Shown: positions 1-64,000 of the stretch, piece by piece
Numbering within the stretch: position 1 is the first letter of the stretch
Layout of the letters: each line of letters starts with the position of its first letter
Assembly (NCBI GenBank): GCA_003402345.1
Contig: QFXH01000001.1
Span: 1 to 64,000 of the forward strand
Reading direction: 5' to 3'
Source: Candidatus Nitrotoga sp. MKT
GTDB taxonomy: Bacteria > Pseudomonadota > Gammaproteobacteria > Burkholderiales > Gallionellaceae
Length of the DNA: 64,000 nucleotides
Translations under genes and position numbers: made by a program
Notes under the pieces: generated by a model
The model's input: only the letters and a program-made list of their open reading frames with translations
The model's database searches: none
What the model was told of the DNA's origin: nothing

Positions 1-1
1 C

Positions 2-736
2 GCGCTCTATACCGTCAATCAAAACATTAGTCTGGCTACAAACCTTTCGCATACCGAGCGTGTGCCGACATACGCCGAACTATTCGCGAATGGCCGGCAT
101 GTCGCAACGGGGCAGTTCGAGGTGGGTGACACAACGCTTGCGAAGGAGAAGTCGGACGGCGCCGATGTGCAGCTGCGTTGGCGTTCTGGCTTGCATTCAG
201 CAAGTATCAGCGGTTTTTACACACGCTTTCAGAACTACATTGCGTTGATTAACAGCGGCCAAGAACAGGAAGAGCTTCGGGAAGCTTTGTTTCGCGCGGT
301 GAAAGCCCAGTTTCATGGTTTTGAGGCGGAAGGAAAATTCCGGGTATATGAAGAGAAAGGAAATCTGGACCTCAACCTGCGCGGTGACTATGTACGGGCG
401 AAAAACAGTGATACGGGGGAGCCGTTGCCGCGCATTTCGCCCATGCGTCTTGGGGCAGGCCTTGATTATCAACTGGGCAAGTTCAGCGCAAGGCTCGACG
501 TTTCCCATTCATTCAAGCAGGACCAAGTGGCAACGAACGAATTACCGACCAGTGGCTACACGTTGACCAACACCATGTTGAGCTACCGCTTTAAGACACC
601 TTCGGTCAATTGGGATGCTTATATCAAAGGCAATAATCTTTTTAACCAGGAAGCACGAATGCATACCTCCTTCTTGAAAGAACTCGCCCCGTTGCCGGGT
701 CGCGGATTCCTTATGGGCGTACGTGCTAATTTTTGA
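2..736 (+). CDS. TonB-dependent outer-membrane receptor, C-terminal part (cut by window edge)
   Basis: The reading frame is open from base 2 with no start in the window, so only the C-terminal 244 residues of the beta-barrel are seen. The YAELFANG segment near the start of the visible part, followed by a GQFEVGD-type strand, is typical of barrels of the zinc/copper/haem TonB receptor group. Alternating polar/aromatic strands run to the end and the protein finishes in Asn-Phe; a terminal Phe is the usual outer-membrane barrel assembly signal. It should import a metal or metal complex using TonB energy. The substrate cannot be told because the plug domain is outside the window. The next gene starts about 200 bases downstream behind its own operator, so co-transcription is uncertain. 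Confidence 0.88.
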   Translation, partial: ALYTVNQNISLATNLSHTERVPTYAELFANGRHVATGQFEVGDTTLAKEKSDGADVQLRWRSGLHSASISGFYTRFQNYIALINSGQEQEELREALFRAVKAQFHGFEAEGKFRVYEEKGNLDLNLRGDYVRAKNSDTGEPLPRISPMRLGAGLDYQLGKFSARLDVSHSFKQDQVATNELPTSGYTLTNTMLSYRFKTPSVNWDAYIKGNNLFNQEARMHTSFLKELAPLPGRGFLMGVRANF

Positions 737-796
737 GTTTCTAATAACAAAATTCATTTGATGTCATAAACTTAATGATGCCCCATTGAACGTGGG

Positions 797-813
797 TGCG
801 ACATTTTGTCGCA
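797..813. promoter_or_regulatory. 17-bp palindromic operator, copy 1
   Basis: TGCGACATTTTGTCGCA has perfect 7-base arms (TGCGACA/TGTCGCA) around three T. A near-identical palindrome lies at 20056–20072, upstream of the second BNR-propeller locus. It sits just upstream of the -35 region of the promoter proposed at 814–842, centred about 44 bases before the expected transcription start, a position often used by activators. I do not recognise the regulator; the sequence is not a Fur, Zur, FNR or CRP site. Confidence 0.65.
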
Positions 814-842
814 TTCTAATACTTCTGCCTGCCCCCTATAAT
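814..842 (+). promoter_or_regulatory. Candidate promoter of the BNR-propeller/TlpA operon
   Basis: A perfect TATAAT -10 hexamer lies at 837–842. At the standard 17-base spacing the -35 position (814–819, TTCTAA) is poor, which fits a promoter that needs an activator bound at the adjacent palindrome (797–813). Position and hexamer are seen; activation is inferred. Confidence 0.45.
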
Positions 843-938
843 CACTCAATTTGAAAAAACTATCAATACACTCTTTTTCACCCATTTCCGCAGCGCACAT
901 TTGTTGCCAATTTGAAATATAAATTTAAGAAGGCATTT

Positions 939-2297
939 ATGAAACTTTCATTTTTAGATATGTCACCTAACGCAATACTTGTACCGATTGTCGGATTCCT
1001 AGCTTGTATGATAAATCATACAAGCTTAAGGAAGCCTTGGAGGATTCAGCGCCTAAGTGTGTGGTTGTTTAGCAATTGCCGTAAAATCGGGTTGATTTCC
1101 TGTTTGACGGTCAGTGGGATGTGTATGGCAGCAGATCATTCAGGTCATGGCTCGGCACAGTCTCATGATATGACAAAAACATGGAAAGCCGCACTTGCCC
1201 GCCAGCCGCTTGCGGTCGCTGCGACGTTCGACGCAAATGGCAAGCTATGGCAGGCATCCGTGAAAAACGGCCATGTTATGGTGAGTCAATCTGACAATCA
1301 GGGGAAAACTTTTAGCACGCCAGTCCCGGTCAATCCAGAATCTGAGTTAGTGGCCGCGATAGGTGAAAGTCGCCCTAAAATTCTGGTAGGTAGCAATGGC
1401 AATATCTACATTTCTTACACCCAGGATCTGGAGACGCCTTTTGCTGGCAACATCCGTTTCAGCCGCTCGATTGATGGGGGGAAGAGTTTTTCCGCACCCA
1501 TTACGGTCAATGATAATCGGGATCCCATAACCCATAGATTTGATGTAATGGGCGTGAACGAGCGCGGCCAGATTTACCTTGCCTGGCTGGATAAACGCGA
1601 TATTTTAATCGCCAAAAAAAATGGGGGGAAATACAGTGGGGCAGCGGTCTACTATGCCATTTCTGATGATGACGGAAAAACTTTCCATACCAACGTCAAA
1701 GCCGCTGATCATTCCTGTGAATGCTGCCGCGTGGGGATGGCAATGGATAAGGATGGCACTCCGGTTATCGTGTGGCGGCATATTTTCGAAAAAAACATAC
1801 GCGACCATGCCATGCTGCGGCTCGATGGCAAAGCTCAACCCATCCGCCTAAGCCATGAAAACTGGGAAGTTAATGCCTGCCCTCACCATGGGCCAGCAGT
1901 ATCCATTGCCAATGACGGGAATTACCATTTCGTTTGGTTCAGTAAATCGGCTGAGCAACACGGATTGTTCTATTCTTATTCTTCCGATCAAGGCAAGCAT
2001 TTTTCTCGCCCATTAAATTTTGGAAACTTTCAGGCGCAAGCTTCACATCCCCATGTTTTGAGTCAGGGTCAACACGTCTCTATTGTCTGGAAGGAGTTTG
2101 ATGGTGTAGCTACGGGCATCTATTTGATTGATTCCATTGATGGAGGTAAGTTCTGGTCGGCCCCTAAAAAAATTGCCGCTACCACTGGTACTTCAGATTA
2201 CCCATTTCTCGTCAGTGACGGCAATAAAAACTACCTCTCTTGGAATACTGACAAAGAAGGATACCGCCTCATTAACTTATCTGAGTCCGCGCAATGA
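939..2297 (+). CDS. BNR/sialidase-like beta-propeller protein with CECCR motif, exported
   Basis: A 452-residue protein from ATG 939, which has AAGAAGG upstream; an in-frame TTG at 912 is less likely. The N-terminus is long (about 65 residues), but a hydrophobic stretch ending near CMAADHSGHG looks like a Sec signal, so the mature protein is periplasmic or secreted and begins His-rich. Several Asp-box-like repeats (SRSIDGGKSFSAP, SDDDGKTF, SIDGGKFWSAP) mark a six-bladed BNR propeller. Annotators usually call such proteins exo-alpha-sialidase, but catalytic sialidase residues are not evident. A CECCR motif in mid-protein, followed by a DKDG turn, is shared with the paralogue at 17567–18853. 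The gene overlaps the next (TlpA-like) by four bases (ATGA), so the two are co-translated. A role in metal or cofactor handling beside the TonB receptor is inference. Confidence 0.75.
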   Translation: MKLSFLDMSPNAILVPIVGFLACMINHTSLRKPWRIQRLSVWLFSNCRKIGLISCLTVSGMCMAADHSGHGSAQSHDMTKTWKAALARQPLAVAATFDANGKLWQASVKNGHVMVSQSDNQGKTFSTPVPVNPESELVAAIGESRPKILVGSNGNIYISYTQDLETPFAGNIRFSRSIDGGKSFSAPITVNDNRDPITHRFDVMGVNERGQIYLAWLDKRDILIAKKNGGKYSGAAVYYAISDDDGKTFHTNVKAADHSCECCRVGMAMDKDGTPVIVWRHIFEKNIRDHAMLRLDGKAQPIRLSHENWEVNACPHHGPAVSIANDGNYHFVWFSKSAEQHGLFYSYSSDQGKHFSRPLNFGNFQAQASHPHVLSQGQHVSIVWKEFDGVATGIYLIDSIDGGKFWSAPKKIAATTGTSDYPFLVSDGNKNYLSWNTDKEGYRLINLSESAQ

Positions 2298-2785
2298 AAT
2301 CTAGCGGAACAATAATTCAATGTCTGCTCGGTTTATTGCTTTGTTTAAGTTGTGCCTGTTCTTCGGCCGCACAAATTGCCAAACATTTTGTGCGGGGTAG
2401 TTATCAGGAAATTGTTTCAGCCCGCGCGGGTAAGCCTTTTATTATCAGCCTATGGTCTCTCGATTGCACATATTGCCGCGATGATATGGTGTTGTTCGGC
2501 AAATTATTAAAAAAATACCGTGACCTCGATTTAGTACTTATTTCTACCGATACTCCGGAACAAATGAAAGAAATTGCACACACATTACAAAAATATCCTT
2601 TGAAAAAAGCTGAATCCTGGGTTTTTGCAGATAGCTTTGTCGAACGTTTGCGTTACGAAATAGATACGCAATGGTATGGAGAGTTACCCCGTACTTATTT
2701 TTACGATGCGCAAGGGCATGTCTTAGCACTAAGTGGCAAGTTGGATTATGCTCAACTTGAGCGATGGGTACGTGCAAAACAATAA
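2294..2785 (+). CDS. TlpA-like periplasmic thioredoxin-fold protein
   Basis: A 163-residue protein whose ATG overlaps the stop codon of the propeller gene. Residues 1–27 form a signal peptide rich in Leu and Cys ending in SSAAQ. The remainder has a thioredoxin/redoxin fold with the active-site motif C58-T-Y-C61 after a WSLD strand, and a cis-Pro loop (ELPRTYFYD). In this family the CxxC reduces or isomerises disulfides in exported proteins, or delivers metal, as Sco/TlpA proteins do. The tight coupling with a propeller carrying a three-cysteine CECCR motif suggests that protein as its substrate, which is inferred. The short length (family about 160–190) and signal peptide favour a soluble periplasmic enzyme. 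Confidence 0.82.
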   Translation: MKSSGTIIQCLLGLLLCLSCACSSAAQIAKHFVRGSYQEIVSARAGKPFIISLWSLDCTYCRDDMVLFGKLLKKYRDLDLVLISTDTPEQMKEIAHTLQKYPLKKAESWVFADSFVERLRYEIDTQWYGELPRTYFYDAQGHVLALSGKLDYAQLERWVRAKQ

Positions 2786-2956
2786 GCTCGATTTGTAGTG
2801 ACTGACCACAATACTCAACGAATAATCCTAGAAACTTGGTTATGGATAAAGGTTAATTCCATGATCAACTTTTACCATGACATCCGCCGTTAAAATTATT
2901 TGCTGTTAGTTTCGGGTAGAATAAACGTTTTTTCAAATTCATTTGAAGGGTATCTA

Positions 2957-3688
2957 ATGTACAAAATTGCACCTAGTATTATTTCTGCCAATTTCGCCAA
3001 GCTTGGCGAAGAAATCGTCAATGTTCTCGCCTCGGGGGCAGACATTATCCACATAGAGGTGATGAATAGGCATTTCATACCAACATATAGGAATGGCTCG
3101 AAGGCTTGCGCGGCCATTCGCCCTATTACTCAAGCGCCAATCGAGATACACCTGACGAGTGGGTACAATGTTGAGCATTCACTGAATGATTTGGTCCCGG
3201 AGTACGCTAAGGCTGGCGCAAACATTATTACTTTTCATCCCGAAGCCGTTGATCGGGATGCATATAATTTACCATCCTTCGAAAATATTGAACGAATTAT
3301 TGATTTAATCCATGAACACGGCTGTAAAGCCGGACTGGCATTCAATGCGGGTACGCCTTTTAGTTATCTCGACCATGTTATAAGTAAGGTTGACGTTGTT
3401 TTGATCATGTCTAAACAGACTGGCTTGATCAGTGGACAGAAATTTATTCCCGAAGCGATTAATAAAGTGCGTTTGGCGCGCAAAAAAATCAATGATAGTG
3501 GGCGTAATATCATTCTGGAAGTTCACGGTGACGTGAACTTAGGCAACATTGCACAAATTGCTATGGCGGGTGCCGACACATTTGTGATCGGCGCTGCTTT
3601 ATACGAAGCTGGAAATGATAATGACCCAAATTGCTATGATTCCATTATCGCCACTTTGCGCGCAGAACTTGCCAAGGTTAGTTCATAA
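2957..3688 (+). CDS. Ribulose-phosphate 3-epimerase family protein with altered active site
   Basis: A 243-residue TIM barrel from ATG 2957, chosen because GAAGGG lies seven bases upstream and the family's N-terminal APSI strand follows at once. Overall it aligns with Rpe (IAPSI, AGANIITFHPEA, GCKAGLAFN, VLIMS, FIPE), but the metal/acid-base positions differ. The usual HxDVMD is H32-I-E34-V-M-N37, SADF is SANF, DVHLM is EIHLT (His65 kept), the phosphate/lid PGFGGQ is TGLISGQ, and the conserved VDGG Asp is His190 (EVHGD). A canonical epimerase would not be expected to tolerate Asp-to-His there, so it may act on another sugar phosphate, bind metal differently, or be non-catalytic. It stands alone, away from the usual rpe–gph–trpE context. 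Confidence 0.8.
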   Translation: MYKIAPSIISANFAKLGEEIVNVLASGADIIHIEVMNRHFIPTYRNGSKACAAIRPITQAPIEIHLTSGYNVEHSLNDLVPEYAKAGANIITFHPEAVDRDAYNLPSFENIERIIDLIHEHGCKAGLAFNAGTPFSYLDHVISKVDVVLIMSKQTGLISGQKFIPEAINKVRLARKKINDSGRNIILEVHGDVNLGNIAQIAMAGADTFVIGAALYEAGNDNDPNCYDSIIATLRAELAKVSS

Positions 3689-3820
3689 ACACTGTAAATG
3701 CACCTCTCTCATAGAGTCGCGCCATTTAATTGTTAAAGCCATGGCTCATGGCAATGCAGCCAGCATGACCCAGTTTCGCATGGATGGTGGTACAGCATTG
3801 CCATGTGGGGTGATTGCAGT

Positions 3821-4270
3821 TTAACTACGCGATTTTTTCATTGCTTGTTGAGCCTCACGTGAGGCATCACGTTCACGTTCAGTGTTGCGTTTGTCATGTT
3901 GCTTTTTCCCTTTCGCAAGGCCGATATCCAGTTTGACGAGACTACCTTTAAAATGCATGTTCAATGGCATAAGCGTGTAACCTGCGCGCTGCACTTTACT
4001 GATCAACTTGTTGATTTCAGCTGCATGCAACAACAATTTGCGCGTGCGAACGGGATCTGGATATATATGCGTAGAAGCGGTAGTTAATGGGCTGATATGG
4101 GAGCCAAACAGATAAAGGGCACCATCTTTTACCGTAATGTAAGCTTCCTTGAGGTTGGCGCGTCCGGCGCGGATCGCCTTGACTTCCCAGCCTTCCAACA
4201 TGATACCAGCCTCATAGCGGTCTTCGATGAAGTAGTCGTGGTATGCTTTTTTATTTTGGACTATGCTCAT
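3821..4270 (-). CDS. smpB: SsrA-binding protein SmpB
   Basis: A 149-residue protein with the SmpB core: [18 protein letters not shown] at the start, the [10 protein letters not shown] segment, and a basic C-terminal tail (KGKKQHDKR...MKKSRS) that enters the ribosomal mRNA channel. SmpB binds the tRNA-like part of tmRNA and brings it to stalled ribosomes for trans-translation. Length and motifs are standard. It is transcribed divergently from ratA with only 42 bases between the starts, so the promoters must overlap the opposing 5' ends. No tmRNA gene was seen in the window. Confidence 0.97.
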
Positions 4271-4312
4271 AATTTGTATATTCTACCAGCTTTGCATGGA
4301 CGTACCGCTAGA

Positions 4313-4762
4313 ATGGCTTTAGTCGAAAAATCAGTCTTGGTTCCCTACAGTGCGAAGCAGATGTTCGTTCTGGTGGATAATGTGGCGGATTATCCACGGT
4401 TTTTGCCGTGGTGCGGCGGAGCCAGTGTCATCTCAGTGGATGGAGATACCGTACATGCGACAGTACATATCAATTATCACCATATTAAGCAGAGTTTTAC
4501 CACTGAGAATGTGCGTCAGTTTCCCAATCACATTGACATCACACTGAAAGATGGACCGTTCAAGCACCTCGACGGTGATTGGTACTTTGTACCTCTTTCC
4601 GAATCTGCCTGTAAAATAGAATTTAAACTGCATTACGAATTTTCCAATAAATTACTGGAAAAAGTGTTCGGCCCCGTGTTCCATTTTATTGCCAATAGTT
4701 TTGTGGATGCCTTTGTTCATCGTGCAGAAAAAATTTATACAGGAAATGAAAGACCGGACTAG
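4313..4762 (+). CDS. ratA: RatA/Coq10-type START-domain protein
   Basis: A 149-residue single-domain protein of the polyketide cyclase/START superfamily. The start at 4313 (MALVEKSVLVPYSA) matches the usual N-terminus; longer in-frame extensions would run into the divergent smpB. Family hallmarks are VxDVxxYPxFLPWC near residue 25 and the helix FxxIANSFVDAFVHRA at the C-terminus. Known members bind coenzyme Q or hydrophobic ligands (Coq10), while E. coli RatA was described as blocking 70S assembly. The smpB–ratA divergent pair is a conserved arrangement in proteobacteria. Which of the two activities applies cannot be read from sequence. Confidence 0.93.
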   Translation: MALVEKSVLVPYSAKQMFVLVDNVADYPRFLPWCGGASVISVDGDTVHATVHINYHHIKQSFTTENVRQFPNHIDITLKDGPFKHLDGDWYFVPLSESACKIEFKLHYEFSNKLLEKVFGPVFHFIANSFVDAFVHRAEKIYTGNERPD

Positions 4763-4837
4763 TGTTGCAGTTTGCCTATTAGCTTATTAAACGGATATCC
4801 ATCTGTGCGGCAAGGTAAATTTACTTAGGATTACAAA

Positions 4838-5764
4838 ATGTTAGATTACGACCTGCATTGCCATTCAACTGTTTCAGACGGATTGCTATCGCCAACTGAT
4901 TTAGTTGCACGTGCGGCTGAGCGGGGAGTGAAGTTTCTTGCATTGACTGACCATGATGATCTCTCTGGCCTGGCTGAGGCAGCCGCTGCCGCTGCACAGC
5001 ATGGCATACAATTTATCAATGGAGTGGAAATCTCTGTGACTTGGCGCAGCTACACCCTGCATATTATTGGTTTACGTATCGACCCAAACTATAAACCGCT
5101 GGCGGAAGGTTTACGTAACATTCGCAGTGGACGTGGGGCACGTGCGCAACTAATGGCAGATTCACTGGCCAAGAGCGGTATTAGCGGGGCGTTGGCAGGC
5201 GCTTATCAATATGCCGATAACGATGGCATTATTGGGCGAACACACTTCGCACGATTTTTGGTCGAGAGAGGCTACTGCAAGGATGTACGTAGCGTGTTCA
5301 AGAATTATCTGGTTAAGGATAAGCCTGGATATGTGCCACACCAGTGGGCTTCATTGCCGGATGCAGTTAGCTGGATATGTGGTAGCGGGGGGGTTGCCGT
5401 GCTGGCGCATCCAGGTCGTTATACTGCGGCGCGCAAGGGTATGGGACAGAAGACCTTGCGCGAATTACTGCGTGAATTTATCGATTTAGGTGGGCAGGGC
5501 ATCGAAGTGGTGTGTGGTAGCCACACACCAGAGCAATATGCCGAATTTGCGCGCTATGCCAATGAATTTAATTTGCTGGCTTCGTGCGGTTCAGATTTTC
5601 ATGGGCCCGGTGAAAGTTATCGGGATTTAGGGCGTTTGCCCGATTTTCCGTTGAATTGCCGTCCCATTTGGCTAGCATGGGAAGCTAGCCCATCTTTCTC
5701 TTCAGGAAATTTGCTTATTTCTCCAAGGCAGGAACAAGAAAAAGCGGAGATCGTTAGCCGCTGA
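4838..5764 (+). CDS. rnm: PHP-domain phosphoesterase (YciV/RNase AM family)
   Basis: A 308-residue PHP protein. It opens with DLHCHSTVSDG and continues with LTDHDD, the metal-binding His/Asp clusters of the PHP fold; GVEIS, an HPGRY motif and GSDFHG supply the remaining ligands. The E. coli homologue YciV removes 5' nucleotides from RNA ends and hydrolyses 3',5'-nucleoside bisphosphates using Mn. It is separated from the next gene (yciO family) by two bases, so the two are in one operon, an association common in proteobacteria. Confidence 0.92.
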   Translation: MLDYDLHCHSTVSDGLLSPTDLVARAAERGVKFLALTDHDDLSGLAEAAAAAAQHGIQFINGVEISVTWRSYTLHIIGLRIDPNYKPLAEGLRNIRSGRGARAQLMADSLAKSGISGALAGAYQYADNDGIIGRTHFARFLVERGYCKDVRSVFKNYLVKDKPGYVPHQWASLPDAVSWICGSGGVAVLAHPGRYTAARKGMGQKTLRELLREFIDLGGQGIEVVCGSHTPEQYAEFARYANEFNLLASCGSDFHGPGESYRDLGRLPDFPLNCRPIWLAWEASPSFSSGNLLISPRQEQEKAEIVSR

Positions 5765-5766
5765 CC

Positions 5767-6396
5767 ATGTCACAATTTTTTACTATTTACCCAAGCAATC
5801 CACAGCCGCGACTGATTAAACAGGCCGCCGATTTAGTGCGTAATGGTGCGGTAATTGCTTACCCTACTGATTCCTGCTACGCCTTAGGTTGTCATCTTGG
5901 TGATAAGCAAGCAGTGGCACGCATCCGCCAAATACGCGGCGTGGACGATAAGCATCATATGACAATGGTTTGCCGTGACTTGTCCGAGCTGGCCCGCTAT
6001 GCGCGGGTGGATAATGTGCAATTTCGACTGCTAAAAAACAATACACCGGGCAGTTATACATTTATCCTTGAAGCGACCAAGGAAGTTCCCAAGCGCCTGC
6101 AACATCCCAAACGCAGCACGATCGGTATGCGCATCCCAGATCATCCAGTGGCATTGGCGCTGCTGGAAGAACTGGGGGAGCCGCTGTTAAGCTCTACTTT
6201 GATTTTGCCAACTGAAGAGTTTGCAATGAATGATGCAGAACAAATTCGCGACCTGTTACAGCATCAAATTGATCTGGTGGTAGATGGTGGCGCGGTGGGG
6301 TTAGACCCGACCACGGTAATCGATCTAACCAAGGATGTACCTGTAGTGGTTCGGGTGGGCAAGGGTGATGTTTCACCATTTTTAATTGAGAAATAA
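5767..6396 (+). CDS. yciO: YciO-type Sua5/YrdC-domain protein
   Basis: A 209-residue YrdC-like domain: YPTDSCYALGC near residue 33, the KxR pair region (HHMTMVCRDL), PGSYTFILEAT and the IGMRIPDHP strand, ending with DPTTVIDL. Sua5/TsaC paralogues make threonylcarbamoyl-AMP for t6A tRNA modification; the YciO subgroup has the same fold but its in vivo role is less settled. The length without a C-terminal Sua5 domain and the adjacency to the PHP gene favour YciO. It lies in a run with the PHP gene (2-base gap) and the M50 protease (7-base gap). Confidence 0.92.
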   Translation: MSQFFTIYPSNPQPRLIKQAADLVRNGAVIAYPTDSCYALGCHLGDKQAVARIRQIRGVDDKHHMTMVCRDLSELARYARVDNVQFRLLKNNTPGSYTFILEATKEVPKRLQHPKRSTIGMRIPDHPVALALLEELGEPLLSSTLILPTEEFAMNDAEQIRDLLQHQIDLVVDGGAVGLDPTTVIDLTKDVPVVVRVGKGDVSPFLIEK

Positions 6397-6403
6397 ATAA
6401 TAT

Positions 6404-7051
6404 ATGCAGATTGACCAATTAATACAAACCATTGCCATTGCAGCGATTCCGATTTTATTTGCAATTACTTTGCATGAGGCGGCGCATGGCTATGTAGCGC
6501 GGCATTTTGGTGATATGACGGCTTACCAACAGGGGCGTATCAGTTTGAATCCTATCCGCCATATCGATCCTGTCGGCACTGTTCTGTTACCGTTGTTGAC
6601 GCTATGGATGGGCGGAATTTTGTTTGGTTGGGCCAAACCGGTACCTGTAAACTTCGCCGCTCTACGCCGTCCCAAGCAAGATATGCTGTGGGTGGCACTA
6701 GCCGGTCCGCTTGCCAACTTGTTCATGGCGCTGCTATGGGGGCTGCTGGCCAAGCTGGCATGGATATTACCGGCAAATTATTTTGCCGAACCATTGTTGG
6801 AAATGGCACAGATCGGAATTAAAATTAATGTTGTGTTGATGGTGCTAAATTTACTGCCGCTACCGCCTTTGGATGGTGGGCGTATGGCCGTTAGCTTGCT
6901 GCCGCATCGTCAGGCTGTCATTCTAGAGAAAATTGAACCCTACGGTATGTTCATACTAATTTTTTTGGCGATTTCGCCAGTTCTCAGCTGGATATTGGGG
7001 CCGCCTGTAATCGGGCTTATTCAGTTAATTAATTCTATTTTTGGATTGTAA
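6404..7051 (+). CDS. Site-2 protease-like membrane metalloprotease (M50)
   Basis: A 215-residue polytopic membrane protein. The zinc-binding HEAAH motif lies at about residues 24–28 in the first membrane helix, and the third ligand region is the later NLLPLPPLDGGR segment, characteristic of the compact M50B family without a PDZ domain. Four to five hydrophobic helices are visible. These small intramembrane proteases cut within membrane segments; substrates are unknown here. Position between yciO and trpS is conserved in betaproteobacteria, and trpS begins 4 bases after the stop. Confidence 0.93.
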   Translation: MQIDQLIQTIAIAAIPILFAITLHEAAHGYVARHFGDMTAYQQGRISLNPIRHIDPVGTVLLPLLTLWMGGILFGWAKPVPVNFAALRRPKQDMLWVALAGPLANLFMALLWGLLAKLAWILPANYFAEPLLEMAQIGIKINVVLMVLNLLPLPPLDGGRMAVSLLPHRQAVILEKIEPYGMFILIFLAISPVLSWILGPPVIGLIQLINSIFGL

Positions 7052-7055
7052 AACT

Positions 7056-8258
7056 ATGCTTGTTGATCGAGTGTTATCAGGAATGAGACCTACGGGTAAC
7101 CTACACCTTGGGCATTATCACGGTGTGTTGAAAAACTGGGTGGAGATGCAGCAAAAATACGAGTGTTTTTTTTTCGTTGCTGACTGGCATGCGCTGACCA
7201 CACATTATGATACCCCCCAGGTTATTGAACAAAGTGTATGGGATATGGTTATTGACTGGCTGGCTGTGGGAGTTGATCCAGCGCGGGCCACGCTGTTCAT
7301 TCAATCCAGGGTACCAGAACACGCTGAGCTACATCTGTTGCTATCCATGATTACGCCGCGAGGATGGCTGGAACGTGTGCCAACCTATAAAGACCAGCAG
7401 GAAAAGCTGACCGAAAAAGATTTAGGTACATACGGTTTCCTCGGGTATCCGTTATTGCAAAGTGCGGATATCCTTATCTACCGTGCCACCCAAGTGCCAG
7501 TAGGTGAAGATCAGGTGCCACACATCGAGTTCACGCGTGAAATTGCCCGCCGCTTTAACCATATTTATGGGCGCGAATTGGGTTTCGAGGAAAAAGCCAA
7601 GGTCGCTGTTAAGGAATTAGGGGGCAAAAAAGCAAAACTGTATGACGAGTTGCGTACTCGCTATCAAGAGCAAGGTGATGACGAGGCGCTGCAATCTGCC
7701 AAATTACTACTCGACGAACAGCAGAGCCTAAGCATGGGCGACCGCGAGCGTCTGTTAGGTTACCTTGAAGGCGGTGGAAAAATGATTTTATTCGAGCCGC
7801 ATGCCATGCTCACTGCGGCATCGAAAATGCCCGGGCTAGACGGACAGAAAATGTCAAAATCCTACAACAACACCATCAGCCTGCGCGAAGACGAAGCCAG
7901 TGTGACGAAGAAAATTCGCACCATGCCGACCGATCCAGCGCGTGTACGTCGTACCGATGTGGGAAATCCGGATAAATGTCCTGTGTGGCAGCTACATCAA
8001 GTATATTCCAATGAAGATACCAAGCACTGGGTGCAACAAGGCTGTAGGAGCGCAGGCATAGGCTGTATCGAGTGTAAACAACCGGTGATAGATGCAGTGC
8101 TGGCTGAACAAACCCCTATGCGCGAGCGTGCTCAGCTCTATTTGGACGATCCCACACTAGTGCGCAACATCATCTCTGATGGTTGTGAGAAAGCGCGCAA
8201 GCTGGCGGCCGAGACCATGCGTGACGTGCGTGAATCGATGGGTTTGAGTTACAGCTAA
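7056..8258 (+). CDS. trpS: Tryptophanyl-tRNA synthetase
   Basis: A 400-residue class I synthetase that charges tRNA(Trp). ATG 7056 is preferred over an upstream in-frame TTG (7041) because the protein then starts at the first strand, just before SGMRPTGNLHLGHYHG. This holds the HIGH-like motif, and KMSKSYNN is the second signature. It belongs to the longer TrpS form of about 400 residues found in many betaproteobacteria, with an insertion (about residues 185–235) before the KMSKS loop. It is followed by scpA in the conserved trpS–scpA–scpB order. Confidence 0.97.
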   Translation: MLVDRVLSGMRPTGNLHLGHYHGVLKNWVEMQQKYECFFFVADWHALTTHYDTPQVIEQSVWDMVIDWLAVGVDPARATLFIQSRVPEHAELHLLLSMITPRGWLERVPTYKDQQEKLTEKDLGTYGFLGYPLLQSADILIYRATQVPVGEDQVPHIEFTREIARRFNHIYGRELGFEEKAKVAVKELGGKKAKLYDELRTRYQEQGDDEALQSAKLLLDEQQSLSMGDRERLLGYLEGGGKMILFEPHAMLTAASKMPGLDGQKMSKSYNNTISLREDEASVTKKIRTMPTDPARVRRTDVGNPDKCPVWQLHQVYSNEDTKHWVQQGCRSAGIGCIECKQPVIDAVLAEQTPMRERAQLYLDDPTLVRNIISDGCEKARKLAAETMRDVRESMGLSYS

Positions 8259-8303
8259 ACGGGACGAGAGATATTCCTGACTTATAGGTGCAGGCATAAC
8301 CAG

Positions 8304-9116
8304 GTGAATACTTTGGCGCAGTCTCAAGGCAACACGTACGGCGTCCATATACATGGCCAACCGCTGTTGGAGATGCCCCCCGACCTTTATATTCCGCCGG
8401 ATGCTCTGGAAATTGTTCTTGAAACTTTTCAGGGACCGTTAGACTTATTGCTGTACCTGATCCGCAAGCACAATTTGGATGTGCTTGATATCCCGATGGC
8501 GCAGTTGACGCAACAATACATGGTCTATATCGAGATCATGCAGCGCAACCGCTTGGAGTTGGCCGCCGAATATTTGTTAATGGCGGCGATGCTGATCGAG
8601 ATTAAATCACGCATGTTGTTACCGCGGCCGTCCAAGCTTGTGGATGCGGGGGAGGAAGATCCGCGGGTCGAGCTGATGCGTCGTTTGTTGGAATACGAAC
8701 AAATGAAGCTGGCCGCGCAGAAGCTGAACGAATTGCCACAGGCCGGGCGCGATTTTGAGCTGGTTCAAATCCTGATCGAACGTGTAGAAGAGCAGCGATT
8801 ACCGAATATTACTGTGGAAGATTTACGCCAAGCCTGGCTCGCACTGCTGGTGCGCGCAAAGCTGAATACTCACCACAAGGTACGGCGCGAGGAGCTTTCG
8901 GTACGCGAACAAATGACACGTGTCTTGCGCCAGTTGCAGCACGGCGAGTTCGAAGCATTTGAGAGTTTGTTTGAAGCGAACGGTGGTATCGCATCATTAG
9001 TGGTGACTTTTATAGCAATTCTGGAATTGGCCAAGGAGACATTGGTCGAAATTTCACAAGCCACGTCATTGGGAAAAATTTATGTCCGGGCAAGTCGTAA
9101 CCTTACCTCTGAATGA
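8304..9116 (+). CDS. scpA: Segregation and condensation protein A
   Basis: A 270-residue kleisin: [23 protein letters not shown] near residue 45 is the hallmark N-terminal SMC-neck binding helix, and [19 protein letters not shown] follows. The C-terminal winged helix ([13 protein letters not shown]) binds the SMC head. ScpA with ScpB and SMC organises and separates the chromosome. The start is uncertain: GTG 8304 is used here and the first about 25 residues are not conserved. It overlaps scpB by 35 bases. Confidence 0.95.
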
Positions 9117-9672
9117 AGAAGCTGCCGCACAAATTGATATAGTGCAACTCAAGAAAATATTAGAAGTTGCGCTATTGACTACCCCAGAACCACTGTCACT
9201 GGCGGAGCTGAAAAAACTCAGCGATGTGCCGGTAGAAAACCATACTATCGAAACAATGCTGGAACAATTGGCGCAGAAATATACAGGCAGCGGTGTGGAG
9301 CTCAACCGGGTGGCGAATGGTTGGCGGTTTCGCGCATGTCCTGAGATGCAGCCTTATTTAGATCGTCTTAACCCACAAAAACCACCGCGCTATTCGCGTG
9401 CGGTTATGGAAACACTCGCAATTATCGTTTATCGTCAACCGGTAACGCGTGGCGATATTGAAGAAATTCGCGGGGTAGCAGTATCCTCGCAAATTTTGAA
9501 GGTCCTAGAAACGCGCGGCTGGATAGATGTAGTTGGAACGCGCGATACACCGGGTAAACCAGAATTGTTCGCTACCACCAAGCAACTGTTGGACGACCTT
9601 AACCTCCGTTCATTACAGGAATTACCACCGCTGGAAGAAATGGGCAGTTTGCTGGAGCACGATGAGGCATGA
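9082..9672 (+). CDS. scpB: Segregation and condensation protein B
   Basis: A 196-residue protein with the two tandem winged-helix domains of Scp[21 protein letters not shown] opens the first, and [30 protein letters not shown] is the family signature in the second. It dimerises and binds the middle of ScpA in the SMC complex. The ATG lies inside the end of scpA, so translation is coupled. Confidence 0.96.
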
Positions 9673-9693
9673 ATTTTAAATGCAAGCTGAACC

Positions 9694-10473
9694 ATGAAAT
9701 ACATCAGTTCGCATAGCAACCCTTTCTATAAAGAGCTACTCAAGCTGGCCAGTTCAGCACGGCAGCGCCAAAAAACTCAGCAGACTCTATTAGAAGGCGC
9801 ACATCTACTTCAAGCGTATCATGCATCCGACAATCAACAGCCTCAGCACTTGTTGGTGACAGAAGCGGCAATGCAAAACCGCGAAGTAGTGGAGTTATTG
9901 CACAAGTTTCCTGATGTGCCGTTATCTCAATTGGACGATAGCTTATTTAGCAAACTGTCCGAGCTTAAAACGCCGAGCTGTATCCTCGCGCTTATTGAAG
10001 TACCTCGAATCCCAATCGCATTGCTCCAGAGTAGCTTTTGTTTGTTGCTGGAGGATATCCAGGATCCGGGCAATCTTGGCTCCATATTACGTTCAGCTGC
10101 TGCGGCAGGTTGCGATGCTGTGTTTTTATCGAAGGGCTGTGCCGATGCCTGGTCACCCAAAGTGTTACGCGCCGGTATGGGTGGGCATTTTGTGTTAGAT
10201 ATTTACGAATCAATTGATTTACTCGCCATGGCTACTTCATTTCAGGGGAAGGTTTTTGCTACCGTGGTGGGCGCAAAAAGCAATCTTTATGATTGCGATC
10301 TGCGTGGCAACATTGCCTTTGCGGTTGGAAATGAAGGAGCAGGGCTATCTGAAAGCTTGCTGGCAGTGATCAGCCGGCACATCACCATCCCTATGCCTGG
10401 GCGTAGTGAATCATTAAATGTTGCTGCGGCCACTGCCATATGTCTGTTCGAAGCAGTAAGGCAACGCGGGTAG
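9694..10473 (+). CDS. SpoU/TrmH-family RNA 2'-O-methyltransferase
   Basis: A 259-residue protein with an N-terminal substrate-binding domain and a C-terminal SPOUT knot. Motifs seen are LEDIQDPGNLGSILRSAAAAG (motif 1 with the catalytic Arg), VGNEGAGLS (motif 2) and the IPMPGRSESLNVAAATAICLFE loop (motif 3). Such enzymes put a 2'-O-methyl on ribose of rRNA or tRNA using SAM. The RlmB/TsnR-like N-terminus points to rRNA, but the target base cannot be read from sequence. It follows scpB by 21 bases, where many betaproteobacteria have rluB. Confidence 0.9.
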   Translation: MKYISSHSNPFYKELLKLASSARQRQKTQQTLLEGAHLLQAYHASDNQQPQHLLVTEAAMQNREVVELLHKFPDVPLSQLDDSLFSKLSELKTPSCILALIEVPRIPIALLQSSFCLLLEDIQDPGNLGSILRSAAAAGCDAVFLSKGCADAWSPKVLRAGMGGHFVLDIYESIDLLAMATSFQGKVFATVVGAKSNLYDCDLRGNIAFAVGNEGAGLSESLLAVISRHITIPMPGRSESLNVAAATAICLFEAVRQRG

Positions 10474-10662
10474 CCGTTAATTTTAAAATTACCAGAAAAT
10501 ATTAAGCGAACTGTTGGTTGGGAATTTACTTGAAGAGAATTGAATGAATGCATTTCCCTAGTCCGCATTGGGTGGAACTGGAAAGTATGGCTTGATTTGC
10601 TTAATTTGGGTTGTTATAGTGAAAACGGTTAATGGTGCCTCCCAACGAAAGGAACTTAAAAA

Positions 10663-10992
10663 ATGGACAAGCTAGGAGCAACAACCTCAACAGTGGATGT
10701 TACTAAGGAAAAGCTAATGGACGATTTGAAAATAGTGGTAGCGGATGCGGAAGAATTGTTGAAGGCAACCGCCAATCAGACTGGAGAACGTATTACGGCG
10801 GCACGCGCTAAGGTAGGGGAATCATTGCAAGCTGCCAAAACTCGGCTTTCTAATGCACAAGTGGCGGTTATAGAAAAAACTCGGGCGGTCGCCACGGCCA
10901 CGGATGAATATGTACATGTTAATCCATGGCAGGCGATAGGAATTGCTGCAGCGGTCGGTATTCTTTTGGGCGCAGTTATTTCGCGCCGCTAG
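10663..10992 (+). CDS. ElaB/YqjD/DUF883-family membrane-anchored protein
   Basis: A 109-residue protein. Residues 1–80 are amphipathic helix (Lys/Ala/Glu-rich, likely coiled coil), and the end has VNPWQAIGIAAAVGILLGAVISRR, a C-terminal tail anchor typical of the family. E. coli YqjD and ElaB associate with ribosomes and the inner membrane in stationary phase or stress; the same is only assumed here. It stands alone with a clear AACGAAAGGAAC upstream and a possible hairpin terminator 24 bases after the stop. Confidence 0.9.
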   Translation: MDKLGATTSTVDVTKEKLMDDLKIVVADAEELLKATANQTGERITAARAKVGESLQAAKTRLSNAQVAVIEKTRAVATATDEYVHVNPWQAIGIAAAVGILLGAVISRR

Positions 10993-11016
10993 GATATTGA
11001 ATCGTGGGACTCCGTT

Positions 11017-11040
11017 ACAGCCCGATAAATTGGGCTGTTT
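11017..11040 (+). terminator. Candidate hairpin terminator after the DUF883 gene
   Basis: ACAGCCC (11017–11023) pairs perfectly with GGGCTGT (11032–11038) across an 8-base loop and runs into a short T stretch. The T-run is only three bases, so termination efficiency is uncertain. Confidence 0.55.
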
Positions 11041-11235
11041 CGCGCACTAAACGGATCTCGTTAAACCCAAGCTGTTTTTGACCAACCTTGTCGAGTCGGT
11101 CAGCGCCATGAGCAGTGAGTGAGTCCATCCGTCTGCTGGCTGATTGAACTGTTTGAAGTCAGTCTCGTTCAGCTCATTATGGAAAACGCGGTTATTTTGC
11201 TGGGAAATAAGTAATACTTCACCCTACTGATCTCC

Positions 11236-14200
11236 ATGCGCAAACTGGCACTGAACCTCATCAACAAACATAAGCGTCAACTGCTTTCGACTGGCAAAAT
11301 TGCCGCGATAGTTTTTCTTGTTTTTAGCGCACTTCTTTTTTTTGTCGGACCACCCATCGTCAAATCATTTGTAGCCAAAAAAATTGGCGAGGAGATTGGA
11401 CGCAAGGTTGATTTCGGCACGGTCAATATTAACCCATTCACGCTGTCAACGACGATACGCGACATCGCCATCTATGAAGCGGGCCAACAACAGGAAAAAA
11501 CTCTCGCTATAAATGAACTTTACGTGGATGTCTCACTGGCTAGCGTTAGCCGTTTTGCACCCGTAATCAATGAAATTCGGGTTACACAACCGATCGTTCG
11601 CATTATTCGTACAGGAGAAAACCGCTTCAATTTCTCAGACATCATCGATAAAATTCTGGCTAAACCAAAATCTAACGATGCGCCCGCACGTTTTTCGTTA
11701 AACAATATTCACATCCACCAAGGTCGCATTGATTACGATGACCGTGTATTGCGATCACGCCACACGATCTCCGATCTCGATCTGTCGATTCCATTTCTTT
11801 CAAACCTGCCACATGATGTGGAGATTTTTACTGTCCCAGCATTTAGTGCAAAGGTAAACGGCACTCCACTCGTTATCAAGGCTAAATCCAAGCCATTTAC
11901 TACGTCGCGTGACACTTCAGTGCAGATCAATTTCGATGGCTTGTTACTGCCAACCTATATGCCATTTGTGCCAGTGCAGCTAAATTTTAAATTGGTCTCA
12001 GCCTTGTTGGATACGCACCTGAATGTCGATTTTCAACAAAGCGGCGGTACGCAAAAAGTTGTCATTAGCGGTGATGCCAGCGTCCGTAAATTGCATTTGC
12101 AAGAAAAATCAGGAGTCCCTTTAGTGCAATGGGACAAGCTATCGGTGATGCTTGATCGTGTAGAGCCGTTTAACAGCCTGGTGCGTTTGCGTGAAATCAA
12201 ACTGGAAAGGCCAGATATACAAGTTAAGCGATTGCCGGATGGCTCGTTCAGTCTTGTACATGCATTTGCTTTGTCTTCAACAGATCAGAAAGGCAAAGCC
12301 AGCAACAGCGTAAATACAACGCCAAGCAACCAGCCCACCACTGCCAAATCCAAGCCATTTGCCTTTTCTGTCGCTCGTGCCGAGATTATGGACGGGCGCA
12401 TCAACTGGCAGGATGCCACTACCGACCCTGAGTTTGGACCTGCCGCTCTGGTAATCAAACGACTGGATGCAAGTTTGTCTAAATTCAGCACGGAAGGAAA
12501 TTCACCAGCAAATCTGGATGTTAAATTAGAAACCGACGCAGGTGAAATCTTGAGTCATCAGGGATCACTCTTGCTCAACGGTAAGTCTTTGCAAGGTAAT
12601 TTACAAATTTTTGCCTTACAGCCGCAACGCTTGCGGCCTTACTTTGCCCAAGTTTTTGCTGCCGGATTAGAAGATACGCTGCTGGATGCCAAATTACCCT
12701 ATCAACTGAACTGGCCAGAAACCGGCGTTAATTTGGTGCTTACCAATGCCAGCGCCCACCTGCGCAATCTGCAAGTGAAGCTGCCAACAGAAAAGGACAG
12801 CGGCATCACTGCCAAAGATATCACGCTTGATGGCTTTCAGTTTGACCTTGGCAAGCAAAGCGCCGTGCTCGACAGCGTAATCATTAACACTGCCAAAATA
12901 AAAATCAAGCGCAACGCAAAAGGTGACATCGATTTAATGGCGATGCTTGCAGGCAATCGCCATGCAAAAAAAGAAACTACGGCTAACCTTGATACAACTG
13001 CAAAGCCTGGCGCTTGGCAGGCATCATTGAAGCAGCTGAAAATCGAGCAATCCGATATTCATTTTAGTGACGCGAAGGTGGCACCCCAAAATGGCGGTAA
13101 ATCCGCAGTGCAGCAGCTAAGTAATATAGACCTCACCCTTGAAAATATTGCTTTGATGACGGAAGCTACCACATCAACTCCTTCGCCGCTGACTCTCAAT
13201 CTTAGCCACAACAAACGGGGCAATCTGAATGCCAATGGCACCATGACACTGCACCCGTTTGGCGTTAATCTTAAAATTGACAGTAAAAAACTTGCCGTAA
13301 CGGCATTCCAACCTTATTTCGCAGATCAAATCAACGCCACTTTTACCAATGGCAATCTTAGTACCAAGGGCAAACTGATGGTGCAACTACCCGAGCAACG
13401 GCCAGTGCGCGCCAGCTATGTTGGCTCAATTAATTTGGCTGACATCCATACGTCGGACAAAATTAGTGGCGATGATTTCATGCGTTGGAAATCGTTGTAC
13501 ATCGGCAATATAAACGCACAAATCAACACACAAAAAAACCCATTAGCTGTATCGCTTGGCAATATTGCGCTTGCTGATTTTTATGCACGGGTTATTGTCA
13601 ATGCTGATGGCCACCTTAACCTACAAGATATCGCGACAAAAAATGGACAGGGGCAATCCACTCCCACCAGCCTGACACAGGCGACATCTACAACAGACAG
13701 TTCCTCGGAAACCGCTGAGGTTGAATTATCTACGCCAACCATAGCTGCGTCAGCCAATGTGGCTGCGCCAAATGGATCTTCTGCTGTTACCCCAGCACAG
13801 ACGGCAGACAAAGCTCCGGTTACTCAGAATGCAAGTGTCAAACCATTGATACGTATTGGACAAATTACGCTGCAAGGCGGCAATATCTATTTTTCCGACA
13901 ACTTCATCAAGCCCAACTACAGTGCCAACCTGACTGGTCTGACCGGTTCGGTTTCAAAGGTTGCCTCTGATGACCCAACACCAGCCGATCTCGTCATGAA
14001 TGGCAAAATCGATGATGACGCCGCATTGGGAATAACCGGCAAGATCAACCCACTGGGCGCCCAATTATTTCTTGATTTAGCGGCCAAAGCCCAAGGTATC
14101 GAGTTGACTCGTTTGACACCCTATGCGGCAAAATATGCGGGTTATCCCATCACCAAAGGCAAACTGTCAGTAGATTTAAATTACCACATTGAAAATGGCC

Positions 14201-15033
14201 AGTTGAATGCCAAGAACAATATATTTCTTGATCAGCTAACCTTTGGCGAAAAGGTGGACAGCCCAGATGCACTCAAATTGCCGGTGTTACTTGCAGTTGC
14301 GCTTTTAAAAAACAGCCGTGGTGAAATAGACATTAACCTGCCGATTTCTGGTTCGTTATCCGATCCTAAATTTAGAATCGGCGGCATCATTTTCAAGGTC
14401 TTCATTAACCTGATAACCAAGGCCATCATCTCGCCGTTTTCGCTGCTGGCCTCAGCATTTGGCGGCGGCGATGAACTGGGTTATGTAGAATTCGCCCCCG
14501 GTATAAGCAACCTGACGCCGGAAGCACAGACCAAGCTCGCCACACTGGCCAAAGCGCTTAATGATAAGCCTGCGCTTAAACTGGAAATCATCGGCCGTGT
14601 CGACCCTGTCACCGATCGCGATGGCGCCCGCCGTGCCTATGTCACGCAAAAAATAAAGGCGCAAAAACTTCGCAGCCTGAAATCTGATGGCGCTTCCGTA
14701 AACCTGGAGGAGGTGACTGTCACTCCTGAGGAATATCCAAAATTTCTGGAGCAAGCCTACAAGGCAGAAAAGTTTTCAAAGCCGCGTAATTTTATCGGCA
14801 TACTAAAATCGCTGCCGCCGAAAGAAATGGAAAATCTGATGATCGTAAACGCACCGATCGGCGAAAACGAACTGAAGGCACTCGCTGAGCGCCGCGCACT
14901 GTTGGTCAAGCGACATCTGGAAGAGCAGGGTAAAGTGGCGAACGGGCGAATGTTCCTGGTGGCACCCAAACTGACGGCAGAAGGCATCAAGGATAAGGGC
15001 AAGCCTAGTCGTGTCGATTTCACGTTGAAGTGA
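11236..15033 (+). CDS. Giant AsmA-like/DUF748 envelope protein
   Basis: A 1265-residue protein with one N-terminal membrane segment (about residues 19–40, ending FFVGPPIVKSF) and a very long periplasmic part of repeated beta-strand units with AsmA/DUF748 features, such as RKVDFGTVNINPFTLSTTIRDI. A low-complexity Ser/Thr/Ala/Pro linker lies at about residues 795–875. The C-terminal part contains EFAPGISNLTPEAQTKLATL, an OmpA-like segment that may touch peptidoglycan. AsmA-superfamily proteins form long lipid-conducting grooves between the membranes, so a role in lipid transport or outer-membrane integrity is likely but inferred. It is monocistronic, flanked by about 240 and 120 bases. Confidence 0.88.
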   Translation: MRKLALNLINKHKRQLLSTGKIAAIVFLVFSALLFFVGPPIVKSFVAKKIGEEIGRKVDFGTVNINPFTLSTTIRDIAIYEAGQQQEKTLAINELYVDVSLASVSRFAPVINEIRVTQPIVRIIRTGENRFNFSDIIDKILAKPKSNDAPARFSLNNIHIHQGRIDYDDRVLRSRHTISDLDLSIPFLSNLPHDVEIFTVPAFSAKVNGTPLVIKAKSKPFTTSRDTSVQINFDGLLLPTYMPFVPVQLNFKLVSALLDTHLNVDFQQSGGTQKVVISGDASVRKLHLQEKSGVPLVQWDKLSVMLDRVEPFNSLVRLREIKLERPDIQVKRLPDGSFSLVHAFALSSTDQKGKASNSVNTTPSNQPTTAKSKPFAFSVARAEIMDGRINWQDATTDPEFGPAALVIKRLDASLSKFSTEGNSPANLDVKLETDAGEILSHQGSLLLNGKSLQGNLQIFALQPQRLRPYFAQVFAAGLEDTLLDAKLPYQLNWPETGVNLVLTNASAHLRNLQVKLPTEKDSGITAKDITLDGFQFDLGKQSAVLDSVIINTAKIKIKRNAKGDIDLMAMLAGNRHAKKETTANLDTTAKPGAWQASLKQLKIEQSDIHFSDAKVAPQNGGKSAVQQLSNIDLTLENIALMTEATTSTPSPLTLNLSHNKRGNLNANGTMTLHPFGVNLKIDSKKLAVTAFQPYFADQINATFTNGNLSTKGKLMVQLPEQRPVRASYVGSINLADIHTSDKISGDDFMRWKSLYIGNINAQINTQKNPLAVSLGNIALADFYARVIVNADGHLNLQDIATKNGQGQSTPTSLTQATSTTDSSSETAEVELSTPTIAASANVAAPNGSSAVTPAQTADKAPVTQNASVKPLIRIGQITLQGGNIYFSDNFIKPNYSANLTGLTGSVSKVASDDPTPADLVMNGKIDDDAALGITGKINPLGAQLFLDLAAKAQGIELTRLTPYAAKYAGYPITKGKLSVDLNYHIENGQLNAKNNIFLDQLTFGEKVDSPDALKLPVLLAVALLKNSRGEIDINLPISGSLSDPKFRIGGIIFKVFINLITKAIISPFSLLASAFGGGDELGYVEFAPGISNLTPEAQTKLATLAKALNDKPALKLEIIGRVDPVTDRDGARRAYVTQKIKAQKLRSLKSDGASVNLEEVTVTPEEYPKFLEQAYKAEKFSKPRNFIGILKSLPPKEMENLMIVNAPIGENELKALAERRALLVKRHLEEQGKVANGRMFLVAPKLTAEGIKDKGKPSRVDFTLK

Positions 15034-15153
15034 TATGTAATTTATATTCAGGGTAACTCAAAAAACATATTCTCTATGAGAACCGGCTAACACTCAGGTA
15101 CTGGGTTTGTCAAACTAACGGCTTGCTTCGCGATCACAATGTAACCTTACTCG

Positions 15154-16353
15154 TTAGGCCTCCTTTTTTCCTGCTTCCCCAGAATGTTTGAAAGCCCAAG
15201 CTGCAACCAGTGGGCCTATGGTTTCAAATATGGCAACTGCCCCAAGAACTAATGCCGATACAGTAGCAATCTCTTGTGGGAATAGTTGGCCTGTGGTCTG
15301 TACCAAGCCGATTGCTAGACCAGCCATTGGTACCAACAGCAACCCTGTTGAAACCGCTGCTCGAGTTGGTATCCGATATGACTTGGCGGCAACAAATACT
15401 CCTAACCATTTGGATAATCCTCTAGCAAAAACCAATGCGATTGCAGCAGGAGCATATTGTATGAGTTCATGTACATGCAGATTTGCTCCTGCAAAAACAA
15501 ACAGCACAATGAAAAAAAGCTCAAAGGTTTCACCAAACTCAATATTGGAAACAAGATTTTCATGCTCAATGTTACGAACGATAATGCCCAACGCAAGCGG
15601 CGCAAACAAAATAGATAGCACTAAAGCGTTTGCTAAACCTAAGGCAAGCATGGTGGCACCTATGACTAGTGCAAGGCGATACTGTTTTGTTTCTCTTGTG
15701 GCTAGGATTAAATAGTGGAGCCCATAGCCAATAATAATTGCTAATAGAAAGGAGCCGAGAAGTCGGTAAAGCGGCTGGAATACAATTACCTGCCATGAAG
15801 CACCTGCTTCAATATGTCCAACTGGTAATAAGGCTGAAAACACCAGAAAAGAAATGACATTATTCAAGGCCACCAATGAACCTGCGGAGTCTGTCACAGG
15901 ACCCTTGGCGCCAAGTTCATGCCCTACGTGAATCAATACTGCGGGAGATGACGAAGTACAGATGGCAGCAATAAGGGCCGCAGTTAAATTTGAAATATTA
16001 AAATATCGCAAAACAAAATAAACAGCCAGTAACGTTGCAACTGTTTCCAAAATCGTGGCAAAGAGTAGATATTGGCTTCTTAGGACTGTCTTGATATCAA
16101 GTGACAATCCTAACCTGTAGAGAATCAGACCAAGTGCAATGTCAATAATAACGCGAGACGAGGATAGCGCATCCACGCTTAATAAGTTCACCCCACTTGG
16201 CCCCGCGATGTAACCTAATAACATAAAGCCCGTAATACTGGGTAGCCAACGTATCGTATGAGCCAGATAACCTCCTATTGCACCAGCAACTAGCAAAATG
16301 CTGAAAGATGTCATCGTATTCAATTCAATGGGCCACGTTGGCAAGAAATCCAT
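15154..16353 (-). CDS. CPA2-family cation:proton antiporter
   Basis: A 399-residue polytopic protein with about 12 membrane helices. Family features include the N-terminal FMLLGYIAGP segment, DIALGLILYRLGLSLD, the unwound-helix CTSSSPAVLIHVGHELGAKGPVTDS and the GLLLVPMAGLAIGLV region near the end. It exchanges Na+ or K+ for protons across the inner membrane. It lacks the cytoplasmic TrkA-N/C domain of KefB/KefC, so it resembles the short KefB-like/NapA-like group. It is convergent with the DUF748 gene and stands alone. Confidence 0.9.
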   Translation of the reverse strand: MDFLPTWPIELNTMTSFSILLVAGAIGGYLAHTIRWLPSITGFMLLGYIAGPSGVNLLSVDALSSSRVIIDIALGLILYRLGLSLDIKTVLRSQYLLFATILETVATLLAVYFVLRYFNISNLTAALIAAICTSSSPAVLIHVGHELGAKGPVTDSAGSLVALNNVISFLVFSALLPVGHIEAGASWQVIVFQPLYRLLGSFLLAIIIGYGLHYLILATRETKQYRLALVIGATMLALGLANALVLSILFAPLALGIIVRNIEHENLVSNIEFGETFELFFIVLFVFAGANLHVHELIQYAPAAIALVFARGLSKWLGVFVAAKSYRIPTRAAVSTGLLLVPMAGLAIGLVQTTGQLFPQEIATVSALVLGAVAIFETIGPLVAAWAFKHSGEAGKKEA

Positions 16354-16836
16354 TTAAATCCTATCTGAATTTATTATTTATATACTTCAAGGTGCGACCA
16401 TCAAGTCACAGAGTAACACCGAACCTGAATATTGATTTACCACTTCTTTTCATATTAGAAGTGTCCGGCAATTTTGACAAGCCGGCTAAGAACATCGCTT
16501 CACTTTTGGTTGAAGCTTACCTGTGGGTCATGGACGGGATCAGAGGAAATTATGGTGACAGCTAACCTGACACAGGGGGCAGATGAAAAAGTGCTAAGCA
16601 CTGTTGATTTTGAGGTGGGATGCGAATGATTAAGTGTGCCCTACCATAAATTTATGGGATGTACACCTTCTCAATTAAATGAACAAATTTCGGTATAAGC
16701 CAACTGGAAGGATGCTATTTAGCGGTACAATTCATTACGCTGGCATTCAGGTACAGTCTTGAATCGATGATGATAGCGTAGTGTCAACTTGACGGGTTAA
16801 TAGAAAACTGTAGGCATTTTTGTTAGGGAAATCGAA
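16354..16836. other. Intergenic region, 483 bases, without a supported gene
   Basis: Short open frames here lack a ribosome-binding site and family features. The only structure seen is one copy of a degenerate dispersed repeat (16501–16551), described separately. The promoters of the antiporter (minus) and the LapA-like gene (plus) must lie within it. Confidence 0.6.
16501..16551. repeat. Dispersed repeat, copy 1
   Basis: The segment contains GGTTGAAGCTTACC followed by a GGTC/GGGA stretch and CAGAGGAAATT. The same order occurs at 17471–17512 with small deletions. The two copies bracket the gene at 16837–17331 in direct orientation. Confidence 0.6.
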
Positions 16837-17331
16837 ATGAAAATTCTTGGACCACTGATTCTTGTATGTTTTTTCTTTTTGGGTGTATTTATCCTGGCCA
16901 ATTGGAACGTGCTGACAGCTCCGACCAAGCTATCCTTAGTGGCCTTCAGTATTGAGGCGCCTTTGGGCCTTTTGTTGTTGGGAATTATTATAGTATTTGT
17001 GGCACTTTTTGCCGTTTACGTCGTCATCCTCCGCACTACTATGCTGATGGATGCGCGCCACTATGCACGTGAACTTAAAGCTCAACAACAGCTGGCCGAG
17101 AAGGCCGAGGCCTCTCGGTTGAGCGAACTGCGTAGCCAACTCGATCATGAGTTTGCACAATTACGGGAAGCGACAGACCAATACCAAATTTCGTTTGGTG
17201 CACAGGTTGCAGGGGTGGAACAGGCATTGCGCAATGTGATTGAAGATACCACCCGCAGTCTGTCGGCATATATAGGAGAGATTGAAGACAAGCTCGACCG
17301 GAGCTTGGCGCGTCCGTTAAGCGAAAAATAA
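16837..17331 (+). CDS. LapA-domain-like inner-membrane protein with coiled coil
   Basis: A 164-residue protein. Two membrane segments (about residues 4–22 and 41–68) enclose a short loop with NWNVLTAP...SLVAFSIEAPLG, which matches the LapA/DUF1049 pattern. From about residue 75 a charged helix rich in Gln, Glu and Arg (ARELKAQQQLAEKAEASRL) predicts a cytoplasmic coiled coil, longer than in E. coli LapA. LapA proteins tune lipopolysaccharide synthesis with LapB, but there is no LapB next to it, so function is open. Direct repeats flank the gene. Confidence 0.7.
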   Translation: MKILGPLILVCFFFLGVFILANWNVLTAPTKLSLVAFSIEAPLGLLLLGIIIVFVALFAVYVVILRTTMLMDARHYARELKAQQQLAEKAEASRLSELRSQLDHEFAQLREATDQYQISFGAQVAGVEQALRNVIEDTTRSLSAYIGEIEDKLDRSLARPLSEK

Positions 17332-17470
17332 GTGTGACCTCTTCCGACAGGCATCGACTTGGAATAGTTACAGGCAATACGGTTCGAAATCTTTCACATA
17401 AAGTGTCATAGCGCGGCAACCAAGCGCGAGGCAGGAAAAAACACCGTTGGGCAATTGCGATTTTTCTCTA

Positions 17471-17512
17471 CACCTTGGTTGAAGCTTACCAATGGTCGGG
17501 ACAGAGGAAATT
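17471..17512. repeat. Dispersed repeat, copy 2
   Basis: Second copy of the repeat at 16501–16551: GGTTGAAGCTTACC, then a shortened middle, then CAGAGGAAATT. Both are in the same orientation. Origin unknown; they may be remnants of one mobile or REP-like element. Confidence 0.6.
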
Positions 17513-17566
17513 GAGGCGAGGTGCCAGCAGCGTCACTATGCTCACTGTAGCTTATACCCGCATATT

Positions 17567-18853
17567 TCAATCCAGCTGAATTAACCGATAACCTTCATGC
17601 TTGCTGTTCCACGATACGAAAACGTTTCGGGCATTGCTTAATAAAAACGGAAAGTCAGTTCCACTTGCACTTTCTGCGATTGATTTGGCTGCCGACCAAG
17701 TTTGTCCCCCATCGGTTGACTGCATCACCAACAGTTGCGTTTTGGTGCCGTCATACTCAGTCCAGGTCAGGGCGACATGCTTCCCCTGAGCCAAGATGTC
17801 AGGATGACTAGGCAGTTTTTTCGGCGTGCCGAACGGCAACGGAACTGAGAAATTCTGTCCCCGGTCAGATGAATAGGCATAGAACAAACCTTGACGCGCG
17901 CTGCCTTGCGTAAACCAGGCAATATGGTAGCGGCCATCGTCAGCAATAGAAATTGCAGGTCCATGTTCAGGACAGCCCTTGATTTTCCATTCGTCAAAGG
18001 TAACGCGCCACGATAGCGGTTCTTTGCCATCAATTTGCGTTCTGGATAAACCATGATCGTGGATGCCGCCTGGATAAATGAAACGCGCGAATAAAACAGG
18101 CTGGCCATCAATGTCAAAAGCAGCGGCAATGCGGCAACATTCGCAAAGGGTGTCGGAGAATTTTCGGTTAATGAAATTGAGACTATTCTGGCCGTCGATA
18201 GTGGTGTAATAAACTGCGTTCCCTTGTTGTCTCCAATCGGTACGGTCACGTTCGTCAAGCCAGAAGGCATAGGCTTGACCGGATGAATTTAAAACCAGCC
18301 GGCCTTGAAAAGAATTTGCTTCGGATGCTTTATCGCTCAACGGTTTTGGCGTTGAAAAACTGCGGCCATTATCGGTCGATGTACTGAAATATACAGCTAC
18401 TGGTTGAACGCCTTCAGCCGAATAGATAACAGAAATTTTTCCGCTACGGTCCACGACGATGCCGGGCCGATTTTCACCGCTTACTTTGATGCGCTGCGGT
18501 TCCTTATTGATACGCACAGGCGCACTGAAGGTCTTGCCCAAGTCAGTTGAATAATCAACATACACATGCCATTTATCCGGCACAACCCGCCATAAACGGT
18601 TATCGGGACCAAAAGCGGCAGTAACGTACAGGCTTCCGCCTTGAGGACGGCGTTTTGAATCGGTTGTGCCGGCCTTCGAATCATCATGGTGGGCGTAACT
18701 AGCCGTGCTAAATGCCATTACGCCGAGTATCAATAGGAAACTGAGCAGTTGACAACTGTTCTGTGAGAGGGACCGGAGGAATCCATTTGCAGTTGTTATG
18801 CGATTGATTCGAATGGTTCTCTTGGTAATTGGGTAATTAGGCAAAGTAATCAT
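17567..18853 (-). CDS. BNR/sialidase-like beta-propeller protein with CECCR motif, paralogue 2
   Basis: About 428 residues if started at ATG 18853; a TTG at 18865 and later starts are possible and no strong ribosome-binding site decides. A hydrophobic segment ending in STASYAHHDDS marks a signal peptide, with a His/Asp-rich mature N-terminus as in the paralogue. Asp-box repeats (STDLGKTFSAP, STDNGRSFSTP, SSDRGQNFSVP, STDGGQTWSAA) show a BNR propeller. LCECCRIAAAFDIDG matches the CECCR segment of the protein at 939–2297, as do GCPEHGPAISIADDGRYH and the C-terminal WNSKHEGYRLI. The gene follows the outer-membrane protein gene by about 25–35 bases on the same strand, so the two form an operon. 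Biochemical role unknown. Confidence 0.75.
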   Translation of the reverse strand: MITLPNYPITKRTIRINRITTANGFLRSLSQNSCQLLSFLLILGVMAFSTASYAHHDDSKAGTTDSKRRPQGGSLYVTAAFGPDNRLWRVVPDKWHVYVDYSTDLGKTFSAPVRINKEPQRIKVSGENRPGIVVDRSGKISVIYSAEGVQPVAVYFSTSTDNGRSFSTPKPLSDKASEANSFQGRLVLNSSGQAYAFWLDERDRTDWRQQGNAVYYTTIDGQNSLNFINRKFSDTLCECCRIAAAFDIDGQPVLFARFIYPGGIHDHGLSRTQIDGKEPLSWRVTFDEWKIKGCPEHGPAISIADDGRYHIAWFTQGSARQGLFYAYSSDRGQNFSVPLPFGTPKKLPSHPDILAQGKHVALTWTEYDGTKTQLLVMQSTDGGQTWSAAKSIAESASGTDFPFLLSNARNVFVSWNSKHEGYRLIQLD

Positions 18854-18889
18854 TTGGTCGATCAAGAATTTAATTATTGCTAAAAATCC

Positions 18890-19894
18890 TTAGAACGCGA
18901 CAACAAAGCGGTAAGTGACCCGGTAATCCGGTGGCGTTTGATAACCGTTTATGTTTTTGACTATCGGTGTGCCTAACGACAAGGCTGTATTCCAGTTTTT
19001 GCCACCGGAGTATCGGATGCCCGGCGAGAGATAAATGATATTGCTACCCGAGTTTGGATCAGTCAGACCAGCGGTTTTTTGACGATCCTGCCACTGACCA
19101 TTTAACTCCAAAATGCCTGTCCACGAGGAATTGTTGCTACCGACGAAAAGGTTATTTCTGGCCATGCCAACGAAAGCATAAGAAAGCGCGACATTATAGT
19201 CAAAGGTATCGCCGAGATTGGTATATTGCACCCCTTGAGTTGCTACCGTATAGAGGATACTGCTATCCAATGAGACCTTTCCCATAGCGCGGGTAAAGGA
19301 AAAACCGACAGCAGGATTCCATGAGCCACCACTGGGCTGAGAATGCGTTTCAAGCCGCTCACCGGCACCGCGAACGTGGGTTGCGCCTGGAGTGGTGAGA
19401 GCCGTGACCAGTGATAAATGGTTTAGATTGTCGACGGAATTGAAAATACGGTATTGACCAAACAGAGAAACGCCGCCAAAACCACCTGGATTGCCTTGGT
19501 CAATGACATCGTGATGACCGCCGTGATGGTCCACACCACCGACATCGAAACGTTGCACATAAGGCAGTCTGACACCTAGCGTCAAGTTGTCAGTTACACC
19601 ATAAGCCGCAAATACCGATGGGGTTAACATAGACTTCAGGCTGTGAACGTCACCATGCTCCTTGCTCAAATCATGTAAGACTGACGGACTGGGGTTGTCA
19701 AAAGTAGTAAATTGGGCGATCAGACCGCTGGCCCACATTCCAGTGGGGAGTGTTATACCGGTTTGAGTGATAATTGGCGATGCGGTACCAATGCCGAAAC
19801 CCATAGAGCCATGATCGGCCAGAGCTGTATTACTGTAAATGGCAAATGCCGATGTTAGGAACATCACCAGCGGAATTTTCTTCGAAAGACTCAT
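18890..19894 (-). CDS. Outer-membrane beta-barrel protein (MetA/transporter-like)
   Basis: A 334-residue exported protein with a signal peptide ending near NTALADHG. The mature part has alternating barrel strands and a C-terminal ...TYRFVVAF with terminal Phe, the barrel insertion signal. GIGTASPIITQTGITLPTG and GVRLPYVQRFDVGG resemble the MetA-pathway/putative transporter barrel family. A loop at about residues 120–132 is His-rich (GVDHHGGHHDV), a possible metal-binding surface. It is the first gene of a two-gene operon with propeller paralogue 2 and lies behind operator copy 2. Taken with the TonB receptor next to propeller 1, each propeller sits beside an outer-membrane protein. Confidence 0.75.
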   Translation of the reverse strand: MSLSKKIPLVMFLTSAFAIYSNTALADHGSMGFGIGTASPIITQTGITLPTGMWASGLIAQFTTFDNPSPSVLHDLSKEHGDVHSLKSMLTPSVFAAYGVTDNLTLGVRLPYVQRFDVGGVDHHGGHHDVIDQGNPGGFGGVSLFGQYRIFNSVDNLNHLSLVTALTTPGATHVRGAGERLETHSQPSGGSWNPAVGFSFTRAMGKVSLDSSILYTVATQGVQYTNLGDTFDYNVALSYAFVGMARNNLFVGSNNSSWTGILELNGQWQDRQKTAGLTDPNSGSNIIYLSPGIRYSGGKNWNTALSLGTPIVKNINGYQTPPDYRVTYRFVVAF

Positions 19895-20055
19895 AACTGA
19901 TCCCCATGATTTATAGTGTTGGAATGCTTATCACCCATTGAACAAACATTCATAAATTCGCATTATTTATTTTATTTCTTGAATTGCGATATTAAGCCAA
20001 TGCCTGCATTTGCTCGGCAGGGCTAGAGGGTAACCCAGTTCATCAAGCGTGAAAA

Positions 20056-20072
20056 TGCGACAAATTGTCGCA
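20056..20072. promoter_or_regulatory. 17-bp palindromic operator, copy 2
   Basis: TGCGACAAATTGTCGCA has perfect 8-base arms around one A and differs from copy 1 (797–813) only in the centre. It lies 162 bases upstream of the outer-membrane protein gene on the minus strand. A weak -10-like hexamer (TACCCT on the minus strand, 20032–20027) sits at the same distance from the palindrome as TATAAT does at copy 1. Shared control of both loci is inferred. Confidence 0.65.
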
Positions 20073-20152
20073 TCAACTGATTCAGTCGACAGAAAGAACG
20101 GTTCGCGTGCTAGCTTGGCTTTAGGCATTGCACTCGAAACAGTAAGAACCGG

Positions 20153-20209
20153 ATCATTTTGAGCCTGCCAAAAGATGAATAAGCTTCAACAAGTTTAGCC
20201 CGAATGGAG
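20153..20209. repeat. Degenerate REP/BIME-like inverted pair
   Basis: The right arm (20185–20209) matches the right arm of the element at 48952–49035 at 21 of 25 bases, all differences being transitions. A left arm around TTTTGAGCCTGCCAAAA lies 20 bases before. The rest of the 19895–20631 intergenic stretch (737 bases) holds operator copy 2 and the tal upstream region; no gene is supported there. Confidence 0.5.
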
Positions 20210-20631
20210 TTAATGCTTCACCGTGCCGGATCACTAAGCTCAAACTGATGCGCAAATGTGGTGGCCACTATTGATTGTGTGTGGAAGATACTTATCCAGT
20301 CGGAATCAGTAACAACCATGCTTGCATTGAACGTACTTACAGGATTGCGGTCGAACCTGATGTTATTCATGCAGAAAAGTGGTGGTTGTGTGACATGCCA
20401 TGTAAAAAAATATGGTTGCAGAGTTCGGATTAGAGCGCGTACCACTGATCCAAATCTCCGTTTTAGTCGACCGACAATACTAGAGAACACGCTTATGTCT
20501 ATTTTACTGATCCTAACTTTGCACAGAAAAATCTTGCCTATTTTGTAGAATCAGTTGCAGGCAAACTTTCGTCTATCAAAATTAGAGCCAGTAACAGTCA
20601 GTTTTACCTTAATATTTAAAGGATAAATAAC

Positions 20632-21582
20632 ATGAGTAACTTTTTAGAACAGCTTGAATTAATGACAACTATTGTGGCTGATACCGGTGATATAGAGGCA
20701 ATTCATCATTATCAGCCGCAGGATGCTACTACTAACCCTTCACTGCTACTTAAGGCGGCCACACTGCCGGAATATGTTCCGCTCATTGAAAATGCCATCG
20801 TCTGGGCCAAATCGCAAAGTAACGATCGTGGGCAGCAGGCGCACGATGCCATGGACAGGCTGGCGGTGGATGTTGGTGTGGAAGTACTCAAATACATTCC
20901 AGGACGTGTCTCGACCGAAGTGGATGCACGGCTTTCTTTCAATACTGTGGCCTTGATAGATAAGGCCCGTAAGCTGATCAGTTTATACAATGCGGCTGGC
21001 ATACCCAACGACCGTGTGTTGATTAAGATCGCATCTACTTGGGAAGGCATTCGCGCTGCGGAAATTCTTGAGCGCGAAGGCATTAACTGTAACATGACAT
21101 TGTTGTTCGGTTTTGCCCAGGCACGTGCCAGTGCAGAGGCAGGGGTAACGCTGATTTCTCCGTTCGTTGGGCGTATTCTTGATTGGCACAAGGCACACAG
21201 TGACCGTGACTTTTCGGCGGATGAAGATCCTGGCGTGCAGTCGGTACGCAAGATTTATGAGTACTATAAAACGCATGGTTTCAAAACCATTATCATGGGT
21301 GCTTCATTCCGCAATATGGGTGAGGTATTGGCGCTAGCCGGTTGTGACCGGCTCACCATCTCGCCCACGCTGTTAAAAGAATTAAAAGCCACGCAAGGTT
21401 TATTAGTACGTCAATTGAACGATACTGGAGTGACCGAACCGCAGCCGCAACCCATGACCGAAGCGATGTTCCGCTGGGAGCTGAATGAAGATGCTATGGC
21501 TACAGAAAAACTGGCCGAAGGCATACGCGGTTTCACCTTGGATCAGATCAAACTGGAAAAAATGCTTGCGGAAAAGCTTTAG
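20632..21582 (+). CDS. tal: Transaldolase
   Basis: A 316-residue TalB-type enzyme with the AAAGGATAAATAAC ribosome-binding region in front. The [13 protein letters not shown] motif near residue 30 and the Schiff-base lysine in [19 protein letters not shown] (about residue 132) are diagnostic, as is [12 protein letters not shown]. It moves a dihydroxyacetone unit between sedoheptulose-7-P and glyceraldehyde-3-P in the cytoplasm, joining the pentose phosphate pathway to glycolysis. It heads the tal–zwf–glk–gnd cassette; the 154-base gap to zwf may carry a second promoter. Confidence 0.97.
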
Positions 21583-21736
21583 GAAAGGGTATTTTGCAAT
21601 CAAAACATAACTTGTTCTAAGTTTCCTTATATTATTAAAGGCAGAGCAAAATTCTGAATTCACCACTCGTTATACCCGAGTTGTCCGTTTCGACTCGTCA
21701 GATGTACAAGTCATATCTCATGAAAGGATAGACCCC

Positions 21737-23242
21737 ATGAAAATCCTGGAACCCTGTACGTTGGTTTTTTTCGGTGCTGGTGGAAATCTAAGCCGACGCA
21801 AGCTGATTCCAGCTTTGTTTCATCTTGAAACTGCTCAGCGTCTACCCGACCATCTAATTATTCTTGGTTGCGATATTGCCCACTACAAGCATGAACAATG
21901 GCTGGGTTTAGTATCTGACATTCTGCGTGAGCTGCATGGTGCGAAAATTGACGAAGCGGCGCTGCAACGTTTTTGCGCTCGCCTGCACTATTTCGCCATT
22001 CCACCTGGTGACGAGGATGCTTATGTGCGGCTGCAAACTTTGCTGGATAAAGATCCAAAGTTTCCACCAAACGTGGTGTACTACATGGCGGTGCGACCCG
22101 TTGATTATCCCGGCATTGTGGAAAAACTGGGCAACATCGGGTTATTAAAACAGCACAACGGCTGGCGCCGCGTGGTAATTGAAAAACCGTTCGGCTACGA
22201 CTTGCTTTCCGCGCAAACCCTGCAAGCAAGCCTCTACCGTCATCTCGATGAGCCACAAATTTATCGCATTGATCACTACCTCGGCAAGGGCACGGTGCAG
22301 AACATCATGGTGTTTCGCTTTGCAAACCTGCTGCTGGAACCATTATGGAGAAACCATTATATCGATCATGTGCAGATCACCCATTCTGAAACATTGGGGG
22401 TAGAAGGACGTGCCGATTACTACGAAGGCGCAGGGGCACTGCGCGACATGGTGCAGAGTCATCTGTTGCAGTTGCTGGCGCTTGTCGCGATAGAGCCGCC
22501 ACTGAGCATGTCAGCCGAACACTTGCGTGATGAGAAAGTAAAAGTGTTGAAAGCCATCCGTCCCATTACTCAGAATGCAGTGCATGCCCACGCTTTTCGC
22601 GGCCAGTACGCCAGTGGTGTGATCGACGGTAAGACCGTGCCTGGTTATTTGGAAGAGCCAAATGTCGCGCCGGGTAGCACAACCGAAACTTATGCCGCAA
22701 TGAAATTATTCATCGACAACTGGCGTTGGGCAGGCGTGCCATTCTATCTGCGCACCGGCAAACGTTTGGCTGAAGGTAGCTCGGCGATCTGTATCCGCTT
22801 CAAGGCGCCGCCGCAGGATTTATTGCGGCACATCCGTAAAGGCGTGCCGCAACCGAACTGGATTATGCTCGGTATCCAGCCGGACGATTGTTTGAAGATG
22901 GAGTTACAAGTCAAGGTGCCAGGGCTGGATATGCAAACACGCACCATCAGTCTGGATGCGACTTACCGCAAAGACGGCGAAGAAGATTTCGATGCTTATG
23001 AAGGGTTGATTCTTGACGTCATCCTCGGCGACCACTCGCTGTTCCTGCGCATCGATGAAGTCGAGGCGGCTTGGCGTGTGGTCGATCCAGTAATTAAAGT
23101 GTGGTCGATGGAGCGCAGCTTCATCAACACCTATCCTGCCGGTAGCTGGGGGCCACGCGGCACTTACCGTTTGTTTGATCGCGAAGACCAGTTCTGGCGC
23201 CATTCCTTAAACCCAGAAGGCGGCAAACTTGAGGCATATTAA
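21737..23242 (+). CDS. zwf: Glucose-6-phosphate 1-dehydrogenase
   Basis: A 501-residue enzyme that oxidises glucose-6-P to the lactone with NADP/NAD. The N-terminal FFGAGGNLSRRKLIPAL nucleotide motif, EKPFGYDL and the active-site RIDHYLGKGTVQN are all present; the residue after the active-site Lys is Gly where most homologues have Glu. Downstream, the WAGVPFYLRTGKRL strand is canonical. It is separated from glk by one base (stop 23240–23242, ATG 23244), so glk depends on its transcript. No 6-phosphogluconolactonase gene is adjacent. Confidence 0.97.
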   Translation: MKILEPCTLVFFGAGGNLSRRKLIPALFHLETAQRLPDHLIILGCDIAHYKHEQWLGLVSDILRELHGAKIDEAALQRFCARLHYFAIPPGDEDAYVRLQTLLDKDPKFPPNVVYYMAVRPVDYPGIVEKLGNIGLLKQHNGWRRVVIEKPFGYDLLSAQTLQASLYRHLDEPQIYRIDHYLGKGTVQNIMVFRFANLLLEPLWRNHYIDHVQITHSETLGVEGRADYYEGAGALRDMVQSHLLQLLALVAIEPPLSMSAEHLRDEKVKVLKAIRPITQNAVHAHAFRGQYASGVIDGKTVPGYLEEPNVAPGSTTETYAAMKLFIDNWRWAGVPFYLRTGKRLAEGSSAICIRFKAPPQDLLRHIRKGVPQPNWIMLGIQPDDCLKMELQVKVPGLDMQTRTISLDATYRKDGEEDFDAYEGLILDVILGDHSLFLRIDEVEAAWRVVDPVIKVWSMERSFINTYPAGSWGPRGTYRLFDREDQFWRHSLNPEGGKLEAY

Positions 23243-23243
23243 A

Positions 23244-24251
23244 ATGAGATCGCTTCTGACCGGTGATATTGGTGGTACCAAGACCCGTTTGGCGTTAGTC
23301 GACGTGAACAATAATGATGTTGTGATCCGCCGCGAGCTTATTTATGCCAGCCAGCGCTATGAAATTTTTGAAACGTTGCTGAGTGAATTTTTGTCACCGG
23401 ATGATAGCGTTGACGATGCGGCTTTCGGCATTGCCGGGCAGGTGCAGAATGGCGTGGCGCAAGCGACCAATTTGCCTTGGCGGATCGATGCCCCCGCACT
23501 GTGCCAACGTTTCGGCTTTTTGCGCTGCCATCTACTGAACGATTTAGAGGCCACGGCTTATGGTTTACCCGCGCTAGTCGATGCTGATTTGTTGACGCTG
23601 CAAACAGGGTCGCCAGATGCACTGGGTAATGCGGCGGTAATCGCTGCCGGGACGGGTTTGGGCGAGGCGGGTTTGTATTGGGACGGACAATCTTATCGCC
23701 CCTTTGCCACGGAAGGCGGACACGCCACGTTCAGTCCGCGTAATACCTTGGAATTTGCCTTGCTAAGACATTTACAACAACGCCATTCTGAGCACATGAG
23801 GGGACATATCAGTTGGGAGCGTGTCGTTTCCGGCATGGGGCTGCTGGATCTGTATGTATTTTTGCTTAACTACCGGCATGTATCGACCCCGGCGTGGCTC
23901 GCAGAAGAGATGCGTAGCAAAGATACAGCGGCGGCTATTTCCGCTGCGGCACTGGCAAACAACGATGCGGTATGCGTGGAGACGATGCAATTGTTCGTCA
24001 GCTTGTATGGCGCGGAAGCCGGCAATCTGGCACTCAAGGTGATGAGCCGGGGCGGTCTCTATATTGGCGGTGGCATCGCGCCGAAAATATTACCGCTGTT
24101 GCAAACGGGTGATTTTCTCAATGCCTTTCTCGACAAAGGGCGGATGCGACCATTACTGACGGCGATGCCGGTCAAGGTGATTCTGAATGATCGCGCGGCA
24201 CTGTATGGTCCGGCCTTGTTCGCTGCACATTATGCTGAAAAGATAGTTTGA
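23244..24251 (+). CDS. glk: Glucokinase
   Basis: A 335-residue Glk-type kinase from ATG 23244; an in-frame TTG 15 bases upstream overlaps zwf and is unlikely. LTGDIGGTKTRLALV is the phosphate-1 motif, LNDLEATAYGLPAL the sugar-binding helix, AAGTGLGEAGL phosphate-2, and EGGHATFSPR the hallmark of bacterial glucokinase. It makes glucose-6-P from free glucose and ATP for the Zwf enzyme encoded just before it. Its placement in the cassette suggests use of free or glycogen-derived glucose. Confidence 0.95.
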   Translation: MRSLLTGDIGGTKTRLALVDVNNNDVVIRRELIYASQRYEIFETLLSEFLSPDDSVDDAAFGIAGQVQNGVAQATNLPWRIDAPALCQRFGFLRCHLLNDLEATAYGLPALVDADLLTLQTGSPDALGNAAVIAAGTGLGEAGLYWDGQSYRPFATEGGHATFSPRNTLEFALLRHLQQRHSEHMRGHISWERVVSGMGLLDLYVFLLNYRHVSTPAWLAEEMRSKDTAAAISAAALANNDAVCVETMQLFVSLYGAEAGNLALKVMSRGGLYIGGGIAPKILPLLQTGDFLNAFLDKGRMRPLLTAMPVKVILNDRAALYGPALFAAHYAEKIV

Positions 24252-24366
24252 ACGGTTTTCACTATGCCGAATATCTCGGGGCTGGCCTTGTATCTGGATG
24301 CAGAGCAGTGAACCGGGGTTACACCCCCATGCCGCAGAAAAATTTATTTTATTAAAGGAGTAAATA

Positions 24367-25377
24367 ATGCAGATCGGAATGATAGGGTTGGGGCGTATGG
24401 GTGCAAACATGGTGCGTCGTTTGAACCGTGCCGGACATCAATGTGTGGTATTCGACCGCAGCAGTGAAGCGGTGCAAGCATTGGCAAAAGAAGGCATGAC
24501 ACCCGCTATGAGCGTGCAAGATTTGGTGAACAAGTTGAGTGCACCGCGCGCCATTTGGCTGATGTTGCCCGCAGCAGTGGTGGATGCCAGCATTGCGGAA
24601 CTCGCCCCGTTGCTGAGTGCGGATGACATCATTATTGATGGCGGCAATTCTTATTATAAGGATGACATCGTCCGCGCAAAGAATCTGTCGGCACAGTGCA
24701 TTCATTATGCGGATGTGGGTGTCAGCGGCGGGACTTGGGGGTTGGAACGCGGTTACTGTTTAATGATCGGTGCCCAGCAGCATACGTTTGCGCGCTTGCA
24801 ACTTATCTTTGCCGCGTTGGCGCCGGGTGTGGAAGCTGCGCCGCGCACCGAAGGGTGCAGTGGCCAGCCGAGCACAGCTGAAATCGGCTATCTGCACTGC
24901 GGTCCGGAGGGTGCCGGACACTTCGTCAAAATGGTTCACAACGGTATCGAATACGGCATGATGGCCGCCTATGCCGAAGGTTTTAATTTATTGCGTCATG
25001 CCAATGTGGGTGGCATGTTGCATCAAGTGGATGCAGAGACCACACCATTACGTGAACCAGAAGCGTTCCGTTACGATATCAATGTAGCCGAAGTGGCCGA
25101 GTTGTGGCGGCGCGGCAGCGTGGTGAGTTCCTGGCTACTTGATTTGACCGCGCACGCGTTGCAAGCCGATCCGAATCTGGAGAGGTTTGGTGGCAAGGTA
25201 TCAGACTCCGGTGAAGGGCGCTGGACCAGTATTGCCGCTATTGAATCGGGTACACCCGCGCCAGTTCTTACCGCAGCATTATTTGATCGCTTCAATTCGC
25301 GCGGGGAAGCGGACTATGGCAACAAATTGCTGTCCGCCTTGCGCTATGAATTTGGCGGACACCAGGAAAAACGCTAG
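24367..25377 (+). CDS. gnd: 6-Phosphogluconate dehydrogenase, short (GndA-like) form
   Basis: A 336-residue decarboxylating dehydrogenase. Rossmann motif MIGLGRMGANMVRRL at the start; DGGNSYYKDD and the catalytic GPEGAGHFVKMVHNGIEYGMM helix follow. The length matches the short single-domain form rather than the about 470-residue E. coli Gnd, and such forms often use NAD. It converts 6-phosphogluconate to ribulose-5-P with CO2 release. GGAGTAAATA precedes the ATG. Last gene of the tal–zwf–glk–gnd run, 115 bases after glk. Confidence 0.95.
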   Translation: MQIGMIGLGRMGANMVRRLNRAGHQCVVFDRSSEAVQALAKEGMTPAMSVQDLVNKLSAPRAIWLMLPAAVVDASIAELAPLLSADDIIIDGGNSYYKDDIVRAKNLSAQCIHYADVGVSGGTWGLERGYCLMIGAQQHTFARLQLIFAALAPGVEAAPRTEGCSGQPSTAEIGYLHCGPEGAGHFVKMVHNGIEYGMMAAYAEGFNLLRHANVGGMLHQVDAETTPLREPEAFRYDINVAEVAELWRRGSVVSSWLLDLTAHALQADPNLERFGGKVSDSGEGRWTSIAAIESGTPAPVLTAALFDRFNSRGEADYGNKLLSALRYEFGGHQEKR

Positions 25378-25447
25378 TGCCCGCAGGCTAATTGAAAATT
25401 TATATAACTGAACAGCTGCATATGCTCGGGATAAATTGGTATCCAGC

Positions 25448-25912
25448 TTAATTTGCTACTTTAAGCTGCCAAGTGGAGTGACAGGCAACACACTTGGTCA
25501 ATGTATTTGACAGCATCTTTAAAATTTCTGGTGCAGGCACTTTATTTTCGGCAGCATTGGCTATTGCATCCATGTCGCGGTGAACACTCATGCCCAGCGA
25601 TTTTAATTCCATTGGTAGTTTTGTCATCAGTGCCGGGCTTGCATCAGCGGCAACCACCATACCTGCGGCGCTTGAAGCCTTAATGACGCGCTGCATGTCG
25701 CCTTGATTTACACCCTCTAGTATTCCTTGTGTTGCGGATAGCAGGCCTCGCATTTCGGATAAAATCAAGTCACGCTCGCTAACATGCAGCACAACAGCAG
25801 TTCTACCGTCAGTTCCGGTGGTAGTATTTCCACGGATGAAGAACCATGCGAATACCGCAATAGTGAAAACCCAGAGCAACAAGACAATTGTGGTAAATTT
25901 ATTACATTTCAT
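25448..25912 (-). CDS. Membrane-anchored small c-type cytochrome (cytochrome c'-like)
   Basis: A 154-residue protein with one N-terminal membrane helix (about residues 8–28) and a periplasmic helical domain. A single haem c motif, C141-V-A-C-H145, lies ten residues from the end, and methionines in the first helices could be distal ligands. A C-terminal CxxCH after four predicted helices is the layout of the cytochrome c' fold, which binds NO or CO or acts in electron transfer. No close family name is recognised and no partner genes adjoin: it is convergent with gnd and preceded by a long non-coding stretch. Confidence 0.7.
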   Translation of the reverse strand: MKCNKFTTIVLLLWVFTIAVFAWFFIRGNTTTGTDGRTAVVLHVSERDLILSEMRGLLSATQGILEGVNQGDMQRVIKASSAAGMVVAADASPALMTKLPMELKSLGMSVHRDMDAIANAAENKVPAPEILKMLSNTLTKCVACHSTWQLKVAN

Positions 25913-26716
25913 GTTAGTTCCTTATGTGGTTTATGAGGGGATGTAAGATATACAAAACTTCTACTCCTATCTGTGCCAAAAGTCACATATCCGCGTTATG
26001 TTTTGTCCAAATATGTTTGATGTCATGCCAACGGAAACCCTCAATGCCTATTTGCCCTAGTACTTAAAACCATACTTTGGTGTTCACTTGCATAATTGGC
26101 TTACCGTTACAGATATTGCGAACATAAAGATTGATACAGTTTGGCCAATAGGTCAAAAATCAAGTGATGATATCTTTTCCTTTGTTGTTTTGGCATCACA
26201 CGAACACGCCTCTTCGAGACAAATTGACATACTTGTCGCCGCAGGCAAACATAGCACAGCGCTCAGCGGCATTTAAAAAGTGGCCGGGGTTAGTGGTTTG
26301 AAACTTTTGTAAAGGCCTTGGCACGCATTCTCCTTCATGGTGCGTGAAACACGTTTGCAGTTTTCTTTGAATTCATACTCGGAATTAATACTCGTCAATC
26401 AACCACGACTGTGACACCAAGCAACACACCGCTCGGAAAGCGGCATAGCGCAAAGCATTCGGAGAAGTTGCCGAAATTAGTGTGTATCTAGGTGGATAAA
26501 ATACTTAATCCAGATTCAGCAGTTGAACCAAACTTCACATCGCCTTTCGTCCGAATGTACATATTTCGCTTCTCTTCAGGCTTGTCGATTGCGCTAGCTG
26601 AATTTCGTAGCTAATCAGGAATTTTTTGAGTATTCGTCCCATATCCAATTTTTATCGCCAGTCTTTTTAGAAACGTTGGACGCTTATTTTTGCGAGCTTA
26701 CCTCAGTGCTTTATAG
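25913..26716. other. Long intergenic region without a supported gene
   Basis: About 800 bases between the cytochrome gene and the peroxiredoxin promoter. The longest frame (26088–26276, 62 codons) has no ribosome-binding site or recognisable domain. Around 26400–26500 there are short coding-like patches in broken frames, possibly a decayed gene, but nothing identifiable. Confidence 0.5.
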
Positions 26717-26745
26717 TTGACATCCATTCCATCCATCGCTAAATT
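26717..26745 (+). promoter_or_regulatory. Sigma-70 promoter of the peroxiredoxin gene
   Basis: A consensus TTGACA (26717–26722) and TAAATT (26740–26745) are separated by exactly 17 bases, 38 bases before the peroxiredoxin ATG. This predicts a short leader and constitutively strong expression. Confidence 0.65.
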
Positions 26746-26783
26746 CCATACCTTAGCAATTTAGTCAACCAAAGGAAAAAATC

Positions 26784-27386
26784 ATGGCTGTTCTCGTCGG
26801 TAAACTTGCCCCAGACTTTACTGCTGTTGCAGTGATGGGTAACAATGAAATAAACGAAAATTTTAGTTTGACGAACCATTTGGACGGAAAATACGGTGTG
26901 ATATTCTTTTACCCGTTGGATTTTACTTTCGTATGTCCTTCAGAATTGATTGCGTTCGATCATCGCTTAGACGAATTCAAGAAACGTCAAACTGAAGTAA
27001 TCGGCATTTCTATTGATTCGCAGTTTACCCATCTGGCTTGGAAAAATACGCCCGTTAATATGGGTGGTATCGGTCAAGTGCGTTATCCGTTGGTGGCCGA
27101 TATTAAACACGACATTTGCCGTGCTTATGACGTTGAGCATAAAGATGGGGTGGCTTTTCGTGGTTCGTTTTTAATAGACCGCACTGGTGTGGTTCGCCAC
27201 CAAGTGGTAAACGACCTGCCGCTTGGCCGCGATATCGATGAAATGCTGCGCATGGTGGATGCATTGCAATTTCACGAGGAGCATGGTGAAGTTTGCCCCG
27301 CTGGCTGGAGCAAGGGTAAAGCTGGAATGGATGCTTCTTCTGAGGGGGTGGCGAAGTATTTGGCCGAGCACGCTGAAAAACTATAG
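26784..27386 (+). CDS. 2-Cys peroxiredoxin (AhpC/Prx1 type)
   Basis: A 200-residue peroxiredoxin. FYPLDFTFVCPSEL holds the peroxidatic Cys (about residue 51), and the resolving Cys is in GEVCPAGW near residue 172, so it is a typical 2-Cys enzyme active as a dimer/decamer. It reduces hydrogen peroxide and organic hydroperoxides in the cytoplasm using thioredoxin or AhpF-like reductants; no ahpF adjoins. It has its own consensus promoter and a strong terminator 17 bases after the stop, so it is monocistronic. Confidence 0.96.
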   Translation: MAVLVGKLAPDFTAVAVMGNNEINENFSLTNHLDGKYGVIFFYPLDFTFVCPSELIAFDHRLDEFKKRQTEVIGISIDSQFTHLAWKNTPVNMGGIGQVRYPLVADIKHDICRAYDVEHKDGVAFRGSFLIDRTGVVRHQVVNDLPLGRDIDEMLRMVDALQFHEEHGEVCPAGWSKGKAGMDASSEGVAKYLAEHAEKL

Positions 27387-27403
27387 GCGATTTTTTTATT
27401 ACG

Positions 27404-27428
27404 AAAAGGCTCCTGAGGGAGCCTTTTT
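27404..27428 (+). terminator. Rho-independent terminator after the peroxiredoxin gene
   Basis: AGGCTCC (27407–27413), loop TGAG, GGAGCCT (27418–27424), then a T-run; A residues before the stem extend pairing with the T tract, so it could work in both directions. Close to an ideal intrinsic terminator. Confidence 0.9.
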
Positions 27429-27491
27429 ATTGATCTTGGTAGCAGCCAAGGACTGCTACAATCCGGTTTTTTACGGTGTTATAAGGCACTT

Positions 27492-28910
27492 ATGCTAATC
27501 TGGTTCATCATTCTCTACCTGATGATTTCTATCGGAATCGGTTTGTACGCCGCCACGCGCGTACATAACGTCAAAGATTATGTGATGGCCGGTCGGCACT
27601 TGCCGCTGTATGTCGTGACTGCCACAGTGTTTGCTACTTGGTTCGGCGCAGAAACTGTGTTGGGGATATCCACAAAATTCGTCCAGCAGGGCTTGAGGGG
27701 GATAGTTGAAGACCCTTTTGGCGCTAGCATGTGCCTAATTTTGGTGGGTGCATTCTTCGCCGCCAAGCTTTATAAAATGAACCTGATTACCATTGGCGAT
27801 TATTACCGGCAACGCTACGATCGCACGGTAGAGGCACTGACCAGCTTGGCCATCATAGCTTCCTATTTGGGCTGGGTGTCAGCGCAAATTACAGCATTGG
27901 GCCTGGTATTCTCCTTCATTACTCAAGGTGCGGTTTCTCCTAGCGAAGGTATGGTGATTGGCGCTGGCATCGTGCTGGTTTACACTTTGTTTGGCGGTAT
28001 GTGGTCGGTGGCGTTGACGGATGCTTTTCAAATGACGATTATCGTTGTCGCTATGCTATATTTGGCTTGGCTACTGTCTGGTATCGCAGGGGGAGCAGGG
28101 ATGGTCATAGGCCATGCCGCACATGCCAACAAGCTGATTTTCTGGCCGCAGCTAGAAACCAGGGATGTACTCGCATTCATCGGCGCAGCGGTAACCATGA
28201 TGTTAGGCTCCATTCCACAGCAGGACGTATTTCAGCGTGTAATGTCCGCAAAAAATGAAAAAACTGCCGTACACGGCGCGCTGCTTGGAGGCATCCTGTA
28301 TTTCCTGTTCGCTTTCATTCCCATTTTTCTGGCTTATTCCGCCACGCTGATTGACCCCAAAATGGTGGCCACGTTAATCGACGATAACGCACAGTTAATT
28401 CTGCCTACACTGATCATGAACCATACGCCGGTGTTTGCACAAGTGATGTTCTTTGGTGCACTGCTTGCCGCCATTATGAGTACTGCCAGTGGCACGTTAC
28501 TGGCGCCGTCAGTAACTTTTACCGAGAACATCCTGAAGGGTATTATCGGCCACCAGAGTGATCGGCATTTTTTGTGGACCATGCGCACGGTCGTTGTATG
28601 TTTCACCGTGGCCGTTACCTTGTTTGCGCTAAAGTCTACATCGAGTATTTATTCGATGGTGGGAAACGCCTACAAAGTGACTTTAGTGGCAGCGTTCATT
28701 CCGTTGGTGTGTGGGCTGTATTGGAAGCGGGCGAACACGCAAGGTGCGTTATTTTCAATTGCTGCGGGCCTTTCTTCCTGGTTACTGCTTGAAATTTTTA
28801 ACCCTGGAGGCCTATGGCCACCACAACTGGCGGGCTTACTGATGAGTGCAGCAGGCATGTTGGTCGGCTCGCTGCTGCCTGATTTGAAGCGCCGCCGCGC
28901 CGTTTATTAG
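27492..28910 (+). CDS. Sodium:solute symporter (SSS family)
   Basis: A 472-residue membrane protein with about 13 helices. ATVFATWFGAETVLG in helix 2 and GGMWSVALTDAFQMTIIVVAMLYLAWLL are family signatures (LeuT-fold, Na+-coupled). GALLAAIMSTASGTLLAPSVTFTENI corresponds to the conserved helix 8 Na2-site region. The family covers proline, pantothenate, acetate, sugar and urea uptake; no motif here fixes the substrate. It lies between the peroxiredoxin terminator and the PhoB array, alone in its transcription unit. Confidence 0.9.
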   Translation: MLIWFIILYLMISIGIGLYAATRVHNVKDYVMAGRHLPLYVVTATVFATWFGAETVLGISTKFVQQGLRGIVEDPFGASMCLILVGAFFAAKLYKMNLITIGDYYRQRYDRTVEALTSLAIIASYLGWVSAQITALGLVFSFITQGAVSPSEGMVIGAGIVLVYTLFGGMWSVALTDAFQMTIIVVAMLYLAWLLSGIAGGAGMVIGHAAHANKLIFWPQLETRDVLAFIGAAVTMMLGSIPQQDVFQRVMSAKNEKTAVHGALLGGILYFLFAFIPIFLAYSATLIDPKMVATLIDDNAQLILPTLIMNHTPVFAQVMFFGALLAAIMSTASGTLLAPSVTFTENILKGIIGHQSDRHFLWTMRTVVVCFTVAVTLFALKSTSSIYSMVGNAYKVTLVAAFIPLVCGLYWKRANTQGALFSIAAGLSSWLLLEIFNPGGLWPPQLAGLLMSAAGMLVGSLLPDLKRRRAVY

Positions 28911-28928
28911 ATTGAATAGCGGCATGGC

Positions 28929-28979
28929 CGTCATATTATTGTCATAATTCTGTCATATCATCGTAAGTTGTTTGTCACG
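28929..28979 (+). promoter_or_regulatory. PhoB-binding array: five 11-bp-phased half-sites
   Basis: Seven-base units start at 28929, 28940, 28951, 28962 and 28973: CGTCATA, TGTCATA, TGTCATA, CGTAAGT and TGTCACG, each separated by four mostly AT bases. This is exactly the Pho-box layout (TGTCATA direct repeats every 11 bases). It ends 18 bases before the phoB ATG. It predicts autoregulation of phoB and serves as independent evidence for naming phoB/phoR. Confidence 0.85.
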
Positions 28980-28997
28980 TGAACAACGGAGAAAATA

Positions 28998-29684
28998 ATG
29001 ACTGCGAATATTCTGGTAGTGGAAGACGAACCTGCGATACAGGAACTGCTGGCATTTAACATATCGCAATGTGGCTACCGCGCAATTGAGGCATATGATG
29101 CGGATGGCGCTTGGACACACATTAACCATGCGCTGCCAGATCTAATCCTGCTTGACTGGATGCTGCCCGGTAGTAGTGGCGTAGAACTGGCGCGCCGTCT
29201 GCGCGCCGATCAACGGACACGTAACATTCCTATCATAATGCTGACCGCGCGCACCGATGAACGCGATAAAATTCTGGGGCTGGAATCAGGTGCGGACGAT
29301 TACATAACCAAACCATTTTCGCCACGTGAACTGATGGCTCGTATCCGTGCCGTATTACGCCGCCGAGTGCCACAAATGAGTGATGAAACAGTCACCGCAG
29401 GTGGGCTGGAATTATCGCCGGCAATGCATCGTATTAACGCTAATGGAGCAATGATTGATCTGGGACCGACCGAGTTTCGTTTGTTACATTTTTTTATGAC
29501 CCATCCTGAAAGAGTCTATAGCCGTTCGCAGCTGCTCGACCAAGTTTGGGGGGATCATGTATTCGTGGAAGAGCGTACAGTGGACGTGCACATTCGCCGT
29601 TTGCGCCAGGCGCTTGAGCCTTCTAGCCTCGACGGTTTAATTCAAACTGTGCGCGGCAGTGGCTACCGTTTTTCGTGTAACTAA
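28998..29684 (+). CDS. phoB: Phosphate-regulon response regulator PhoB
   Basis: A 228-residue OmpR-family regulator. The receiver domain has acidic pocket E9/D10 (VVEDEP), phospho-acceptor D53 (LILLDWMLPG), Thr in MLTART and Lys in YITKPFSPREL. The C-terminal winged helix (LGPTEFRLLHFFMTHPERVYSRSQLLDQVWG) is closest in pattern to PhoB. Under phosphate starvation it is phosphorylated by PhoR and activates Pho-box promoters; such boxes stand directly upstream. The kinase gene starts 129 bases downstream on the same strand. The pst transporter genes are not in the window. Confidence 0.94.
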   Translation: MTANILVVEDEPAIQELLAFNISQCGYRAIEAYDADGAWTHINHALPDLILLDWMLPGSSGVELARRLRADQRTRNIPIIMLTARTDERDKILGLESGADDYITKPFSPRELMARIRAVLRRRVPQMSDETVTAGGLELSPAMHRINANGAMIDLGPTEFRLLHFFMTHPERVYSRSQLLDQVWGDHVFVEERTVDVHIRRLRQALEPSSLDGLIQTVRGSGYRFSCN

Positions 29685-29813
29685 ACCGGATGGGCAAAAC
29701 GTAGCCGCAATCCATCCCGCCAATTGCATTCTTTCTGCACCCTGCTGATATATGGTTTTCCACCGCTTTACGCATCATAATAATGGCGCAGCGTAATTTT
29801 TAAAGGCTACACC

Positions 29814-31160
29814 ATGTTTGATTTTTGGCGGCGCGCACTTTTTTTCCCATTCGCCTTTCTGCTTCTCTCCCTGCTAGTGTGGGCAATAGTAGGGGCGTTA
29901 CCCGCTACCGTATTCTTTAGTGTGTTTCTGCTGGTATATGTCGTTCTTCACTTGCGTCAGCTCGAAGCGCTTGATTGCTGGCTGGCCGATTCTGATAAGT
30001 GTATGGTGCCTGACGGTTCGGGGTTGTGGGGTGATGTATTTACCCGGTTAAACAGGATGGTACGTCAACATCGCAAAGAACATGAACAACATGTCGCAGC
30101 GCTACAGCACATGGAGCAGGCCACCTCGGCACTACCAGAAGGAGTAGCCATACTCGATGAAGCGTACCACATTGAATGGTGCAACCCGCTTGCCGAACAA
30201 CATTTTGGCCTCGATAGCAAGCGCGATATTGGCCAGCAGATTACTTATCTGGCACGTCAACCAGAATTCGTGAAATACCTTGCCATGCACGAATTTAGCG
30301 AACCGCTGATTCTGAGTGGTGCGCGGCAGGACGGACTGACGCTGTCCATTAAATTGATCCCCTACGGTGCTAATAAACTGCTACTAATTAGCCGCGACAT
30401 TACCCACCTGGAACGCATTGAAACCATGCGCCGTGACTTTGTCGCTAATGTGTCACATGAGTTACGCACACCGCTTACCGTAGTCAACGGTTTTGTTGAA
30501 ACCTTGCACGACATGCCCAACCTTGAAAACAGTATGGCGCGTCGCGCACTGCACCTGATGGGGGAGCAAATGTACCGTATGGAGCGGCTGGTAGACGATT
30601 TACTTACCCTGTCCAAATTGGAGAATACACTCAATGCCTTACAGGAAGAAACAGTGGATGTGCCCGGACTTTTACGCACGCTGCATCAAGAGGGACAATC
30701 TTTAAGTGCGGGAAAACATACTTTGCGGCTGGAATTAGCGAGTAATTGCGCTCTGCTTGGCAACACTGACGAGTTGCGCAGTGCCTTCAGTAATCTGATA
30801 TCAAATGCCATCCATTACACCCCGCAAGGGGGCGAGATTTTGGTGAGCTGGCACGAACAGGGCGATCAACCAGTTTTTAGTGTGCAGGACAGCGGCATCG
30901 GCATCGCGCCACAACACATTCCGCGCTTGACAGAGCGTTTTTATCGGGTAGACAGTAGCCGTTCACGTGAAACAGGAGGTACTGGTCTGGGGCTGGCTAT
31001 CGTCAAGCATATCGCCAACCGACATCAGGCGCGACTGGAGATTGCCAGTGGGGAAGGGGAGGGCAGTACCTTCAGTATTGTATTTTCAGCTAGCCGACGC
31101 CTGCTATTGTGTGCGGAAGATGCCACTACTGATTACATGCCAAAAACAGATATTCAATAG
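29814..31160 (+). CDS. phoR: Phosphate-regulon sensor histidine kinase PhoR
   Basis: A 448-residue kinase. Two membrane helices near the N-terminus (about residues 8–48) have almost no periplasmic loop, as in PhoR, which senses phosphate through the Pst/PhoU complex. A PAS-like domain follows (about 105–200, ALPEGVAILDEAYHIEWCNPLAEQHF), then HisKA with the phospho-His in FVANVSHELRTPL (about residue 215) and a HATPase with N, G1 (DSGIGI) and G2 (GGTGLGLAIVKHI) boxes. It forms a two-component pair with the preceding phoB. Confidence 0.93.
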   Translation: MFDFWRRALFFPFAFLLLSLLVWAIVGALPATVFFSVFLLVYVVLHLRQLEALDCWLADSDKCMVPDGSGLWGDVFTRLNRMVRQHRKEHEQHVAALQHMEQATSALPEGVAILDEAYHIEWCNPLAEQHFGLDSKRDIGQQITYLARQPEFVKYLAMHEFSEPLILSGARQDGLTLSIKLIPYGANKLLLISRDITHLERIETMRRDFVANVSHELRTPLTVVNGFVETLHDMPNLENSMARRALHLMGEQMYRMERLVDDLLTLSKLENTLNALQEETVDVPGLLRTLHQEGQSLSAGKHTLRLELASNCALLGNTDELRSAFSNLISNAIHYTPQGGEILVSWHEQGDQPVFSVQDSGIGIAPQHIPRLTERFYRVDSSRSRETGGTGLGLAIVKHIANRHQARLEIASGEGEGSTFSIVFSASRRLLLCAEDATTDYMPKTDIQ

Positions 31161-31172
31161 CGCTTTCTGCAT

Positions 31173-32201
31173 TCAGGCTAGGTTTTTAACATACCATGCC
31201 ATCGATTCTTCTAGGCCTTGGGCAATGGCATGGCTAGGCACATAACCCAGTAAAGACTGGGCTTTTGAAATATCCGCTTGGGAGTGGCGCACATCACCCG
31301 CACGAAAATCACGGTAAACCGGTTTAAATTCTTTCAAATGGGGAAAGTGTGGCAAGAGCAATTTTCGGCATTGATCAAAGAGGTTATTGAGCGTAGTTCT
31401 ATCACCTATGGCGATATTGTAAACTTGATTGGCAGAAGCGATATCTTGTACAGTCGCGGCCAGAAGGTTAGCTTGTACGGCGTTGTCGATATAACAAAAA
31501 TCGCGGCTAGTTTCCCCGTCCCCGTTGATATAAACAGGCTTATTTTTGATCATACAAGCCACCCACTTTGGGATTACCGCTGCGTAAGCACCATTAGGAT
31601 CTTGACGGCGTCCAAAGATATTAAAATAACGCAGACCAATTGTATGGAACCCGTAACATCGACTAAATACGTCGGCATAAAGCTCGTTCACATACTTTGT
31701 CACGGCATAAGGCGACAAAGGCTTACCTATTAAATTCTCAATCTTGGGTAATCCTGGATGATCACCATAAGTTGAACTGGAAGCCGCATAGACAAAGCGT
31801 TTTACTGCTGCATCGCGCGCCGCCACCAGCATGTTGAGAAATCCTGAGATATTATTTTCGTTAGTAAGAATAGGATCCTCAAGTGATCGTGGTACCGAAC
31901 CAAGCGCTGCCTGGTGCAGTACATAATCGACACCTAATACCGCTTCTCGGCAAATACTTAGGTCACGAATATCCCCATCCATGATACGAAACCCAGCCCA
32001 TTGTTGCGGTGTAACGCAATGCTGTATCTCCTTAAGATTCTCCCTGTAACCAGTAGTAAAGTTATCCAATCCTATAACATGTTGGTCAAGCTTTAAGAGT
32101 GTCTCCACCAAATTGCTTCCAATAAATCCAGCCGCACCAGTAACTAGCCAAACACGGGGTTCCTGCGGAAGGCGCTGCTTAAGCACTTGAAAAGTGGTCA
32201 T
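31173..32201 (-). CDS. wbpP: UDP-N-acetylglucosamine 4-epimerase, WbpP/TviC type
   Basis: A 342-residue extended [16 protein letters not shown] binds NAD. Catalytic SSST and Y-x3-K ([20 protein letters not shown]) are intact, and [30 protein letters not shown] and SRDFCYIDN match the WbpP/TviC group, which interconverts UDP-GlcNAc(A) and UDP-GalNAc(A). It supplies activated sugars for O-antigen or capsule. It stands alone, convergent with phoR (12 bases), with no polysaccharide cluster beside it; the ligase-like gene at 54580 is the nearest related function. Confidence 0.92.
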
Positions 32202-32547
32202 AATTATTTCCTCACAAATACTAAAAAGGCATACCGCATACCTTCGACTGCCATTGGATTAAATGCGAGTTTGTCACCAGCCTGTGCAAGTTATTCGTGA
32301 TTAAACTTGAGGAACTTAGAACATTTCTAAGCGGGTAGTTAGGGTGACTTACAACACAGGACAGAAACTGTCCAGGCCGAATTCTACCTTAGCTCAGCCT
32401 CGTTTCACACCTGCATCCAAGTTTAACGTTCGTATTGCATTCTTTAGAAGCGGCCATTCAGGCAATACAAAAAATTTGCAATCATTTTTAATAAAAGTAA
32501 TAATAATACGAATTGTTCTTATTTATATTATATGGATTTTGATAGCT

Positions 32548-32739
32548 ATGCCAATTCAACGCGAGACAGAAACTCCTGGCACTGTATTTGCATCAGCTTT
32601 CAATTCTGATGCAAATTCACTCATTCGCATTAAAAGCCAGGATTTGTTCCAACTAAAGCGCGAAATAGAAATTGAACATGCGGGCCGCATTTACCGGCTT
32701 CAATTAACACAGAGCAACAAATTGATTTTAACTGCATGA
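32548..32739 (+). CDS. hemP: Hemin uptake protein HemP
   Basis: A 63-residue protein from ATG 32548. The C-terminal IRIKSQDLFQL...IEHAGRIYRLQLTQSNKLILTA pattern is the HemP domain. A longer frame back to a GTG at 32344 would add 68 residues including a hydrophobic stretch that HemP proteins lack, so the short form is preferred. HemP is a small cytoplasmic protein encoded at the head of haem/iron uptake operons and needed for expression of the receptor in some betaproteobacteria. The AT-rich stretch at 32492–32520 just upstream resembles a Fur box only weakly. Confidence 0.82.
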   Translation: MPIQRETETPGTVFASAFNSDANSLIRIKSQDLFQLKREIEIEHAGRIYRLQLTQSNKLILTA

Positions 32740-32985
32740 AGGCAAAATCAAATTAAATAAATCGTTGCAGTTTTGTAAGGTTGTTTCAACCGTTAACCAA
32801 AAAAACAGGGGGTTAATGCAACTGTATGAACAATAACTGGAAGCGCTTATGAATTAAAAAATAAAAATTAGAAAACAAACCAAAAACTGAAATGAATTTG
32901 GCGAAGCGGCGATTAGCCCTGCCAAGTACATTAAAAAAATAATTTAACTGAATTTATACATTAGATCTAAAAAAGGAATGCATTC

Positions 32986-33621
32986 ATGAAATTTACACTC
33001 ACTTTTTTCGCCGCTGTCATGAGTGGCATGCTTAGTCTCAATGCTACCGCGCACATGCTATGGTTGGAGGGTGACGCTACTGCAGGCAAACTTTATTTCG
33101 GTGAGTATGGTGATAACTTACGGGAAACTTCGCCAGGCAAACTTGACAATATTGTTACGCCGATGATCACCATTTTTGATGCGGCCGGTACAGAGAAGTC
33201 GGTTACTGCAAGCCGTGGTGGCAATTACTACGCTATCCCCGGTGGACCTACTGTATTAGTGCAAGCGCTCAAGCAACCCATACGTACCCCACAAGATAAG
33301 CTCGCTCCTGTGCAAAGAAGCTTTTTGTATGCGAGGCAAGGTAAAGAGGGTAGCTTGCCGTTGGATATACAACAAAAAGCAAATAAGCTGCGCTTAAGCT
33401 TTATGGGCAAGCCATTGGCTAAGGCTGAAATTATTCTTATCGCACCCAACGGATGGGAAAAACCTTTACACACAGACGAAAATGGCGAAACGAATTTTCC
33501 ACTGTTAGAACCTGGCCTCTATGTCGCAGAAGCCAAGCACAAAGAAAACCATCCCGGAGAATTCGAAGGTAAAGCCTACTCTATAGAAAATCATACCGTT
33601 ACGCTTAGTTTCTCAAAATAA
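32986..33621 (+). CDS. DUF4198-family periplasmic protein
   Basis: A 211-residue exported protein with a signal peptide ending at about residue 22, directly followed by AHMLWLEGD, the typical DUF4198 mature start. A C-terminal carboxypeptidase-regulatory-like beta domain carries GKPLAKAEIILIAPNGWEK and a TDENGETNFPLLEPGLY turn. DUF4198 proteins are found beside TonB-dependent receptors and nickel/cobalt/iron transporters and are thought to bind metal or substrate in the periplasm; no activity is proven. It sits between hemP and the siderophore receptor, so an iron-related job is likely. Confidence 0.85.
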   Translation: MKFTLTFFAAVMSGMLSLNATAHMLWLEGDATAGKLYFGEYGDNLRETSPGKLDNIVTPMITIFDAAGTEKSVTASRGGNYYAIPGGPTVLVQALKQPIRTPQDKLAPVQRSFLYARQGKEGSLPLDIQQKANKLRLSFMGKPLAKAEIILIAPNGWEKPLHTDENGETNFPLLEPGLYVAEAKHKENHPGEFEGKAYSIENHTVTLSFSK

Positions 33622-33643
33622 ATTCAGCATCCGCAACTAAACC

Positions 33644-33769
33644 ATGCGGTTATTTTTCATGCTGGAGATTGCAATTGTTTCTTTAGTTATGGCGGTTATA
33701 CGGGGTTATGTTGCAGCAAGCCGTATACAAGGATATGCACACAAAGGTAATACACGGAAACCATTGTAA
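33644..33769 (+). CDS. Possible 41-residue single-span membrane peptide
   Basis: An open frame MRLFFMLEIAIVSLVMAVIRG followed by a basic tail ending TRKPL, between the DUF4198 gene and the siderophore receptor. The hydrophobic helix with positive residues after it looks like a real small membrane protein, and small proteins do occur in such loci. There is no convincing ribosome-binding site, so it may be chance. Confidence 0.3.
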   Translation: MRLFFMLEIAIVSLVMAVIRGYVAASRIQGYAHKGNTRKPL

Positions 33770-33787
33770 AAGGCAGTACGCAAACTT

Positions 33788-33812
33788 ATGAATACGAATT
33801 TTTAGTATTCAT
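33788..33812. promoter_or_regulatory. Inverted repeat upstream of the siderophore receptor
   Basis: ATGAATAC (33788–33795) and GTATTCAT (33805–33812) are perfect inverted arms around a nine-base AT-rich centre, followed by a further AT-rich tract. It lies 82 bases before the receptor ATG. It may be the operator of an iron regulator; it is not a clean Fur consensus. Confidence 0.45.
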
Positions 33813-33894
33813 TAATTATTTTCACTTAATCTGGAAGCCAGCCACGTGTTTTCTCACCAGCCAGCCACCTTTATTTTAAAGAACAGGGGAGCTT

Positions 33895-36087
33895 ATGAGA
33901 TTCAAAAAAACACGTCCTGCATTGTTGGTAGCGCTGGCATTACAGCAACTCTACGGCCCAGCTTTTGCACAAATAACCACAAGCGATAGCAAGAACGATA
34001 AATTAATCGATGCCACACAATTACCGGAAATTAAAGTGAGCGGTCAAAAGGTGACCGACGATTTTGGAGCGAGTACTTTCGCGGGCTTTAGAACGCCGAC
34101 ACCCTTGCGCGATGTTCCGCAGACAGTCACGGTCGTCAATCGTGCCCTGATGGATTCCCAGAGCATTGCCTCGCTGGCGGAGGCTTTACGCAACGTACCC
34201 GGCATTACCGTAGGCGGCGCCGAAGGTGGGCAGATCGGTAACAACATTAATCTGCGCGGCTTCACGGCACGTACCGATATGTATCTCAATGGAATGCGTG
34301 ACAGTGGCCAGTACTATCGCGACACTTATTATCTTGAGTCGGTTGAAGTATTAAAAGGCCCATCGTCCATGTTATTTGGGCGCGGCTCTACTGGAGGCGT
34401 GATCAACCAGGTCAGCAAGCGTCCGCAATTAGGCGATGCAAATCAAATTACCGGCACCGTCGACACCAATGGCGGAGTGCGTTCAACGGGGGACTTTAAC
34501 CGTCAATTGTCCGATACTTCCGCAGTCCGTGTTGCCATGATGGGTCAAAAAGCGCAAACGACACGTGACGTTATTACCAATAAAGATTTTGGAATTGCAC
34601 CGTCCCTACGCTTTGGAATCGGCACGCAGACTGAAATTACACTGTCAGCGATCCTCTCCCACAACGATGACATGGTGGATTATGGCATTCCCCCCATCAA
34701 TGGCCGCCCAATCAAGGGTCAGCGTGATACTTATTACGGTTTGACTGATGATCGTACTTTGCAAAATACAGCTATTTTAAGTGGCCTCATCGAACACAAG
34801 TTGAATCCGGACATGACCCTGCGTAATCAACTGCAATATAGCTATTACAACACTGACGCCCAGGCAACGGGGCTTAACGCTGTGGGCACGCTTGCCGGTG
34901 GCGTATTTACCCCATTCACTACTCAAGCGGCTGGAAATACTACTGCGCTGCCCTTGAGTGCACTGTCTGTCAGGCTCACCAGCCATGATCGCGTGATCAA
35001 AAATCAAATGCTCAACAATCAGACCGATTTGATCGCAAAATTTGATACCGGCACCCTCAAGCATACGATGATCGCCGGTGTTGCACTCAGCCATGAGACC
35101 TCCAACATTCAGTCCACTGCCCGTAGCAACCTGCCCGTCGTATCGCTGGTCAATCCAGCCTACCTTTCTACACCGGCCAATTCCGTGAAAACAATTGGAA
35201 ATGAAGCAGATTCACAAGCAACTTCAGTCGGCGCATATATCAACGACACGATCGAATTAAACAAGCAATGGAAGGTTGTCGGCGGCGTGCGCTGGGATCG
35301 CTTCAAAGCGGATCTGACCAACACCATCAGCACCGCCACGCCGCCGCTTCTTAGAGCCGATCAAACCGTGAGTTTCACTAGCGTACGGGGCGGCGTGATT
35401 TATCAGCCGGATAATGTGCAATCGTACTATGCATCCTATGGCACCTCCTTTAACCCCTCATTGGAAACACTGACTGCAACCGCGGGCACGCAAACTTTAG
35501 AACCCGAAAAAAGCCGCTCTTACGAAATCGGTACCAAGTGGGATGTACTAGGCGGCAATCTATCGTTGACCTCGGCCTTATTTGATATTGAAAAGACCAA
35601 TTCGCGCTCGCAAGTGTCGCCCGGGATCTACATCTCTAACGGGGACGTGCGCGTCACCGGTTTTGAGTTCGGTGCAGCGGGGCGCATCACACGCGATTGG
35701 CAACTCATGGGCGGCTATACGCATATGAACCCGACGATTGTCAAAGCGTCAGCGCTAGAGGCAACGCAAGGAAAAGATCTGGCCAATACGCCGCGCGACA
35801 TGGCCACGTTATGGACGACCTACAAATTGACTCCACAATGGGAAGCGGGTGGTGGAGCCACTTATATGTCCTCACGCTTTGCCAACAACACCAATACTGT
35901 TTCTGCCGCTGGCTACACTCGCTGGGATGGTACGGTTGCCTATCATTTGCCTAAGTATGATATCCGGTTGAACCTGCTTAATCTGACCAACAAGGACTAT
36001 ATCAACTCATTGCTCCCCTCTAACGGCGGGCGCTCAGTACCCGGGAGCGGACGAACTGCACTCATAACAGTGGTTCATCGTTTTTAA
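33895..36087 (+). CDS. TonB-dependent siderophore receptor (Fiu/catecholate type)
   Basis: A 730-residue outer-membrane receptor. Signal peptide to GPAFAQ (residues 1–26), a TonB-box-like LPEIKVSGQKV, the plug domain with DVPQTVTVVNRALMDSQ, LRNVPGIT, NLRGFTAR and LKGPSSMLFGRGSTGGVINQVSK, then a 22-strand barrel with a C-terminal TVVHRF (terminal Phe). The plug pattern is that of the TonB-siderophore group (Fiu, FpvA-like). Fiu-type receptors are commonly encoded with a PiuC/YbiX oxygenase, as here (21 bases downstream), which favours catecholate siderophores. GAACAGGGGAGC precedes the ATG. Confidence 0.95.
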   Translation: MRFKKTRPALLVALALQQLYGPAFAQITTSDSKNDKLIDATQLPEIKVSGQKVTDDFGASTFAGFRTPTPLRDVPQTVTVVNRALMDSQSIASLAEALRNVPGITVGGAEGGQIGNNINLRGFTARTDMYLNGMRDSGQYYRDTYYLESVEVLKGPSSMLFGRGSTGGVINQVSKRPQLGDANQITGTVDTNGGVRSTGDFNRQLSDTSAVRVAMMGQKAQTTRDVITNKDFGIAPSLRFGIGTQTEITLSAILSHNDDMVDYGIPPINGRPIKGQRDTYYGLTDDRTLQNTAILSGLIEHKLNPDMTLRNQLQYSYYNTDAQATGLNAVGTLAGGVFTPFTTQAAGNTTALPLSALSVRLTSHDRVIKNQMLNNQTDLIAKFDTGTLKHTMIAGVALSHETSNIQSTARSNLPVVSLVNPAYLSTPANSVKTIGNEADSQATSVGAYINDTIELNKQWKVVGGVRWDRFKADLTNTISTATPPLLRADQTVSFTSVRGGVIYQPDNVQSYYASYGTSFNPSLETLTATAGTQTLEPEKSRSYEIGTKWDVLGGNLSLTSALFDIEKTNSRSQVSPGIYISNGDVRVTGFEFGAAGRITRDWQLMGGYTHMNPTIVKASALEATQGKDLANTPRDMATLWTTYKLTPQWEAGGGATYMSSRFANNTNTVSAAGYTRWDGTVAYHLPKYDIRLNLLNLTNKDYINSLLPSNGGRSVPGSGRTALITVVHRF

Positions 36088-36108
36088 ACATATCAGGACC
36101 AGAGATCC

Positions 36109-36795
36109 ATGTTAGTGCAAATCCCTAAAGTATTGAGTGTCGAACAGGTTCGCTTTGTGCGGGAAAAACTCGATACCGCTGGGGAGGCATGGGTCGATGG
36201 CCGTGTGACGGCAGGCCATCAAGGAGCCCCGGTCAAGCGTAATTTGCAGATCGCGGAAAACACACCCATTGCGCACGAGTTGGGCGATTTGATTCTAGCC
36301 GAACTCGAACGCAACCCGCTCTTTATTAGCGCTACGTTGCCGAATCGGGTTTATCCACCGATGTTTAATCGATATGAAAACGGCATGTATTTTGGCAGCC
36401 ATGTCGATGGTGGCATGCGGCTAATACCCGGCACAAGTGAAAAAATCCGCACTGATGTCTCCGCTACATTATTTCTTTCTGCACCCGACGAATACGACGG
36501 GGGTGAATTACAGATCGATGATACCTACGGTATGCACACCGCGAAATTTGCGGCAGGCGATCTGTTGATCTATCCAGCTACCAGCCTGCATCGGGTGACG
36601 CCGATAACACGCGGCGTGCGTACCGCCTGTTTTTTCTGGGTTCAAAGTTTGATTTCTGATGACGGCCAGCGCACGCTATTATTCGATCTCGACACCGCAA
36701 TTCAACGGCTGAATTCTGCCAATGCAGATGAAACTGCGCGTACACACCTAACCGGTTGTTATCACAACCTGGTACGAATGTGGGGTATGCCATAA
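36109..36795 (+). CDS. piuC: Fe(II)/2-oxoglutarate-dependent PKHD-type hydroxylase PiuC/YbiX
   Basis: A 228-residue double-stranded beta-helix enzyme. Iron ligands are H98-x-D100 (FGSHVDGGM) and H161 (SLHRVTPITRG), with an Arg about 7–10 residues later to bind 2-oxoglutarate. The N-terminal RNLQIAENTPIAHELGDLI and YDGGELQI are family features. PiuC is co-expressed with catecholate receptors and is required for siderophore-drug uptake phenotypes in Pseudomonas; its natural substrate is unknown. It is co-transcribed with the preceding receptor and followed 23 bases later by the PepSY gene. Confidence 0.94.
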   Translation: MLVQIPKVLSVEQVRFVREKLDTAGEAWVDGRVTAGHQGAPVKRNLQIAENTPIAHELGDLILAELERNPLFISATLPNRVYPPMFNRYENGMYFGSHVDGGMRLIPGTSEKIRTDVSATLFLSAPDEYDGGELQIDDTYGMHTAKFAAGDLLIYPATSLHRVTPITRGVRTACFFWVQSLISDDGQRTLLFDLDTAIQRLNSANADETARTHLTGCYHNLVRMWGMP

Positions 36796-36818
36796 TATTT
36801 TTTTGGAGTGATGACACT

Positions 36819-37535
36819 ATGACGACAATTATTCGACTCAATAAAGTTCACAATACCAGCTCAGCGAATGGCGCTGATAACGATCTAATTGACTCCAAAG
36901 ACCGTGATATCCGCTCACGGCGTGCCATATTCTTGAAATGGCTGCGCAAAACACATGGTTGGATCGGACTCTGGGGTGCGGCCATAGGTTTGCTTTTTGG
37001 GGTGACAGGAATCTTGCTGAGCCACCGCACTGTGTTGAAAATACCGGCGGCGCAAGTGCAAGAAACGATGCTGCAAATTCCGTTACCTACACCCGCACCG
37101 GCCAATGCGAAAGCAATGGCAAGCTGGTTACAACAAGAATTGATGGTTGATCGCCCTGCCTCGCGCGAGCGCAGCGAACCGGCCAAACCTGTGGCATGGG
37201 GCGATAAGACCCTAAAACAGCCTGCGCATTGGTCGATTACATTTAACTCGCCCCAAGCCAATCTACAAGCGGAATATTGGGTCGGTAATAACTTCGTATC
37301 AGTTAAGCGTGGCGATCAAAATATATGGGGTACATTGAATAATTTACACAAAGGTAACGGTGTCGATATCCCTTGGATTCTTTTCGCAGATACGTTGGCG
37401 GGAAGCATTATCTTGCTGTCATTGACGGGGGTCATACTTTGGACACAGCTCAACCGCCGCCGTATGATCGGCTTCGGCATAGGCTTGACGTCACTGACTC
37501 TGTTGATCGGCTTTGCCATGCAGGCATTGTTGTAG
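36819..37535 (+). CDS. PepSY-associated membrane protein
   Basis: A 238-residue protein from ATG 36819, which has GGAG ten bases before. Membrane helices lie at about 47–69, 184–206 and 214–236, with a periplasmic domain between the first two. The first carries HGWIGLWGAAIGLLFGVTGILLSHR, the typical start of PepSY_TM proteins, and NNLHKGNGVDIPWILFADTLAGSIILLSLTG is the conserved second segment. PepSY_TM proteins of iron loci are thought to help siderophore-iron reduction or release at the inner membrane. It is the last gene of the receptor–piuC–PepSY operon. Confidence 0.88.
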   Translation: MTTIIRLNKVHNTSSANGADNDLIDSKDRDIRSRRAIFLKWLRKTHGWIGLWGAAIGLLFGVTGILLSHRTVLKIPAAQVQETMLQIPLPTPAPANAKAMASWLQQELMVDRPASRERSEPAKPVAWGDKTLKQPAHWSITFNSPQANLQAEYWVGNNFVSVKRGDQNIWGTLNNLHKGNGVDIPWILFADTLAGSIILLSLTGVILWTQLNRRRMIGFGIGLTSLTLLIGFAMQALL

Positions 37536-37594
37536 CACTACTCCGCAACCGGAAATACGATCAGCAAATGCAATTCCACTGCTGGTACATGACA

Positions 37595-38251
37595 TTACCG
37601 CTCTGTTAAATATTGCAATAATTGGGACGGTAAATCGATTTCGCCTTGGGCAGGCCAGTTGGCTAATTCCTCTAGGGAGTCATGGTAACCATAGCGCGCG
37701 ATGATGCAACGCATCCCAGCGGCTTGTGCTGCTTCCGCATCGCGCTTGTCATCACCCAGATACAGGCAGTGCTGTGGCGCGATTTTCAGCAATTCGCTGG
37801 CCTTCAGTAATGGATCCGGGAAGGGTTTGGCACGCGAGCATGTGTCGCCGCTGATCAGGCAGGCAGCGCGTTGGGCATAGCCCAGCGCTTGCATTAACGG
37901 CAGGGTGAAGCGATGGGGTTTGTTGGTGACAATGCCCCACGGTAAGCCACGTTGTTCCAGTATCTCGACCAGTTCCACCATTCCAGGGAACAGGGTGGTG
38001 TGGACACAAATATGGCTGGCATAATAATCCAGGAAGGAATCGCGCAAGCCCGCAAAATTTGGCGCATCTGGTTCAATGTTAAAACCCAGTTTCAGCAAGC
38101 CAAGAGAGCCATGTGAGGCTTGTGGGCGGATTGTTTTCAAAGGCAACGGTAGTCTGCCATGGAGGTTGAGTAAGTAGTTAAGGGCGGCACCCAGATCAGG
38201 GGCTGTATCAGCAAAAGTGCCGTCGAGATCGAATAGGACGGCTTTAGTCAC
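37595..38251 (-). CDS. gph: Phosphoglycolate phosphatase (HAD family)
   Basis: A 218-residue HAD phosphatase: [20 protein letters not shown] holds the nucleophile DxDGT, the cap domain follows, [11 protein letters not shown] is motif II, and [17 protein letters not shown] motif III/IV. It hydrolyses 2-phosphoglycolate. Its start overlaps the end of ubiG by eight bases, the conserved ubiG–gph arrangement of betaproteobacteria. It is convergent with the iron operon. Confidence 0.93.
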
Positions 38252-38939
38252 GTTGGCAGGCGAGCAGATAGTTGACGTCAGTGTTCTGGCCGAGTGAGTA
38301 GGTTTTATAAAGGGGGTGGTAGCTCATGCCGCTGATGTCGCTTATGTTAAGCCCTGCATTGCGGCAAAATTGCGCGAGTTCGGACGGTTTGATAAATTTA
38401 GCGTAATCGTGCGTGCCACGCGGCAGCAAATGAAGTAAATACTCCGCGCCGATCACCGCAAAAAGGTAAGACTTCGGGTTGCGGTTGAGGGTGGAGAAAA
38501 ATACATGACCGCCCGGCTTGGCTAGTTGCGCGCAGGCATTCACCGTGCTAGATGGGTCGGGTACATGTTCGAGCAATTCCATGCAAGTGACCACATCGTA
38601 GTGGCCTGGCTGTTCTGCCGCCAGGTCTTCTACGGCAATCTTACGGTAACTCACCTCTTGGCCACTTTCCAGCAAATGTAGTCTGGCAACCTGTAGAGCT
38701 TTATCGCCTAAATCAATCCCCGTCACCTGCGCGCCAAGTGCGGCCATACTTTCTGAGAGGATACCGCCGCCACAACCGACATCCAGCACAGTTTTGCCGG
38801 ATAGGGCCGTGATACTGTTGATGTAATTCAGGCGCAGTGGGTTAATTTCATGTAGTGGTTTAAATTCGCTGCTGGGGTCCCACCAGCGGTGGGCGAGCTG
38901 ACTAAATTTCTCCAGTTCAATCGGATCAGCATTGGCCAT
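38244..38939 (-). CDS. ubiG: Ubiquinone biosynthesis O-methyltransferase
   Basis: A 231-residue class I methyltransferase. The ATG at 38939 ([22 protein letters not shown]) is the usual UbiG N-terminus; the frame extends 19 residues further upstream without homology. [26 protein letters not shown] is the SAM motif I, and [10 protein letters not shown] and [12 protein letters not shown] follow. It carries out both O-methylations in ubiquinone synthesis. It is divergent from gyrA. Confidence 0.95.
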
Positions 38940-39121
38940 AATGTGCGCATATTCGAGGGTGAAATGTGAAATGTAGCAAAACTTGTCTTGAACCACCAGC
39001 CAATCAGGCGATTTAATTTTAGGTTTTGTGCAGCAAAGAAATTATGCTTTGTCTCGCTTAAGGTGGGCATGTTAAACTTACGAATTGTTTTACAAGAAAT
39101 TTTAGAGCATCCGCTATACCT

Positions 39122-41701
39122 ATGGAACAATTCGCTAAAGAAATTCTGGTAGTCAGTCTTGAAGATGAGATGCGTAAGTCGTATCTCGATTACGCAATGA
39201 GTGTGATTGTTGGGCGCGCTTTACCTGATGTGCGTGATGGCCTTAAACCGGTACATCGCCGCGCGTTGTTTTCCATGCACGAACTATCCAACGACTGGAA
39301 CAAGGCTTACAAAAAATCAGCGCGCATTGTCGGCGACGTGATCGGTAAATACCATCCACATGGAGATACGGCGGTGTATGACACGATCGTCCGTATGGCA
39401 CAGACATTTTCGCTGCGTTATCCTTTGGTGGACGGCCAGGGTAACTTTGGTTCGGTGGACGGTGATAATGCAGCGGCGATGCGTTATACCGAAATTCGCA
39501 TGGCCCGTATTGCGCACGAGTTACTGGCCGACCTGGACAAAGAGACAGTGGATTTCGGCCCCAACTATGATGGCTCCGAGTATGAGCCGCTGGTTTTTCC
39601 GGCGCGTTTCCCCAATCTGTTGGTCAATGGCTCAACCGGTATTGCCGTGGGCATGGCGACTAATATTCCACCGCATAATCTTGGCGAGGTGGTTGACGCC
39701 TGCCTAGCGCTACTAAAAAACCCTGATTTGGATATTGAGCAGTTAATAGAATATATCCCGGCACCAGATTTTCCGACTGCAGGTTTTATTTATGGTTTAG
39801 CAGGTGTAAAGGAAGGTTACCGAACCGGGCGTGGGCGCGTGGTAATGCGCGCGCGAACCCATTTCGAAGACATCGAAAAGGGGAATAATCGCCAAGCCAT
39901 CATTATTGATGAGTTGCCCTATCAAGTGAATAAGGCCGCCTTGCTAATGAAGATTGGCGAACTGGTACGTGAAAAGAAAATTGATGGGATTTCCGAAATC
40001 CGCGACGAGTCAGATAAATCTGGAATGCGCGCTGTGATTGAACTAAAGCGTAATGAAGTACCAGAAGTAATACTCAATCAATTGTTTAAGCTGACCCAAC
40101 TGCAAGACAGTTTCGGTATGAACATGGTGGCCTTAACCGACGGTCAGCCCAAGCTGCTTAACTTGAAGCAATTCCTGGATGCGTTCCTGCGCCATCGGCG
40201 CGAAGTGGTAACGCGACGCACGATATTTGATTTGCGCAAGGCGCGGGATCGTGGCCACATTCTGGAAGGTTTGGCGGTTGCACTCTCCAACGTGGATGAA
40301 ATCATTGCGCTGATCAAAGCGGCAGCGACGCCTGCAATTGCCAAGCAGGGTTTGATGGCGCGGACATGGCGATCTTCACTGGTTGAAGAATTACTAAGCC
40401 GGGTTAGCGATGCATCGCGCCCGGAAAATCTGGCGCCGGAATTCGGTATGTCAGGGCAAGGCGAGCAGCGCGCATATCGGCTTTCGGACATACAAGCCCA
40501 AGCTATTCTGGAGCTGCGCTTACAGCGTTTAACCGGACTGGAGCAAGATAAAATTGTCAGCGAATATCGCGAAGTGATGGACAAGATTATCGATTTGCTC
40601 GATATCCTGGCCAAGCCAGAGCGCATAACGCAAATTATCATCGACGAACTGGTTGCGATTAAAGCGCAATACGGCGACAAGCGCCGTAGTGAAATCGTCA
40701 CCCATACTCAAGACATGAGTATGGAAGACCTGATTACGCCGGAAGACGTGGTGGTTACGATGTCGCATGGCGGTTACATGAAAGCGCAGCCGTTAGCGGA
40801 ATATGTGGCGCAGAAACGCGGTGGCCGTGGCAAGCAGGCGGCTCCTCCTAAAGAAGACGATTTTGTAGATAACCTGTTTATCGCCAATACGCACGATTAC
40901 ATTTTGTGCTTCTCCAGCCGGGGCCGAGTGTACTGGATCAAGGTGTACGACGTACCCCAGGGGGCCCGTACCGCGCGCGGCAGGCCAATTGTTAATCTGT
41001 TGCCACTGGAAAATGGCGAGAAGATCAATGCAATTTTGCCGGTAAAAGAATTCTCAGACGATCAATATGTATTCTTTGCCACCGCCAAAGGCACGGTGAA
41101 GAAAACTGCGTTATCTGATTTCGCCAACCCGCGCAAGGCTGGCATCATTGCCATTAACCTGGATGAAGGTGATTATCTGATCGGCGTGGCGTTAACTGAC
41201 GGCAAGCATGACGTAATGCTGTTTTCTAATGGTGGTAAAGCGGTACGTTTTGACGAAAATGATGTACGCTCCATGGGGCGTGTATCGCGCGGTGTGCGCG
41301 GCATGAAGCTGGCCGCGAAACAACATGTAATTGCGCTTCTGGTAGCTGGCGACGAAAGCAAAGCGGTATTGACTGTGACCGAGAACGGTTATGGCAAACG
41401 CACGCCGATTTCAGAATATACACGTCATGGCCGGGGTACTCAGGGCATGATTGCGATTCAAACTTCCGCCCGGAATGGCAAGGTGGTCGCGGCTACATTA
41501 GTAAACGAAGAAGATGAAATCATGTTGATTGGTACAAATGGCGTACTAATTCGCACCCGGGTCAAGGAAATTCGCGAAATGAGCCGTTCCACGCAGGGTG
41601 TTACATTAATTAATTTAGGGAAAGACGACAAACTGGCGGGTTTGAGCCGTATTGCCGATCCTGAGCCGGAAGATCTTTCCCATTTAATCAAACCGATTTA
41701 A
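39122..41701 (+). CDS. gyrA: DNA gyrase subunit A
   Basis: An 859-residue type IIA topoisomerase subunit. Catalytic Tyr122 is in [12 protein letters not shown]; the quinolone-determining region reads [13 protein letters not shown] with Thr83 and Asp87 (E. coli numbering), Thr83 being a natural variant in several proteobacteria. The C-terminal beta-pinwheel begins around residue 530 and contains the GyrA box (QKRGGRGKQ). With GyrB it introduces negative supercoils. It heads the serC–serA–pheA–hisC–aroF–tyrA run, 27 bases from serC. Confidence 0.98.
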
Positions 41702-41728
41702 AGACCAGATTTAAAGAATAAACAAGCT

Positions 41729-42811
41729 ATGACAATTTATAATTTCAGCGCAGGTCCCGCAGTATTACCGCATGAGGTATTGCAACAGGCACGTGAGGAG
41801 TTGTTGGACTGGCATGGCAGTGGCATGTCAGTTATGGAAATGAGCCACCGTGGCAAGGAATTCATGGGTATCGCAGCGGCAGCGGAAAGCGATTTGCGTG
41901 ATCTGCTTACAATCCCGGCTAATTACAAGGTGTTATTTCTGCAAGGTGGGGCGCATTTGCAATTCGCCATGATTCCGCTAAATCTGTTACGCGGCAAGAC
42001 TTCCGCTGATTACGTTAATACCGGTGAATGGTCCAAGAAAGCGATAGCGGAGGCTAAAAAATTTAGTAACGTCAATATAGTGGCCAGTGGTGCGGACAAA
42101 AATTTTATTAATGTGCCAACGTTTGATACTTGGCAGTGTGATCCGAATGCAGCCTACCTGCATTACACGTCGAATGAGACGATAGGCGGGGTCGAATTCA
42201 ATTGGGTTCCAGAAACCGGCGAAATTCCTTTGGTAGCAGACATGTCATCTAACATTATGTCACGCCAGATTGATGTATCTAAATATGGCCTGATTTATGC
42301 TGGAGCGCAGAAAAACATTGGTCCGGCTGGGTTATGTATTGTTATTGTGCGCGAAGACCTGATTGGTCATGTGTCACCGGGCACGCCTACGATGCTGGAT
42401 TACAAGATCCATGCTGACAATGATTCAATGTACAACACTCCACCCACCTACGGCATTTACATGGCCGGATTGGTGTTTCAGTGGCTCAAGCGCAATGGTG
42501 GATTGGTGCAGATGGAGCAGGCCAACATCAGCAAAGCAAACCTGCTTTATCAAGCGATCGACGCTAGCAACGGTTTTTACAATTGTCCAGTGGTCAAGTC
42601 GGACCGTTCACGCATGAACATACCGTTCACCCTGAAAGATGCCAGTTTGGATGGCGAGTTTCTCAAACAGGCGGATTCCCACGGTCTATTACAACTGAAG
42701 GGACATCGTTCCGTCGGTGGCATGCGCGCTTCAATTTACAATGCGATGCCGCTGGAAGGTGTGCAGACATTGGTTGATTTCATAACACATTTTGCAAAGA
42801 ATCATGGCTAA
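41729..42811 (+). CDS. serC: Phosphoserine aminotransferase
   Basis: A 360-residue class V aminotransferase: [10 protein letters not shown] at the start, HRGKEF, and the PLP lysine in [14 protein letters not shown] (about residue 198). It converts 3-phosphohydroxypyruvate to phosphoserine in serine synthesis and also acts in pyridoxal phosphate synthesis. Placement between gyrA and pheA is a conserved betaproteobacterial order. The next gene, serA, starts inside its last codons, so the two serine-pathway steps are co-translated. Confidence 0.97.
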
Positions 42812-43988
42812 AACTTTTAAGATACTGACGTTAAATAAAATTTCAACGGTTGGACTAAACCGCTTGCCAGCTGCAAATTATATTGTTGGCAACGACATCG
42901 CAGAACCCGATGCGATTCTGGTACGCTCGCAGAATATGCTGGAGATGGATATTCCGGCTAGTGTGAAAGCCATTGCCCGCGCCGGCGCTGGCACTAATAA
43001 CGTACCTGTTAAAAAAATGAATTTGCGAGGCGTGCCAGTGTTCAATGCTGCCGGTGCCAATGCCAACGCAGTGAAGGAATTAGTTATCGCGGGTATGTTG
43101 CTGGCTTCACGCAACATGATTGCTGCGCTGCACTTCACCACCAATTTAAAGGGTGATGACGCTACGCTGCACAAGCTGGTCGAAGATGGCAAAAAACATT
43201 ATGCAGGTATTGAATTGCGTGGCCGTACCTTGGGTATTATTGGTTTGGGCGCCATTGGCCGTTTGGTGGCGGATGCCGCCATTGGCTTGGGCATGCAAGT
43301 GGTCGGTTACGATCCTGACATTACCGTGGAAGGAGCATGGGGACTGCCTTCACAGGTGAAGAAAGCGCACAGCATAGAAGATCTGCTTAAGCAGAGCGAT
43401 TTCGTTACTCTGCATATTCCATTGCTGGATGCCACACGGGGCTTGATTAATGAACAGCGCGTACAAGCGATGAAACCAGGAAGCGTGCTGCTGAACTTTG
43501 CGCGCGATGGTATCGTGGACGAAGACGCAGTGCTGGCGGGTATCGCCGCCAAACGTATCCGCTATTATGTTTGCGATTTTCCCATGCAGAAGACGCAGGG
43601 CAATCCAGCAGTGATTGCGCTGCCTCATTTGGGCGCTTCCACGCAAGAGGCTGAAGACAATTGTGCGGTAATGGTAGCGGAGCAAGTTCGCGACTATTTG
43701 GAGCACGGTAACCTGAACAATACGGTAAATTTCCCTACTGTTAATATGCCGCGCGAATCGTCTTTCCGTATCGCCATCGCTAATGCCAATGTGCCGAATA
43801 TGCTGGGGCAGATTTCTACCGCTTTGGCCGGAGCCGGCATTAATATCCACAATATGATAAACAAGTCGCGTGGCGAGATGGCTTATACCCTGGTCGACAC
43901 AGATATCGCTACACCTTCTGAGATGATCGCACAGATTGCCGCCATTCCAGGCGTGCTCATGGTGCGTGACTTACCTTTGGATGCTTAA
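42804..43988 (+). CDS. serA: D-3-phosphoglycerate dehydrogenase, short form with ACT domain
   Basis: A 394-residue D-hydroxyacid dehydrogenase from ATG 42804 (overlaps serC by eight bases). [10 protein letters not shown] near the N-terminus, [23 protein letters not shown] binds NAD, and ARDGIVDE and the [14 protein letters not shown] catalytic His segment follow. The last about 75 residues ([18 protein letters not shown]) form an ACT domain, which gives serine feedback control. It catalyses the first step of serine synthesis, directly before SerC in the pathway. Confidence 0.96.
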
Positions 43989-44008
43989 GCAATAAGGATG
44001 TGTGAGCA

Positions 44009-45076
44009 ATGAGTGATGAACTCAAGAAATACCGGGAACAAATCGACCGCATTGACGAAGATTTGCTTAAGTTGCTCAACCAGCGTGCGGCGCTGGCCAG
44101 GCAAATCGGACATCTTAAGGGTGAAAATACAGTGCTGCGCCCAGAACGCGAGGCGCAGATATTGCAGCGTATGGTTAGTAATAACTCCGGTCCTTTGCCG
44201 AATCAAAGCATCATGCAATTATTTACCGAAATCATGTCTCACTGCCGTGCATTAGAGGCTCAACTATGTGTTGCATACTTGGGTCCAAATGGAACTTTTA
44301 CCCACGAAGCAACAGAGAAGCGCTTTGGCCATGCAATTTTGGGTAAGCCATGTATTTCGATAGATGAAGTCTTTCAAACTGTAGAAAGCGGCGAGGCACA
44401 TTATGGGGTGGTGCCGGTAGAAAATTCCACTGAAGGCGCTATCGGACGCACGTTGGATTTGTTGTTGCAAAGCCAGCTGAAGGTGTGTGGTGAAGTGATG
44501 TTGCCAGTGCATCAATGTTTAATGTCGCGGGTGACTGACCTTTCTGCCATCAAACGTGTGTATTCGCATTCGCAGTCTTTGGGGCAATGCCAAGTCTGGT
44601 TGAATACGCATTTGCCTAATGCTGAACGCATATCAGTAGGCAGCAATACCCAAGCGATTCTTCTGGCTTTGGAGCAACAGGCAGATAGCGCCGCGATCGC
44701 AAGCGCAAAAGCGGCCAAGAGTTACAGCATCCCGTTGTTAGCTGAAAATATTGAGGACGACGCGCGCAATACCACGCGCTTTCTGGTTATCGGGGACCAG
44801 GAAGTAACACCATCCGGCAGGGATAAAACCTCATTGGTCATGTCCGCGCCTAATCGCCCAGGGGCAGTCTACGATTTGCTGGCGCCGCTGGCCAAAAATG
44901 ATGTCAGCATGACCAAACTGGAATCTCGGCCAGCGCGTTCCGGCATGTGGGAATATGTGTTCTATGTGGATATTGAGGGGCATCAACATGAACCCAAAGT
45001 GGCGGCCGCACTGCTCGAATTAAAGCAAATCGCCGCGTTCGTAAAAACGCTAGGTTCATACCCGGTTTCTTTATAA
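44009..45076 (+). CDS. pheA: Bifunctional chorismate mutase/prephenate dehydratase
   Basis: A 355-residue P-protein. Residues 1–90 are an AroQ-type chorismate mutase (YREQIDRIDEDLLKLLNQRA), residues about 93–275 the dehydratase (VAYLGPNGTFTHEA, PVENSTEGAIGRTLDLL, and TRFLVIG with the catalytic Thr), and residues 280–355 an ACT regulatory domain (MSAPNRPGAVYDLLAPLA, ESRPARSGMWEYVFYVD) for phenylalanine feedback. It makes phenylpyruvate from chorismate. 20 bases after serA. Confidence 0.97.
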   Translation: MSDELKKYREQIDRIDEDLLKLLNQRAALARQIGHLKGENTVLRPEREAQILQRMVSNNSGPLPNQSIMQLFTEIMSHCRALEAQLCVAYLGPNGTFTHEATEKRFGHAILGKPCISIDEVFQTVESGEAHYGVVPVENSTEGAIGRTLDLLLQSQLKVCGEVMLPVHQCLMSRVTDLSAIKRVYSHSQSLGQCQVWLNTHLPNAERISVGSNTQAILLALEQQADSAAIASAKAAKSYSIPLLAENIEDDARNTTRFLVIGDQEVTPSGRDKTSLVMSAPNRPGAVYDLLAPLAKNDVSMTKLESRPARSGMWEYVFYVDIEGHQHEPKVAAALLELKQIAAFVKTLGSYPVSL

Positions 45077-45195
45077 GACCGTTTGTGCAATTTAAAAATA
45101 TCGTTAATTTTTGTGAAAACGAAATTTAGTTCTATCAATGACTGAGTGGCTGTTTCTATCGATAATGACAAAAACGAAATTAACCAAGGCATTAA

Positions 45196-46326
45196 ATGAA
45201 TTACAGTGAGTTAGCCCCTCTTTATATCCGCGCCATAGCACCCTATCAGCCCGGCAAACCCATTGCCGAGCTGGAGCGTGAGCTCGGCATCAGTGGCATC
45301 GTTAAACTGGCGTCTAATGAGAATCCCCTCGGCGCCAGCCCTCTAGCCGTAGCCGCGATGCATGCGGCGATAAGCGACATCGCACGCTATCCTGATGGCA
45401 GTGGTTTCGATCTAAAGAAAACATTGTCTGAGCGATATCAGATTGAACCTGCATGTATTGTGCTGGGAAATGGTTCCAATGATTTACTGGAATTAGCCGC
45501 ACACGCTTTCCTTGCGCCGGGCGACAAGGTGGTTTATGCGGATCATGCGTTCGCGGTGTATGCGCTGGCTACGCAAGCGGCAGGCGCTACCGGTATCAGC
45601 GTGCCAGCCACTGAAGGGTTCGGCCACGATCTTTCCGCAATGCTACAAGCTACAGTTCAGCATAAGGCGAAGATGGTGTTCATCGCAAATCCAAACAATC
45701 CCACGGGTACTTTTCTCGGTGCGGCGGAATTGCTGAATTTTCTGCGAGCAGTGCCGCCGCAAGTGTTAGTGGTGCTGGATGAGGCATACAACGAATATCT
45801 ACCGCAAAATTTGCGTTATGACAGTGTGGGCTGGTTGCGCGATTTCCCCAACTTGATCATTTCCCGCACTTTTTCCAAGGCATATGGTTTGGCTGGATTG
45901 CGTGTGGGTTATGCATTGGCAAGTGAGTTGGTAGCGGACATGCTGAACCGGGTGCGGCAGCCATTCAATGTCAACAGCGTAGCGCAAGCCGCTGCTGTAG
46001 CGGCGTTACAGGACGAAGATTTTGTAAAGCGGACTTGCGAATTGAACCAGGCCGGCATGGAACAGATTACGCAAGGGTTGACGCGATTAGGTATCGAATT
46101 CATCCCTTCTTATGGAAATTTCGTCTGTTGCCGCATTCCAAATCCTACGCAGAGTGGAGGAAAAGGGGCTAGCCAGATGTATCGTCGTCTGCTGGAATTA
46201 GGGGTGATTGTGCGGCCAATTGCCAATTACGGTATGCCAGATTACTTGCGTGTGAGCATTGGTCTGGAAAGTGAAAATGAGAAATTTCTGTCTGCGCTGG
46301 CGCAGGCGTTAGGAGAAGCGGCGTGA
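45196..46326 (+). CDS. hisC: Histidinol-phosphate/aromatic aminotransferase HisC
   Basis: A 376-residue fold-type I aminotransferase: [29 protein letters not shown] and the PLP lysine in [17 protein letters not shown] (about residue 228). The sequence is HisC-like, but its place between pheA and DAHP synthase suggests it also, or mainly, transaminates prephenate or phenylpyruvate/hydroxyphenylpyruvate, as proposed for hisC2 copies in such clusters. Its stop overlaps the GTG of the next gene by four bases. Confidence 0.93.
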
Positions 46327-47339
46327 TTATTGTAATGAATAAGGATGTTACCGACGATCAAATAGGCGTAGTGGTCAAAAAGCTCAAGGACGCTGGGCTG
46401 GATGCCAATATTTCCCGAGGCATTGAACGCACGGTAATCGGTGCTATTGGTGATGAACGCAAGCTTACCGAAGAAATGTTCACCCCATTGCCAGGAGTAG
46501 AGTCGGCAATGCATATAGTCAAACAATATAAGATCGTATCGCGTGAATCTCATCGCGAAAACACGGTGATTGATATTGGCGGCATCCAGCTAGGCGGCAA
46601 GCAAATCCAGATTATTGCGGGTCCATGCTCGGTAGAAACCCAGCAGCAGATGGATTTGTCTGCCCAATACGTAAGTGAGGCGGGCTGCCGTTTGATGCGC
46701 GGTGGTGCATTTAAGCCTCGCACCAGCCCCTATACTTTTCAGGGCAAGGGTGTTGAGGGACTGGATATGTTCCGTCAGGCAGCCAGCAAATTCAAGCTGC
46801 CTATCGTGACCGAGCTAATGGATGTCCGCATGCTGGACACCTTTCTCGAAAATGACGTCGACGTAATCCAGATCGGTACCCGCAACATGCAAAATTTCGA
46901 CCTGCTCAAAGAAGTGGGTCGTATCAACAAACCAGTCATTCTCAAACGCGGCATGTCGGCTACCATTTCCGAGTGGCTGATGGCGGCAGAATACATTGCG
47001 GCCGGCGGCAATCACAACATTATATTTTGTGAGCGTGGCATCCGTACTTTTGAAACGTATTACCGCAATGTATTAGATGTGACTGCTATTCCGGTAATGA
47101 AAAAAGAAACTCATTTGCCAATAATTGTCGATCCTTCACACGCCGGTGGCAAGGCCTGGATGGTCGCGGCGCTGTCGCAGGCAGCGATTGCGGCGGGGGC
47201 GGATGGATTATTGGTAGAGATGCATCCCAATCCAAGTGAGGCTTGGTGCGATGCCGATCAGGCACTGACTCCGCAAGAGTTGAAGAAATTGATGGGCGTG
47301 TTAGGCGGCATCGCCACAGCGATTGGGCGCACACTCTAG
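46323..47339 (+). CDS. aroF: 3-Deoxy-7-phosphoheptulonate (DAHP) synthase, AroF type
   Basis: A 338-residue enzyme of the Thermotoga/Bacillus-like type Ibeta class: an N-terminal ferredoxin-like regulatory domain (residues 1–70, [20 protein letters not shown]) is fused to the TIM barrel with [45 protein letters not shown] and the metal-ligand DPSHAGGK. It condenses PEP with erythrose-4-P, the latter a product of transaldolase. The GTG start overlaps hisC, so translation is coupled. This is the first step of the shikimate pathway, placed next to its last branches. Confidence 0.95.
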
Positions 47340-47374
47340 TCCTGTCTCACGCTAGTAGAGAGGTGAGGAAAGTC

Positions 47375-48247
47375 GTGACAAAGCCATTGTTTCGCAAGAT
47401 TGTTATTTTCGGCGTCGGCCTGATCGGCGGTTCGTTTGCGCTTGCTTTACGGCGAATGAACGCTGTGGATGAAGTAGTCGGTTTCGGGCGTAGCGCGCAG
47501 ACGCTGGCACAAGCACAGCAGCTCGGGATTATCAACCGCAGCGGTTCCGATCTTGCAGCAGAGCTGGGTGACGCCGATCTGGTATTGCTGGCAACGCCCG
47601 TAGGCCAAATGGCCGACATCATGGCCCGCATCGCCCCGCATCTGGGTGCCCATACACTCGTTACTGATGGCGGCAGCACCAAGTGCGATGTTGTAAATTA
47701 TGCTTACAAACATTTGGCCGCGCATATTTCCCGCTTTATACCAGCACATCCTATTGCAGGTAGCGAACAAAGTGGCGCTACTGCGGCGCGCGCTGACCTA
47801 TATCAAAATAAAAAAATAATACTGACTCCGCTGCCAGAAAACTCTGCTGATACTGTGGTGCGCGTAAGATTAGCTTGGGAATTGTGTGGCGCGCTGGTGA
47901 GCGAATTAACGCCGAAACAGCATGACGAAGTGTTTGCCGCAGTCAGTCATCTGCCGCACCTACTCTCATTTGCATTGGTACACAATTTAGCGCAGCGCGA
48001 AAACCGCGATTTGTTACTTTCTTTCGCCGCTAGTGGCTTCCGCGATTTCACCCGCATTGCAGCAAGTTCACCGGAGATGTGGCGTGACATCTGCTTGGCT
48101 AACCGCGATGCGTTGCTGATCGAGATGGGGCACTATATGAAAGAATTGAAAGTTTTGCATAATGCGCTTACGGAAGCCGATAGCGTCAAGTTGGAAGAAA
48201 TATTCAGCATTGCCCGATCGGTGCGCAGTAGCTGGACTCAGCAATAA
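47375..48247 (+). CDS. tyrA: Prephenate dehydrogenase
   Basis: A 290-residue enzyme. GTG 47375 is chosen because GAGGAAAG lies directly before it and the Rossmann motif IVIFGVGLIGGSFALALR follows within ten residues. TDGGSTKCDV, HPIAGSEQSGATAARADLYQNKKI (with catalytic His) and VSHLPHLLSFALVH are family features. It oxidatively decarboxylates prephenate to hydroxyphenylpyruvate. No ACT domain is present. aroA, cmk and rpsA, which often follow, are absent; a terminator ends the run. Confidence 0.95.
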   Translation: MTKPLFRKIVIFGVGLIGGSFALALRRMNAVDEVVGFGRSAQTLAQAQQLGIINRSGSDLAAELGDADLVLLATPVGQMADIMARIAPHLGAHTLVTDGGSTKCDVVNYAYKHLAAHISRFIPAHPIAGSEQSGATAARADLYQNKKIILTPLPENSADTVVRVRLAWELCGALVSELTPKQHDEVFAAVSHLPHLLSFALVHNLAQRENRDLLLSFAASGFRDFTRIAASSPEMWRDICLANRDALLIEMGHYMKELKVLHNALTEADSVKLEEIFSIARSVRSSWTQQ

Positions 48248-48316
48248 ATCGGCAAATCATAATGTGAATGGCCGCATGAAATAATTTGTGAACCACAAAA
48301 AAGTAATAGTTTGTTT

Positions 48317-48346
48317 AAGGACTAGGCTAAAAATCTGGTCTTTTTT
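48317..48346 (+). terminator. Rho-independent terminator after tyrA
   Basis: GACTAG (48320–48325) pairs with CTGGTC (48335–48340) with one G·T pair, A·T and G·T pairs may extend the foot, and six T follow at once. Moderate strength; it closes the gyrA–tyrA run. Confidence 0.6.
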
Positions 48347-48567
48347 CTATTTTCAAGACGAAGGAGGGGACAAAGAATTCCGTGAACTTGATAAAATAAA
48401 GCGAACAAAGATGTCATTTACATGAATTTTATGATGACCGGCAATCACTACTCATTGCTGGCATACCTAACTGTTTATGATAGATTTTTCAAATTAGCGT
48501 ATTTGGATAGACGCATTTAATTGTTATGGTCAACACCGTCTCAATAGATGGCTATAAGGAGGAAAGC

Positions 48568-48855
48568 ATGGACTTACGAATTACCTGTGTCAAAAAGAGT
48601 AACAGTCAACTTGCACATGAGCGTATTCAATTTATAGGTGGGGTGAATGCTGAGGGAGTCCGTTGGAAATTATCTGTGGAAGAGGCAATTGAGGGTATTT
48701 CAATTGGTAAATGGCGATTTTATGCTCACGTAGGAGGGCATCCATTTTGGGCAGTTGTCGCTGTCAGTTCACTAGGGCACAAGTATTTAAAAACTGATCA
48801 CGATGGGGAACAGCCAGTTAACTTACTGAGTTTACGTGAGTGTCCACCAGATTGA
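48568..48855 (+). CDS. DUF3892-family small protein
   Basis: A 95-residue protein from ATG 48568, with AAGGAGG eight bases upstream deciding the start. RITCVKKSNSQLAHERIQFIGG at the N-terminus and a VGGHPFWAVVAVSSLGHKYLKT segment match the DUF3892 pattern (a small beta-rich domain often fused to or beside other enzymes). No function is known. It is monocistronic and lies in the accessory stretch between the tyrA terminator and mnmC. Confidence 0.75.
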   Translation: MDLRITCVKKSNSQLAHERIQFIGGVNAEGVRWKLSVEEAIEGISIGKWRFYAHVGGHPFWAVVAVSSLGHKYLKTDHDGEQPVNLLSLRECPPD

Positions 48856-48951
48856 TAAATTCTATTTCAAGCTTATGACAACTGCTTTACTTACAAGCAT
48901 CAGATGATTTTATTCATCCTTGTAAAGCTATTTAAGGCTACGCTAAATGAG

Positions 48952-49035
48952 TCCGTTCGCGTTGAGCTTGTCGAAACGCACCAATTGAAAATCAATAGGT
49001 TACAAATTTCTTCGACAGGCTCAGCCCGAATGGAG
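48952..49035. repeat. REP/BIME-like inverted pair
   Basis: The left arm around CGTTGAGCTTGTCGAAA (48952–48976) and the right arm around TTCGACAGGCTCAGCCCG (49011–49035) are inverse complements at about 20 of 24 bases, with a 34-base spacer. This is the familiar TGAGCCTGTCGAA-type palindromic element of betaproteobacteria. A decayed relative lies at 20153–20209. Confidence 0.75.
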
Positions 49036-49082
49036 GGACTTGTTCAGTATTACCTTAAGCTGCCTGCAGCCAGTTTGGACCA

Positions 49083-50939
49083 TTGTTGAGTTCTTCTTCT
49101 ACGCTTGACTGGCAGAACGGGCAGCCGTTTTCCAGCCGTTTCAGCGATGTCTATTTTTCAAACGATTCCGGACTGGAAGAAAAACGCCACGTTTTTCTGC
49201 AAGGCAATCGGCTAGCCGAACGTTTTGCATCTTTATCAAGCAGGGAGTGTTTTGCCATCGGCGAGACAGGGTTCGGCACAGGGTTGAATTTTTTATGCGC
49301 CTGGCAACTGTTCGATAAGGTCGCCCCCTCCAATAGCAGTCTCGACTTTCTCAGCATCGAAAAATATCCGCTTAACGGGCAAGAGCTGGCCGATGTTTTG
49401 GCACTGTGGCCGGTATTGCGGCAGTATGCGGATGAACTCTTAGCCCGTTGGCACCGCCGCGTACCCGGCTGGAACCGGTGGAATTTTGCCGGTGGAAAGA
49501 TACGCCTTACGCTGGTGATAGGTGATGTAGCCGATGCGCTAACTGAAATCTGCAGTGGCATCGATGCATGGTTTCTGGATGGTTTTTCACCGGCACGCAA
49601 TCCCGAAATGTGGACGCAGTCTATATTCGAGAGCGTTGTGCGAGCCTCCCAGCCATGCGCCTCATTCGCCACCTATACTTGTGCCGGTTGGGTACGGCGC
49701 GGTTTGGAACAAGCAGGATTTCAGGTCAGCAAATCCCCAGGCTTCGGGCGCAAACGCGAAATGCTGCAAGGCCATCTCCCCGGCTCGCCGCCAGTGCGGG
49801 TAGCTATAACAAAAGCCATCGTGATCGGTGGAGGCGTGGCCGGTTGTGCCGTTTCTTCGGCTTTGGCGATGCGTGGAGTCTCCGTTACCCTGGTCGAAAG
49901 TGCGCCAGCATTGGCTGCGGCGGCATCGGGCAATCCGCGTGGAATATTGCATCTTCGGTTAAGCGCAGGCATGGATCCGTTACAACGTTTTTTGCTGGCA
50001 TCCTATGGGCATGCGCTTGCCTTGCTGGATGAAAAGCTTCCCATTGATGGCATCGCCCGTGCGGAATGTGGAGAGCTACAACTGGCATTTTCTGCGCGCG
50101 AAGCAAAACGTATCGATCGGCTGGCGGCACTTGATTGGCCAGCGCATATATTGCGTCGGGTGGATGCGGCTGAAGCATCCCGGCTGGCGGGCATAGAATT
50201 GGCATATGGTGGTCTATGGTTTCCCGCCGGCGGCTGGCTGGTTCCGCCACAGATATGCGCAGCACTGGCAGCGAGCCCGTCCATCGTGCAGCGTACCGGC
50301 TATCACGTGGAATCCTTCACAGCGCTAGAGTCCGGCTGGCGGGTAGAGGGAAAAGACGAATGCCAACAAACATGGACTGATGAGGCTCAGGTAGTGGTGG
50401 TTTGTACCGGCTATCAGGTTAAATCATTTGCGCCATTGTCACACCTTCCACTGACGTCGGTGCGTGGACAAATCACTATGTTACCTGCGTCACCCCATAG
50501 CGAAAATCTGCGAACGATTGTATCTGCCAATGGCTATCTTGTTCCATCCGCCGGAGAGCTGCACGTGCTGGGAGCGACGCATGATTTTAATGACGAGGCA
50601 GTGGATGTGCGAGCATCCGACCATGCAGAGAATTTGTCCAAGCTGGAGGATATATCCCCGGCGCTAGCCAAATCGATGAATATTGATTCATTGAATGTCG
50701 AGCAGCTGAATGGCCGTGCATCAGTGAGAGCTTCTGTTCCCGGAGCCATGCCGTTGGTAGGCGAATTATTGCCGGGGTTATATACCAGCCTGGGTCATGG
50801 CACGCGCGGTTTGATTACTGCCGGGCTTTCCGGTGAATTGATTGCGGCGATGGCATGTGGACAATTCTTGCCGCTGCCATTGACAGTAGTTAATGCATTG
50901 GCTCCTGTGCCGGGGATTGTAAGGCAGGCGAAGGACTGA
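49083..50939 (+). CDS. mnmC: Bifunctional tRNA mnm5s2U34 biosynthesis enzyme MnmC
   Basis: A 618-residue fusion. Residues 1–240 are the MnmD SAM methyltransferase (FSDVYFSNDSGLEE, GETGFGTGLNFLCAWQLF, DAWFLDGFSPARNPEMW), and about 250–610 the FAD oxidoreductase MnmC1 (VIGGGVAGCAVSSALAMRG, ASGNPRGILHLRLS, VRGQITML). Together they finish 5-methylaminomethyl-2-thiouridine at the wobble base of several tRNAs. No ATG or GTG fits: an in-frame TAA at 49056 leaves only TTG at 49083 or 49086, so translation starts at TTG or the true start has mutated. Confidence 0.94.
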   Translation: MLSSSSTLDWQNGQPFSSRFSDVYFSNDSGLEEKRHVFLQGNRLAERFASLSSRECFAIGETGFGTGLNFLCAWQLFDKVAPSNSSLDFLSIEKYPLNGQELADVLALWPVLRQYADELLARWHRRVPGWNRWNFAGGKIRLTLVIGDVADALTEICSGIDAWFLDGFSPARNPEMWTQSIFESVVRASQPCASFATYTCAGWVRRGLEQAGFQVSKSPGFGRKREMLQGHLPGSPPVRVAITKAIVIGGGVAGCAVSSALAMRGVSVTLVESAPALAAAASGNPRGILHLRLSAGMDPLQRFLLASYGHALALLDEKLPIDGIARAECGELQLAFSAREAKRIDRLAALDWPAHILRRVDAAEASRLAGIELAYGGLWFPAGGWLVPPQICAALAASPSIVQRTGYHVESFTALESGWRVEGKDECQQTWTDEAQVVVVCTGYQVKSFAPLSHLPLTSVRGQITMLPASPHSENLRTIVSANGYLVPSAGELHVLGATHDFNDEAVDVRASDHAENLSKLEDISPALAKSMNIDSLNVEQLNGRASVRASVPGAMPLVGELLPGLYTSLGHGTRGLITAGLSGELIAAMACGQFLPLPLTVVNALAPVPGIVRQAKD

Positions 50940-51061
50940 TGAATTCACGCTTCTATGCAAATATCGAAGCCATGACTGGGCAAAAGCGGGAAGCCAAGTC
51001 ACGCGGCAGGCTGCAAAAGAATTACGACGAATACCCAGCGCACGGTGTAGGACAAGGATAA
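50939..51061 (+). CDS. Possible 40-residue ORF coupled to mnmC
   Basis: An ATG overlapping the mnmC stop (TGATG) opens a 40-codon frame for a basic peptide (MTGQKREAKSRGRLQKNY near its middle). The overlap suggests coupling, but no family is recognised and it may be a gene remnant. Confidence 0.25.
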   Translation: MNSRFYANIEAMTGQKREAKSRGRLQKNYDEYPAHGVGQG

Positions 51062-51092
51062 TTTGGATTATGATGACAAGTGTTATGAATAA

Positions 51093-51317
51093 TTAGTGCC
51101 TGGCCCCTTTATTTTTTGCATCGTTAGTAGTGTGAAACGTAATTTCGGCATCACTATAATCTCCAATATTTGGCGCAGTTGCGCAATGCATAAAGTTGAA
51201 ATACATGCTGCAATCCATTAATTCTTGATACTTGGTTACTCTGCGAACTAGCTCCCTTTTTATTCCGCCATTTATACGCATGACGATATTGATAGCTTGT
51301 TTACAGCCGTGTAGCAC
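51093..51317 (-). CDS. Hypothetical small protein
   Basis: A 74-residue frame (GTG start; an internal ATG is also possible) with balanced composition and a distinctive MDCSMYFNFMHCATAPNIGDY segment containing three spaced cysteines in the visible sequence. It lies 45 bases downstream of, and on the same strand as, the secreted repeat protein, so it could be a second gene of that unit. No domain is recognised and there is no clear ribosome-binding site. Confidence 0.35.
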   Translation of the reverse strand: MLHGCKQAINIVMRINGGIKRELVRRVTKYQELMDCSMYFNFMHCATAPNIGDYSDAEITFHTTNDAKNKGARH

Positions 51318-51362
51318 ATGCGCTTATGTTCGTCAGGTTAATACGACAGAACCCGTTCAAGT

Positions 51363-52655
51363 TCAATATAGAAGTTTGCCGTTCAAAGTGATCAATGAAC
51401 CAGGTGGCTCGGGACCATCATCTCCCAGTCCCAGCTTAACATTTGAAAACGTAACCATCCTGGAGTTGTGATCGATTGTTATACCATTACAATCGCCAAA
51501 CGAAGCATGCGAACCCGTAAACTCAGACGAATTTGGAAACGTTCCAAACCAGCATGCATGAAAATTCGTGGGATTCCTATAATTAAGGAATAAGACAAGC
51601 GCACCAGGTGCATTAGATAAATTACTGGTATAAACAAAGAGCTCTCTCTCCGAAAGCAAATCAGACCAAGACATAGAAGTCCCATTCAAATTATCTTCCA
51701 CATCATGCGCTTTACTAGCAGGTAAAAAAGTGCCCGGCTCTGAGCTGCTGCCGGTTATTGTGAGTGAACCATTTGCTCCACCTGTGACTCTTCCGGTTGG
51801 CGGTGAAGCAAACACAGATTTTATGATGGTTTTTACGCCATTTAATCCATTGATCGAGTACGACATGGTGCCTGTATTGGCATCGGTGAATGTAAATGTC
51901 ATCGTTCCAACTTGAGTCACAACCTTGTTGGGAGCGTTCCACACGTCAATCGGGTTCGTTCCACCTGTCACAGTGTATAAAGGCCCTGTGCATCCGCTAC
52001 CCGACACGGGGCACGCTGAAGCGACATACCAAGTTGGGCTACCTGCATTGTCATACGTATAGAAGGTGGCGAAAATCATCCCATATTGGTGGGTGACGGC
52101 GGCCCCCCAACCTGGTTGGTCAGCATTGTTCCAAAGGCCTGTTAATGAGCCGTTCAGTGAGCCATTAATTTCGCCTGTACCTCCTCCAATTGGTGGAGAA
52201 GCAAACACAGATTTTGTGATGGTTTTTACGCCATTTGATCCATTGATCGAGTACGACATAGTGCCTGTATTGGCATCGGTGAATGTGAATGCCACTGTTC
52301 CAACTTGAGTCACAACCTTGTTAGGAGCGTTCCACACGTCAATCGGGTTCGTTCCACCTGTCACAGTGTATAAAGGCCCTGTGCATCCGCTACCCGACAC
52401 GGGGCACGCTGACGCAACATACCAAGTTGGATTACCTGCATTGTTATACGTATAGAAGGTGGCGAAAATCATTCCATATTGGTGGGTGATGGCGGCACCC
52501 CAACCTGGTTGATCAGCATTATTCCAAAGGCCCGTTAATGAGCCGTTCAGTGCGGTTGTGTCAGCAACAAAAGCCATTGCTGTGGGAGACGCCATGAAGA
52601 TCGTGAGTGCAACAAGTAAACCATTCAAAGTACGTTTGATCGAGTCAAATTTCAT
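51363..52655 (-). CDS. Secreted protein with two near-identical 131-residue repeats
   Basis: A 430-residue exported protein. ATG 52655 is preferred because GGAGAAG lies just before it; an ATG four codons earlier is also in frame. The signal peptide ends near TAMAFVADT. Two tandem units follow (about residues 37–167 and 168–298), each starting NGSLTGLWNNADQPGWGAA and containing IFATFYTY, WYVASACPVSGSGC and FTFTDANTGTMSYSING. The GLW..PGWG / FATFYTYD..G.PTWY pattern is common in secreted proteins of betaproteobacteria of unknown role. The last about 130 residues are a different domain with a CWFGTFP...GDCNG cysteine pair. The repeats differ by few residues, pointing to recent duplication. Confidence 0.75.
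   Translation of the reverse strand: MKFDSIKRTLNGLLVALTIFMASPTAMAFVADTTALNGSLTGLWNNADQPGWGAAITHQYGMIFATFYTYNNAGNPTWYVASACPVSGSGCTGPLYTVTGGTNPIDVWNAPNKVVTQVGTVAFTFTDANTGTMSYSINGSNGVKTITKSVFASPPIGGGTGEINGSLNGSLTGLWNNADQPGWGAAVTHQYGMIFATFYTYDNAGSPTWYVASACPVSGSGCTGPLYTVTGGTNPIDVWNAPNKVVTQVGTMTFTFTDANTGTMSYSINGLNGVKTIIKSVFASPPTGRVTGGANGSLTITGSSSEPGTFLPASKAHDVEDNLNGTSMSWSDLLSERELFVYTSNLSNAPGALVLFLNYRNPTNFHACWFGTFPNSSEFTGSHASFGDCNGITIDHNSRMVTFSNVKLGLGDDGPEPPGSLITLNGKLLY
51781..52553. repeat. Tandem direct duplication, period 393 bp, inside the secreted-protein gene
   Basis: The segment from 51781 recurs from 52174, an offset of exactly 393 bases (131 codons), and similarity continues for about 370 bases of each copy with only scattered substitutions. 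The period is a multiple of three, so the frame is kept. It corresponds to the two protein repeats. Confidence 0.9.
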
Positions 52656-52667
52656 TTTCTTCTCCAT

Positions 52668-53145
52668 GGGTCAAATTTAGAAACATTACAATTTACAATG
52701 CTTAATCACCAAACTAACCGTATTTACACACTGCAAGCAGTATGCATGCCATTTTTATTAAATTACGTATTATCATAATGATAAAAAATAACTAGCTCGT
52801 CATTGGGACGTAAGTGTAAAATTATTCGACAAATATTGAGTATTTAACGACTACTGACATGGTATTTTCAAGGATGGCTTTTTGGTTGGTTCTGTCGCGT
52901 TAGCAAGGTAGATGCTGTGTCTAACGTCAAACACTTTTCAAGTAATCGTGTTGATACGGTTGTTGAGTTTTGAGTATGCCAAAGCATAAATGCATCCGCT
53001 TGCGTCTTGCTGCACTGAGGGAAGGGGGCATCTTGGACTTGCCTTGGACAAGTGTACGCAAACCGTGTTGACGTGCGGGCTGTAGTGTACTCTCACGAGG
53101 GCAGTCATATAGAGCACGGCACGTGCTTTAGCAAAGTCAGTCTTC
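52668..53145. other. Intergenic region without a supported gene
   Basis: About 480 bases upstream of the repeat protein and of the broken toxin. Short frames lack family features. The first about 130 bases after 52668 are AT-rich and probably hold the promoter of the secreted protein. Confidence 0.5.
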
Positions 53146-53260
53146 ATGGCATATTCCATCGAATACTTTCATGCAAAAGTGCAAGCCACTCTCGAGACTT
53201 AGCCGTGGATGTTGTCGCAGACTATGCAAGAATTGTTGAACTTCTTATCGAGCTTTGAGC
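53146..53260 (+). pseudogene. HigB/Gp49-type toxin, N-terminal fragment (frameshifted)
   Basis: ATG 53146 opens MAYSIEYFHAKVQATLET and then a TAG (53200). A -1 shift continues as AVDVVADYARIVELLIE up to 53252. This matches the N-terminal third of phage-derived Gp49-like/RelE-superfamily toxins (PF05973), which cleave mRNA at the ribosome. The C-terminal two thirds are found on the opposite strand at 53534–53755. The end at VELLIE and the start there at QYGPN are contiguous in the family, so one gene was split by an inversion. The fragment is also disabled by its own frameshift. Confidence 0.7.
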
Positions 53261-53541
53261 GTACAGCCTACAGCATCGGCATATCTATTGAGTGTTGCCA
53301 TGGAAGGCGCATGCTTTCCTGCACCTTCCAGCTTGGAGACAGCGCTCTTCGTGGTGCCCATGCGATCAGCGACTGCTTCTTGTGTAAGTTCAGCGCGCAT
53401 CCGCGCGGATAGCATTTCGTGCGCGAGAGCATACTCGGTTTCAAAAGCATCATAAGCTTCCCGAAAACCACGACGTTTCGATGCTTTTTCAAGAAAAGCT
53501 TTCTGATTGTGCGGTACTGGGTCGTATTTAAGATCAGTCAT
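53245..53541 (-). CDS. XRE-family antitoxin (HigA-like), probably C-terminally truncated
   Basis: A 98-residue protein with a Cro/C1-type helix-turn-helix (LTQEAVADRMGTTKSAVSKLEG, about residues 53–74) and NRYADAVGCTLK after it. HigA-type antitoxins bind the toxin and repress the operon. The start overlaps the end of the toxin fragment at 53534 by eight bases, the usual toxin-first order. The last codons (Ala-Arg-stop) are read from the antisense of the toxin 5' fragment, because the inversion breakpoint at 53252/53253 falls here. The original tail appears to remain at 53756–53844. Confidence 0.8.
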   Translation of the reverse strand: MTDLKYDPVPHNQKAFLEKASKRRGFREAYDAFETEYALAHEMLSARMRAELTQEAVADRMGTTKSAVSKLEGAGKHAPSMATLNRYADAVGCTLKAR

Positions 53542-53755
53542 TTTGTATCTCCTTCATGCGCTTGCGCGCAAACTTGGTTTCTTGTGCTGGTGTTTCCTGT
53601 GATTTTTTAATGAACGCGTGCAGTATCACCACGCGCTGCCCGATAAGAAAACAGTAGAACGCTCTTCCAATGCCCGATTTGCCGCGCGGGCGTAACTCGA
53701 ACAACCCGCCACCAAAGGTGCGTGAATGGGGTAGGTGCAAATTCGGGCCGTATTG
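53534..53755 (-). pseudogene. HigB/Gp49-type toxin, C-terminal fragment
   Basis: On the minus strand the frame reads QYGPNLHLPHSRTFGGGLFE, then a RGKSGIGRAFYCF core and a VVILHAFIKKSQETP strand, ending KRMKEIQND: the conserved two thirds of a Gp49-like toxin including the core Arg/Lys residues. Upstream it meets a stop at 53759–53761, and only a TTG (53740) could start it. The missing N-terminus lies at 53146–53252 on the plus strand. Confidence 0.75.
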
Positions 53756-53844
53756 AATTCATACCACAGCCAGTGAAACACCGCGTCGCAGCCAAACCCA
53801 GCGTTCGAGCGGACGCGCCAAAAGCGGCGCGCCGCTCAACTTGA
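53756..53844 (+). pseudogene. Probable detached antitoxin tail
   Basis: If the segment 53253–53755 is flipped back, the antitoxin frame CTC-AAA-G joins AA-TTC here and reads on for 28 codons (FIPQPVKHRVAAKPSVRADA and onward) to TGA at 53842–53844. A basic C-terminal tail is plausible for such antitoxins. The frame match is seen; homology of the tail is not established. Confidence 0.4.
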
Positions 53845-53958
53845 CGTGTGTGGGTCTTAGATACGCCTCAAGTGACCGTTACGCTTTTTGAAAACGCCTC
53901 AGCGCGGTAGATAAGACTTACGTTAGCGTGTTTTCCGAAAAAAGGTACAATATTCGAC

Positions 53959-54198
53959 ATGAACAATACCTTTATTGCCGAGATTCTTGAACTTCCGGTA
54001 CAAGAACGCATTCGTCTCATTGAGCTTATCTGGGACAGCATTGCCGCAATACCTGAAGCCGTAGAAGTTTCGCCTGCGCTTAAGGCTGAACTCGAAGCAC
54101 ACCTGGTGGAGTTCGAGGCAAACCCGGAAGCGGGTTACTTCTGGAATCAGATGAAATCACGCCTTAAAGATGGCTCATGGCGTACCGCTGAAACCTGA
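53959..54198 (+). CDS. Addiction-module antitoxin-like protein (PF09720-type), orphan
   Basis: A 79-residue protein with ILELPVQERIRLIELIWDSI at the N-terminus, the family pattern of putative addiction-module components paired with RelE/ParE toxins. It continues with the conserved SPALKAELEAHLVEFEANPEAG and ends KSRLKDGSW. Normally a toxin gene overlaps or follows directly; here only a transposase remnant follows, so the antitoxin appears to be orphaned. Confidence 0.82.
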   Translation: MNNTFIAEILELPVQERIRLIELIWDSIAAIPEAVEVSPALKAELEAHLVEFEANPEAGYFWNQMKSRLKDGSWRTAET

Positions 54199-54326
54199 CA
54201 TCTCACTCATGCTTGGCCTGGTGGCAGGTACGACGTGCTTGTCTTTTGCCAGTCGTCGCGAGTAACTGGCTTTATGCCCCTCCCACTGCATCGGCACAAT
54301 GGTAACGCATCTGTTCATCATAGTCT

Positions 54327-54551
54327 TTGAGCGGAACAGGGCAGCAAAAAACCTATCGTTGTGTCCGAAATTACTTGACCACTACACATCTCAAAAAAAA
54401 ATGGTCACCTGAGCAAATTGCAGGCACACTTAAAAGTATGCACCCAGACCAGCCCGCACAACATGTAAGCCACAAAACGATTTTCTACGCCATGCCGCGT
54501 GGTGAACTGCGCCGTGAATTGATTGCCAGCTTATGTTGGATTGGTGCTTGA
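54327..54551 (+). mobile_element. IS30-family transposase remnant
   Basis: From 54402 the frame reads WSPEQIAGTLKSMHPDQP, then HVSHKTIFYAMPRGELRRELIA, which matches the region before the DDE domain of IS30-type transposases. A few residues are missing between KTIF and YAMPRGE, the N-terminus is absent or out of frame, and the catalytic domain is lost. No inverted repeats or target duplication were found, so only a relic remains. Confidence 0.75.
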
Positions 54552-54579
54552 ATTCGCCTTTATGATGGATAATTAATTT

Positions 54580-57500
54580 ATGCCTGATTTGCATTCAACC
54601 TTGAAATATCCCCAGCAAAAGTCGAACAGTGACTTGCCCAGTACTCCTTCCGCTCACTTTTCCATACTGGCTTTTGCCGTTGCATACACGCTGTTTGTAA
54701 TCTACGGTAGTTTGGTACCGCTTGATTTTCATCCACAAACCTGGGATCAGGCATGGGAGACGTTTCAACATATCAAGCTACTTAACGTCGGAACTCAAGG
54801 ACGTGCCGACTGGGTCGCGAATGGTGTGCTCTACATTCCTGTTGGTTTTCTCACTGCCACCTTATTTACGCGTTCAAAAAGGCATAGCACACTAGTCTTG
54901 GCATTTATCGGTTCGCTTCTATTTTCATTCACTTTGGCTGTGGCAGTTGAATTTTCGCAGCTATTTTTTCCGCCCCGAACAGTATCCATCAACGATGTGG
55001 CTGCCGAATTTATCGGTAGCGCCTTGGGAGCGTTTATTGCAGTGCGTTGGCCAGATCAGTTCAGATTATTTCTCTCCATGCTTATGGGAAATCCAGATCG
55101 TTTGGTTGCCCGTATATTAAAAACATATGCTATTGGTTATGTCGCGTTTAGCCTGTTTCCCTATGATTTCTTGGTATCAGTGCCAGAGCTTAAATGGAAG
55201 CTGGACTCGAATAGTTGGGGTTGGTTGATAGCAATGGAACCCATGCGCGGCAATATCGCGCTTCCTCTTGCTAAGCTGTTTGCAGAAACTTTGGCCGTCG
55301 TGCCCCTGGGATTGATACTCTGTCAATTAACAACTGGGCGACGGTCATGGTCTCCCACACGGTTATTCATCGCTGGCGGGAGTTTTGGGCTGATTATTGA
55401 GATTGCCCAGTTTTTTATCGTTTCCGGCATTAGCCAAGGTCTTTCCGTGCTTACGCGTGCGGCGGGAATCTACCTGGGAGCATTACTTTGGCGTCATCGT
55501 ACGCATTTGCACTTATCACGGCTGGCATCCGAACTCAGGCGATTCGGCTTGCCCGTGGGTATCCTTTATCTGATTGCCTTGGCTGCGGTAAATGGTTGGT
55601 TCGAACATCGCTGGATCGGTAGCGATTCCGCCATGAATACCCTCAATGACATTCATTTTCTCCCTTTCTATTATCATTACTACACCACGGAACAGGCTGC
55701 GTTGTTAAGTTTGACGTCCGTGTGCTTAGTGTATGGATTTATCGGAATTTTGGTTTGGGCATCCTGGAATCCACCTGCGCTGGCAATGTTGTTGGCAACG
55801 TTATTAGCTGGGCTCATGGAAACGAGCAAATTATTCCTGGAAAATCTTCATCCTGACCCTACCAACATTATCTTGGCCGGATTTTCTGCCTGGGCAACAG
55901 CGAAACTGGCCAATCGGCTTACTTCGGCCCCTGTAGCCTCTGCCGAGGTCTCAAAGCGCAATGACTCGCCGGTAGTTGTGGCATCAGACTTCCCCATACC
56001 GAGTCGTCCTTACGGCAGTGAAGCGGAAGCTTCGGCCAGAATGCCAACAATTAATAAGCAGACGTTAGATACAACAACGTCGACATTGCCACTTACTCTG
56101 CTTAAAAAGCCGTCATGGATGGATTACGCCGTTTTGATTGCGGGTCTAGCGTGTGTCAGCTGGGGGGTAACGACCTTTCCTAATCAATTAGCCCTAATTG
56201 GTTTATTTTTCGTTGGATATTCGGTTCTGCTCTGGTACCGGCCACAGTCTCTACTTATTGTTGTTCCGGCCGCCTTGGCGCTTTTCGATTTCGCTCCTTG
56301 GAGTGGGCGCTTCTATTTCGACGAGTTTGATTTTCTTCTCTTGACCAGCATTACCATCGGTTATGTCCGATTACCGGCCGCGCCGCGTCATTCAAAACGT
56401 GATTTACTGTTTCTCTGCCTCGCTATTTTGCTAGGTCTTTCCTATATTATCGGCACTGTCCGGGGCTTGTTGCCTTGGCAGATACCAGAGATAAACGCAT
56501 TCACTAATTACTATAGTCCCTATAACGCACTACGCATTGCCAAGGGAGCACTGTGGGCATTTCTTTTATATGGTCTGTTCGGGCGATTGGCGTCTAATGG
56601 GCAGAATATTCGCAGTCTTTTCGCCCAAGGTATGGTGGTCGGATTGGCTGGAACGATTGCGGTGTTGATCTGGGAGCGATTCACGTTCCCTGGGTTATTC
56701 AATTTCACCGATGTTTATCGGGTGACCGGACTTTTCTCCCAAATGCATACCGGTGGAGCAGATATCGAGACCTTTCTTACACTATCAACCCCATTTTTAG
56801 TGGTGCAACTGTTTGAAAAGCGAAACTGGATAACAAGATTGATCGGCATAGCGTTACTGGTTGGCGCCACCTACGGCGTGATGGTCACTTTTTCGCGTAT
56901 TGGTTACGCTGCTTACGGCATCGCTATGGCGCTTTCCCTGCTGGCGGCAATGGCAACATCAAGTAATCAAGTGCGAATTTGGTCTTTTAAGCGCGGCATA
57001 GCCGCTTTCGCTCTTACGGCGTTGCTGCTCGCGGTGGCAGTACCCATTTTTAAAGGCCCGTTCACGCAGGCCCGTATGTCCCAGGCTGAAGCCGATATGG
57101 GAATACGTTTAGCCCATTGGTCCAACGCTTTGCAGATGCGCGACCCGGGCTGGCCAACGGCATTGCTCGGGATGGGAATTGGGCGTTACCCGGAAACCCA
57201 TTCTTGGCGTAGCAAAGAAAGTTTAGCCGCCACTTATCGGCTAGGCTCTGAAACTGGCAATATTTTTTTACGGCTAGGAATGGGTAGTCCGCTTTATATA
57301 GAGCAATTCATTACAATTGAGCCACACAGTAACTATTTGCTTAGCCTGAATGCCCGTAGCGATCAGCCTAACACCCAAATCACCGTATCGATTTGCGAAA
57401 AATGGCTGCTCACTTCAGCGCGCTGTGCCTTTAAGTTAATTGATGTCACAGGAAACGGTCAGTGGCAATCACTTCAGACTAATCTGCAATCAGATGAAGT

Positions 57501-57990
57501 GGGAAGCGCTCCCTGGTATGCAGCCCGCCCCGTCAAGCTATCGATCTATAATTCCAATACCCAGACCAATGCTGTGATGGATGTGGACAACGTGCGCTTG
57601 CAAGCGGCGAACGGGGACGATCTGTTGACCAACGGGGCGTTTTCGCTGGGGTTGGATAGGTGGTTCTTTACTGTTGACAACGACAGGCCATGGCACATCT
57701 GGAGTCTGCCAATTCAAGTCCAATTTGACCAAGGTTGGTTGGGTTTGGTCGCCCTAAGTCTTTTTGTCGCGCTCGGCTTGTGGCGCGCCGGTCGCAATGC
57801 TTGGCGTGGCGACGCGATGGCTGGTGCGATACTGGCGTCCAGCGTCGGCTTCCTTGTGATTGGAACTTTTGATAGCTTGGTGGACAGTCCACGCATCCTC
57901 ATGCTGTTTTTATTGCTTATTTGGTTCTGTGGACAGGCCACTAGCGGGAGCGCCCCAACCAGAATACATACTCAAAGAGCATTTGATTAA
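54580..57990 (+). CDS. Triple-VanZ / O-antigen-ligase-like fusion membrane protein
   Basis: A 1136-residue polytopic protein. Three VanZ-like units run at about residues 30–155, 175–305 and 325–445; each has membrane helices and an E-x-x-Q/K-x-F motif (VEFSQLFFPPRTVSINDV, IEIAQFFIVSGISQGLS, METSKLFLENLHPDP), the third being most diverged. After a Ser/Thr-rich linker (450–510) comes a Wzy/WaaL-like region (about 515–870) with FDEFDFLLLTS and GMGIGRYPETHSW. A beta-rich segment (about 885–1035, ending VDNVRLQ) looks like a CBM4_9/galactose-binding jelly roll inserted before the HIWSLPIQVQFDQGWLG motif and the last helices. Ligases of this group polymerise or transfer lipid-linked glycans in the periplasm. 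No other polysaccharide genes adjoin. Confidence 0.8.
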   Translation: MPDLHSTLKYPQQKSNSDLPSTPSAHFSILAFAVAYTLFVIYGSLVPLDFHPQTWDQAWETFQHIKLLNVGTQGRADWVANGVLYIPVGFLTATLFTRSKRHSTLVLAFIGSLLFSFTLAVAVEFSQLFFPPRTVSINDVAAEFIGSALGAFIAVRWPDQFRLFLSMLMGNPDRLVARILKTYAIGYVAFSLFPYDFLVSVPELKWKLDSNSWGWLIAMEPMRGNIALPLAKLFAETLAVVPLGLILCQLTTGRRSWSPTRLFIAGGSFGLIIEIAQFFIVSGISQGLSVLTRAAGIYLGALLWRHRTHLHLSRLASELRRFGLPVGILYLIALAAVNGWFEHRWIGSDSAMNTLNDIHFLPFYYHYYTTEQAALLSLTSVCLVYGFIGILVWASWNPPALAMLLATLLAGLMETSKLFLENLHPDPTNIILAGFSAWATAKLANRLTSAPVASAEVSKRNDSPVVVASDFPIPSRPYGSEAEASARMPTINKQTLDTTTSTLPLTLLKKPSWMDYAVLIAGLACVSWGVTTFPNQLALIGLFFVGYSVLLWYRPQSLLIVVPAALALFDFAPWSGRFYFDEFDFLLLTSITIGYVRLPAAPRHSKRDLLFLCLAILLGLSYIIGTVRGLLPWQIPEINAFTNYYSPYNALRIAKGALWAFLLYGLFGRLASNGQNIRSLFAQGMVVGLAGTIAVLIWERFTFPGLFNFTDVYRVTGLFSQMHTGGADIETFLTLSTPFLVVQLFEKRNWITRLIGIALLVGATYGVMVTFSRIGYAAYGIAMALSLLAAMATSSNQVRIWSFKRGIAAFALTALLLAVAVPIFKGPFTQARMSQAEADMGIRLAHWSNALQMRDPGWPTALLGMGIGRYPETHSWRSKESLAATYRLGSETGNIFLRLGMGSPLYIEQFITIEPHSNYLLSLNARSDQPNTQITVSICEKWLLTSARCAFKLIDVTGNGQWQSLQTNLQSDEVGSAPWYAARPVKLSIYNSNTQTNAVMDVDNVRLQAANGDDLLTNGAFSLGLDRWFFTVDNDRPWHIWSLPIQVQFDQGWLGLVALSLFVALGLWRAGRNAWRGDAMAGAILASSVGFLVIGTFDSLVDSPRILMLFLLLIWFCGQATSGSAPTRIHTQRAFD

Positions 57991-58121
57991 GATAACTGAC
58001 GTGTGAGAGGTTCGGGTAGTGTCGTGAGCTGGTGATAATTACATTGAACAAAGAGTCACACGTGCCACTTAAACCAAAAATCTCACTTCCAGCTTTATGA
58101 TTGGGGCAGTCGCTGCTTACG

Positions 58122-58526
58122 CTAAAGACAACTGGTTAGGCCTCCCGTGATGGAAGCGCCACTTACAACCTCGGTACTACCAGTGCAGAAGCTATACGGA
58201 CCGCCATTCGGGCCATGGACGCTATACGTATAACTAGCGCCACCAGTGTAGGAATGCGTAATATTGTTTCCAACGATACTCCAAGTTCCAACCTGTTTCG
58301 ATGGATCCACTTTATCCGTAGGACCTTTCTTGTAATCCCAAAGGGCGCCGCCGGATCGATGTTGTTCCTGCCATTTTTCGGTACCCCGCGTGGCACAAAC
58401 TGTGCTTCCTGTGAAAAGGGTTGAAAGCGCACTGCCTGTCACTTTGGCATTTGCGGCGCAACCTGCCATAGCCTCTCCAGAAACCCCTGCGAGTAAAATA
58501 ATGCTTGTAATCATCAGATGCTTCAT
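58122..58526 (-). CDS. Small secreted protein of unknown function
   Basis: A 134-residue protein. ATG 58526 is preferred because AGGAGAA lies nine bases before it; the frame is open 13 codons further upstream. The signal peptide ends SGEAMAG. The mature part has cysteine pairs (AGCAAN, TVC, SFCTG, C-terminal SCL), a WQEQHRSGGALWDYKKGPTD segment and Gly/Ser/Thr-rich beta strands. No named domain is recognised. Confidence 0.7.
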   Translation of the reverse strand: MKHLMITSIILLAGVSGEAMAGCAANAKVTGSALSTLFTGSTVCATRGTEKWQEQHRSGGALWDYKKGPTDKVDPSKQVGTWSIVGNNITHSYTGGASYTYSVHGPNGGPYSFCTGSTEVVSGASITGGLTSCL

Positions 58527-58967
58527 AACCGCTTCTCCTTTTGAGTAAGTTAATGTTGATATCAATTCGTTGCTTGGAAATAAATTTTATTGGTTAGTCC
58601 ATTTATGACCCAAATTCAGCATTTAAGGTGTGCTTTTTGACACACAATCCCAAGGATTGACCGAACTCCTCCGGGAAACACAGCCAATGCAAAGTTGCAA
58701 TAAAATCGGGAATTAGACACTAACAATACGCCATTTCTGGCATAGACGTCGTCACTCTATGATGGAGGAAACACGCACAGCTACCACCCGATTCTGTGCC
58801 AACAGCGTAACATAGAGCAGGCTATCAGTGGCAAGAAAGTGGTCGATTCACATTATCCAATTCGGTACAATCAAACGAATCGATAACACGCAAAATAATC
58901 TGTTGGTCGCACTAATTTTGGCTTTGGCATTAAGAGAGTTTCAGATAAAGGACTGAAAGATGACAAG
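58527..58967. other. Intergenic region, about 440 bases, without a supported gene
   Basis: Divergent region between the secreted protein and the sensor kinase. No hairpin, repeat or coding frame of note was seen. Just before the kinase ATG, ATG 58960 opens a three-codon frame whose TGA overlaps that ATG, which may couple translation. Confidence 0.45.
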
Positions 58968-60497
58968 ATGAAATTGTTGCGCGAGTTGCAGGTGCGCCAA
59001 CTTGAGTTAGAGGCACAAAATCGCGAACTAAGGGAAGTACAACGGATGTTGGAAGAAGCTCGCGATCGGTATGCCAATCTTTATAATGGCGCCCCCATAG
59101 GTTATCTAACTTTGGATGAAGCCGGATGCATTCAAGAAATTAATCTAACTGGAGCCACCATGCTGTGTGGGACACGTGAGAATATCGTGGGTACACCTTT
59201 GGTAACCCATGTTATCAAAAATGATATTCACGCATTTTCGCACCACCTGCAGCAAACTTTCAATTCTTCCGGCAATGTTGTTACCGAATTGAGAATGATG
59301 ACCCGGACGGATGAGCCGAATTGTGTCCGCCTGGAAAGTGCAGCTATAGGGAATGGGATACGTGCGTGTCGTACGGTAATGACCAATATTACTGAACAAA
59401 AACGTATTACATTGGCACTACAACAAAAACGAACTGAGCAAGATGCCTTGCTGAATGCGATACCGGCCATCGTGTTCTACAAAGATCTGAATTTGCGTTA
59501 TGTGGCGGTTAGTCAAATGTTTGCTGATCTTCTCGGTCGGTCGTTAGGAAATGTGCTCGGTAAAACCGATTTTGAGCTACTGCCACGCGAGCTAGCTGAG
59601 GATTTTCAGCGCATAAACCGTGAAGTGCTGGAGTTAGGCAAAACGAAAGCGGGTATAGAAAGCAGGCTTACCGATGCAAACGGCAATATCGTTTATTTGT
59701 CTACTGTGCTCGCCCCTTTTAATAATATGGAAGGTAATATCGCCGGGCTATTAGGAGTCGGCATCGACATTAGTCCACTTAAAAAGGCAGCAGATGTCAA
59801 TTTGGAATTGTTGCTGCAAAACCGTGCCCTTACGCAAAACCTGTACAGCATTCAAGAAACTGAACGTTGCCATCTGGCCCGTGAATTGCATGATGAATTA
59901 GGCCAATGGCTTACTGCCATTCATGCGGAAGCCCAAGCGATTTTATGTATGTCTGTCGGAGAACCTACCGTTCGGGCAAGCGTACAAGCCATTAGCGAAA
60001 GCGCCACGGAAATGCACGAAGTAATCCGTGGCATGTTGCGCCACTTACGCCCGGCGCTATTGGACGAACTTGGACTGGCGGATAGTCTGCGTGAGCTAAC
60101 CAATAAATGGTGTTTACATAATCCAAACATAATCTTCGAATTTGCGCTTGAAGGTAATTTGAATGGTTTAAGCGAGAACATTAATGTTACCTTATACCGC
60201 ATTATTCAAGAGGCACTCACCAATATTTGTAACCACGCCCTGGCCAAGCATGTTTCAGTGTGCTTAAGCCGTGAACCGGGTGAAACGCCCGATGCTGGGG
60301 CAGTGTTTCTAAGGATAACGGATGACGGCAAAGGCTTTGATCAAAACCAGGCATTCAAGGGGTTTGGCCTATTAGGTATTCGTGAGCGGGCAATTGCAGC
60401 GGGAGGAGTGTTTTCCTCATTTAGCGCTCCGGGTCATGGTGTACGAATCGATGTTCGATTACCGCTTAAATATCAGTTAGAAAGAAGAAAGCGATGA
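58968..60497 (+). CDS. PAS-domain sensor histidine kinase (NarX/HisKA_3 type)
   Basis: A 509-residue soluble kinase without membrane segments. An N-terminal coiled coil (LRELQVRQLELEAQNRELRE) leads into PAS 1 (about 33–145, YNGAPIGYLTLDEAG) and PAS 2 (about 155–275, NAIPAIVFYKDLNLRYVAVS). Then HisKA_3 with the phospho-His in ARELHDELGQWLTAI (about residue 307) and a HATPase (DDGKGFD, GFGLLGIRERA). Homologues often carry a longer N-terminus before the coiled coil; in-frame codons upstream resemble it but offer no good start. The gene overlaps its partner regulator by four bases. The sensed signal is unknown. Confidence 0.9.
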   Translation: MKLLRELQVRQLELEAQNRELREVQRMLEEARDRYANLYNGAPIGYLTLDEAGCIQEINLTGATMLCGTRENIVGTPLVTHVIKNDIHAFSHHLQQTFNSSGNVVTELRMMTRTDEPNCVRLESAAIGNGIRACRTVMTNITEQKRITLALQQKRTEQDALLNAIPAIVFYKDLNLRYVAVSQMFADLLGRSLGNVLGKTDFELLPRELAEDFQRINREVLELGKTKAGIESRLTDANGNIVYLSTVLAPFNNMEGNIAGLLGVGIDISPLKKAADVNLELLLQNRALTQNLYSIQETERCHLARELHDELGQWLTAIHAEAQAILCMSVGEPTVRASVQAISESATEMHEVIRGMLRHLRPALLDELGLADSLRELTNKWCLHNPNIIFEFALEGNLNGLSENINVTLYRIIQEALTNICNHALAKHVSVCLSREPGETPDAGAVFLRITDDGKGFDQNQAFKGFGLLGIRERAIAAGGVFSSFSAPGHGVRIDVRLPLKYQLERRKR

Positions 60498-61156
60498 ATC
60501 TGGCTACTACCGTTCAGCCGATTACAGTATTGTTAATAGACGATCACCCCGTGGTTCGCGACGGTTTTCGCCGTTTGCTTGAAAGTACAGATGACATTCG
60601 GGTAGTGGCTGAAGCCGATGATGGCGAAGCGGGCTATATTCTTTACCGGGAGGTAAAACCTGATGTAGTGGTACTTGATCTTAATATGCCGGGTAGCGGT
60701 GGCCTGGAAACAGTTCGTCGCATCAGGGCGTATGATCCGGTTGCGCACATTCTGGTATTCAGTATGCACTGTAACGAAACTATGGTGCAGCGTGTCTTGG
60801 AGATGGGCGCAACGGGTTATCTAACCAAACAAAGCGGCCTCAAACAAATGGCGCATGCTGTACGCCAAGTCAAATTGGGAAAGACATATGTCGATCCAGA
60901 ACATATTTCGGACATGGTTATTGACAGACAGTTGTTTCACGCGGCCCTAGATCCAATAAACGCGCTTTCCAAACGTGAATTCCAGTTATTTAAATTGATG
61001 GCAGAAGGCAATTCAATACTTGAAATTGCTGACAATCTTTGCATTAGTCCCAAAACTGTTGGTGTCCACCACACCAGCATAATGAGAAAACTTAAATTGC
61101 AGAACACCGCCCAGCTTGTTCGCTTGGCCATTCTTTGTGACATTATTCAATTGTAA
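60494..61156 (+). CDS. NarL/FixJ-family response regulator
   Basis: A 220-residue regulator: receiver domain with DDHP (residues 16–19), phospho-acceptor D62 (VVVLDLNMPGSGG) and Lys in YLTKQSG. The LuxR-type HTH (LSKREFQLFKLMAEGNSILEIADNLCISPKTVGVH) is at about 155–215. The ATG overlaps the kinase stop (ATGA), so this is a matched two-component pair. Targets are unknown; the structured intergenic region downstream is one candidate. Confidence 0.93.
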   Translation: MNLATTVQPITVLLIDDHPVVRDGFRRLLESTDDIRVVAEADDGEAGYILYREVKPDVVVLDLNMPGSGGLETVRRIRAYDPVAHILVFSMHCNETMVQRVLEMGATGYLTKQSGLKQMAHAVRQVKLGKTYVDPEHISDMVIDRQLFHAALDPINALSKREFQLFKLMAEGNSILEIADNLCISPKTVGVHHTSIMRKLKLQNTAQLVRLAILCDIIQL

Positions 61157-61244
61157 CGATTGCCATTCAATCAACAGTTATCGCGTTGATATGGTTATCA
61201 ATAATTAGGTATTAATATTCGGCGGAATATCGTATTTAAACTAT

Positions 61245-61306
61245 TACCTAATGAAGCGTTGAATAGCTCAGCGCTTCCTTAGGTATAAATAAGCAATTTG
61301 CTTATT
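61245..61306. promoter_or_regulatory. Two consecutive inverted repeats in an AT-rich leader
   Basis: TACCTAATGAAGCG (61245–61258) pairs with 61272–61285 at 13 of 14 positions over a 13-base loop. Two bases later the palindrome AATAAGCAA-T-TTGCTTATT (61288–61306) follows, with perfect nine-base arms. The rest of the 61157–61541 gap is AT-rich and holds no supported gene. This could be a terminator for the two-component genes without a T-run, a regulator operator, or a structured leader. Confidence 0.45.
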
Positions 61307-61541
61307 CATTTATGTTAGATGGCACACTAACATATCCCCGCATTGTCAAATTCAACTTTCATATTATCAAGTTATTTAATACTATCCTGTAATTTATTAA
61401 TTTATATGAATTAATATGTTTTTAAAATCACTCATTTCAATTCGTTAAAGAGATTTAAATTTTTCTGGAAGTTATTGCCAGCTATTTTTATGGTTTGGTA
61501 GATATGAAGTGGAAGTGGGTAATGAACCACAGGAGATTATT

Positions 61542-62045
61542 ATGAGCAATGCAACCATTCCTACCGGTTTTAATAACGAACGAAGCGAACATATGTTGCA
61601 AGAGCATGAGCACGATGCCTACAAATTAAAGGGCAAATTGCAAGATCCAACCGTTTGCCCACAATGTAACGCAGTTTTTTATGAAGGACGTTGGCAGTGG
61701 CGCCAAGTTCCGGCAGAGGCGCACCGGGAAATTTGTCCTGCCTGCCATCGTATACAAGACCACTATCCTGCCGGCTTCCTTGCTTTGCAAGGTAAATTTT
61801 TTGCCACGCATAGCAAAGAAATTATGAATCTCGTGCATAACGTAGAAAAACGTGAACGGACAGAGCACCCGCTCAAGCGCATTATGGCAGTGGAAGATAA
61901 AAAAGATGGCGGTATCCTGATAACCACAACTGATCTACATCTTGCTCGTGGTATAGGCGAAGCTTTGCACCATGCCTATCAGGGGGAACTGAAATTTCAC
62001 TATAATAAAGAGGAGAATTTATTACGCGTAAGTTGGACGCACTAA
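61542..62045 (+). CDS. BCAM0308-family zinc-ribbon-like protein
   Basis: A 167-residue protein from ATG 61542 with CAGGAG upstream; an earlier in-frame start lacks this. Two CPxC knuckles, CPQCNAVFYEGRW and CPACHRIQDHYPAGFL, make a probable zinc site. The C-terminal half (VEDKKDGGILITTTDLHLARGIGEALHHAYQGEL) resembles an NMD3-like alpha/beta domain. The family occurs in betaproteobacteria, often beside stress or respiratory genes, and its function is unknown. It is 10 bases before the DegP-like gene, hence an operon. Confidence 0.8.
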   Translation: MSNATIPTGFNNERSEHMLQEHEHDAYKLKGKLQDPTVCPQCNAVFYEGRWQWRQVPAEAHREICPACHRIQDHYPAGFLALQGKFFATHSKEIMNLVHNVEKRERTEHPLKRIMAVEDKKDGGILITTTDLHLARGIGEALHHAYQGELKFHYNKEENLLRVSWTH

Positions 62046-62055
62046 CGGAAAATTT

Positions 62056-63513
62056 ATGATGCGCATTATGAGAAAACCTGTACTCACAGCTGTTATATTA
62101 ATTACCTTGTTTGTATTAGGTAGCTGCGGAAAGAAACAAGAATCCCCCCCAGTAACGACCAGTGGCGCTGTAAGCGCTGCATCGGCGGTTGTTGCGCTCC
62201 CAAATTTTACAGTTTTGGTCAAGAAAGAAGGACCTGCTGTTGTCAACATTAGCACCACACAGAAAATTCGCAGGGAGCATATTCCATTCCCGGCTTTTCC
62301 TGGTACCAAACAAGATGACCCATTCTATGAGTTTTTCCGTCGGTTTGCGCCTGGCGAGACGCTCCCGCATGAATTTCGCAGTCAGTCACTCGGTTCCGGT
62401 TTCATTATTAGCCAGGACGGCTATATTCTTACCAACGCTCATGTCATCGATAATGCGGACGAGGTGACGGTGCGACTGACCGATAAACGAGAGTTCAAAG
62501 CGAAGGTAATAGGTGCCGACAAGCGCAGCGATATTGCACTATTAAAAATTTCAGCTAAGGATCTTCCTGTTGCAAGTATTGGTGACACCTCAAAGCTTGA
62601 GGTTGGCGAATGGGTCGTTGCAATTGGATCGCCATTCGGCTTCACCAACTCGGTTTCTCAGGGCATTGTAAGTGCCATGGGACGTAGCTTGCCCGGCGAA
62701 AATACCACTCCATTTATTCAGACGGATGTTCCAATCAACCCGGGGAATTCTGGAGGGCCGCTGTTCAATTTGAAGGGTGAGGTCATTGGTATCAACTCAC
62801 AGATTTATAGCCGTAGCGGAGGCTATATGGGTTTATCCTTTGCGATCCCAATCGACCTTGCAATAAAGGTAAAGAACGAGCTATTGAAGCATGGCACTGT
62901 CAAACGTGGCTGGCTTGGTGTGACAATTCAAGACGTAAGCCCTGAACATGCCAGATCATTTGGGCTGACAAAGGCAAGCGGTGCGCTGATTACTACGGTA
63001 GGGAAGGATACACCGGCAGCACGGGCCAGCCTTGAGATCGGGGATATTATCTTAAAGTTTAATGGTAAAGAGCTGACGGATGCAGATGATTTAGCTCGCA
63101 CAGTTGCCGATGCTGCGCCTGGATCAATTGCACGATTCAGCGTATGGCGTCGGGGAACAGCAAAAGAAATAGCAGTCACCCTTGGAGACATGGAAACTGA
63201 CCTCAAAACACTCAACAAACCGAGGTCGATAGACCAAGAAACGGCACCGGATAAAATTGGCTTGACCATGCATGAGTTGAATCCTGGTGAGCGGCAAATG
63301 CTGCGCACAGACGGCTATGTAGTGGTTGATGCAGTTGACGGTATTGCGGCAGAGTCAGGCATTCAGCCAAGAGACATTATTATCGCCATTAATAGCCAAC
63401 GCATCTCCAGCATTAAGCAGTTCCGTACTGTGATGGCAGAAGTGGGCATGCGTGCCGCTTTGCTCGTGCAGCGTGAAGGTAATATGATTTTTATTCCATT
63501 AATAAATAAATAA
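62056..63513 (+). CDS. degP: Do-family periplasmic serine protease (DegP/MucD-like), lipoprotein
   Basis: A 485-residue HtrA protease. The N-terminus has a lipobox ending LGSC24, so it is probably anchored as a lipoprotein rather than freely soluble. Catalytic triad His129 (TNAHVID), Asp159 (RSDIALLK) and Ser232 (NPGNSGGPLF). Two PDZ domains follow: about 290–375 (RGWLGVTIQDV, KDTPAARASLEIGDIIL) and 395–480 (VVVDAVDGIAAESGIQPRDII). It degrades or refolds damaged envelope proteins. The MucD-like short LA loop is present. Translated just after the BCAM0308 gene. Confidence 0.95.
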   Translation: MMRIMRKPVLTAVILITLFVLGSCGKKQESPPVTTSGAVSAASAVVALPNFTVLVKKEGPAVVNISTTQKIRREHIPFPAFPGTKQDDPFYEFFRRFAPGETLPHEFRSQSLGSGFIISQDGYILTNAHVIDNADEVTVRLTDKREFKAKVIGADKRSDIALLKISAKDLPVASIGDTSKLEVGEWVVAIGSPFGFTNSVSQGIVSAMGRSLPGENTTPFIQTDVPINPGNSGGPLFNLKGEVIGINSQIYSRSGGYMGLSFAIPIDLAIKVKNELLKHGTVKRGWLGVTIQDVSPEHARSFGLTKASGALITTVGKDTPAARASLEIGDIILKFNGKELTDADDLARTVADAAPGSIARFSVWRRGTAKEIAVTLGDMETDLKTLNKPRSIDQETAPDKIGLTMHELNPGERQMLRTDGYVVVDAVDGIAAESGIQPRDIIIAINSQRISSIKQFRTVMAEVGMRAALLVQREGNMIFIPLINK

Positions 63514-63515
63514 AA

Positions 63516-63553
63516 AATAGTGGAATAGTGGAATAGTGGAATAGTGGAATAGT
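63516..63553. repeat. Octanucleotide tandem repeat
   Basis: Four full copies of AATAGTGG plus a partial fifth (AATAGT), perfect, starting three bases after the protease stop codon. Such perfect short repeats are prone to slippage. Confidence 0.95.
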
Positions 63554-63738
63554 TATCTGGATTTTATGTAAACATAATAAGTATTTGATGGACAACTACA
63601 TAAATAATTAAATCAGTTTAAAGGGGTAAGTCGCTCTGTGGTGGGCCGCCAAATTCAAACTGTGTGTTCGGCAGAAATGGACGGCCACAGAAAAACAGCA
63701 GCAACTCGGTTTATGCAAAGCCCATTTTAAAATTTACG

Positions 63739-64000
63739 TTATTTGAAAATGTTTATAATACCTTCAGCGAACCCTAGTCCCGTATTGATATTAGACGTTC
63801 CGTCTGCGCTGCCCGATCCGCTTACTCCCTTGAAGCGCCCCGTTCCTCCGGTAATTTGGTAAGTGAAATTTTCATACCTATAGATTGGTGGATTATCCGG
63901 AACAAAGGAAACTGAATAATGGGCCATGATGTTGTTACCATTACCAGCAGTAAGCGTCAAATTTCCTTCTGCCCTGAAACTAGTAGCATCCACTGGCGTA
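63739..64000 (-). CDS. Probable secreted beta-rich protein, C-terminal part (cut by window edge)
   Basis: The frame is still open at base 64000, so the N-terminus is outside the window; a GTG at 63993 is probably internal. The visible 87 residues are Gly/Asn/Ser-rich with strands such as AEGNLTLTAGNGN and ITGGTGRFKGVSGSGSADG. The GGTGRFKG..GSG pattern recalls allene-oxide-cyclase/dirigent-like barrels. No firm family or function. Confidence 0.55.
   Translation of the reverse strand, partial: TPVDATSFRAEGNLTLTAGNGNNIMAHYSVSFVPDNPPIYRYENFTYQITGGTGRFKGVSGSGSADGTSNINTGLGFAEGIINIFK

Follow-up and report, generated by a model that had tools for sequence, protein, structure and literature searches.

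The O-antigen ligase WaaL (7TPG; CAZy GT121; Wzy_C, PF04932) carries a long periplasmic loop ahead of its last helices and three residues of note, Arg-191, Arg-265 and His-313, spaced 74 and 48 residues apart (PMC10920833). Polymerases of the same clan, GT127 excepted, have Asp or Glu where the O-antigen ligases have His (PMC10920833). VanZ proteins have been predicted computationally to act on lipid-linked sugar head groups (Burroughs et al. 2025, PMC12419801). The same work ties VanZ-1 lipocones, which have an Asn in helix 2 (H2), ExxQ in H3 and a short "handle" helix placed between the first two helices (H1 and H2), to exopolysaccharide genes, WaaL-like ones among them; the word exosortase is absent from the main text of that paper, and an experimental answer on VanZ activity was not found in the literature examined. 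CBM4 modules inserted in a catalytic domain are known for Xyn10C-type xylanases, according to the consulted parts of PMC5041131 and PMC7848910. Finally, TIGR03097 describes a putative O-glycosylation ligase associated with the exosortase A (XrtA) system.

The window analysed here is a stretch of 64,000 nt from Candidatus Nitrotoga sp. MKT (contig QFXH01000001.1, positions 1 to 64,000), a nitrite-oxidising bacterium, and it holds a gene in which three tandem VanZ units precede a WaaL-like domain split by a jelly-roll. The product shares with WaaL its fold, the loop and a similar spacing of two arginines and a histidine. Unlike WaaL, it bears a jelly-roll of about 150 residues in the catalytic loop and three N-terminal VanZ units, its Wzy_C match stays below cut-off, and its context is XrtA rather than O-antigen. 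We propose that it is probably a glycan ligase or polymerase that sits in the membrane, faces the periplasm and serves the XrtA exopolysaccharide system, a catalytic role that we infer from the match to the 7TPG fold, the counts and spacing of the Arg/Arg/His residues, the matches of the insert, the XrtA link, the invariance of VanZ unit 1 and the ligase tree. Such a protein would be a candidate for a missing ligase or polymerase of the exosortase A exopolysaccharide.

Searches of the open-licence literature that combined VanZ with exosortase plus O-antigen ligase, or with exopolysaccharide plus PEP-CTERM, found nothing, and a search for carbohydrate-binding module, O-antigen ligase and periplasmic loop gave none on such a fusion by title. 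In the portions consulted, no such gene appears among the Thauera floc-formation mutants (PMC4784049), the 2006 PEP-CTERM paper names neither VanZ nor a ligase (PMC1569441) and a Nitrotoga paper mentions exosortase only for Nitrosospira (PMC9239080).

Gene anatomy and the three VanZ units

The gene is a single intact ORF (54580..57990, + strand) that encodes 1136 aa from ATG to stop with no internal stops. Genes 93–95% identical in two Nitrotoga MAGs, together with the dN/dS values, rule out an annotation or assembly artefact: across all domains dN/dS is 0.02–0.21, which indicates purifying selection, and only the linker (aa 451–510; 55930..56109, + strand) evolves faster (0.29–0.53; four pairs compared in each case). 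The linker is also modelled with low confidence (pLDDT <50 over residues 450–509). Two properties of the full-length model count against the proposed reading, namely its modest quality (mean pLDDT 69.7, pTM 0.53) and a Foldseek search with it in which no match reached E 0.001. Against PDB sequences, phmmer with the whole protein returned nothing at E ≤ 1. The original prediction of three VanZ units, a ligase and an insert at this ORF is confirmed by the ORF itself, hhalign, the model and the 7TPG match; the anatomy holds as described, with the correction that the architecture is not unique, the same fusion recurring within the order.

VanZ (PF04892) scores 73 bits over the whole protein in two stretches (Pfam cut-off 30.1), and in a genome-wide search unit 1 (aa 27–160; 54658..55059, + strand) reaches 56.5 bits, above that cut-off, and unit 2 (aa 165–310; 55072..55509, + strand) 24.5 bits, below it. 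The domain search proposed with the original prediction gave VanZ above cut-off, and neither Wzy_C nor CBM_4_9. Unit 3 (aa 312–450; 55513..55929, + strand) has no Pfam match in the Nitrotoga protein. We accept it as a third unit because hhalign supports it (89.3% for unit 1 against unit 3, 94.3% for unit 1 against unit 2 and 98.3% for fused unit 3 against unit 3 of separate genes with three VanZ units), the model repeats the same helix pattern of one long, one short and three long helices across the units, and there are separate relatives in which three VanZ stretches are counted by Pfam. A direct comparison of units 2 and 3 speaks against it in the fused proteins (17.1%), with 97.5% in the separate genes. 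That units 2 and 3 are ordinary ligase helices, an outcome that had been named as fatal to the prediction, is ruled out by hhalign, which gave at most 1.5% for any VanZ unit against two slices of ligase helices, and the model likewise does not show it.

Seven residues of unit 1 (D77, N81, E124, Q127, R133, S136 and D139) are invariant in 28/28 relatives, among them the H2 Asn (N81) and the H3 ExxQ (E124, Q127) that, along with the handle helix, are common to VanZ-1 lipocones. The 15 fused proteins all have E236, E274, Q277, S289 and R293 in unit 2, with E where the H2 Asn is expected, and E414, K417, D426 and T428 in unit 3, whose H3 reads ExxK (15/15; L064 is left out of all these VanZ counts). 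The H4 motif DxDDxxxN of VanZ-1 lipocones is absent: unit 1 has SxNDxxxE, unit 2 no acidic residues and unit 3 DxTN. The fusion of three tandem units to a split ligase is a further difference from those lipocones.

In the proposed mechanism VanZ unit 1, with its invariant predicted site, would act on the lipid carrier. The units could instead be a structural or regulatory platform devoid of carrier chemistry, a possibility that we regard as real and place on the doubtful side: units 2 and 3 of the fused proteins lack the canonical helix-4 residues, in six relatives the N-terminus of the ligase retains just two VanZ units, both degenerate, and a set of three VanZ units is absent altogether from 18 rows of the ligase tree, but a mere scaffold fits poorly with the full conservation of the unit 1 residues and with the separate, intact gene for three VanZ units found in the same genomes as degenerate fused units. 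A single change on the tree parts VanZ-bearing from VanZ-less ligases; the tree omits L074 (divergent, with no SR Arg and no His) and L052_18595 (an incomplete copy of the L053 gene), and L044 and L050 were left out as duplicates of L036 and L040.

The split ligase domain and its jelly-roll insert

The WaaL-like domain runs before the insert from aa 511 to 879 (56110..57216, + strand) and after it from aa 1036 to 1121 (57685..57942, + strand). Compared with 7TPG, the full model gives Z 25.1 and rmsd 4.9 over 360/403 residues (model span 549–1123). The Wzy_C match covers residues 759–866 (profile 2–104 of 149) and ends where the insert starts; in the genome search it scores 28.5 bits against a cut-off of 31.7, which we count against the proposed reading. 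By hmmscan at E ≤ 1, Wzy_C is found in 10 of the 18 aligned members, the Nitrotoga protein not among them, and hmmsearch with profile A1 retrieved no WaaL chain, its best match being 4MGQ (E 0.011). The division of the ligase motif that had been foreseen is borne out, with GMGIGRYPE before the insert and PWHIWSLPIQVQFDQGWLG after it.

Three residues stand out on either side of this division. R773 is kept in 41/42 relatives, R843 in 42/42 and H1039, in the part after the insert, in 38/42, with R in three relatives and Q in one, substitutions that weigh against the proposed reading (L052_18595 is omitted from these counts). R773 and R843 lie 70 residues apart, and R843 and H1039 are separated by 196, or about 44 once the insert is discounted. 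By spacing and fold match, on which the equivalence to the WaaL residues rests, R773 and R843 are predicted to bind the Und-PP phosphates and H1039 is the predicted acceptor-activating His.

The insert (aa 880–1035; 57217..57684, + strand) folds on its own as a beta-sandwich jelly-roll resembling CBM4 and CBM16 (Foldseek 7.9e-6 for CBM16 and 2.4e-5 for CBM4), and it matches the CBM of a GH10 xylanase, 4MGQ (Z 11.9; hmmsearch E 2.4e-8), with a common linear order. The jelly-roll foreseen within the catalytic loop is supported, and the contrary outcome, that structure prediction would show another fold, was not seen. Pfam gave no CBM_4_9 above cut-off, just CBM_4_9_1 below it in 4/18 members (best E 0.049). 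C939 and C949, a disulfide-type pair, are kept in 42/42 relatives. The invariant cysteines, the location in a membrane glycosyltransferase and an NGxFxxGxxxW strand at the C-terminal end, which stands at the start in CBM16, set the insert apart from CBM4 and CBM16. This strand order suggests that the insert is circularly permuted relative to both families, and suggests no more than that because the strand at the C-terminus matches CBM16 only at E 0.12–0.2; of the CBM4_9-like domain first proposed, the fold stands and the order appears permuted.

Profile A2 of the insert (built without L052_18595), with up to eight candidates scored per genome, had at least seven matches in at least five of 398 Pseudomonadota genomes; each of the seven falls within a ligase frame that the whole protein also retrieves, and free-standing copies may exist beyond the candidates scored. 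The jelly-roll would keep the glycan at the active site, and we hypothesise, as did the original prediction, that this lectin-like domain presents or selects the glycan acceptor. It is also conceivable, if rather improbable, that one bifunctional polypeptide combines transfer of a lipid-linked glycan with processing of the spent carrier, the permuted jelly-roll being the chain holder: Und-PP would be released by the ligase and its head group cleaved or exchanged by VanZ unit 1. If so, VanZ would be an enzyme that recycles the carrier or releases the chain when Gram-negative bacteria assemble exopolysaccharide.

Distribution and the exosortase A system

Relatives were recovered from at least 43 of the 300 genomes sampled within the order, and at least 11 of these carry the same fusion; no more than two candidates per genome were scored, which makes the counts lower bounds and the sorting into "ligase only" and "VanZ only" provisional. 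The fusion is also present in the cultivable Propionivibrio limicola (L041) and Sulfuricella sp. T08 (L036). The survey for exosortase genes that had been suggested was strongly positive: XrtA is present in 42/43 genomes that have a relative and in 31/257 that lack one (Fisher p 4e-30, kinship ignored). Where XrtA and a relative share a contig, 18/19 pairs lie 12–58 kb apart, and in one genome (G107) the distance is about 2 Mb. Another (G137) has a relative and no XrtA above cut-off, and in G224 the ORF set holds no intact frame of this kind. Since the relatives occur almost only with the exosortase A system, the fusion may help to show the role of VanZ; joined to an Und-PP-dependent transferase, under selection and tied to XrtA, it would let point mutants test the VanZ prediction.

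The relatives adjoin XrtA-system genes, including a Wzx-like transporter and EpsB_2. TIGR03097-type ligases, which unlike the Nitrotoga protein have neither VanZ nor jelly-roll, belong to the same clusters and are often neighbouring genes; a separate one stands beside the ligase/VanZ gene in six clusters (L047, L056, L059, L065, L073 and L087) and in a seventh (L081). Both observations leave room for a Wzy polymerase of the XrtA exopolysaccharide instead of a terminal ligase, the jelly-roll gripping the growing chain for processivity, and we consider this only somewhat short of an even chance, the His kept in most relatives being at odds with the Asp or Glu of clan polymerases. The same His is of the WaaL type and, with the tight XrtA co-occurrence, would suit an O-glycosylation-type ligase that attaches glycan, recognised by the jelly-roll, to PEP-CTERM proteins sorted by exosortase. 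That role seems unlikely, as it is the one already proposed for TIGR03097 (PEP_O_lig_1), which the Nitrotoga protein does not match; at E ≤ 1 NCBIfam lists only VanZ models for it.

For the broader assignment as ligase or polymerase, two features of the Nitrotoga genome are unfavourable. The fusion gene (contig C1) is not in or near the XrtA cluster, which lies on contig C7, and that cluster has its own TIGR03097-type ligase. The expectation that partners must be elsewhere was correct, given the cluster on C7 and a gene for a beta-helix protein about 74 kb downstream of the fusion gene on the same contig. In other genomes the beta-helix gene adjoins the gene family, and its product, the N-terminal VanZ units and the inserted jelly-roll are candidate accessory parts.

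Domain anatomy and the three VanZ units

The fused gene is an intact ORF of 1136 aa (54580-57990, plus strand) in a genome of 23 contigs and 2.7 Mb, and its nearest named genes, own-genome records possibly being excluded, belong to two Candidatus Nitrotoga MAGs (93% and 95% identity). In every domain, synonymous changes far outnumber amino-acid changes (dN/dS 0.02-0.21, four pairs), the linker at residues 451-510 being less constrained (0.29-0.53).

The original prediction of three tandem VanZ units, as opposed to additional ligase helices, is upheld. An AlphaFold2 model of the full protein (18 sequences, mean pLDDT 69.7, pTM 0.53) presents the same helix order three times (25-156, 172-305 and 312-448): one long, one short of ~9 residues and three long. 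PMC12419801 gives, as the mark of the VanZ-Skillet clade, a short handle helix lying between the first two helices. In hhalign, unit 1 scores 94.3% against unit 2 and 89.3% against unit 3, versus ≤1.5% for two ligase-helix slices against any VanZ unit; the direct match of units 2 and 3 is weak (17.1%). Units 1, 2 and 3 match their counterparts in separate 3xVanZ genes, which are encoded apart from the ligase, at 100, 98.2 and 98.3%. Pfam VanZ finds two stretches in the fused protein (best at residues 34-155, E 4.6e-20) and three in the separate VanZ proteins of other genomes (~490-530 aa or longer).

PMC12419801 describes VanZ-1 by a helix-2 Asn and a helix-4 DxDDxxxN motif, its alliance being shown by ExxQ in helix 3. 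D77, N81, E124, Q127, R133, S136 and D139 of unit 1 are present in 28/28 sequences (15 fused, 13 separate), and its helix 4 reads SxNDxxxE. In fused proteins, E236 replaces the Asn of unit 2, whose helix 4 lacks acidic residues, and unit 3 carries ExxK and DPTN; these replacements are fixed in 14-15 of the 15 fused proteins, and separate genes retain the Asp pairs in both units. With its invariant site, unit 1 is the best candidate for an active unit; the fixed replacements in units 2 and 3 suggest re-specialisation, not decay.

Six loci (L054, L060, L061, L070, L076 and L079) encode 3xVanZ proteins of ~740-805 aa with an extra C-terminal stretch of ~300 residues, in which Pfam gave no match; the sole one read, from L079, is hydrophobic. 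A jelly-roll ligase was not found at E≤1e-10 in these genomes.

The WaaL-like domain and its jelly-roll insert

Residues 549-1123 of the model align with WaaL (7TPG) at Z 25.1 in VIA-align (rmsd 4.9, 360/403 residues), the following helical match being FtsW (Z 13.8). Foldseek with the full model returned nothing below E 0.001, with 7TPG fourth at 4.6e-3. R773, R843 and H1039 are conserved in 41, 42 and 38 of 42 relatives, respectively, and H1039 would sit two residues ahead of the usual HN position of the Wzy_C consensus. It is replaced by Gln in L074 and by Arg in L051, L053 and L057. The latter three are fused relatives with Arg at the predicted catalytic position, and two of their genomes (G045 and G049) hold a second, His-bearing copy; in G045, alongside fused copy L051, a ligase 75% identical to that of the window (L040:9992-11920) occupies a frame without the VanZ part.

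Our Arg/Arg/His spacing of 70 and, once the insert is discounted, ~44 resembles that of WaaL Arg-191, Arg-265 and His-313 (74 and 48), as given in PMC10920833. Since polymerases of the same clan reportedly carry Asp or Glu where ligases have His, GT127 excepted (PMC10920833), the residue at 1039 mildly favours a ligase over a polymerase. Overall the two stand at roughly equal odds with ligase slightly ahead, and the step may be polymerisation or a ligation, either to protein or to lipid.

The Wzy_C match ends at residue 866 (profile position 104 of 149), the rest of the domain lying beyond residue 1036. An insert of comparable size occupies this place in 42/42 aligned relatives, among which C939, C949, Q909, N1018, F1021 and W1028 are invariant. 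Modelled alone (42 sequences, pLDDT 85.2, pTM 0.81), it has at least nine strands and supports the CBM4_9-like jelly roll of the original prediction: Foldseek returned 61 hits with E≤0.001, CBM16 (7.9e-6) and CBM4 (2.4e-5) at the top, and VIA-align placed 126 residues on 4MGQ (titled PbXyn10C CBM) at Z 11.9, following rows being at ~10, with a sequence-profile match of E 2.4e-8. The insert's last-strand motif (profile 149-165) weakly matches the chain start of CBM16 (residues 3-21, E 0.12-0.2) and most VIA-align rows stop near insert residue 140-145, which is no more than suggestive of a circular permutation. Xyn10C-type xylanases bear CBM4 modules within their catalytic domain, which gives this kind of insertion a precedent; our case differs in its membrane glycosyltransferase host.

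One jelly-roll ligase (L086:7053-10625, 1190 aa) extends at its C-terminus into a beta-helix-like stretch, whose matches do not reach the cut-off (Pfam E 0.0028; NosD family E 0.0013).

Occurrence and history

Matches at E≤1e-10 occur in 43 of 300 sampled genomes of the order; a phylum sample gave 5/398, four of the five from the order. Because at most two candidates were scored per genome, the classes, assigned by hand, are provisional: fusion (11), ligase plus separate 3xVanZ (6), 3xVanZ part only (8) and ligase part only (18). In a tree of 41 ligases, rooted at the midpoint and so uninformative on direction, a branch (98) sets apart the 18 rows without 3xVanZ and another (100) the six with a separate 3xVanZ gene, which stand next to two fused rows (92, not starred). 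At their N-terminus, the ligases of these six retain two degenerate VanZ units, which match units 1 and 2 of separate genes at 96.5% and 96.7%. The simplest history is a single gain of VanZ by the ligase, followed in one lineage by decay of the fused units in the presence of an intact 3xVanZ gene encoded separately.

Exosortase A association and proposed role

A survey with exosortase genes, as the original prediction suggested, gave a marked association: exosortase A, scored as TIGR03109 above its cut-off, is found in 42/43 genomes with a relative, G137 being the single exception, versus 31/257 others (Fisher p 4e-30, without kinship correction). Both lie on the same contig in 19 genomes, 18 of them at 12-58 kb and G107 at ~2 Mb. 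Neighbours of relatives include EpsB_2, PrsK, XrtA acyl-CoA ligase, decarboxylase, hydrolase and TIGR03097 ligases. A right-handed beta-helix gene is directly upstream at 11 loci, preceding the fused gene (L036, L083), the separate VanZ gene (L047, L064, L073, L079, L087) or the ligase (L049, L058, L063, L074); the L086 stretch may belong to this or to another family. The partners anticipated elsewhere in the window's genome were located: contig C7 carries exosortase A and a TIGR03097-type ligase, and the window's own contig, C1, has the beta-helix gene at 131871-133163 (57% identity). Three further Wzy_C proteins are encoded in this genome.

Building on the observed anatomy, conservation, selection and association of the fused protein, we infer that the membrane would deliver a lipid-linked glycan to the ligase domain, with R773 and R843 holding the diphosphate and H1039 activating the acceptor hydroxyl. 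The jelly roll, tethered at both ends just ahead of H1039, would hold the chain or the acceptor, and VanZ unit 1 may act on the same lipid carrier as the ligase; lipid-linked sugar head groups are the predicted substrate of the VanZ clade in PMC12419801, where the general pattern linking VanZ-1 to WaaL-like and exopolysaccharide genes is already published. Our search of open-licence papers found no description of this VanZ-ligase fusion or its exosortase A link.

Adjoining the fused gene is a small secreted-looking protein (58122-58565, minus strand; ~133-147 aa), single-copy in this genome, whose best Pfam match, Lipocalin_4, is below cut-off. The same placement recurs at eight other loci (L035-L040, L046 and L078), and the orientation is convergent everywhere except at L078. 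A 434-aa protein (51363-52667, minus strand), for which Pfam gives no match over cut-off, contains a near-perfect internal duplication of ~120 residues.
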